IMG/VR virus record: IMGVR_UViG_3300009422_000040 | Location: 1 to 25,865 of that record | Reading direction: 5' to 3' (one strand) | DNA from: a virus | DNA: 25,865 bases | Shown: piece after piece, positions 1 through 25,865 of the stretch | Position numbering within the stretch: the first letter of the stretch is position 1 | Layout of the letters: each line of letters opens with the position of its first letter | The notes under the pieces: generated by a model | Told to the model about the DNA's origin: nothing | The model's database searches: none | What the model saw: only the letters and a program-made list of their open reading frames with translations | Position numbers and translations under genes: made by a program

Positions 1-175
1 CCTTTCGCAAACGTAGAAGAACTGTAGTACCCGTTAAATCTATCGCGTCCCAAGTATCACTGTTGTCAGGATCTAAGACAGCGCCAGAGGCAGCAGTGTT
101 TTTATCTTTCAGCGTCAAAGTCAAAGCAGGGAGCGTGTCACCTGTTACAAAGTTTAAAGTTGTTGCATATGCCAT
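1..175 (-). CDS. BppU-like N-terminal domain protein (partial, C-terminus cut off)
   Basis: The visible 58 residues begin MAYATTLNFVTGD and run off the left edge. The pattern of a short polar start, a strand ending LTLKDK, then DLTGTTVLLRLRK resembles the N-terminal beta domain of phage baseplate/tail-fibre proteins of the BppU_N type, which anchors receptor-binding or neck-associated proteins to the virion. The start ATG overlaps the stop of the upstream gene as TAATG, so it is translationally coupled at the end of the head-completion genes. A location at the head-tail junction or tail is inferred from order. The family call rests on a short stretch and could be wrong; the strand and start are well supported. 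Confidence 0.6.
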   Translation of the reverse strand, partial: MAYATTLNFVTGDTLPALTLTLKDKNTAASGAVLDPDNSDTWDAIDLTGTTVLLRLRK

Positions 176-798
176 TAGATAAACGCTCTCTTTTTAACCG
201 TTAATGACCCACCTGAGAATCCATATTTAACCTGCCGTACCGTCCGCCCCACCTCCTTATCGAACAGTTGCTTGTTAACGCCTGCCGAACTTGGATTGCT
301 AAAAGGTTGCCCCGGCATCATCTGTAATCGATAAAGAGCGCCCTGAGCGATAGTTTCTCTGTGCTCTTTACCAACTGAATCTGGAACACTAGTTGATGTT
401 GATGATGGCTTGAGCGAATACAAAACTCTAAAGGTGTCTGCATCTGCCGGAATAGGCGCTATAAAGAAAGACGAGTTATCCCTCTGAGAATAATACCTAG
501 GAGTCCCTCTCTCAGTTTCGTCGCCAAGCCTTTCTAATAACTCGTTATAACTAACTGGTTGTAGTTTTGTTTTGTCTGCATAAATATCAGTGATGTAGTT
601 CATTTCTGTCCCGGAAGGAACAGTTACTTCATATTCATTGAGTCCAGCAATAATAAGTATGCTTTCAGGCTCTGGTATATACACGCCTGTCCGCTTACAA
701 AACTCAATAGCAGAATCCCGAATAGCTCTCTCGATAAGAAAGTCGGGAGCGCCCTGAGTCTCTGGGCGGACGTATAAACTAAAGTCTGAATATTTCAT
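175..798 (-). CDS. phage head-tail adaptor-like protein
   Basis: 207 aa. It starts MKYSDFSLYVRPETQGAPDFL and continues through IERAIRDSAIEFCKRTGVY. A short N-terminal helix, then P-x-APDFLI and a helix carrying EFCKRT, is typical of adaptor (head completion) proteins of SU10/P22-like podoviruses, which form a ring below the portal and join it to the tail. The C-terminal half is polar, ending SLTVKKRAFI. It follows another adaptor-like gene with a TAATG stop/start overlap, and a tail/fibre-type gene follows with the same overlap. Position two genes after the capsid supports a neck role. No enzymatic motif is visible. The function is inferred from family resemblance and gene order. Confidence 0.6.
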   Translation of the reverse strand: MKYSDFSLYVRPETQGAPDFLIERAIRDSAIEFCKRTGVYIPEPESILIIAGLNEYEVTVPSGTEMNYITDIYADKTKLQPVSYNELLERLGDETERGTPRYYSQRDNSSFFIAPIPADADTFRVLYSLKPSSTSTSVPDSVGKEHRETIAQGALYRLQMMPGQPFSNPSSAGVNKQLFDKEVGRTVRQVKYGFSGGSLTVKKRAFI

Positions 799-1478
799 TA
801 GCCACGCCCCAAATTTATATCCGGTGTGCTAGACATTGGCGTTAAAGCGGCATCAACCTGAGTCTTAATTCCTAATGCGCTAGAGAATCCGCTGTAGTGC
901 ATAGCTGCTCGTTGGGAGTTACCCGCGAACTCTGAATCCTTTTGATATGACCTATAGAGGATGTAATCGAGAATAGCGTTTGAATATATGTCATCAACGC
1001 TAATCACTGTTGTGTTGTTAGAGAAGTTGCTAATAACAATATCCGTAGGCGCGGCGCTATACACAATTTCTAAATAATGCGAAGAAGTGCCTTTAGGGTA
1101 GACATAAAAGTGCTTCGGATCTGCCGGGTCAAAAACAAAGTGTTCAATCTTTCTGGTCGCGTCAGCAACAGTTTCGTGCCAGTTAGGAAGCGTCTCATCG
1201 AGTATTTTTCTATCGACCTGGGTAATCGCTCTACCGTTCTGATTACGCACAACATCTATAAGCCTTAGCCCGGTTGTGGGGATGCTTTGTCTACTACCCG
1301 CAACACATTGGTGATTGGCGAGACTTTGCATATTCGCGTCAGGTCTATGCAATATGATTTCTTTTTGAGCGTCATTAAAAAACTTTAAAAGCTCATCATT
1401 TGGGAAACGAACATTACTACTATCTTGCAAGATAATTGATGCACGACCCAGTACGTCTACGACTTTAGTTGTCGCCAT
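798..1478 (-). CDS. phage adaptor-like protein (DUF6682 type)
   Basis: 226 aa starting MATTKVVDVLGRASIILQD. The order of features, VLGRASIILQD then RFPNDELLKFFNDAQKEIILHRPDA and a C-terminal AILDYILYRSYQKDSEFAGN with helices, matches the DUF6682-type phage adaptor family that completes the head below the portal. I chose the ATG at 1478 because GGGAGA lies seven bases upstream. The longer frame to 1496 begins with TTG and has no ribosome site. It overlaps the 3' end of the preceding gene by 14 bases and is followed by a TAATG coupling to the next adaptor-like gene. The two adjacent adaptor-like genes are probably ring and second-ring components; that assignment is inference. Confidence 0.65.
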   Translation of the reverse strand: MATTKVVDVLGRASIILQDSSNVRFPNDELLKFFNDAQKEIILHRPDANMQSLANHQCVAGSRQSIPTTGLRLIDVVRNQNGRAITQVDRKILDETLPNWHETVADATRKIEHFVFDPADPKHFYVYPKGTSSHYLEIVYSAAPTDIVISNFSNNTTVISVDDIYSNAILDYILYRSYQKDSEFAGNSQRAAMHYSGFSSALGIKTQVDAALTPMSSTPDINLGRG

Positions 1479-1734
1479 CGTCAGTCTCCCACTCAATAAT
1501 TTCTAAATCTGGATTCCCAGAAAATAATTCGTTGTAATGAAACTCATTACCCGTAAAGATATTTCTTACAGTCTTCGGCTTTTTAAAATGCGGAGTCTCT
1601 TTTGGCTTGCCGTGTTCGCTGGACAGTTGTTCTATCTGATCTTTAAGTTCAGAAAGCTTTAATCTTCTATCAAGCTTCACATCAAACTTTTCTTGCGCTT
1701 CCGCAAAAACTGCATCTTTTTCAGTCTTAGACAT
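1465..1734 (-). CDS. small phage head-region protein, unknown function
   Basis: 89 aa, charged. The N-terminal part (KFDVKLDRRLKLSELKDQIE, about residues 16-35) looks like a short HeH/SAP-like helix-hairpin-helix seen in small phage proteins coded beside capsid genes; the tail is acidic (EIIEWETDDGDN). AGGA sits eight bases before the ATG. This is the first gene after the intrinsic terminator that ends the capsid transcript, so it is probably expressed by read-through at a lower level. It overlaps the next adaptor gene by 14 bases. A DNA- or capsid-binding role would be a guess; no catalytic residues are seen. Confidence 0.65.
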   Translation of the reverse strand: MSKTEKDAVFAEAQEKFDVKLDRRLKLSELKDQIEQLSSEHGKPKETPHFKKPKTVRNIFTGNEFHYNELFSGNPDLEIIEWETDDGDN

Positions 1735-1745
1735 TTAATTTTCCT

Positions 1746-1780
1746 AAAAAAAGAAAAGGGGAGGAGAGTCCTCCCCCTTC
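1746..1780 (-). terminator. intrinsic terminator after the capsid gene
   Basis: Read on the minus strand, GGGGGAGGA is followed by a short CTC loop, then TCCTCCCC and TTTTCTTTTTTT: a GC-rich stem of eight or more pairs and a U-rich tract. It begins about 15 bases after the capsid stop and ends just before the next gene's ribosome site, so it should terminate most capsid transcripts while allowing some read-through to the adaptor genes. Confidence 0.85.
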
Positions 1781-1794
1781 TTATAAATGGACTG

Positions 1795-2652
1795 TTAAGT
1801 CCACTTACCCACTACAAGAGCGTCTGGTGTTACGACTTTTGAGCCGTACACTTTTAGCCCTCTGACTGAATCGCCAAAGGTTGCTTCCATTCGCACAGTT
1901 TCAGCATTAGTAAACTGAGATGCGAAAGAGATAGCCTTTGGGTGACCAGCTAGAACGTGCGTATAACCGGCGTCACCACCAGATCCCGGTGTCAAAAGCA
2001 TGTTGCTTTGGTAAACGGTGAAGCGGTCAACTATCCCAACCTTTCCGTTTCGCAATGGAGATGTGTCATCACCTGTAAGATAGGCTTGACGCAACTCAGA
2101 CTGCTTTAGCAACGAGACAAACTCAGGAGAAAGAACGATGAATCGACCTTCTTCTGGGATGTTCAGGTTGTCTAGTGCAGTAGACATGCTCAAGATGCTG
2201 GTCAGGATGTTAGTTGCTGATACTGTCACTTGAGACTGAATAGTAGTTGCGCCTGTTACAACGCCTCCAAGCACATCAGTTTCAACTGCAATACGCATAC
2301 CCTCGGCGGCATCATTAGTTGCAGCTTCTAACAGATTTATATCTGATTGAGCTTTCAACACATCATCCACTTTAAAGCTGTAGTACTTAGCTTTATCAAT
2401 TAAAAGCTCAACCTTAGCGGTCTTTAGAACTTCAGTGGTAATCGAGCCTGTGTAGTTATTGATTGCTATCGCTGGGGTTGTACGAATGACAACCTTTTCA
2501 CCGGCACCGCTAATTTCGCCTTCGTAATCATTATTAGATATCTGAGGCAGTACGGACTGACGGTAAAACTTAGATTGTAATAACTTAGAAAAAATTTCTG
2601 GTATGAAATTTACTTCTGAAGTTGTACCTGTAGAAAATTGAGAAAAAGACAT
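1795..2652 (-). CDS. major capsid protein
   Basis: 285 aa. It begins MSFSQFSTGTTSEVNFIPEI. An N-terminal arm, then FIPEIFSKLLQSKFYRQSVLPQ, a central KVDDVLKAQSDINLLEAATNDAA helix and a C-terminal beta-rich part with GDDTSPLRNGKVGIVDRFTVYQSN followed by PKAISFASQF are the usual layout of HK97-fold coat proteins. It is on the short side for the fold. Directly upstream is an acidic scaffold gene and the portal; directly downstream is a strong terminator, as expected for the most highly made structural protein. GAGGA lies ten bases before the ATG. No N-terminal maturation protease gene is visible, so head assembly probably relies on the separate scaffold. Confidence 0.88.
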   Translation of the reverse strand: MSFSQFSTGTTSEVNFIPEIFSKLLQSKFYRQSVLPQISNNDYEGEISGAGEKVVIRTTPAIAINNYTGSITTEVLKTAKVELLIDKAKYYSFKVDDVLKAQSDINLLEAATNDAAEGMRIAVETDVLGGVVTGATTIQSQVTVSATNILTSILSMSTALDNLNIPEEGRFIVLSPEFVSLLKQSELRQAYLTGDDTSPLRNGKVGIVDRFTVYQSNMLLTPGSGGDAGYTHVLAGHPKAISFASQFTNAETVRMEATFGDSVRGLKVYGSKVVTPDALVVGKWT

Positions 2653-2680
2653 GGTTAAAAATCCTCACAAGAGTTTGATT

Positions 2681-3583
2681 TTAACGGCGAATTCTCCCTT
2701 GATTCTGTGCTGATAAAATTTCAACTTGATGCTTCTCGAATTCTTCGTTCGACATCCGTTTGATTTCATCTACAGTCCAAGTTCGTCTTTCGCCAGTTGT
2801 GTTTGCCTTTCGAGCTTTTGGCATCTTCGGTTCTGCAACCGCTTTTGCTCGCTCAAGAGGCGTCTCTTGCGGCGTAGAAGAATTCAGACCTAAGTCCCGC
2901 TTAAACTGCGAAAGAACAGCATTCACATCGTTAGAAGTCCCAGAGTTAACCCATTCCTGTATCACGGGATTCTGACTATCAAGCCAGAGTGACCAGTCTG
3001 ACGTTTGAGTTATTGACTCTACGTCTGGATGAACAGCTTGTATCCGCTCGAAATGAGCGTCTTGTGCTTCATTCTGGGCATCTTCAAATGCCTTTTGTTC
3101 TTGCGCTGCCAAAGTAGCCCTTTGGTTCTGCACTTCTTCTTGCGTCCGGTTCAGTTCGTCCAATACTGGTGCGAAGTCGGGATAATCCTCCCGCAGTTGT
3201 TGCAACCTTTCATTGTCCTTCTGTCCTTCCGCTAGTTGTCCCTGCATATCTTTGAGAGTCTTTGCTAGTTCAGCATTTTGCTGTCTTAGCTCAGAAGCCT
3301 CTTGAGTTGCATGAGTCATCTTCGCCTGAGCACCTTTCATCGCTCGTTCTGCTTTTTCTAAAGCAGTCTCTAATGAAGATTTATCGCCGCTATCTTCTTC
3401 ATCAGTCACCTCTTCCGCCAAGTATTCCGCCGTATCCACAGGTTCTATGGGGGCTTCTTGAAACTCTGTCTCTGGTTCTTGCTGGGTATCCTCTGCCGAG
3501 GGTCCAGCCGCAGCCTTTAACATTTGCTCCATCATTTCTCTGGCTTCTGCTTCTAGTTGCTCCGGGTCATTTCTTCTAGTCAT
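2681..3583 (-). CDS. scaffolding protein
   Basis: 300 aa, very acidic in the first 70 residues, then a long Q/E/K-rich coiled coil (about residues 70-175) and a basic C-terminal helical end containing RRTWTVDEIKRMSNEEFEKH and ending AQNQGRIRR. An acidic and coiled-coil body with a basic coat-binding tail is characteristic of internal phage scaffolds, which direct capsid shell assembly and then leave the prohead. It sits between the portal and capsid genes, the standard place. AGGA is seven bases before the ATG. There is no serine-protease motif, so this is a scaffold only, not a protease-scaffold fusion. Confidence 0.85.
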   Translation of the reverse strand: MTRRNDPEQLEAEAREMMEQMLKAAAGPSAEDTQQEPETEFQEAPIEPVDTAEYLAEEVTDEEDSGDKSSLETALEKAERAMKGAQAKMTHATQEASELRQQNAELAKTLKDMQGQLAEGQKDNERLQQLREDYPDFAPVLDELNRTQEEVQNQRATLAAQEQKAFEDAQNEAQDAHFERIQAVHPDVESITQTSDWSLWLDSQNPVIQEWVNSGTSNDVNAVLSQFKRDLGLNSSTPQETPLERAKAVAEPKMPKARKANTTGERRTWTVDEIKRMSNEEFEKHQVEILSAQNQGRIRR

Positions 3584-3615
3584 AATTTTCCTACGAGTCC
3601 CGCTAAGGATGTTCG

Positions 3616-3789
3616 TTAATCAATTGCGGATAGCCGGTTAGGGGTCCGAGTTTTATCTAGAACGGCTTTCGCCGTATCCTCAAGATCAAGCATGAAGCGA
3701 AGTTCTGAAACTCGCCCTTGCTCAAACCGAAAATTCTTTTCGTCTGCTTGCTCTAATCGCTGTTGAGAGTCTTCTAACCTGTTACGCAA
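3616..3789 (-). CDS. small coiled-coil protein between portal and scaffold
   Basis: 57 aa if started at the TTG that overlaps the portal stop by eight bases. The core, NRLEDSQQRLEQ then RFEQGRVSELRFMLDLED, is a charged helix pair of the kind often found as a small conserved gene between portal and scaffold in phages with this gene order. No ATG occurs near the start: the open frame reaches back to a TTG at 3927 inside the portal gene, and no Shine-Dalgarno sequence is evident at either position. Termination-reinitiation after the portal stop is the simplest explanation. Function is unknown; the exact start is uncertain. Confidence 0.55.
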   Translation of the reverse strand: MRNRLEDSQQRLEQADEKNFRFEQGRVSELRFMLDLEDTAKAVLDKTRTPNRLSAID

Positions 3790-5743
3790 CAGGTCCGAGA
3801 CTAAGTCCCATTGGGTCTGGCTCCTGAGCCATAGGACCGCCTGGGATTGCTCCTGCGAGAGCTTGATTTTGGAGTGCTTGTTCAGCTTGTAATCTCTCTT
3901 CAGACTTAATAACTTCGTCGGGATCAATATCTAATGATTGCGCTATATCGCGTAATAATTGATTCCGGTCTACGAGTGCTGCGTCCATAGGGTTTGATAC
4001 AAGCGACAAGAATTGGAGGAGTCGTTGTGATTGCACTTCCTTTTGTACGAGAGCAGTGCTACCTCTCGGGACGATCTTTAGATCACCCTTGGCTTTTTCA
4101 TTAGTTCCAAACTCCATGTTGAAGTGGAATAAAGCCTCTACCATCGGCTCTAACAAAAAATCATCTATATTCTTAATGGTACTTTTCAACGCCACGTTAG
4201 CGGCGCCCATCAACATAGACATGCCCGTTGCAGTTTTATTTAGGCTTTTGGTTTGTTCGCCATGTGTATAACTTGGCAGAGACGTAGTCTCATCAGCAAA
4301 CCGTCTAAACAATTCAACAATCTGGTTAAGCCCATTAGCGTTAGCTATAGGCTGATACCAGCGAACTGCTGGCATAGATCCGTCACCACCTTCACGCAAC
4401 CAGACGCGCCAAGGATGAATGTCTGTCGGGTCTTCCCCGGCAGCTAACAGATCTGTATTTACTTCAACCATTGGACCTGAACTTAACGCGAGGTTATCTA
4501 TCCAGATTCTGGTTGCGGCATTCATTGTGACTTGAGAGTCACGCATCATCCGGGGAACGCCTGTCCCCCAGAACTGGTGCGGGGAACGCTCATACGGAAA
4601 TATATGGTAAGGAACGTCATAGCCACCGATAGGGTTAAGCATGACCTTTAAAACCTTCCCGCCGCACATCCACACGCAAGATGAGAAGTCTTGCGATTCG
4701 TCAGCATCTTCTGGTAACTCTATGCCATGCTCTTTCATCTCATATCCATCAATGCTGCCCCAGTACTCTAGGACTTCAAATCGGTGAGACTCAGAATTCT
4801 CATGAATGCCAGCAATATTCCTGCGGGTACGCTCATGATTTTCTTCGGTGTGGTTACCGTTGCGGTTGTTCTTTAATAGGTACTTAACCATCGAAGCATC
4901 AAACCCCGGCAAATCCATCAGTGCTCTGAACTGTTTGCGGGTTAATACATGCCGACGAAACAGCCCATCACAATCCCTGAGAGATGTGCAATATGGATCT
5001 GGGTAAAGATCAAAAATTGAAACACTTTCCACCTCTGGCGCAGCCTGCTCTATTTGAGCTAATGCAAAACTTGTTTGCCCTGTTGTGGGGTCGGTTATTT
5101 TTGAATAACTTTGCTTTCGATCAATACGGACAGTGCCTGCCTTAATGGCACCACTTCCGAATATGCAAGCTTCTAGCATGCTTTCTTTGAGCTTCTGCTC
5201 TGCATTAGATTCTTGAAGCTGATCTTGAATGACCGTAGACATCTCTTCGGCTGCTTCACGCGCTATCTTTTTTTCAATACTCAAAAACTCGTCTTCAAGT
5301 TCTTGCATTCGTTGAGCAATCAGATCTTCGTTTTGAGATGGGTCCATGCCACTAGCCATAGCAATCTGCTGCGCGGCAGCTTCTCTGATCTTCATCATTT
5401 CCATTGGATCGATCTGAGGTATAGCTGTTGGCTCTACGGCGAAGTATGCATCGCCGTGTTGGAATAGAAGGTCGATGATTCTGCTGTAAGCAGCCATGAC
5501 TTTAGTGCGGGTGAGTCCGACAAAAACTTTTGATCTAGCGCCAGACTCGTTAAGCCTTGCTAAAACGTCAGGCTCGTACATTCCCTGAAATTGACGCAGA
5601 TCTTTGATCCACTGATTTTCAGTTTCTTTTCTAGCGTCTTTATATTCTTGAAATGTAGATGACAGGCGTGAACCTAAGTTCAGCAACTCTTGCTCTTGCG
5701 TCCCGTCAGACGCTTCTATCACTTCAAACTGGACTTCACTCAT
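3782..5743 (-). CDS. portal protein
   Basis: 653 aa, a large portal of the P22/SU10 podovirus class. An N-terminal helical region (NLGSRLSSTFQEYKDARKE, then RSKVFVGLTRTKVMAAYSRI) leads to a clip/wing region with YWGSIDGYEM and PYHIFPYERSPHQFWGTGVP, then the stem and long helices including SQVTMNAATRIWIDNLALSS and an ATGMSMLMGAANVALKST segment. The dodecameric ring is the DNA entry channel and docks the terminase. Its ATG follows the large-terminase stop without a gap (TAGATG), so the two are coupled. The C-terminal tail is Q/P/G-rich (QALQNQALAGAIPGGP). Length and order with terminase and scaffold make the call firm. Confidence 0.9.
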   Translation of the reverse strand: MSEVQFEVIEASDGTQEQELLNLGSRLSSTFQEYKDARKETENQWIKDLRQFQGMYEPDVLARLNESGARSKVFVGLTRTKVMAAYSRIIDLLFQHGDAYFAVEPTAIPQIDPMEMMKIREAAAQQIAMASGMDPSQNEDLIAQRMQELEDEFLSIEKKIAREAAEEMSTVIQDQLQESNAEQKLKESMLEACIFGSGAIKAGTVRIDRKQSYSKITDPTTGQTSFALAQIEQAAPEVESVSIFDLYPDPYCTSLRDCDGLFRRHVLTRKQFRALMDLPGFDASMVKYLLKNNRNGNHTEENHERTRRNIAGIHENSESHRFEVLEYWGSIDGYEMKEHGIELPEDADESQDFSSCVWMCGGKVLKVMLNPIGGYDVPYHIFPYERSPHQFWGTGVPRMMRDSQVTMNAATRIWIDNLALSSGPMVEVNTDLLAAGEDPTDIHPWRVWLREGGDGSMPAVRWYQPIANANGLNQIVELFRRFADETTSLPSYTHGEQTKSLNKTATGMSMLMGAANVALKSTIKNIDDFLLEPMVEALFHFNMEFGTNEKAKGDLKIVPRGSTALVQKEVQSQRLLQFLSLVSNPMDAALVDRNQLLRDIAQSLDIDPDEVIKSEERLQAEQALQNQALAGAIPGGPMAQEPDPMGLSLGPVA

Positions 5744-7324
5744 CTAATATCCTGCAACCGCATCAATTGATTTGAAGCGTTTTTGAATAATATTTGCCCT
5801 TGGTCGGGGCATTGATGCAAGTCCATGCAAAGCAATAGCAAAAGCCATTACTCGGTCATCATAACACCCTGACTGAGAATTAAAAGACCCTTTATCATCA
5901 ATGACATACGTCCGTAATTCGTTCACAAGCTCTTGATCCGCAATGCCAGATTCACCCTGTCTGAGTATCGCTGCAAGGTTGTCAATAATCAGCGGTTTGG
6001 TTTTTGAAGTGGTAAGAAAGCCTCCGCGTTTTGTTAGCTTGTCACCGTAAGCGTTGTCTACTGAGGACTCTACAAACAGATTGGGATAGCCTATTTCCTG
6101 CATCCTTCTCAACGTAGTCAGTCCGTGGTTGTTACGCTCAACAATGACGTAAGCGTTATTGAATCGCTGACCTAACTCTTTGACTACATTACCCCACTCA
6201 AACGGATCTATATGCCCGTGCCAACAAGCTACTTGCCTGCCTAACGAATCCAGAACTTGAGCGCAGGAGTAGTCTCCGTATGACAGACCCTCCGCCACAT
6301 CCACTCCAATACAATAAGATTCGTCTTGCGATGGTGGATACCACTCCTTGTAAGGACCGTGAGAGTGACTGGACAGTGCGCCGTTTCTGAAGTCCCCACG
6401 GAAGTCATGGGTGTAACACTCTGACTCAGCACTTCTTAACGCGGAGTCTTCAACGAAACATCTACCAGATGTAAGGAAACTTTCTAAAGGGTTGCTTGGA
6501 TACTCTTGTTTGAAAAGGTCAGTCCCACCTAGCTCATCAATTTTTGCGCGGCGGAAACACAACTGGGCATCGCTGAGATTATACATCTGAGCAATCTTGT
6601 ACTCTTCTGGAGTAGCCTCAAAATAAGGGCTTGGCTTCCTTTGGTATTCGGGCATCCAAAACCAAGGGACAAAACAAACTACCCACTCTGTCTCTCCGCG
6701 CAAAGACTTCATGCACTGATCATAGAACCAACCACCAGCACCGTTAGCAGTGGATTCTAGAATTACTTCTGAACCCTGACCACCCACCGTTTGGAGTAAG
6801 CCAGCGACTATGTCCGCTCCCTGCGGATAGAAGGCTACTTCTGATCCGTGGACAAACCTATTGGTCTGACCTCTACCTGTTTGAGTTGACCGGGCTGTAC
6901 CAACTCTGTATCGGGAGTTGAGACCGTCAAATGCAAGCGTCTGCGCGGACTGCGACGAAAGAGGTGGCTTAAAAGCGGGGTGAGGTACATTTTCATAAAA
7001 ATGCTTAACCATGTTAAAGATCGAGTTAGTCGATTCTGCAAGGTGTGATAGGACGAAGGCGTTGGCATTACGGGTTTGAGTGATCCTCCAAAAGTATCGC
7101 CCTTCGACATAGGTGCTAATGCCTACCTGTCGGGCTTTTAAACATAAAGCTCTGATTCGACCAGTCTCTTTAAGCTGGGTTTCTAACTGCTTATGGACGG
7201 CTACCTGCCCAGGATTCAGCACAAAGGGTTTAACCTCACCCTCTTTAGTAATTACTTTAAGAATTTTTTCAGCGTATAACGGGAAATCTGCTTTTAAAAT
7301 TCTAGCGGCGTCTTCAATTTTCAT
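5744..7324 (-). CDS. terL: terminase large subunit (ATPase/nuclease)
   Basis: 526 aa. The ATPase domain has a Walker A-like KARQVGIST (residues 63-71), a Walker B region FVHGSEVAF (157-165) with acidic E162, and a coupling motif LESTANG (189-195). The RNase H-like nuclease domain shows GVDVAEG (D341), VIVERNNHG (E396) and YDDRVMA (D489/D490). It pumps DNA into the prohead through the portal and cuts concatemers. It is coded immediately before the portal and overlaps the upstream HNH-like gene by 11 bases. All expected catalytic acids are present, so it should be active. The small subunit is not adjacent but about 2.8 kb upstream. Confidence 0.93.
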   Translation of the reverse strand: MKIEDAARILKADFPLYAEKILKVITKEGEVKPFVLNPGQVAVHKQLETQLKETGRIRALCLKARQVGISTYVEGRYFWRITQTRNANAFVLSHLAESTNSIFNMVKHFYENVPHPAFKPPLSSQSAQTLAFDGLNSRYRVGTARSTQTGRGQTNRFVHGSEVAFYPQGADIVAGLLQTVGGQGSEVILESTANGAGGWFYDQCMKSLRGETEWVVCFVPWFWMPEYQRKPSPYFEATPEEYKIAQMYNLSDAQLCFRRAKIDELGGTDLFKQEYPSNPLESFLTSGRCFVEDSALRSAESECYTHDFRGDFRNGALSSHSHGPYKEWYPPSQDESYCIGVDVAEGLSYGDYSCAQVLDSLGRQVACWHGHIDPFEWGNVVKELGQRFNNAYVIVERNNHGLTTLRRMQEIGYPNLFVESSVDNAYGDKLTKRGGFLTTSKTKPLIIDNLAAILRQGESGIADQELVNELRTYVIDDKGSFNSQSGCYDDRVMAFAIALHGLASMPRPRANIIQKRFKSIDAVAGY

Positions 7325-7754
7325 TGTTTTTGCATATCGCCTTAGCCCAAAAAATGAGCATTTCAGTGTCTAGGTCATTTCGCATGGTGTTAACGCGGGA
7401 GCAAACCAGCCTTACATTGCTTTTGTCGTATCCAATGTCGTTGTCTATCCGGTCCAATGACGCAGCAAACTCAAAGTTACTTGCGGTGTGGGTCATGTGA
7501 AGCCCGGTCACAGCGCAACTTCCCTTTTGCTCTTCCCAAATCTCAACTGCTTCATCCAGACTTAGAGAGAAGATAAGTCCTTTTTTACGAACGCGAGCTT
7601 TAGCAACTTTGATTCGACTCCTTAAATAGTCAGGAAGGCTGTTCTCATAGCTCTTCTTTACGAGCTTCCATTTGCAACTTTCGCAAAGATCTCGATCAAC
7701 TAAAAGTGATTCTAGAGTGCCGCAGTAGGAGCATTGACGATCTTTATCGTCCAT
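7314..7754 (-). CDS. HNH-like treble-clef protein beside terminase
   Basis: 146 aa. An N-terminal zinc-binding pair CSYC (residues 8-11) and CESC (23-26) precedes a helical linker and a C-terminal module GSCAVTGLHM followed by SLDRIDNDIGYDKSNVRLVC. The latter matches the shape of HNH endonucleases, with SLDRID in the place of the usual catalytic His-x-Asp-His. The active-site His is therefore missing or displaced, and activity is uncertain. HNH proteins next to large terminases often assist DNA cutting during packaging; that role here is inferred from position. GAAGG lies seven bases upstream of the ATG, supporting the 43-base overlap with the preceding DUF5675 gene. Confidence 0.7.
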   Translation of the reverse strand: MDDKDRQCSYCGTLESLLVDRDLCESCKWKLVKKSYENSLPDYLRSRIKVAKARVRKKGLIFSLSLDEAVEIWEEQKGSCAVTGLHMTHTASNFEFAASLDRIDNDIGYDKSNVRLVCSRVNTMRNDLDTEMLIFWAKAICKNNEN

Positions 7755-8113
7755 TCTTTGCCTTCCGTTAGATGCTCAAACAGCGCAACCGCAGCTTTGC
7801 TTTGACTAACAGCAACCGTGTCTCCCATCAACTCACACCCCAAGCCGATACAGCCTTGCACGTCTTTTGAAAAATTCGCGACGTGAATAAGAATATGAGT
7901 CCTGTCCGGGACATCCTTAATATGCCAAGTCTCCCCAAACCTAGGAGAGGTACGCCAGCTCATCTCATACTCCCCCTCCGGGATGCAAGACACGTTTGGC
8001 TTATTGTCCAGCCAAGGACGCTCAACAGTATAAAAAATATCACCTTCCAATCGGATTACGCCTAGAGTCGCGTTGGGGTGGTAGCAAAATCTTTCGAGAA
8101 TAATCTCACCCAT
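7712..8113 (-). CDS. DUF5675 family protein
   Basis: 133 aa from the ATG at 8113 (MGEIILERFCYHPNATLGVI). The signature ERPWLDNKPNVSCIPEGEYE, then ILIHVANFSKDVQGCIGLG, is that of DUF5675, a phage and bacterial family of unknown function. The H-N8-GC arrangement recalls the His/Cys site of YkuD-type L,D-transpeptidases, but homology is not established. The frame is open further upstream to 8191, but that extension overlaps the small upstream gene; the chosen ATG overlaps its stop by eight bases. It has no signal peptide or membrane segment. A cell-wall or lysis-related role is speculation. Confidence 0.72.
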   Translation of the reverse strand: MGEIILERFCYHPNATLGVIRLEGDIFYTVERPWLDNKPNVSCIPEGEYEMSWRTSPRFGETWHIKDVPDRTHILIHVANFSKDVQGCIGLGCELMGDTVAVSQSKAAVALFEHLTEGKEWTIKIVNAPTAAL

Positions 8114-8237
8114 CTGCGGACTTCTTCTTTGCAAAAATCTTGTCGTAGTTATCAGAAAACTTTTTAGTATTTGTAGGGCGGCGTAGATCACCCTTGCTAC
8201 CTAACTTCTCGCGATGGTCGCAACTCTTTTTCTTCAT
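8106..8237 (-). CDS. 43-aa basic phage protein
   Basis: It starts MKKKSCDHREKLGSKGDLRR and ends FAKKKSADG. The gene has an ATGA overlap with the preceding 82-aa gene and overlaps the DUF5675 start by eight bases, leaving no gap, which strongly suggests it is real despite its size. The CDHREKLGSKGDLRRP core is the kind of short conserved peptide found in phage head-module operons. It has a Cys and His near the N-terminus and a lysine-rich C-terminus. Function is unknown; nucleic-acid binding would fit the charge. Confidence 0.6.
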   Translation of the reverse strand: MKKKSCDHREKLGSKGDLRRPTNTKKFSDNYDKIFAKKKSADG

Positions 8238-8482
8238 TTGTTCTTGTACCCCTTTTTAGGGGCAGGAGCTTTTTTAGACACCGGCTTTTTATTCTTAGGT
8301 TTTTTGCTTCCATAGTTCATCGCTTTCTCCTTTGCTGCTTTGCCTAGTTCTTCTATATGGAACAACCGCCGACTTGATGAAGTGTGCTTCGCTCCTGAAT
8401 GGACCTCTCCGTTTGGCATCTTATGAGAGCCGCCCTCATGTAGAGACCCGTCTTTGAAAAAATGTCCGACACCTTTTGCCAT
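8234..8482 (-). CDS. 82-aa lysine-rich phage protein
   Basis: A His/Gly-rich N-terminal half (VGHFFKDGSLHEGGSHKMPN, then GEVHSGAKHT) is followed by a short helix (LFHIEELGKAAKEKAM) and a highly basic tail of about 25 residues rich in KKP and KKA. It is encoded in a run of four small basic genes upstream of DUF5675 and linked to the next by ATGA. The HFFKDG and MPNGEVHSG pieces are recognisable as a small phage family but I know of no assigned role. The basic tail suggests binding to DNA or to the acidic scaffold, which is inference. Confidence 0.6.
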   Translation of the reverse strand: MAKGVGHFFKDGSLHEGGSHKMPNGEVHSGAKHTSSSRRLFHIEELGKAAKEKAMNYGSKKPKNKKPVSKKAPAPKKGYKNK

Positions 8483-8492
8483 CTCGTTAACC

Positions 8493-8747
8493 TTATTTAG
8501 TTGATTTAGCCCCTGAGCATTTCCAACGCTTTCGGCTCAAGTTGTTAGGGGTGTTGGGGTCGTTCTGCTTTTCTTTCGATAACCGCTTCTTAATTCCTAG
8601 TGATCGAGCACAATACGAATTACCTTTGCCTGTTCCGGGCTTTACTCTTTTCCCGCCATCAGCAGCTTTGCCAGCTTGCCCGTAGGAAACACGTTTGCCT
8701 GACGCAGTAACCTTGACCTTGGCTTTACCCTTACGAGGCGTAGCCAT
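8493..8747 (-). CDS. 84-aa basic phage protein with SYCARS motif
   Basis: A lysine-rich start (MATPRKGKAKVKVTASGKR) leads to the conserved GKGNSYCARSLGIKKRLS, then NDPNTPNNLSRKRWKCSG. Small proteins with SYCARS and NDPNSPNxLSRxRWxC blocks occur in many marine podo- and myoviruses and are of unknown function. Two Cys residues are kept at the typical places. The start overlaps the stop of the previous 44-aa gene as TAATG. Expression with head genes suggests a virion or packaging-associated DNA-binding role, but nothing in the sequence proves it. Confidence 0.65.
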   Translation of the reverse strand: MATPRKGKAKVKVTASGKRVSYGQAGKAADGGKRVKPGTGKGNSYCARSLGIKKRLSKEKQNDPNTPNNLSRKRWKCSGAKSTK

Positions 8748-8881
8748 TACTTGGGCTTCTTCTTCTTTGCAGTCTTAGCCGCGTTTTTAAAATCTTGGTC
8801 GGAAGGCGCACCAGCGTCACCCTTCTTCCGCATAGTGCGTCCTGATGCACGCTTCTTAGCTATGTTTCTATATAAAGACAT
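8747..8881 (-). CDS. 44-aa basic phage protein
   Basis: It reads MSLYRNIAKKRASGRTMRKK, then GDAGAPSDQDFKNAAKTAKK and a lysine run. The beginning MSLYxNI with a KKxASGxxMRKxGxxGAP block is typical of a very short protein widespread in marine phages. The stop overlaps the next start (TAATG), so it is the first gene of the basic-protein run. No domain or function is assigned in my knowledge. Its size makes automated calling easy to miss; the coupling and family resemblance are the evidence. Confidence 0.6.
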   Translation of the reverse strand: MSLYRNIAKKRASGRTMRKKGDAGAPSDQDFKNAAKTAKKKKPK

Positions 8882-8937
8882 AATACCCTATTGACTAATA
8901 AAACAATCTAATGATTATAAAGCACATATCAGCGTTA

Positions 8938-9483
8938 TCAATATTTAACTTTGGGGTTGGATATCTGTGGAGTTTCAAACTCCTCCCTAAACGCCTCTAA
9001 ACCCGCTCTCAGGTCACTGCCCATTGGCAGGTCATATCTGTCCCAGTTCTTCATTGTCGGCAAGTCAGGGTCTTGTGCGTAGATATAGCCACCTATTACT
9101 TGGTCAAACCGGGATACGTTGTGCCACTTGTCAAAGTCACGCTTCTCTAAACGCTCTTTTGGTATATCAAACTTGCCAGTTTCGGGGTTTGGTATATTTC
9201 CAGAAACATAATCGTAGGATTTTCGCGTCCAATCCATGTAATCACTGTCCGCCATAGCAGTGTCCATTAACGTCTTATGCCGTTCAGGATCTATATCCTT
9301 CAATAAGTGTATGGATTCCGCCGCAATCATCTTGTCCCTAGCAGCGCCCTTGTATAAAGCCTCGTTAATAAGGATCGTAGGCTTGCCTGTAGGGCTGTCA
9401 TCCCCCCGTAACGTCTCAGAGTGACCTTCGTTTATGGTGCCTATCTCAACACCTGACAATAATCTGTTCCGTATATTTGGCAT
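8938..9483 (-). CDS. conserved phage protein of unknown function (181 aa)
   Basis: The protein is acidic and soluble, with no transmembrane segment. A notable stretch is GKPTILINEALYKGAARDKM followed by IAAESIHLLKDIDPERHKTL, which looks like a helix carrying an ESIHLL motif reminiscent of, but not matching, zinc-peptidase helices. The C-terminal part (FDQVIGGYIYAQDPDLPTMK, then DLRAGLEAFREEF) is a common ending in phage proteins of this neighbourhood. It lies alone between the HTH gene region and the small basic genes, with short gaps on both sides. I do not recognise a function; a degenerate metallopeptidase fold is only a possibility. Confidence 0.65.
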   Translation of the reverse strand: MPNIRNRLLSGVEIGTINEGHSETLRGDDSPTGKPTILINEALYKGAARDKMIAAESIHLLKDIDPERHKTLMDTAMADSDYMDWTRKSYDYVSGNIPNPETGKFDIPKERLEKRDFDKWHNVSRFDQVIGGYIYAQDPDLPTMKNWDRYDLPMGSDLRAGLEAFREEFETPQISNPKVKY

Positions 9484-9579
9484 ATGTACTCCATTTCCTT
9501 ACAAAGGCACCATAAAAGGCACCACAAATATTACCCTGGGCAAATAACCCTATATAAAACAACAACTTACACAACTATA

Positions 9580-9600
9580 TGGCGGAAGGGGTATCCGCCA
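9580..9600 (-). terminator. perfect 7-bp hairpin, possible terminator
   Basis: TGGCGGA and TCCGCCA flank a seven-base loop. On the minus strand the stem is followed by a T-rich but broken tract (TATAGTTGTG, later TTGTTGTTTT), so it could end the HTH-gene transcript weakly. It lies between the repeated G-tract elements and the 181-aa gene. It could also be an operator or RNA control element. Confidence 0.4.
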
Positions 9601-9608
9601 AACTATGA

Positions 9609-9697
9609 GGTACTCTCATATTCACCACCCCCCATTTAATTTGACTATGTTAGTGGGTACTTTTTTGCAACAGGTACTCTCATATTGACCGCCCCCC
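9609..9697 (-). repeat. two direct copies (9609-9633, 9673-9697) of a 25-bp G-tract/ATG element
   Basis: The two copies share 23 of 25 bases: on the plus strand GGTACTCTCATA, a short variable piece, then CCCCCC. On the minus strand each is a six-G tract, an eight-base spacer and ATGAGAGTACC, which looks like a ribosome site plus start codon. The short frames encode MRVPHSLADTPSAI and MRVPVAKKYPLT before stops. A third copy forms the start region of the HTH gene. They may be operators for that protein, leader peptides or duplication remnants. Confidence 0.75.
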
Positions 9698-9921
9698 TAT
9701 GGAACAGGGTGCAATTTCACAACATTGTCCTTACCCGGACTGCGAAAAAACATCTGCACTAGAAGCTCCACATCTGCCCGTAGGACGTATGGAGTTTCCT
9801 CTATGGTGATCGTGTCAAGGAACGGCGCAACGCTCTCTAAGAAGCTGTCATCGCTCATATCAAGGTAATCCGCAGCAGTTTCAAATCTCATCATGTAATT
9901 ATTCATAGTAGGTACTCTCAT
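9697..9921 (-). CDS. small HTH_17/excisionase-like DNA-binding protein
   Basis: 74 aa. MRFETAADYLDMSDDSFLES, then VAPFLDTITIEETPYVLRAD followed by VELLVQ, is the pattern of MerR-like winged helix proteins of the AlpA/excisionase type (AADYLGMS helix-turn-helix, then a wing strand and the R-x-D-L end). Such proteins act as directionality factors or small regulators. It begins within a repeated G-tract element, so the start could be ATG at 9921 or the inner ATG giving MNNYMM. It lies in the packaging operon, far from the integrase, so a regulatory role on nearby repeats seems more likely than excision. The active role is inferred. Confidence 0.68.
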   Translation of the reverse strand: MRVPTMNNYMMRFETAADYLDMSDDSFLESVAPFLDTITIEETPYVLRADVELLVQMFFRSPGKDNVVKLHPVP

Positions 9922-9935
9922 AAGCTATGCCCCCC
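9911..9935 (-). repeat. third copy of the G-tract/ATG element, at the HTH gene start
   Basis: It has the same length (25 bp) and spacing as the copies at 9609 and 9673. GGTACTCTCATA and CCCCCC are identical; the internal spacer differs. Here the ATG begins the HTH_17-like gene (MRVPTMNNYMM). A looser relative, seven Gs then AGGTGCGAT and ATG, occurs at 10014-10036 and opens a 21-codon frame. Confidence 0.7.
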
Positions 9936-10109
9936 TTAAATGGGGACGTGAAAATTAGGGCTGAGATCTAGAGATGCCCTCCATGGAGCCTGACCATCGA
10001 GCTACGCCGCTTTCGTCCATATCGCACCTCCCCCCCAACGATATTGCAGAGGAATCGGGCGGATCGCGCATCATTTTAGGGACCATCACCTAGCCTAGGT
10101 CGTGCTCGC
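9922..10109. other. 188-bp non-coding region with palindromes between HTH gene and small terminase
   Basis: It contains no convincing gene. Visible structure: a perfect 10-bp palindrome CTCCATGGAG (9979-9988), a perfect inverted repeat ACCTAG-C-CTAGGT (10088-10100) ten bases beyond the small-terminase stop, and a seven-G tract with an ATG at 10020-10018 on the minus strand that opens a 21-codon frame ending at a TAA. Packaging initiation sites often lie in or beside small-terminase genes, so this is a reasonable place for one, but no direct evidence is seen. Confidence 0.5.
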
Positions 10110-10577
10110 TCAGTGTAAGTCGCTGAGTTCGTTGGAGTTCTCATCAGCCGGGGCGGGCAAACTGTCAAGATCCGCCAAGAAAGTGCCGTCAAACTGCGTG
10201 ACCTCGGACTTTTCGGGCGCATATGCCCCAAACACTTTGCCCAAAACTTCCAACGCCCGGACCCGTGTGGATTCGCCGTTCTTCTTGTCCGTCGCTTCGC
10301 TCGTTAAGTGGGTAATGAGCCAATCCACTTTGCTCTCTTCATCTTTCATTATCTGGTCCCTTTTCCGCTTTATCGCTGAGGCTATGTGAGGTTTTGAGAG
10401 GTTCTCGTATGCCATCTCTCTTGCTGTCTTTTGGCTGTAACCTGCTGTCCTTGCAGCTTCAGCTCCATTAGCACAACCAAGAAACGCGACCACGAAGCGT
10501 TCTTGCCTGTCCGTAAGCTTTCGCTCTTGTTCTTCGTCTACTACTACTTGTTGTTCTACTACAGGAGAGGTTGGCAT
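10110..10577 (-). CDS. terS: terminase small subunit
   Basis: 155 aa. Residues 21-70 (KLTDRQERFVVAFLGCANGA, EAARTAGYSQKTAREMAYEN, LSKPHIASAIKRKRDQI) are a classic Terminase_2 DNA-binding domain: T-x-RQ-x-xFV, an A-x-RAGYS turn and the N-x-L-x-K/N-P-I-x-x-xI segment. It recognises the packaging site and recruits the large subunit. The C-terminal end is acidic and disordered. I chose the ATG at 10577 because AGGA lies nine bases upstream; a longer frame to 10673 overlaps the preceding gene and is unrelated to the family. It is separated from the large-subunit gene by about 2.8 kb. Confidence 0.88.
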   Translation of the reverse strand: MPTSPVVEQQVVVDEEQERKLTDRQERFVVAFLGCANGAEAARTAGYSQKTAREMAYENLSKPHIASAIKRKRDQIMKDEESKVDWLITHLTSEATDKKNGESTRVRALEVLGKVFGAYAPEKSEVTQFDGTFLADLDSLPAPADENSNELSDLH

Positions 10578-10605
10578 TGAGGGGTTTCCTTTTTTCTTTT
10601 CCGCC

Positions 10606-10875
10606 TTAAAAAAAATGGGAGGCGCTCGCAACTGTTGCGGCAAAAAGAATCCAAGCCGCCCGTTCGATGACAACGCCCTTGCCGCCGATTTTGATGACCT
10701 CGTCGCTCGTTTTTTGCCCCATCTGCTCGATTAGATCTAACCGCAACTCGTGTCGGTTGATTCGCTGTTCTAACGAGTCTTGGCGCTCATCGATACGTGC
10801 AAGGTCCGCCAATGTTTGCTGCATCAGATCCAGTTTTGTCTCGATCCGGTCCAACCGCGTGCTGTTTTGGTCCAC
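10606..10875 (-). CDS. coiled-coil protein with C-terminal membrane anchor
   Basis: 89 aa from a GTG start with AAGGA eight bases upstream. Heptad-rich segments (LDRIETKLDLMQQTLADLAR, then IDERQDSLEQRINRHELRLD) precede a hydrophobic C-terminus AAWILFAATVASASHFF. Short coiled coils with a single C-terminal membrane helix are common near phage lysis and terminase genes; some are suspected holin or spanin-like accessory proteins. It is first in the minus-strand packaging operon, 28 bases before small terminase. No longer N-terminal extension is credible: the open frame upstream to 11031 runs into the divergent promoter. The exact function is unknown. Confidence 0.65.
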   Translation of the reverse strand: MDQNSTRLDRIETKLDLMQQTLADLARIDERQDSLEQRINRHELRLDLIEQMGQKTSDEVIKIGGKGVVIERAAWILFAATVASASHFF

Positions 10876-10921
10876 TTTTTTAATCCTTAGATTCTTTTTG
10901 TTATTTTCGCACGAGTTTTGC

Positions 10922-10950
10922 TTGCCTGCCACGATCTTCTGCGGTATAAG
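10922..10950 (+). promoter_or_regulatory. predicted sigma-70 promoter of the accessory operon
   Basis: TTGCCT (10922-10927), 17 bases, then TATAAG (10945-10950). It lies 47 bases before the ATG of the first plus-strand gene, which has AAGGA seven bases upstream. It sits in the divergent gap that also must hold the control region of the packaging operon. The hexamers match the consensus moderately. Confidence 0.5.
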
Positions 10951-10997
10951 ATATAAACCGGGGTGACATACACCTCTTTTATTGCAAGGATGCAAAC

Positions 10998-11723
10998 ATG
11001 GATACACTTTTAAAATACCTCGAAGCAGCACGCGGCATTGCCGCCGTCAACCCAAAACACCAAAAGCTGGTCAACCGATTAGCGGTTGCTGACCGAAAAG
11101 TTGATTTTCACGTCGACGCAGCCGCTTTAGCAGAAGAAGGCAAAGGGTATGGAGAGTTCGATGCGGAGCAACAAGCCGCAGCGAAGAAGCACTTGCGAGC
11201 CGAAGAGAAGTGGTTCGGCGTGGTTCAGGAAATCGAGCAGCAATTGCCCAAGCGAGAAATTGCAAACACCTACAAGCAACTGCACGCCAACATATTTGCG
11301 GCTGGTCGCACAGACGATGAACTTAAAGAATCCATGGACGATGAAATCACCATTCGCGTGACCAAAGAAGGCACTACCGCCAAGGAAGTTGAATCTTACC
11401 TCCCAAGCAACTTCCGGGTCGACGCAACGGTCCAGAGCTGGATCATTGTCAAAGGCTTCAACAATGCTGGCTGGACCGCCGAGGGCTATGTAATTCCTCG
11501 CCTTGCCAGCGGCATGATTCGCGCCGTCATTGAGAGCAACCCCCGCGAGCGCTTGAATGATCGCCTATACATCGCCGCTGACAACCTCTTTGTCGCACCT
11601 GAACTCGATTACGAACAATCGCAATTTCGCCTCGAGTCAGCACGCTATGCCTCTAGCTTAAGAATGTTGCACAACCGACTCGCCAAGATCAAAGCCACCC
11701 TGAATTCGGAGGGTCAGTCATGA
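10998..11723 (+). CDS. unrecognised 241-aa early protein
   Basis: A soluble, charged protein with no signal peptide or membrane segment. The N-terminal half is helical and Ala/Glu/Lys-rich (HVDAAALAEEGKGYGEFDAE, then QQAAAKKHLRAEEKWFGVVQ). The middle (EITIRVTKEGTTAKEVESYL) is more beta-like, followed by GFNNAGWTAEGYVIPRLASG. It opens the plus-strand operon and its stop overlaps the next start (ATGA). I recognise no family. Position as the first gene of a tight operon that also carries ArdC suggests an early function in host interaction, which is inference only. Confidence 0.7.
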   Translation: MDTLLKYLEAARGIAAVNPKHQKLVNRLAVADRKVDFHVDAAALAEEGKGYGEFDAEQQAAAKKHLRAEEKWFGVVQEIEQQLPKREIANTYKQLHANIFAAGRTDDELKESMDDEITIRVTKEGTTAKEVESYLPSNFRVDATVQSWIIVKGFNNAGWTAEGYVIPRLASGMIRAVIESNPRERLNDRLYIAADNLFVAPELDYEQSQFRLESARYASSLRMLHNRLAKIKATLNSEGQS

Positions 11724-11911
11724 ACATCGCTCTCCACATTTTCACAATCGTGTTTGGATTTTTCATGCTCTTGTTCGCTGCATTCGTGCAGCAGGCTGGC
11801 TTCATTTCCACAGGTCTCTGGGCGCTGGTGGCAGCGCTTTGGTTCATCAGCTTCAACGCTCAGGCAATTCTCATCGCACGCCACCTCTACCCGCTGGAGG
11901 ACGGCTCATGA
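11720..11911 (+). CDS. small two-helix membrane protein
   Basis: 63 aa: MNIALHIFTIVFGFFMLLFA is the first hydrophobic segment and GLWALVAALWFISFNAQAIL the second, with a short AFVQQAGFIST turn and a cytoplasmic-like polar C-terminus (ARHLYPLEDGS). GGAGGGTCAGTC precedes the overlapping ATGA. It should sit in the inner membrane. A holin cannot be excluded, but early-operon placement argues for superinfection exclusion or a similar membrane function; neither is shown. Confidence 0.65.
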   Translation: MNIALHIFTIVFGFFMLLFAAFVQQAGFISTGLWALVAALWFISFNAQAILIARHLYPLEDGS

Positions 11912-12117
11912 AGACGCTGAAGCACACCCTTCAAAACGGTGTTGAGCTTTCCGCGCATGCCGGACCCGACGGAATTCACTTCGTGGGTTCTTCCACCGGA
12001 GAGCATTGGTTGCACCAAAGCAGTAGCCGCGCCCGAGTCTGGATGCACTGGCAAGGCTATTGCTCTTCAGCCGAGGAGGCGTATCAGCGCCATTTGGATC
12101 GCAACATTTCTAACTGA
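11908..12117 (+). CDS. unrecognised 69-aa protein
   Basis: It starts at the ATGA overlap with the membrane-protein gene (MKTLKHTLQNGVELSAHAGP). It is rich in His and Trp (STGEHWLHQSSSRARVWMHW, then QGYCSSAEEAYQRHLDR). GGAGG sits eight bases upstream. The frame is open further upstream to 11839, but that start would lie inside the membrane-protein gene, so the shorter form is preferred. No domain is recognised. The Y-C-S-S-A-E-E-A-Y-Q end looks like a small conserved phage ending. Confidence 0.6.
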   Translation: MKTLKHTLQNGVELSAHAGPDGIHFVGSSTGEHWLHQSSSRARVWMHWQGYCSSAEEAYQRHLDRNISN

Positions 12118-12120
12118 TGA

Positions 12121-12170
12121 GGCTGGTTGGTCACCAGCCGAAACGCCGTCAGGCGTCTTAGATAACCAAC
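12121..12170 (+). promoter_or_regulatory. structured leader: two hairpins and a possible pseudoknot before the 68-aa gene
   Basis: GGCTGGT/ACCAGCC form a perfect seven-pair stem (12121-12139), and ACGCC/GGCGT a five-pair stem (12143-12156). The first stem's loop side (GTTGGT, 12126-12131) can also pair with ACCAAC (12165-12170), directly beside the AAGGA of the next gene. There is no T-tract, so this is not a normal terminator; control of translation is plausible. Confidence 0.45.
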
Positions 12171-12181
12171 AAGGAAAAGTC

Positions 12182-12388
12182 ATGGTTCAGGAAATAATCG
12201 TAACAATCAAAAACCAATACGGCATAGAAGTCGTTTACCCAGTGTGCGAGCACGCAAAGTTGTTTGCTCGCATCGCCAACACCAAAACCCTTACGCTGGA
12301 CGTGATCAGCACAATTAAAGCGCTTGGCATAGCCATCACAGTTGAGCAAAAGTCTCCGCTTGCTCTCGCCCTTGGAGGTGCACGATGA
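12182..12388 (+). CDS. conserved small phage protein (68 aa)
   Basis: It reads MVQEIIVTIKNQYGIEVVYP, then VCEHAKLFARIANTKTLTLD, then VISTIKALGIAITVEQ. The pattern of an antiparallel strand, VYPVCEHAKLFA, NTKTLT and IKALG is that of a small conserved protein found in gammaproteobacterial phages and mobile elements, often beside anti-restriction genes; its function is unknown to me. AAGGA is nine bases upstream of the ATG, and the stop overlaps the ArdC start (ATGA). The 64-base gap before it is the largest in this part of the operon and folds into hairpins. Confidence 0.7.
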   Translation: MVQEIIVTIKNQYGIEVVYPVCEHAKLFARIANTKTLTLDVISTIKALGIAITVEQKSPLALALGGAR

Positions 12389-13260
12389 AGATCAACTACA
12401 AAGAAATTAACGAGCAAATGCTTGCCGAGATGGAAACCCACGGCGCGAACTGGATCAACCCAATGCGATCCAGCGTACCGGTTGGCATTCCACGCAACGG
12501 GATCACCAGCAACCGCTACAACGGAGTCAATGTCTGGCTGCTAGGACTGACTGAATCCTACTGGGCGACCTACGCTCAGTGGGAGTCGAAGGGCTACCAA
12601 GTCGCCAAGGGATCGAAGGCAACCACCATTGTCTTTTTCAAGCAGACCAAGGTTAAGGATCGCGATTCGGGAGAGGATAAAACGATCCCGGTCATGAAAA
12701 ACTTTCGCGTCTTTCGGTCTGACCAACTCGACCCAAGCGTCAAGGTGTTCGAGGAGCCTGAGAGAATTATCTACGCCGACGAGACTCACGCTAACGCAGC
12801 GGTAGAGGCGTGGGTTGCCAATACCGGCATCGAGGTCAGAACCAACCCGGACGGCAAAGCCTTCTATTCGCCAATGCATGACCTGATCAGCATTCCTCCA
12901 CGCGAAGGTTTCACCGCTACTGAGACCAGCACCGCCAGCGAAACGAGAGACTCTACGCTGCTGCATGAACTCGCCCATGCCACGGGTCACAAGTCTCGAC
13001 TGGATCGCAAAATGGGCAGCGGTTTCGGCAGCGATGGATATGCCAGAGAGGAGTTAGTCGCTGAACTTGCTGCGACGTATCAATCCGCACTTCTAGGCGT
13101 GTCTGCCGCTCCAAGAGCCGACCACGCAAAGTACCTCAACAATTGGATCAAGTGCCTAAAGGACGACCACCGGGCGTTTTTCAGGGCTTCAGCCCTAGCT
13201 CAAAAAGCAGTGGAGTGGATTGAGAAACAGCAACCAGTGAGTGCGGAGGTGGCGGCATAA
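12385..13260 (+). CDS. ardC: ArdC-type anti-restriction protein with zinc metallopeptidase domain
   Basis: 291 aa. The N-terminal ssDNA-binding ArdC domain (DUF1738-like) spans about residues 5-115: NWINPMRSSVPVGIPRNGIT, YNGVNVWLLG and the GYQVAKGSKATTIVFFK strand. The C-terminal zincin domain carries LLHELAHATGH (HELAH at 194-198) and YAREELVAELAA, which supplies the downstream acidic ligand region. In plasmids ArdC binds single-stranded DNA and protects incoming DNA from restriction. A shared stop/start (ATGA) links it to the preceding conserved gene. All zinc residues are present, so it should fold as a metalloprotein. The substrate of the peptidase domain is unknown. Confidence 0.9.
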   Translation: MKINYKEINEQMLAEMETHGANWINPMRSSVPVGIPRNGITSNRYNGVNVWLLGLTESYWATYAQWESKGYQVAKGSKATTIVFFKQTKVKDRDSGEDKTIPVMKNFRVFRSDQLDPSVKVFEEPERIIYADETHANAAVEAWVANTGIEVRTNPDGKAFYSPMHDLISIPPREGFTATETSTASETRDSTLLHELAHATGHKSRLDRKMGSGFGSDGYAREELVAELAATYQSALLGVSAAPRADHAKYLNNWIKCLKDDHRAFFRASALAQKAVEWIEKQQPVSAEVAA

Positions 13261-13280
13261 GTTAAGTCTTTACCCTACAG

Positions 13281-13341
13281 CCCATTCGGAATGAGTGGGT
13301 TGGTGGGTGAAGATTTTTTCCCGCCAAAATAAAAATAAGGA
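13281..13341 (+). repeat. leader repeat, copy 1
   Basis: A 61-base leader immediately before the ATG at 13348. It contains the hairpin CCCATTC/GAGTGGG, then GGTGAAGATTTTTT, then CCAAAATAAAAATAAGGA, which ends in the ribosome site. It is about 80 percent identical to 13512-13571. Confidence 0.8.
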
Positions 13342-13347
13342 TATAAC

Positions 13348-14028
13348 ATGAACAAACACGAAAAAGCATACCGGGCGCTCTGGATGACCCAATACCAAAG
13401 CGCTCTCAGCCAGCGCGGCGACTACCAGCCGGGACGCATTTGCTGGGACACCGCGACTCACTTCTGCGTGTCTGGCAAAGCTCCAACGGCAGCAGCGAGT
13501 GAAGCCACTGACCCATTCGTCTTGAGTGGTTTAGGGGGTGAAGATTTTTCGCGCCAAAATAAAAATAAGGAGATCATAGAAATGGAAATGGATAAAAAAT
13601 CAATAGACATAGCAGTAGCAAAATTTGTTTCGTGCCACAAAGCTGACGCATTTGAGATAGACCACACAGAAGGCGATTACTACGGCTCTGTCGCCGGTTA
13701 TTTGACTTTAGAGGGTGAACCTACTGGTGAGCTTGGGCGGATGCACATTTCGATTAGACCGGACAAGCACAAAGACGGCTTGAACGAAACAGTCGAGTGG
13801 TATGAAGACACCTACCAGATCGCACACTTTCGTTTGCCTTTTGCAGACCGAATCACCCCTGAAGACCACACTCCTGAGATTAATTTTGATCCTAATTTTT
13901 ATATCTGCATTGATCGCATCAAAGAACTTAGAGCCAAAGGCTACTCCGACATTTCGCTTGATGAGGTGGTCGAGGGCGTGATCGTTGACTCAGTTGCCAT
14001 TGAAGATTATCTGGAGAACGAGGCATGA
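13348..14028 (+). CDS. 226-aa fused reading frame: small conserved N-terminal part joined through a leader repeat
   Basis: The first ~55 residues (MNKHEKAYRALWMTQYQSAL, then RGDYQPGRICWDTATHFCVS) look like a separate small conserved phage protein. The frame then continues with no stop through the second leader copy (translated as DPFVLSGLGGEDFSRQNKNK) into the protein starting at 13582. AAGGA lies six bases before this ATG. Either a true fusion is made, or the first gene lost its stop when the leader and second gene were inserted. The leader-coded linker has no sign of selection as protein that I can see. The C-terminus overlaps the next start (ATGA). Confidence 0.55.
   Translation: MNKHEKAYRALWMTQYQSALSQRGDYQPGRICWDTATHFCVSGKAPTAAASEATDPFVLSGLGGEDFSRQNKNKEIIEMEMDKKSIDIAVAKFVSCHKADAFEIDHTEGDYYGSVAGYLTLEGEPTGELGRMHISIRPDKHKDGLNETVEWYEDTYQIAHFRLPFADRITPEDHTPEINFDPNFYICIDRIKELRAKGYSDISLDEVVEGVIVDSVAIEDYLENEA
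13512..13571 (+). repeat. leader repeat, copy 2
   Basis: Second copy of the 60-base leader, lying inside the long frame. It keeps CCCATTC, GGTGAAGATTTTT and CCAAAATAAAAATAAGGA, with an AAGGAG ribosome site nine bases before the ATG at 13582. Differences cluster in the hairpin loop and one stem side. Confidence 0.8.
13582..14028 (+). CDS. 148-aa protein from internal start after leader repeat (unrecognised)
   Basis: MEMDKKSIDIAVAKFVSCHK begins after AAGGAG and nine spacer bases, a better ribosome site than that of the upstream ATG. An ATG at 13588 is an alternative. The protein is acidic and probably alpha/beta: YYGSVAGYLTLEGEPTGELG, then MHISIRPDKH, and a C-terminal helix ISLDEVVEGVIVDSVAIEDY. 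I recognise no family. It may be the main product here, with the 13348 frame a longer or decayed version. Its stop overlaps the next start by ATGA, so it is coupled to the rest of the operon. Confidence 0.6.
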   Translation: MEMDKKSIDIAVAKFVSCHKADAFEIDHTEGDYYGSVAGYLTLEGEPTGELGRMHISIRPDKHKDGLNETVEWYEDTYQIAHFRLPFADRITPEDHTPEINFDPNFYICIDRIKELRAKGYSDISLDEVVEGVIVDSVAIEDYLENEA

Positions 14029-14462
14029 TAAACATGAAAAATGATGTGAAACCAATAAAGCTGATCCCAGCAGTCGCCAAGACCCTGACCAAGACGATGA
14101 TCGAGAAGGGCAACCCCGACTGCTTCGCCGAGCTAACCGCTCTGGCGCGACTGTTCGGAGTGGACTTCGAGTCGCTCCCCAACGGCGTAAAGCGCGAGAT
14201 ACCACTGAGATTCACCGATGGGACCGAGACCGTGATCAGATTCTACCGAGTGAACGGGAAGGGTGGAAGGAAGGACCGCCGATATAACATCCCAGCCAAC
14301 GTGCTGCGAGAGCAGGCGTCAATTGGGGACAAAATAGCGTTCTCTTTCGTAATCGACAATACAGGCCAGTCCATTCTTTGCGTAAACGTCGCCCGCCAGC
14401 CCAAGTTGGCTCACCTTGCTACCGATGATCTAAATGTCACCGCTTTGGAGGTGCAGTCATGA
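14025..14462 (+). CDS. unrecognised 145-aa protein
   Basis: It starts MINMKNDVKPIKLIPAVAKT. The N-terminal 55 residues are helical (TLTKTMIEKGNPDCFAELTA). The C-terminal 90 are beta-rich: REIPLRFTDGTETVIRFYRV, a basic GGRKDRRYNIP and REQASIGDKIAFSFVIDNTG. This last block resembles DNA-binding pseudobarrel folds (B3/EcoRII-N-like) in its basic loop and GD-x-I strand, but that is a weak similarity. Start and stop are both in ATGA overlaps. A DNA-recognition or anti-restriction role is conjecture. Confidence 0.62.
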   Translation: MINMKNDVKPIKLIPAVAKTLTKTMIEKGNPDCFAELTALARLFGVDFESLPNGVKREIPLRFTDGTETVIRFYRVNGKGGRKDRRYNIPANVLREQASIGDKIAFSFVIDNTGQSILCVNVARQPKLAHLATDDLNVTALEVQS

Positions 14463-14662
14463 AGCCAATTAAAGTGAGGATTGTTGACGATGGAATCCAC
14501 GGGCGGGTTTATCCGCGATGTGAAACGTCTGAAAAATTAGTTTCCCTCATAGGTCACTGGATGCCTGCGGAGGACATGTTGAGTGTGGACGGATGGGTTC
14601 CGATCAGCTACCTCGATCAAATCGAAGGGCTGGGCTTTCAGGTCGAAGAGGTGCAGTCATGA
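14459..14662 (+). CDS. unrecognised 67-aa protein
   Basis: MKPIKVRIVDDGIHGRVYPR, then CETSEKLVSLIGHWMPAEDM, then DGWVPISYLDQIEGLGFQVE. It is probably a small beta/alpha domain with no membrane segment. TTGGAGGTGCAGTC precedes the overlapping ATGA, and the same GAGGTGCAGTCATGA reappears at its own end, so it and its upstream neighbour share the C-terminal residues EVQS. The gene behaves like a cassette bounded by identical junctions. Function unknown. Confidence 0.6.
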   Translation: MKPIKVRIVDDGIHGRVYPRCETSEKLVSLIGHWMPAEDMLSVDGWVPISYLDQIEGLGFQVEEVQS

Positions 14663-14901
14663 CTAAGAAAAGACACCTTTTTCCGCAAAGCTTCTCCTTC
14701 GACTTTGAGGTTATGACCAAGGAATCGTGGGACTCTGTTGATGCGAATCAGCTTCGACAAGCCCTCGTTTCGAGGCTCGCCACCTTGTCCGATGAGCAAC
14801 TGCTTGGCGCTTGTTATCGCGAAGAGGAGGAGCCTGATAATTTTTCAGGGTGGGATCGTCATCTGCTAGAGCGGTTTCATCCCGATCTGGAGGTAGAGTG
14901 A
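14659..14901 (+). CDS. unrecognised 80-aa acidic protein
   Basis: It starts MTKKRHLFPQSFSFDFEVMT after the repeated GAGGTGCAGTC junction. The central part (QLRQALVSRLATLSDEQLLG) is helical, and the end is acidic (EEEEPDNFSGWDRHLLERFH). Many DNA-mimic and anti-defence proteins are small and acidic, but this is only a compositional remark. The stop overlaps the following start as TGATG. A longer upstream frame to 14593 lies inside the previous gene and was not used. Confidence 0.58.
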   Translation: MTKKRHLFPQSFSFDFEVMTKESWDSVDANQLRQALVSRLATLSDEQLLGACYREEEEPDNFSGWDRHLLERFHPDLEVE

Positions 14902-15611
14902 TGACGGACGAAAATTATAAAATAAATTTAAACACAGCCTCTTGGGAGGCGACCCGACACTTGCTTGCATTGGACCAAAATTTCGTAGGGACTGAAGACT
15001 ATCTTGGTCTAGCTTATTTTTGGAAATCTTGCAGCCTCAAATGGTGCTTGCGCGAAGCAACCGTAGCCAAACGCAAAAAGATCCACAGGCTGTGGCTGCT
15101 TGAAAATCTTCCGATGACATGCGAAACCCGGCGACACTGGGAGCTTGTCGCCCAAGTCTTGAAAATTAAAATCCCTAAAAAAATCCCTGAGAAGTGCGCC
15201 GACCACGCATCAATTGCAGAATGCTTTCGGCATGAGCAACACCAAGGTTTGACCGATTCAGAAAGCGAGCATGAAGACGAGTTGAGCTTTTTCTTGGAGA
15301 TTCTGAACAGCCACCACCACAACAAAGTTCAAAGGAGTATTGAGCGACTGAGCAGACAGAGCTATCTGGAGGAAATGCAACGCTTTTGCGAGGAATATGG
15401 ATTCCACAACATATATGCTGAGTGGATCACGGAAGCCCGCTATAATGCTGAGGGAGACGATCAGAAAGAATTCGATGAAAAGCTCAACTCTTGGGGGGTG
15501 AACCTGATGTTCAAGAACGATGATCACTCAAAATTTTTGAGGGTCATTGAACTTTGTAAAAAATACGCCCCACAAAAAAAATCCCACAACGTGATCACGG
15601 AGAATAGATGA
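14901..15611 (+). CDS. unrecognised 236-aa helical protein
   Basis: It starts MTDENYKINLNTASWEATRH with GGAGGTAGAGTG directly upstream. The protein is mainly alpha-helical and charged: HLLALDQNFVGTEDYLGLAY, KKIHRLWLLENLPMTCETRR, an acidic SESEHEDELSFFLEILN and a C-terminal LRVIELCKKYAPQKKSH. No membrane segment, nucleotide-binding motif or HTH is evident. It overlaps its neighbours at both ends. It is the longest unrecognised protein in the second half of the accessory operon. A tandem-helical-repeat fold is possible. Confidence 0.65.
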   Translation: MTDENYKINLNTASWEATRHLLALDQNFVGTEDYLGLAYFWKSCSLKWCLREATVAKRKKIHRLWLLENLPMTCETRRHWELVAQVLKIKIPKKIPEKCADHASIAECFRHEQHQGLTDSESEHEDELSFFLEILNSHHHNKVQRSIERLSRQSYLEEMQRFCEEYGFHNIYAEWITEARYNAEGDDQKEFDEKLNSWGVNLMFKNDDHSKFLRVIELCKKYAPQKKSHNVITENR

Positions 15612-15835
15612 TTATGGCTCTAATGATCGCAGGTAACATGCCTGTCCCCAGCCGGGGACAAGCGATAGCGAAAGAAGAATACGCCCGTACAGCTTTGAAG
15701 ATGCAAGTGAATGACTTCATCAACACTAAAGATAAAAAGACAACCACCGGGTTGTTGAGGGCGTTGGAACGAATAGATCGAATGGGCGCCCAACGCACCA
15801 TAGACGGGAGTCTTTGGGTTTGGAGAATTCAATGA
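15608..15835 (+). CDS. unrecognised 75-aa protein
   Basis: It begins ATGATTATGG in an ATGA overlap, with GGAGA a few bases upstream (MIMALMIAGNMPVPSRGQAI). It is helical and basic: AKEEYARTALKMQVNDFINT, then KDKKTTTGLLRALERIDRMG. A short strand ends it (GSLWVWRIQ). It could be a small DNA-binding or adaptor protein, which I cannot show. The next gene overlaps its stop by four bases. Confidence 0.58.
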   Translation: MIMALMIAGNMPVPSRGQAIAKEEYARTALKMQVNDFINTKDKKTTTGLLRALERIDRMGAQRTIDGSLWVWRIQ

Positions 15836-16050
15836 GCACTAACGCAGAATTTAATGAGTTGCGGGGGGCTGGCGGCTTCGGCGTTAAAGAGGCTGCCAAG
15901 ATGATGGACGCAAACCTTAACACGGTAAAGTCTTGGGTGAAGCCGCCGGGGAGTGCCGGGTCTGCCCACATGCCAACCTACGCACTACGGTGCTTTAAAC
16001 TGGTGCTCCTACTGCGTTTGCATGGGATTTCAGAATCTCAGCCGGGATAA
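15832..16050 (+). CDS. small helix-turn-helix-like protein
   Basis: 72 aa from the ATG at 15832 (GGAG seven bases upstream). GGFGVKEAAKMMDANLNTVK, then SWVKPPGSAGSAHMP, then ALRCFKLVLLLRLHG has the look of a helix-turn-helix (VKEAAKMMDANLNTVKSW) followed by a dimerisation helix, as in small phage regulators. It ends the plus-strand operon, and its last 56 bases overlap the converging nuclease gene on the other strand. It may regulate one of the two operons that meet here, which is inference. Confidence 0.6.
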   Translation: MSTNAEFNELRGAGGFGVKEAAKMMDANLNTVKSWVKPPGSAGSAHMPTYALRCFKLVLLLRLHGISESQPG

Positions 16051-16423
16051 GGAAGACCGCCTTTGGATGCCGATCATCTCCACCTTGGATTTGAGTCGGC
16101 ATGATCCGCTCGATCAACACGCACGCCTTTAGCTTTTCAGAACTAATCCAAATATTCTCTTCCCCGGTGACAAACAGCCAGTGAGTTGCCTCGCTAACCG
16201 AAATGCCAGACGGCTTATTGTGAAAATATTCTAATACAATATTGCCGGTCTCTAAAGAACGGGGATCAAACTTTACCTCTATAGTGGTGTCCGTTTCTGG
16301 AATGGCAATATCGAATCGACTGTCCTTTCCGAACGTCATGTAAGCGTCGTGGAAAAGGGGTAGCAATTTACTCAGCCATTCGCGCTCTACAGCTTCGCCC
16401 CGCTCAAGATCATCAAACCACAT
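15995..16423 (-). CDS. PD-(D/E)XK nuclease-like protein
   Basis: 142 aa from the ATG at 16423 (AGGT upstream). The core is E13, then SRFDIAIPETDTTIEVKFDP with D38 and E49-x-K51, followed by TGNIVLEY: the order of the PD-(D/E)XK fold seen in phage Holliday-junction resolvase-like and restriction-type nucleases. SEATHWLFVTGEENIWI is the usual next strand. It overlaps the preceding 98-aa gene by 11 bases and the converging HTH gene by 56 bases. All catalytic residues are present. The substrate (junctions, flaps or host DNA) cannot be read from the sequence. Confidence 0.72.
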   Translation of the reverse strand: MWFDDLERGEAVEREWLSKLLPLFHDAYMTFGKDSRFDIAIPETDTTIEVKFDPRSLETGNIVLEYFHNKPSGISVSEATHWLFVTGEENIWISSEKLKACVLIERIMPTQIQGGDDRHPKAVFLIPAEILKSHANAVGAPV

Positions 16424-16709
16424 CTTTTTTACCTGAATGCCAAATCGCGATGACGCCGCTCTCAACGAAGCCCTTCATGTTTGGTGGCTCCGTGATGTCG
16501 GGGATACTGGCTATTGCCTCTTGACGGTCAAGCTTAGTTGGCAGATTGAGGATCGCCCTGGGCAGGAAGTACCAGACGGTGCTCTCGGCGCAAGCCCACC
16601 ATTCTTTAGGTAGTTGGCGTCGAATCTCCTCTATGACCGTTGGGTAATGTGTTTTTTTTGCCGCCGCCTCACATATTTTATGAACTTGCGTGAAGTTTCT
16701 AATCTCCAT
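16413..16709 (-). CDS. unrecognised 98-aa protein between two nucleases
   Basis: MEIRNFTQVHKICEAAAKKT, then VIEEIRRQLPKEWWACAEST, then VWYFLPRAILNLPTKLDRQE. It is mostly helical with an unusual Trp-rich stretch (EWWACAESTVWYFLP). No membrane or catalytic motif is convincing. It overlaps its upstream nuclease gene by 11 bases and the downstream nuclease by 11 bases, so all three should be made together. A structural partner of one nuclease is a fair guess. Confidence 0.62.
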   Translation of the reverse strand: MEIRNFTQVHKICEAAAKKTHYPTVIEEIRRQLPKEWWACAESTVWYFLPRAILNLPTKLDRQEAIASIPDITEPPNMKGFVESGVIAIWHSGKKDVV

Positions 16710-17091
16710 TCAGGTCTTCTCGAATCAACATCATTAACGTTTCCCAACTGACTTGAGCGGTGTATTGCTTTTCTTTGGGGTAGTTGGGAGCTATCAGATA
16801 TAGCGGCACCAAAGCCTGAATCTGACGATAGTCAAATTTGAAAACCAAGATCGGTATAAGGTTCATGTGTTCGCCAGCAGCCCAAGCTTGCGTCCACCAA
16901 GCCGCCTGCGGTTCCGCGCCTTTCGCGTACCGCTTGCACTCAATGATGAATGGACCAAGCTCTATGTCGCCCAAATTGCCTTCCCGGTACTGGTCTAAAA
17001 TGCGACTGGTTCTTATGCCTAGATCGTCATCGATCATGTGAGTGATTGTTCTCTCGAAGCTATGCCCTTTCACTCGGGCTGAAGCGCTCAT
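16699..17091 (-). CDS. PD-(D/E)XK resolvase-like nuclease
   Basis: 130 aa. KGHSFERTI (E13), LDQYREGNLGDIELGPFIIE with D42, and ECK (E51-x-K53) are followed by QAAWWTQAWAAG. This is the layout of small phage PD-(D/E)XK endonucleases of Holliday-junction-resolvase type, which trim recombination intermediates before packaging. It starts in an ATGA overlap with the DUF3310 gene. It sits with a second nuclease of the same fold and a Ref-like nuclease, so the region is a DNA-processing cluster. Active-site residues are complete. Confidence 0.78.
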   Translation of the reverse strand: MSASARVKGHSFERTITHMIDDDLGIRTSRILDQYREGNLGDIELGPFIIECKRYAKGAEPQAAWWTQAWAAGEHMNLIPILVFKFDYRQIQALVPLYLIAPNYPKEKQYTAQVSWETLMMLIREDLNGD

Positions 17092-17408
17092 CTGATTTTC
17101 CTCGGGTCTTTCCCGTTATGAAAAGCCAAATACCATTCAGCCTTTTTCAGATCTTCATGAGGGGTGGTGTGCTTTTGGTTTGATCGCCACTGATATTTGA
17201 AGGCTGCGATCTTCGCGTATATTTGAACTTCTTCAATTCCATAGCAATGAACCATCGCGTCGATGCATTCTACGAATGTTTTGTCAGCGTAATGATTTGG
17301 CGAATTTACAGGATCATTTTCAACTCCAGAGCGCGGGTGATCGTCTGATGTCGCGTCATCAGCTAAGTCGTTCTCTTGTTGCGTTATGAAGGATGGCTTC
17401 TGTTCCAT
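17088..17408 (-). CDS. DUF3310 family protein
   Basis: 106 aa from the ATG at 17408 (GAGGA six bases upstream). After a disordered, acidic N-terminus, NSPNHYADKTFVECIDAMVH and YAKIAAFKYQWRSNQKHTTP, then EDLKKAEWYLAFH, match the DUF3310 signature (PxHY, then EcID, then KYxWR, then DLxKAxWYL). The family is common in phages and sometimes annotated as a nucleotide kinase; the true activity is unclear. A longer open frame to 17465 lies within the Ref-like gene and lacks a ribosome site as good. The overlap with that gene is about 50 bases. Confidence 0.82.
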   Translation of the reverse strand: MEQKPSFITQQENDLADDATSDDHPRSGVENDPVNSPNHYADKTFVECIDAMVHCYGIEEVQIYAKIAAFKYQWRSNQKHTTPHEDLKKAEWYLAFHNGKDPRKIR

Positions 17409-17616
17409 ATCTGTCCTCGAACTTTTTCTTATGTGGGTGTCTAGATGTGTAAATTTCATTGTCACTGCCTTCTCGGTGGTGCCGAAAGCAAAGCGGTATA
17501 GTCAGTAGATGACTTCCCGGTTTCACTTTGCCGTCCATATGATGAATTTCTGACTCGGTAAAAGTCTCCCACTCCAACAAACAAACTATGCAGCCCATTT
17601 CCGTGCAAGCAGACAT
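17359..17616 (-). CDS. ref: Ref-like RecA-dependent HNH nuclease
   Basis: 85 aa. CIVC (9-12), SEIHHMDGKVKPGSH with H25/H26 and H36, TIPLCFRHHREG (43-50) and SRHPHKKKFEDRYGTE are the fingerprint of P1 Ref, an HNH-type nuclease that cuts DNA in the presence of RecA filaments. The long basic N-terminus of P1 Ref is absent, so only the compact nuclease core is present, as in many phage versions. It is co-directional with replication and other nuclease genes. It could make breaks to stimulate recombination or destroy competing DNA, depending on RecA; that is inference from the family. Confidence 0.75.
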   Translation of the reverse strand: MSACTEMGCIVCLLEWETFTESEIHHMDGKVKPGSHLLTIPLCFRHHREGSDNEIYTSRHPHKKKFEDRYGTEAILHNATRERLS

Positions 17617-17651
17617 CCAAGCCTTTTCCTCTTTGGTTGGGGTGTGAGATT

Positions 17652-17795
17652 TTATTTTTCCCGCTCCAAAAAAATATTAAGCCGGTCAAGGACCAATCCA
17701 AACTCAGCGCCAGCCTCGCTAATTCTGTCGATTAACCCGTCCCCAAACGAATCGATAGAAAGGTCAAGGTCCGGGCATTTGAAGGTTACCTGCAC
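17652..17795 (-). CDS. 47-aa acidic small protein
   Basis: It starts at a GTG five bases after the stop of the upstream gene: MQVTFKCPDLDLSIDSFGDG, then LIDRISEAGAEFGLVLDRLN. GGA is placed eight bases upstream. A frame reaching 17993 overlaps the coiled-coil gene and its extra residues are Ser/Arg-rich and unconvincing, so the short form is preferred. Function unknown. The AT-rich sequence at its 3' end resembles the leader repeats of the accessory operon, read on the opposite strand. Confidence 0.45.
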   Translation of the reverse strand: MQVTFKCPDLDLSIDSFGDGLIDRISEAGAEFGLVLDRLNIFLEREK

Positions 17796-17797
17796 GC

Positions 17798-18136
17798 TTA
17801 GGTTCCGTAGATCCGCTTCTCGAACCGTGTCGTTGCCATCTGCGTTTGCCACGTTTTGAACTCGACTTCTGCTGCTAGTAGGTTTGCTTTTGCTGCTGCT
17901 AGAAGCCCTTTTGCGAGTCCTCGGTTTAGTCTCGCCTGTTCCATCTGCTCTTGATTGTCTGCCCATGTGGATTGTGCTGCCGCCGTTTTGCAATTATGGT
18001 TGGCCTGCGCTGTGATCATTAGACTTGCGTAGGTTCGTTTCTCTGAAGCTTCTGCTTTTGCTAGGTCTCTTTCAGCCTTTCCGACCTGAGCACCGCAATC
18101 ACGCAAAGCTTGAGCAAAATTTTCTTGCTGATTCAA
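17798..18136 (-). CDS. coiled-coil phage protein (112 aa)
   Basis: Starts at a TTG with AAGGA nine bases upstream, sharing bases with the helicase stop (TTGA). It is Ala/Glu/Gln-rich throughout: NFAQALRDCGAQVGKAERDL, AKAEASEKRTYASLMITAQA, then LAAAKANLLAAEVEFKTWQT. It should form a long antiparallel coiled coil ending FEKRIYGT. Similar coiled-coil proteins follow replication genes in several phage groups; role unknown. The non-ATG start may lower its expression relative to the helicase. Confidence 0.65.
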   Translation of the reverse strand: MNQQENFAQALRDCGAQVGKAERDLAKAEASEKRTYASLMITAQANHNCKTAAAQSTWADNQEQMEQARLNRGLAKGLLAAAKANLLAAEVEFKTWQTQMATTRFEKRIYGT

Positions 18137-19980
18137 ATTGGTCTATCCTTATCTAGGGGTTTTTTAACGAACGGCTTGGGCGCACCGCGACGGGTCTCAA
18201 CGTACTGGCAAGAACGGTCATCGAAGTCGAAGCCAACCTGCCCTTCCCATCCGCCGTTACGATTCTTTAAAACGTGTAAGTAGATATCCCAACCCTTCAC
18301 GATCTCCGGGTCCGGTTCACGCCCGAGTATTTCGCAAACGTCTAAGTGATCTGCCTTTCGTTTGTTTTTCCAAACGCTCAAGAACGCATCAGCCAAATCG
18401 GTGATCGCGCCAGAGCCTTTAACATCGAATTTATTGGGCGCTTTGCCTTCGTCCTCACCCTTACGGGCGTGCGTCACCAAAAATATCGTGACCGGGAACG
18501 ACTGCTTAAAATTGACCAGACGCTCCACAAACTTTTGCTGCTCTGGGTAATCGTCCTGCCGAACCATGTTAGTGAGACTGTCGATCACGAATACAGTTAT
18601 CCCGTAACGCTTATACGCGTACTCGAAACACTTCATTAGATCGTTTGGCTTTGGGGTGAGCTTATCCACGAACAGCCAAAGATTCGGAGCAACCCAGTCT
18701 AGAGACTTCTTCCTATGTTCTTTATTCGGTCTGGCTTCCCCCGTAATCTGCTTCATCAGCCTGCCCAAGGTATGTTTTGGAGTCATCTCCATGCTGGCAA
18801 TGCACGTCTTTGCACCTTGCTGGACTAAGTTAAGCATCAGCATGTTCAGCCACATGCTCTTCCCGTGACCGTTGATGCCAGTCAAACCGATTAATTCGTG
18901 AGGTCTAAGCTTGAAATCATTTTCATCAATCTTATTGAAGCCAGTGCGGAAGCCACCAGAATCGTTCAAAGACAAATCGAAATAATCATCGATGACATCT
19001 GCGTATTCCACGACAGACCTTAACTGCTCAGGATCTTGCCATTTGGCTTGGTCAAAAGCCTGCCCAAGGATATTCCGGGCAGACTCGTAACCTTTGTCCA
19101 GCAACAGATCGTTGATATCTTTTGCGGGGAACTGAACACGAAAGCATCTGTCGCCAAGTCGCTTAATCAGAAGGTTTGCACATTTCTCTCCCGGCTCGTC
19201 GTGATCAGTCGCAATGGCTATGTCCTCGAACCGAGCCAAGTTGTCAAACTCGTGCTCAATCCAGTTCATATTGTTGACGCCGCTTGGAATACTTAGCGCA
19301 GCAAAGCCAAGCTCCCGCGCAGCGATAGCATCTAATTCCCCTTCGGTTATCCAGACAGAGCGTGCGTGATCCGGTACGGTTTGCCACCCATACAATATGG
19401 GCTTTAAGGCTGGCTGGTTGCATTGACCGGGACTGCCTTCGTAGTCCATTGGCTTGTTTTTTAAGAAGGTGATCTTGTTGTCGGCGCTGAAAAATTGAAA
19501 AACTAAATCTGTGCCAGAAGTTTTCAGTTCAGAAGTCGCATATATCTTGTGCCGAAAGCAAAGCTCACCAACGTCCTTGAATCCTCGGTTCTGCAAGAAT
19601 AAGTGAAGCGCCTCGGTGTTTATCGACTGCGGGGGTTTGGGGGTATTGAAACTTTTCTTTTCTGCGGCTTTTATTTTTTGCGATGGAGACCTATCTCTAA
19701 TGCCAAATTTTTTCGCGGTCCAACTCATAGCCTCCTTTAGCGAAAAGCCTTGCGCCGCCATAACTAAGTCCAGCAAATCACCATGATCCCCGGACTCGAA
19801 GTCCGTCCATCTCCCGGCTTTATCTCCATGCAGGACCACACTTAGTGACCTTCCGTCTTCACCCCTAGTCGATCCGATCTTGAAATGCCCGGATTCAACC
19901 TTGCCTTCTGGGTAAAGCTCTTGGCATAAGATATGAGCGTGCGGCGCTAACGATTGCTTTAGTTCGCGTATCTCAATCAT
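18133..19980 (-). CDS. Toprim primase / DnaB-type helicase (T7 gp4-like)
   Basis: 615 aa. An N-terminal zinc-finger-like region (about 20-90) has HGDKAGRWTDFESGDHGDLL, but the expected zinc Cys residues are absent. The Toprim domain shows ITEGELDAIA (211-220) and ATDHDEPGEK (257-266). The RecA-fold helicase has a Walker A GINGHGKS (368-375), Walker B VFVIDSL (463-469), VTHARK (502-507) and KGSGAITDLADAF. It unwinds the phage fork and may prime it, although loss of the zinc site could prevent sequence-specific priming. The ATG overlaps the upstream replication gene (ATGA). Gene context and motif order are decisive for family. Confidence 0.9.
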   Translation of the reverse strand: MIEIRELKQSLAPHAHILCQELYPEGKVESGHFKIGSTRGEDGRSLSVVLHGDKAGRWTDFESGDHGDLLDLVMAAQGFSLKEAMSWTAKKFGIRDRSPSQKIKAAEKKSFNTPKPPQSINTEALHLFLQNRGFKDVGELCFRHKIYATSELKTSGTDLVFQFFSADNKITFLKNKPMDYEGSPGQCNQPALKPILYGWQTVPDHARSVWITEGELDAIAARELGFAALSIPSGVNNMNWIEHEFDNLARFEDIAIATDHDEPGEKCANLLIKRLGDRCFRVQFPAKDINDLLLDKGYESARNILGQAFDQAKWQDPEQLRSVVEYADVIDDYFDLSLNDSGGFRTGFNKIDENDFKLRPHELIGLTGINGHGKSMWLNMLMLNLVQQGAKTCIASMEMTPKHTLGRLMKQITGEARPNKEHRKKSLDWVAPNLWLFVDKLTPKPNDLMKCFEYAYKRYGITVFVIDSLTNMVRQDDYPEQQKFVERLVNFKQSFPVTIFLVTHARKGEDEGKAPNKFDVKGSGAITDLADAFLSVWKNKRKADHLDVCEILGREPDPEIVKGWDIYLHVLKNRNGGWEGQVGFDFDDRSCQYVETRRGAPKPFVKKPLDKDRPI

Positions 19981-20672
19981 CTGACAGCCCCAAGAAATTC
20001 ATCCCTGTCGCTGTCGCTTTTGTAAGCTGCCACTACAGCCCAGTCCGGTTTGCCTATAGATTTCCATCCCCGGTTAATGCAGTTCTGAACCAGCGCAGAA
20101 AAATCTCGATGACCAGCAGCCGCCAAAGTTTCAAAATCAGCCGTTGCTAATTTGATCATTTTTTCTGACGGCTTTCGGTTGCTATTAATTTTTGTCTTGT
20201 ATTGCCAAAACAATTTCCAAGCAGATTCCGTTACATGTTGAGGCGGAGAAGGAAAAGACGCTTCTTCATGCACAGTATTTCTTTTCTTCTTTAGTAGTTC
20301 TTTATGCACAGTACTACTTAGGTCTGGAATTTCGAGATCTTGAATTTTGGGATCTTGATTTTCGAGATCTGGAATTTCAGCATCCCGTACATCACTTACC
20401 AGCCAGTCCCAACCTAAAGTTTTGTCGGGCAGTACAGGTCTGATTCGTTGGATGTAACCGGCTTGACGCAAGTCGTTTGTGATTGCGGTCACTCGCGACG
20501 TGCTAATTTTAAAGTGGGTCGAGATCTGCTTATTCGTTACGGTCCAATCGTCTCGGTGAGATAATAGATAACAAAGAACCCCCAAGCTCTCAGGCTTGAT
20601 CACTTCTTCTCTAAGCAGTTTATTTGGCAGGACAGTGAATCTGTCGTGTTTTGGGTTAGGTCGATAAATCAT
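19977..20672 (-). CDS. winged-helix phage replication protein
   Basis: 231 aa. The N-terminal 80 residues (FTVLPNKLLREEVIKPESLG, then VTNKQISTHFKISTSRVTAI) form a winged helix-turn-helix of the kind found in phage replisome organisers. A linker with tandem IPDLE/IQDLE units follows (20321-20379 on DNA), then a C-terminal domain KLFWQYKTKINSNRKPSEKM and LVQNCINRGWKSI, like DnaT/replication-protein tails that load a helicase. It directly precedes the primase-helicase in the same transcript (ATGA). It is the first gene of the operon behind the predicted promoter at 20700-20727. It probably binds the origin, perhaps within its own gene. Confidence 0.75.
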   Translation of the reverse strand: MIYRPNPKHDRFTVLPNKLLREEVIKPESLGVLCYLLSHRDDWTVTNKQISTHFKISTSRVTAITNDLRQAGYIQRIRPVLPDKTLGWDWLVSDVRDAEIPDLENQDPKIQDLEIPDLSSTVHKELLKKKRNTVHEEASFPSPPQHVTESAWKLFWQYKTKINSNRKPSEKMIKLATADFETLAAAGHRDFSALVQNCINRGWKSIGKPDWAVVAAYKSDSDRDEFLGAVR

Positions 20673-20683
20673 TAATGCTTCGC

Positions 20684-20714
20684 CTCCATGCGTGAGTTAA
20701 TAGTACACATGGAG
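20684..20714. promoter_or_regulatory. inverted repeat CTCCATG-N17-CATGGAG, candidate operator
   Basis: Perfect seven-base arms separated by 17 bases, with partial symmetry continuing inward. It covers the -10 and start region of the predicted minus-strand promoter. The adjacent divergent gene encodes a CI-like repressor. The same half-site (CTCCATG) forms a palindrome at 9979-9988. Confidence 0.5.
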
Positions 20715-20727
20715 ATCAATCTTTCAA
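20700..20727 (-). promoter_or_regulatory. predicted promoter of the replication operon
   Basis: On the minus strand TTGAAA (20727-20722), 16 bases, then TACTAT (20705-20700). The replication gene ATG follows at 20672. An inverted repeat overlaps the -10, as in repressor-controlled early phage promoters. Confidence 0.6.
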
Positions 20728-20908
20728 TACCTACGGATGAAAATATTTACTTTGATATGTTTTTTATTCTTTTTGTCTCTGAAAATGGCTGAATATTGCA
20801 TGTTCAGATGTGCTGTACGAATTCACAGCTACTAAAAGTCATTTTAATATGTGTTAATGCGAGGAAGGAAAGGAATGTTAACTTTAATCATTACAAGGAG
20901 TGTTAAAA

Positions 20909-21334
20909 ATGGTTAGCCGAGACAGCAGGGCTGTATGGCTTAACCTAGTGCTGTCGCGACACGGTGTCGCAGACTACGGAAGGGCAAGCGCTATAGCTAA
21001 AAAATTAACGGTATCGAATGCAGTTGTCCAAGGATGGCTTGGCGGATCACTAAGTAAGGACTTAGAAGTCGCGCTTAGATTTGCCAACGAATATGGCTTC
21101 ACTATCGAAGAGTGGGTCACGTTAGAGTCGAAGCCGCCAGCAACTGACGATAGCTGGAAAGAGCACGTCCTAAAAGCCAAGCAGTTCGAGGACGATCACG
21201 GGGCGCTATCTGCGAAGCAATTCATGTTCATCATCGAGTTGATAGCGAACGATTCTGAAATTTATAAAAATAATAAAAGTCTATTAGCTGAGGTTATTGG
21301 AAGTAGCACAGCTATTACTGGGGGAAACGGTTGA
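20909..21334 (+). CDS. CI-like helix-turn-helix repressor without protease domain
   Basis: 141 aa from the ATG at 20909 (AAGGAG eight bases upstream); a GTG at 20900 would overlap that ribosome site. LNLVLSRHGVADYGRASAIA, KKLTVSNAVVQGWLGGSLSK, then DLEVALRFANEYGFTIEEWV is a CI-type HTH domain (recognition helix NAVVQGWLGG). There is no S24 autoprotease domain: the rest is a short polar helical part. Induction would therefore need something other than RecA-driven self-cleavage, for example an antirepressor. It is divergent from the replication operon and likely controls it. It could be a Cro-like or activator protein instead. Confidence 0.75.
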   Translation: MVSRDSRAVWLNLVLSRHGVADYGRASAIAKKLTVSNAVVQGWLGGSLSKDLEVALRFANEYGFTIEEWVTLESKPPATDDSWKEHVLKAKQFEDDHGALSAKQFMFIIELIANDSEIYKNNKSLLAEVIGSSTAITGGNG

Positions 21335-21775
21335 ATGGACAATGTAGAGCTTTTAGAAACATATAACGAGTGGGCGAACACGAATGGGGCAATCGTCAAT
21401 CGAGACGGTCCTTCTCTTGAACTGCCACGTCATACGTCTTCCGCCTCATTCGTGAGTAGGGCGCAGCTTTCATATTCGGGTGAAATTTTATGGGCTTGCG
21501 ATAACTTAGAAGCTAATACGTCTGAGTTAAAAACCAACCGCGATGACAACTGGACTTTAGTTGGAAAAAATATCCGCTGGTTTAAGGACAAGCTGCCTGA
21601 AGCTTTGGAGATAAATCTGCGTCAGATTCAGCAAGTCAAGGAGACCGGAAAGGCAGAGGCAGTCATTTATAAATCCGTCTATCGAGACAGATATTATTTG
21701 TGCCTAGCCGAGGGTTGGAACGGTGGTGTTTTCGTTGAGCAGGTAAGACAGTTCCTTCTTCCTCGATGTAAGTGA
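21335..21775 (+). CDS. unrecognised 146-aa protein behind the repressor
   Basis: It starts immediately after the repressor stop (TGAATG) with GGGGG about ten bases upstream. The N-terminal half is polar (NEWANTNGAIVNRDGPSLEL). The C-terminal half alternates helix and strand: NIRWFKDKLPEALEINLRQI, QVKETGKAEAVIYKSVYRDR, then GWNGGVFVEQVRQFLLPRCK. No HTH, nuclease or membrane motif is clear. Coupling to the repressor suggests a partner or modulator of it, which is an inference from position alone. Confidence 0.62.
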   Translation: MDNVELLETYNEWANTNGAIVNRDGPSLELPRHTSSASFVSRAQLSYSGEILWACDNLEANTSELKTNRDDNWTLVGKNIRWFKDKLPEALEINLRQIQQVKETGKAEAVIYKSVYRDRYYLCLAEGWNGGVFVEQVRQFLLPRCK

Positions 21776-21790
21776 AACGTATGAAAGCGT

Positions 21791-21823
21791 GATCTAAAGG
21801 TTAAGAAGTTTAACTTTTAGATC
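21791..21823. promoter_or_regulatory. 14-bp near-perfect inverted repeat (terminator or operator)
   Basis: GATCTAAAGGTTAA and TTAACTTTTAGATC pair over 14 positions (one G-U) around a five-base loop. It stands 15 bases after the stop of the repressor-linked gene. The following TATTTCACATTTT is only partly T-rich, so it may be a weak terminator separating the repressor and recombination transcripts, or a protein-binding site. Confidence 0.55.
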
Positions 21824-21840
21824 TATTTCACATTTTAAGG

Positions 21841-21869
21841 TTGTAAAACTCATTAGCAGATGATTTAAT
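21841..21869 (+). promoter_or_regulatory. predicted promoter of the recombination genes
   Basis: TTGTAA (21841-21846), exactly 17 bases, then TTTAAT (21864-21869), 24 bases before the annealing-protein ATG, which has AAGGAG seven bases upstream. Its -10 is the centre of a palindrome. Confidence 0.62.
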
Positions 21870-21876
21870 TCATCTG
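21857..21876. promoter_or_regulatory. palindrome CAGATGA-TTTAAT-TCATCTG centred on the -10
   Basis: A perfect 7-bp dyad whose six-base spacer is the -10 hexamer of the predicted promoter. A dimeric repressor bound here would block RNA polymerase directly. It differs in sequence from the inverted repeat at 20684, so another regulator may be involved. Confidence 0.55.
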
Positions 21877-21893
21877 TACTAAGGAGTATTTAC

Positions 21894-22559
21894 ATGGAAA
21901 AGTTATCTCGCGCCCACATCTGGGCAACCCTATCTAAAGTAAGCAGTAAAGATTTCTCAACTAAAAAGTTTGGAGAAATTACTTACGTCGACTGGATGTC
22001 GACACACGCCGTCATGATGTCTAAATTCCCGGAGTATCGCTGGGAGTTCTTACTAAACGCAGACGGCAGACCCGCTTTCTACTATCCAGACAGCACCGCA
22101 GAGGTTCGCTGTAAGATCACAATTGGTGAGCATGAAACGCTTACTACCCTCCCCGTTTATGGCTCCAGAAATAAGCCAATCCAAAACCCTAACGCAGACG
22201 ATGTGAACACAGCCAAGCAGCGCTGCCGCTGCAAGGCGTTAGCCGAGTTCGGTCTGTTCCAAGATTTATGGTCTGGAATGGAGTTTGCTGGTGAGACCGA
22301 CTCTGAAGCAGTAGCCACTCAAGCACCCACTGATGACCAAACGCCAACTGCTGCAACTAAAACAGCGGACGATATTTGGAGCGACAATCAGGCAACGATG
22401 ATGCTAGCTGTTGATGGAAGGGAAGCCAAAAAGCTTTACAGCAAGTTTGAGAACTCCTTAAAAAACCTTGGCATCAAAGACAGCAACGGCAACCGTTTAG
22501 ATGAATACCTTAAAGCGCTAAAAGCTAAGGCACAGGCTGCCAAAAAGGCACAGTCGTGA
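21894..22559 (+). CDS. DUF1071/Sak3-type single-strand annealing protein
   Basis: 221 aa. SRAHIWATLSKVSSKDFSTK followed by ITYVDWMSTHAVMMSKFPEY, a beta-rich YYPDSTAEVRCKITIGEHET and NTAKQRCRCKALAEFGL are the DUF1071 signature; this family is a Rad52-like phage recombinase group. The C-terminal 70 residues are linker plus a basic helix (LKALKAKAQAAKKAQS). It pairs complementary single strands after resection by the exonuclease coded next, whose GTG start overlaps its stop (GTGA). Together they form a Red-like pathway for phage recombination and concatemer formation. Confidence 0.85.
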   Translation: MEKLSRAHIWATLSKVSSKDFSTKKFGEITYVDWMSTHAVMMSKFPEYRWEFLLNADGRPAFYYPDSTAEVRCKITIGEHETLTTLPVYGSRNKPIQNPNADDVNTAKQRCRCKALAEFGLFQDLWSGMEFAGETDSEAVATQAPTDDQTPTAATKTADDIWSDNQATMMLAVDGREAKKLYSKFENSLKNLGIKDSNGNRLDEYLKALKAKAQAAKKAQS

Positions 22560-23605
22560 AGGCTCGTCTTTTTGAAATGGAGGATATACCAGCCCCTCAA
22601 GGCGGAGAGCTTTGGGCAGCTATCAGAGCAGAATCTATTAATTGCTCAACCTGCTTGGCTTGGGAAAGGGAACATCCTTACACGTCCCCAGAAAAGATAG
22701 TGCGCGAACAAGTCAGGGCGTTGGCTAAGGCTACAAGCGAGTTCGTAATGGTGCCAGCAATCCAGCACGGCAACGACAATGAGGCAGCAGCGCTAGCTTG
22801 CCTTGAGCGAGAGACAGGCTATCAGCTTTACGTTACAGGGAGTGTTCAGCACCCAGAATACAGTTGGCTGCGCGGGTCTCCTGACGGGTTGACCGGGCTG
22901 ATCGGCGGCGCTGAAGCTAAATGTCCTTTCTACGTCAAGACCCCCTACAGCGTTTTCGACGCAAACAAGAAAATGTATTTGTGGCAGTGCTTCGCCGTGA
23001 TGGAGGTATGCGACATCGAGTGGATGGATTTCATCTGCTACATAAACGATAACGTGTTTAAGATCGAGCGAGTCGAGCGCAGAACTGGCTTCCTTGAGGA
23101 GAAGGTGTCGGGTCAGTTTTTGCCGCAGCCAAGAGCGGGGAAGGTGAGACGTGTAGACCTTTGGCAGGCTTGGCACAATCAAATACACAATGAATTTCAA
23201 GACCCGGTTTTGAGAGAGCATCACTTAAAGCCTCTCAAAGACGCAACAATTTACGTTAACGACGATGAAGAATTAGACCGACTCGACGTGATCGCAAAAA
23301 GAATCGCCGTCCTCGAACACAGATCCTCAGATGATATCGACGCCATTTCTGAATTGAAAGCCGAGAGTGAAACCCTAAAGAAAAGTGTTTCTGCTCGGCA
23401 CGGAACCACCGTTACTAACGGATCAATAATGGTGCAAGTAATTAAAAAAACACCACCTCTAGATTTCAAGGCAGCTTTTGAATTCTTGGGTGGGGTCGAG
23501 AAAGTTTTGGAGAACGGCTCCGATATGGAGAGCTTCAGAAAAACAACAGGCACAACTCAGGTGTCTGTAAAACCCCATAAGGAAGATAAGAAAAATGTCG
23601 GATGA
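22556..23605 (+). CDS. YqaJ-type 5'-3' exonuclease
   Basis: 349 aa from a GTG sharing bases with the upstream stop; an ATG at 22577 is the alternative. The catalytic order is HGNDNEAAA (E76), WLRGSPDGL (D110) and AEAKCPF (E120, K122), followed by LWQCFAVMEV: the lambda exonuclease/YqaJ fold. The C-terminal 120 residues contain a coiled coil (LDRLDVIAKRIAVLEHRSSD, ELKAESETLKKSV) as in many phage members. It resects double-strand ends for the DUF1071 protein. The SSB-like gene overlaps its end by 11 bases. Active-site residues are complete. Confidence 0.88.
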   Translation: MKARLFEMEDIPAPQGGELWAAIRAESINCSTCLAWEREHPYTSPEKIVREQVRALAKATSEFVMVPAIQHGNDNEAAALACLERETGYQLYVTGSVQHPEYSWLRGSPDGLTGLIGGAEAKCPFYVKTPYSVFDANKKMYLWQCFAVMEVCDIEWMDFICYINDNVFKIERVERRTGFLEEKVSGQFLPQPRAGKVRRVDLWQAWHNQIHNEFQDPVLREHHLKPLKDATIYVNDDEELDRLDVIAKRIAVLEHRSSDDIDAISELKAESETLKKSVSARHGTTVTNGSIMVQVIKKTPPLDFKAAFEFLGGVEKVLENGSDMESFRKTTGTTQVSVKPHKEDKKNVG

Positions 23606-23873
23606 AAAAGAATTTGTAGACGGTTTATTTGTAAACGCTCCAAGGGAGGGCGCTCCTGACTTTGTGAAAGCAAAGATTTCAATAAAGCGTGTAGAGCTAG
23701 GCAAGTGGCTCCAGCAAAAAGAGGGAGAGTGGATCAATCTAGACGTGAAGGTTGCTAAGTCCGGTAAGTGGTACAGCGAAGTGGATAACTGGAAGCCGAA
23801 AGGTCAGTCCGATTCTGGTGGCGGAAACAAAGATGCGTTCGCTGACGTGTTTGAAGATGATTCTCCTTTTTAG
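23595..23873 (+). CDS. SSB-like protein with acidic DDSPF tail
   Basis: 92 aa. The body (DGLFVNAPREGAPDFVKAKI, then GKWLQQKEGEWINLDVKVAK, SGKWYSEVDNWKP) is a small beta-rich family coded beside phage recombinases. A Gly/Ser/Asp linker leads to a C-terminal ADVFEDDSPF, closely resembling the DDDIPF tip by which bacterial SSB recruits repair enzymes. Binding of single-stranded DNA is likely but not proven from sequence. AAGGAAG lies upstream inside the exonuclease end. It is probably the third member of the Red-like set. Confidence 0.75.
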   Translation: MSDEKEFVDGLFVNAPREGAPDFVKAKISIKRVELGKWLQQKEGEWINLDVKVAKSGKWYSEVDNWKPKGQSDSGGGNKDAFADVFEDDSPF

Positions 23874-23882
23874 GAAAGCTGC

Positions 23883-24272
23883 ATGGCATTGAAAATTACA
23901 AGAGCCGTCGATACCCGCCTTTATGGCGGTTTCGATTTGGACCCTACCGATCTTGAGGGAACTTTTGATCACCGGGTCTGGGTTAGAAAAGTAATTGATG
24001 GCTTCGACAACGAGCAAAGAGTTGTCGTTAATATTGAGGACTCAGACGGTATTACCGAGAAGGTCATATTAGTCGGAGAGACTCACAGCCTCAATGACAA
24101 GGTGGTTCTGACCCTCAGTGGGGTACAGAGCCATGTGGCTGATCAGCCCACTTATTGCCACTACTGCATGAGGGGTGACCTAGTTTCCAAAAGAGAAATC
24201 CCCCAAGCAAGATTTGGCATTGAAGCCCCCCGAGATTATTTAATTTTAAGACACGACGCGAGGAAGAAATGA
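23883..24272 (+). CDS. CsrA-like phage protein with an inserted CxxC loop
   Basis: 129 aa. The C-terminal half reads VILVGETHSLNDKVVLTLSG, a ~25-residue insert containing CHYC, then ARFGIEAPRDYLILRHDARK. The flanking pieces line up with CsrA (RVGE-T-x-x-I-x-D-x-V-x-V-T-V-L-G-V, then VRIG-V-x-AP-x-D-V-x-x-HRxE), an RNA-binding post-transcriptional regulator. The N-terminal 60 residues are an extra domain. The insert would lie between two core strands. Ribosome site AGGAAAG; ATGA overlap to the next gene. The resemblance is by eye and needs structural support; an OB- or zinc-ribbon-type protein is the alternative. Confidence 0.5.
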   Translation: MALKITRAVDTRLYGGFDLDPTDLEGTFDHRVWVRKVIDGFDNEQRVVVNIEDSDGITEKVILVGETHSLNDKVVLTLSGVQSHVADQPTYCHYCMRGDLVSKREIPQARFGIEAPRDYLILRHDARKK

Positions 24273-24562
24273 GCGAGACAGAACTAACCAACCAAGAACG
24301 ACAGATTGTCACTATCGGTGGCAATAACTTTTTTGTTGACGCGCTAACCGAGCAGCAGGTACAGCAGCTAAACACTGTGAACGACCTGTCAAAAGCGGTC
24401 AGTGCTCTTGCAAGCGCCGTGCTTGTGATCACAAATATCAAGAACATATCCGCCCTTGCGGCTATGGGTCTAGAGAACTTTACAGCCCAAACGGCTGAAG
24501 CCTTGTCTCAAAATGAGGAGGCGATAGTACCGGCGCAAGAGGAAGCCCCAGGAATCAACTAA
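24269..24562 (+). CDS. DUF6447-like small protein
   Basis: 97 aa. After a polar start, IVTIGGNNFFVDALTEQQVQ then QLNTVNDLSKAVSALASAVL resembles DUF6447, a small phage family with a short beta hairpin (TIGGxxFxxDxLTEQ) and a long helix. The helix SALASAVLVITNIKNISALA is fairly hydrophobic but lacks the length and flanks of a clear membrane segment. The C-terminus is acidic. It is coupled by ATGA to the CsrA-like gene and ends the recombination operon. Function unknown. Confidence 0.6.
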   Translation: MSETELTNQERQIVTIGGNNFFVDALTEQQVQQLNTVNDLSKAVSALASAVLVITNIKNISALAAMGLENFTAQTAEALSQNEEAIVPAQEEAPGIN

Positions 24563-24587
24563 TCTTGGCTCACCCCGAGAAGCCCCG

Positions 24588-24601
24588 GCGCACCTGTGCG
24601 C
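24588..24601. promoter_or_regulatory. GC-rich palindrome after the recombination operon
   Basis: GCGCAC-CT-GTGCGC is a perfect six-pair palindrome with two central bases, 25 bases after the operon's last stop. No T-tract follows, so an operator or rho-type end is as likely as a terminator. Confidence 0.35.
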
Positions 24602-24656
24602 TGAACATAGCCAGCCTGATCTACTGGTGGCAAGAACGGATCAACTTTGATACATT

Positions 24657-24685
24657 TTGGGTAGCGTCGAGACGCTTGCTCATAT
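24657..24685 (+). promoter_or_regulatory. weak promoter with palindrome before the integrase
   Basis: TTGGGT (24657-24662), 17 bases, TCATAT (24680-24685). The perfect palindrome GCGTC-GA-GACGC (24664-24675) lies in the spacer, where a bound regulator could block or twist the promoter. The -10 match is poor. Confidence 0.35.
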
Positions 24686-24698
24686 ACAGGGAAGTATT

Positions 24699-25631
24699 AT
24701 GAGGACGATGACACTAAATGAAGTAGTAGAAGACTACTTGGATGAGCCGACTAAAACCGGCAAAGATAAATCCGAAACAGCCCATAGGCGACTAGGTGAA
24801 ATGGTTGCGAATTGGGGTGAAGATAAGCCGATAACCGATATATCGGATAAGGATGTAAGGCTTTTCTTTAGGAGGCAAAAGAAGCGAGTAGATCCAAGAA
24901 GTGACCGAGTCATTTCTGGAGCAACCTATAATACATATGTTGTTTACTACAACGCCATGATGAATCATGCGCGAAAAGAGTTAAAGCAGATCCAGTATTT
25001 CCCGGAGGCAACATGCGTTGCCGAAGAGGAGAAAACAGACTTTTTAGAATATGAAGAGTTTGAGCGGTTACTGGAAGAGCTTGACCCTTTAAGGAGAGAC
25101 ATCGCTTCAATTTGTGTCCTCACCGGGTTGAGAAAAAGTAATGTAACAAACTTGAGGTGGAGTCAGGTTTCTAAGTGTGGAGAATTTATCCGCATCGATG
25201 GAAATGAAATGAAGAATGGAAGTCCTATAGAGGTTCCTTTGATAAACAAGTGTAGAGATATAATTTCCTACCGAAGAAAGTTTAACAAAGCGCTTTTAGA
25301 AAGATATCCGTACCTCAATAAGAAGTTAGAATATGTTTTTGTGCAGAAGTCTGGAGACGTAAAGTTAAACGGTCAGCCTCTTAAAGAAGTGTGCAACCGA
25401 ACTTGGAGGAACGCTGTTGAACGAGCAGGGTTACCCAAAGGTACGAGAGTGCATGGACTGAGGCATACCTTTGCGACTTGGCATCGAAGGGCAGGAACTG
25501 ATGACAGACAGGTAAGAAAATTAGCTGGCTGGAACTCAGCGAAATCCATAGAAAGATATTCGCACATTTTAGCACCAGAGCTTATTGAAGCTGCCGGTAA
25601 TTTAGAAAATATTATTGGAAAAGGACCGTAG
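24699..25631 (+). CDS. int: tyrosine integrase
   Basis: 310 aa from the ATG at 24699 (AGGGA upstream); the frame is open to 24657 but the extra 14 residues lie over the promoter-like sequence. The N-terminal SAM-like core-binding domain (ITDISDKDVRLFFRRQKKRV) precedes the catalytic domain: R145 in LTGLRKSNVT, K172, HGLRH (H252, R255), W278 and Y287 in SIERYSHI. It inserts the phage at the tRNA-Gly gene 175 bases away. There is no obvious large arm-binding domain, so the N-terminal ~15 residues may contact arm sites. All catalytic residues are present. Confidence 0.92.
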   Translation: MRTMTLNEVVEDYLDEPTKTGKDKSETAHRRLGEMVANWGEDKPITDISDKDVRLFFRRQKKRVDPRSDRVISGATYNTYVVYYNAMMNHARKELKQIQYFPEATCVAEEEKTDFLEYEEFERLLEELDPLRRDIASICVLTGLRKSNVTNLRWSQVSKCGEFIRIDGNEMKNGSPIEVPLINKCRDIISYRRKFNKALLERYPYLNKKLEYVFVQKSGDVKLNGQPLKEVCNRTWRNAVERAGLPKGTRVHGLRHTFATWHRRAGTDDRQVRKLAGWNSAKSIERYSHILAPELIEAAGNLENIIGKGP

Positions 25632-25652
25632 CGAAAGTTACAAAACTAGAGG

Positions 25653-25767
25653 GTTGTCGGAGCTTGATCGGAACACCACCTGAAATCCCGGTGGTAGTCG
25701 CGGAGCGAACACAACCTATTGGAGTTTCGACCACAACCGGAACAACCAGAACCTTTGTACGGTTGTG
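25653..25767. repeat. candidate integrase arm-type sites (five ACAACC repeats)
   Basis: CACAACC occurs at 25711-25717 and 25733-25739, AACAACC at 25741-25747, and the inverted forms GGTTGTC at 25653-25659 and GGTTGTG at 25761-25767. A perfect hairpin ACCACC/GGTGGT lies between (25676-25696). The cluster sits between the integrase stop and the tRNA end, where arm sites of tyrosine integrases are expected. Confidence 0.55.
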
Positions 25768-25806
25768 ACACACACGATTTTAAGTGCTTGATTTATAAGG
25801 TAAAAA

Positions 25807-25865
<59 letters not shown>

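Follow-up and report, generated by a model that had tools for sequence, protein, structure and literature searches.

A probable early accessory operon of a temperate phage encoding ArdC and a predicted B3-fold protein, with repeated linkers at its gene junctions

Gene content and setting of the operon

The window, i.e. the whole stretch of 25,865 nucleotides analysed here (IMG/VR record IMGVR_UViG_3300009422_000040), comes from a small marine phage. Its genome is that of a temperate phage with an integrase, a Sak-like annealing protein, a RecE-like exonuclease, a primase-helicase and terminases. Relatives of the primase-helicase, from a Porticoccaceae bacterium (58%) and Methylomonas (34–35%), are a weak pointer to the host; no tRNA genes were found in the window. 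Between the terminase and the replication genes, and antiparallel to both, lie twelve consecutive plus-strand open reading frames (10998–16050), named g1 to g12 (Table 1). They probably represent twelve or thirteen genes, depending on whether the frame at 13348 is two genes. The last one, g12, is convergent with the minus-strand stretch 15995–16465. Overlaps of 1–4 nt, mostly ATGA, occur at nine of the eleven junctions, the remaining two being gapped by 64 nt (ahead of 12182) and by 87 nt (13261–13347, 3' of ArdC). The first-pass annotation had described eleven or twelve overlapping genes under one promoter; twelve frames and a conserved promoter agree with it. Third-position substitutions relative to sister contigs support the coding of g1, g3, g4, ArdC, g7 and g9–g12, with many amino-acid changes in g9; g8 offered too few changes.

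A plain consensus scan for promoters and terminators did not call the promoter, its sites being no commoner than in shuffled sequence, and comparative evidence was used in its place. At this point the sister contig reads TTGCAC and TATAAG, again separated by 17 nt but with a diverged spacer sequence, and it is the conservation of the −35 and −10 elements and of their spacing that identifies the predicted sigma-70-type promoter, which would drive the translationally coupled small genes. The dyad at 10960 is kept in the sister contig as GGGGTGAGATACACCCC, where a U-to-C change improves pairing. A second copy of it, as a shared operator, was sought across the window, including near the repressor, and none was found.

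The same layout, a minus-strand terminase followed by a plus-strand array of small genes, is found in Greip, MW202496, MW202796 and Hodr, and in the same slot a Porticoccaceae contig carries a different array of overlapping small genes with a helix-turn-helix frame at its 3' end. The array is probably an early-expressed accessory operon of a temperate phage, the early timing being taken from operon position and analogy only, and it would be a dispensable set occupying a slot of variable content that separates the packaging module from the replication module.

Table 1. Features of the operon and its 5' region
Feature	Position	Strand	Remarks
Predicted sigma-70-type promoter	10922–10950	+	TTGCCT at 10922, 17 nt, TATAAG at 10945; conserved in sister contig
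Short dyad GGGGTG-ACATA-CACCTC	10960–10976	+	5' leader; candidate hairpin or operator
g1, 241 aa	10998–11723	+	First gene; residues 1–95 match proteins that stand alone in other marine phages
Linker GGAGGGTCAGTCATGA	11708–11723	+	2 mismatches; g1/g2 junction
g2, 63 aa	11720–11911	+	Hydrophobic (GRAVY 1.27), probably a membrane protein with two helices; inserted as a clean cassette
g3, 69 aa	11908–12117	+	Small family common to other marine phages
g4, 68 aa	12182–12388	+	Relatives in pelagiphage Greip, Roseobacter phage CRP-1 and many contigs
g5, ArdC anti-restriction protein	12385–13260	+	ssDNA-binding N domain and HExxH metalloprotease domain
Leader repeat copy 1	13281–13334	+	54 nt
g6a	13348–13530	+	Probable remnant of 61-aa gene; stop lost, frame continues into g6b
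Leader repeat copy 2	13512–13565	+	76% identical; left side of inserted segment
g6b, 148 aa	13582–14028	+	Acidic, pI 4.45, net charge −19; own RBS, own leader copy
g7, 145 aa	14025–14462	+	Predicted stand-alone B3/EcoRII-N-like DNA-binding pseudobarrel
Linker GGAGGTGCAGTCATGA	14447–14462	+	Exact; L002 homology ends, L005 homology starts
g8, 67 aa	14459–14662	+	Acidic; C-terminal EVQS
Linker AGAGGTGCAGTCATGA	14647–14662	+	1 mismatch; g8/g9 junction
g9, 80 aa	14659–14901	+	Acidic; 72% to L005 against 96% for its neighbours
Degenerate linker GGAGGTAGAGTGATGA	14889–14904	+	g9/g10 junction
g10, 236 aa	14901–15611	+	Residues 1–89 resemble stand-alone 89-aa gene in L033
g11, 75 aa	15608–15835	+	Basic; conserved pair with g12
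g12, 72 aa	15832–16050	+	Last gene; helix-turn-helix protein (sub-threshold matches); place conserved in six contigs

Proteins encoded by the operon

Profile and structure searches of g5 returned PF08401 (ArdC-N; E 1.8e-23, residues 4–110), PF18818 (C-terminal metallopeptidase; E 5.7e-39), phrog_7245 (1.8e-66) and PDB entry 6i89 (E 3.1e-41, residues 5–281 against 10–286). Its HELAH and REELVAE motifs align with H201/E202/H205 and E228/E229 of R388 ArdC, and the metal site is intact. Judged by its sequence, g5 is unambiguously a full two-domain ArdC and likely acts as an anti-restriction protein. By homology it would shield incoming or replicating DNA from restriction via single-strand binding; the role of its intact metalloprotease domain is uncertain. 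ArdC is also found in arrays divergent from the terminase in other marine phages, and is gene 1 of CRP-804, an Autographiviridae genome.

As had been noted before, ArdC alone is clearly identified, and the Pfam and PHROG searches gave no family link for the other genes; searches of the array genes against NCBIfam and PADLOC yielded no useful match. In phage and plasmid protein searches g4 was matched in four isolate phages and in no plasmid, and the isolate-phage search gave no match for g1, g3, g6b, g7, g10 or g11. No relative of g2 was detected, and a g1-type gene adjoins TerS also in L236 and L247. By eye g4 and g8 look alike in a YPxCE motif, but their pairwise match (E 0.01) is too weak to support kinship. 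The acidic small proteins reported by the first-pass annotation are indeed computed to be acidic (g8, g9 and g6b).

The frame 13348–14028 encodes 226 aa in a single frame and was probably formed from a 61-aa gene that lost its stop and from a second, inserted gene, g6b; in L002 and L008 the 61-aa gene is closed and g7 follows directly. The left edge of the g6b insertion lies inside g6a at the second leader copy and so departs from the linker described below. Members of the g6b family occur in at least 13 contigs besides this one and are acidic without exception, with net charges of −12 to −31 in those of nearly full length. A search of the PDB with the predicted fold (AF2, pLDDT 88.7) gave no confident match and no assignable fold (best Foldseek E 0.34; best Z 6.2, to unrelated chains). 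The family is a testable DNA-mimic candidate.

The most conserved member of the array is g7, previously listed as a DNA-pseudobarrel-like candidate; its predicted structure (AF2, pLDDT 86.5) does match B3 domains, best that of VAL1 (6j9a; Z 9.6, rmsd 3.1, 101 residues), followed by those of UbaLAI (Z 7.2) and the N domain of LlaJI.R1 (Z 7.0), with a best Foldseek E of 2.8e-4. Residues R82, D84 and R86, in the hairpin before helix 91–98, are invariant over diverse phages; in the model they fit a DNA-contact arm, and sequence-specific binding of double-stranded DNA is putative. Relatives occur in at least 60 contigs of uncultured viruses; a search of 84,980 species genomes of bacteria and archaea found none, nor did the isolate-phage records searched contain any. 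No nuclease domain was found in g7 or its neighbours g6 and g8, and a B3-type restriction endonuclease was rejected for this stand-alone protein with neither an attached nor an adjacent nuclease. In other phages g7 has replication genes, e.g. those of a family A DNA polymerase or SNF2 helicase, as neighbours more often than ArdC. On this predicted fold g7 would be a nuclease-free B3-fold DNA binder, for which a part in regulation or DNA metabolism is likelier than the blocking of restriction, and its spread in uncultured marine phages makes it a clear DNA-binding target.

Junction linkers and cassette exchange

The linker GGAGGTGCAGTCATGA, a Shine-Dalgarno sequence joined to a stop/start overlap, recurs at junctions of the array, with two near-exact copies here, four in L007 and five in L033. 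Unrelated proteins upstream of linkers share a C-terminal -EVQS or -EVRS because the linker sequence itself encodes the junction. The same N7 was found in none of 38 comparable GGAGG-N7-ATGA sites from unrelated loci. Single copies of the 16-mer are present in at least 120 viral contigs, so one copy by itself is uninformative, and only repetition within one array, together with the breakpoints, carries weight.

The array looks, from sequence comparison, to have been assembled from cassettes, with breakpoints in gene content on linkers or start codons; this is the new aspect here. Identity to L005 begins at the start codon of g8, identity to L002 stops at the linker, and g2 is missing from L002 exactly from start codon to start codon. 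Between L007 and L033 a 97% identical gene lies between two linkers and is flanked by different neighbours; five of eight alignment ends in this pair fall at linkers, and 6 of 100,000 random placements gave as many. This test is partly self-fulfilling, since any alignment will necessarily extend across a linker that is identical in both sequences. The array would thus gain, lose and swap genes via recombination at the short repeated linkers, a route suggested by the breakpoints, and since each linker carries a Shine-Dalgarno sequence and a stop/start overlap, an inserted gene would be translationally coupled at once. The phage itself encodes the likely agents of the exchange, an annealing protein of Sak type and an exonuclease of RecE type; Rad52-like phage recombinases drive the shuffling of temperate phages via short or diverged homology (PMC3945230, PMC2327257). 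If the linkers work as proposed, small phages could trade single genes while the operon stays unbroken, and the linker sequence would be a search handle for new takeover and counter-defence genes.

Alternative explanations

The repeated linker may instead be a translation signal that selection on initiation maintains, with gene exchange there no more than incidental. Cluster K mycobacteriophages have such signals, the Start-Associated Sequences (SAS), which are short non-palindromic repeats with a Shine-Dalgarno core at non-structural start codons, sometimes overlapping the upstream stop (PMC3203893), and the linker, found in non-structural genes only, likewise sets its Shine-Dalgarno core against the start codon. 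This account is rather doubtful, however, given that the non-Shine-Dalgarno hexamer GCAGTC is conserved as well as the Shine-Dalgarno part, that other gene junctions of this operon lack the linker, and that homology breakpoints and the two-linker-bounded cassette coincide with it.

A dedicated counter-defence island, with most or all genes inhibiting host defences, would accord with ArdC in mid-array, with a g6b family acidic throughout like DNA-mimic inhibitors, with the presence of ArdC and g6b in one strand array of L225 and of ArdC close to a g1-type gene in L249, and with differences in gene content among near-identical phages, a pattern to be expected if the genes take part in an arms race. 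Relatives of the array genes do sit in early or non-structural arrays rather than in structural or lysis modules, where the first-pass annotation had placed a possible refutation. The guilt-by-association check that it suggested, run for g7, turned out otherwise: PF08401 was present in 4 of 50 g7-bearing contigs, three of them close kin of this phage, against 2 of 50 comparison contigs, which were picked for a single copy of the 16-mer and hence are not a random sample. Moreover, g7 adjoins replication genes elsewhere, PADLOC, Pfam, PHROG and NCBIfam link only ArdC, and the g6b fold has no confident match to a known inhibitor, so that a dedicated island is unlikely. What stands of the earlier reading is a separate operon with a bona fide ArdC; the blanket inference of counter-defence for the array is weak, and the genes besides ArdC and g7 are best treated as unassigned host-takeover or counter-defence candidates. 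For superinfection exclusion, which the first-pass annotation had also proposed, no evidence was found; g2 is strongly hydrophobic. A site-masking, anti-restriction role of g7, which would then descend from the DNA-binding domain of some restriction enzyme of B3 type, would suit a fold that matches the recognition domains of EcoRII, UbaLAI, LlaJI and NgoAVII with the nuclease missing, in one operon with ArdC. It is quite improbable, as plant transcription factors give the highest Z scores, g7 shows no association with ArdC, and the putative contact loop is invariant, which is unexpected if host enzymes differ in site.

As a whole, the locus is probably best explained as an early, dispensable operon under one promoter, with linker-mediated gene exchange, ArdC as anti-restriction protein and g7 as a B3-fold DNA binder. 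More tentatively, several marine phage lineages may keep an open gene-exchange platform, in which takeover and counter-defence arrays are joined by lineage-specific linkers, each both recombination site and translational coupler, and the B3-fold protein, confined to phages, would often travel with them as passenger or regulator; candidate linkers of this kind are GGAGGTGCAGTCATGA here, CGGAGAGAGAAGATG 3' of ArdC in L004 and GGAGCAAGACTAATG leading up to g7 in L199.

Comparison with known systems

In the T7-type immediate-early region and lambda ninR, small genes that are mostly dispensable follow one another in close packing, with an anti-restriction gene in the case of T7; the present array consists of different genes and belongs to a temperate phage, where it lies between the terminase and replication modules. 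The ArdC of plasmid R388 (PDB 6i89, 6sna; PMC7213743) has the same two-domain build as g5 over nearly the full length, with HExxH and the downstream EE kept, but it is carried by a conjugative plasmid, whereas g5 is phage-encoded amid uncharacterised small genes. With the B3 domains of EcoRII-N, UbaLAI, LlaJI.R1 and NgoAVII and with plant B3 factors, g7 shares the predicted pseudobarrel (Z 4.0–9.6); unlike the restriction-enzyme domains, it is an entire, nuclease-free, phage-borne protein.

Like the SAS, the linker is a repeat with a Shine-Dalgarno core within a few nucleotides of non-structural start codons. However, GGAGGTGCAGTCATGA differs from the SAS consensus GGGATAGGAGCCC (PMC3203893), its copies are fewer, the ATGA overlap is part of it, breakpoints of gene swaps fall on it, and no extended inverted repeat was seen. 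Short direct repeats are sites of cassette insertion in Cluster O mycobacteriophages (PMC4351075), and discussions of phage mosaicism have dealt with 'conserved boundary sequences' (PMC3029335). The arrangement is alike, a gene between two copies of a short repeat with one copy in relatives that do not have the gene, but here the repeat serves as the translational junction itself and is found again at several gene borders within a single operon.

Layout of the phage and its array

The virus record is complete in the window (25,865 bases) and the phage is temperate. The array runs between TerS and the replication block, antiparallel to both. As claimed in the first-pass annotation, its genes are consecutive and overlapping, with twelve ORFs and overlaps of 1–4 nt at nine of the eleven joins, the remaining two being gaps of 64 and 87 nt. 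A consensus scan, itself no better than shuffles, made no call for the promoter upstream of the array. This promoter is supported by sister contig 3300001589, since both hexamers and the 17-nt spacing are kept there while the spacer sequence has changed; a dyad downstream, in the leader, is retained in the sister with a change that improves pairing. The 156-aa protein convergent with g12 shows a weak, sub-threshold likeness to DpnII/MboI-type nucleases, and also to phrog_13596; the gene at the equivalent position in the Porticoccaceae MAG contig L254 carries the D...DVK motif of PD-(D/E)XK nucleases.

Coordinates of features in the window and in related contigs
Feature	Position	Strand	Remark
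Terminases, portal, major head protein	left side
Two small, very basic proteins	8234-8747	-	between terminase and TerS genes; net charge +17% and +25% of residues; strongly conserved in sister contigs
181-aa ORF	8938-9483	-	just 20 residues match sister contig
Interrupted nucleotide homology to sister contig	8996-9448		further variable spot
Promoter TTGCCT-17-TATAAG	10922-10950	+	comparison with sister contig 3300001589
Array g1-g12	10998-16050	+
Linker GGAGGTGCAGTCATGA	11708		two mismatches
Linker GGAGGTGCAGTCATGA	14447		exact
Linker GGAGGTGCAGTCATGA	14647		one mismatch
156-aa protein	15995-16465	-
DnaD-like loader, primase-helicase, PDDEXK/RusA-like nuclease		-
Integrase, repressor-like gene, Sak-type annealing protein, RecE-type exonuclease	right side
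Join GGAGGCGTGTAGCAATGA	L033: 1876, 2073; L007: 3776
Small-gene array	L254: 5394-6607	-
2469-aa ORF	L218: 1623-9032

Linker repeats and gene-content breakpoints

The linker recurs at gene joins in the window and, with at most one mismatch, four times in L007 and five times in L033, two related contigs. The proteins upstream are mutually unrelated, and all end in -EVQS or close to it because the TGA overlaps the ATG in the linker. As a single copy the 16-mer is common (at least 120 contigs in a scan of viral contigs), and therefore only its repetition counts; among 38 GGAGG-N7-ATGA sites in other loci, none has the linker's N7.

Gene-content breakpoints agree with the linker repeats as cassette joins. 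Homology between the window and L005 starts at the g8 start codon, that with L002 stops at the linker before g8 with a different gene beyond, and g2 is absent from L002, start codon to start codon. L007 and L033 share a 97% identical gene with a linker on either side and differing neighbours; five of their eight alignment ends lie at linkers, reached by 6 of 100,000 random placements, a test that somewhat favours the cassette idea, as identical linkers lengthen alignments. L033 has a gene, missing from L007, that is flanked by another repeated join, GGAGGCGTGTAGCAATGA. Elsewhere, three copies of CGGAGAGAGAAGATG lie downstream of ArdC in L004 and three of GGAGCAAGACTAATG up to g7 in L199, and the equivalent genomic slot of L254 is occupied by another set of small overlapping genes, with similar GGAGGTAGCGTGATG-like joins and, at the 3' end, an HTH ORF.

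The 226-aa ORF most plausibly represents two genes, one of 61 aa that is broken and one of 148 aa, because the former is closed in a sister contig, running straight on to g7, and in the window the 54-nt leader occurs a second time, upstream of an ATG inside the ORF that has an RBS of its own. In the 148-aa family all relatives are acidic; although the model is confident, no structural neighbour of it is. Residues 1-95 of g1 and 1-89 of g10 are found elsewhere as separate small proteins, a further sign of piecewise assembly.

The window phage encodes a Sak-type annealing protein, and Sak is a member of the Rad52-like group. Recombination by the Rad52-like recombinases of phages uses homology that is short or diverged, and these enzymes shape the mosaicism of temperate phages (PMC3945230, PMC2327257). 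A linker serving as recombination site and translational coupler together would allow a newly arrived gene to be expressed immediately. Repeats, breakpoints and gene-content changes are observed directly, and the recombinase involved, the expression timing and the selective reason are inferred.

ArdC and g7

The identification of ArdC holds: the gene is complete, with both Pfam domains, a near-full-length match to the solved R388 protein, and conserved HELAH and second-helix EE. Its ssDNA-binding domain may be enough for function, because an R388 protease mutant still worked in a conjugation test (PMC7213743). In Roseobacter phage CRP-804 ArdC is the first gene, and in pelagiphage Hodr and others it lies in divergent arrays, positions consistent with early action. 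The earlier proposal that co-location with ArdC points to counter-defence was not upheld: ArdC-N occurs in 4/50 contigs that carry g7, against 2/50 others, and therefore its presence does not make neighbours counter-defence genes. In sister contig 3300025138 (L218), a 2469-aa ORF that lacks a Pfam match contains a stretch resembling the ArdC zincin, with HEIAH near residue 888; the ORF perhaps encodes a polyvalent, virion-delivered protein.

The most conserved array member, g7, has relatives at 66 IMG/VR loci (identity down to 33–42%), in phages otherwise sharing little with the window phage, and none in the bacterial genomes or isolate phages searched; in several lineages its neighbours are replication genes. 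The structure predicted for g7 (pLDDT 86.5) matches B3 domains well above the baseline of Z about 3 for unrelated rows, with Z 9.6 for plant VAL1 and 7.2, 7.0 and 5.3 for the restriction enzymes UbaLAI, LlaJI.R1 and EcoRII-N, respectively. The invariant R82-D84-R86 stretch, by topology on the hairpin preceding the second conserved helix, would in this model correspond to the DNA-contact arm of B3 proteins.

Comparison with known systems

The nearest precedent for the linker is the Start-Associated Sequences of Cluster K mycobacteriophages (PMC3203893), and in Cluster O phages short direct repeats mark the sites of gene insertion (PMC4351075). One proposal places 'conserved boundary sequences' at mosaic joins, but at most joins these reportedly cannot be identified (PMC3029335). 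In contrast to the Cluster K and Cluster O precedents, both features are united here in one operon.
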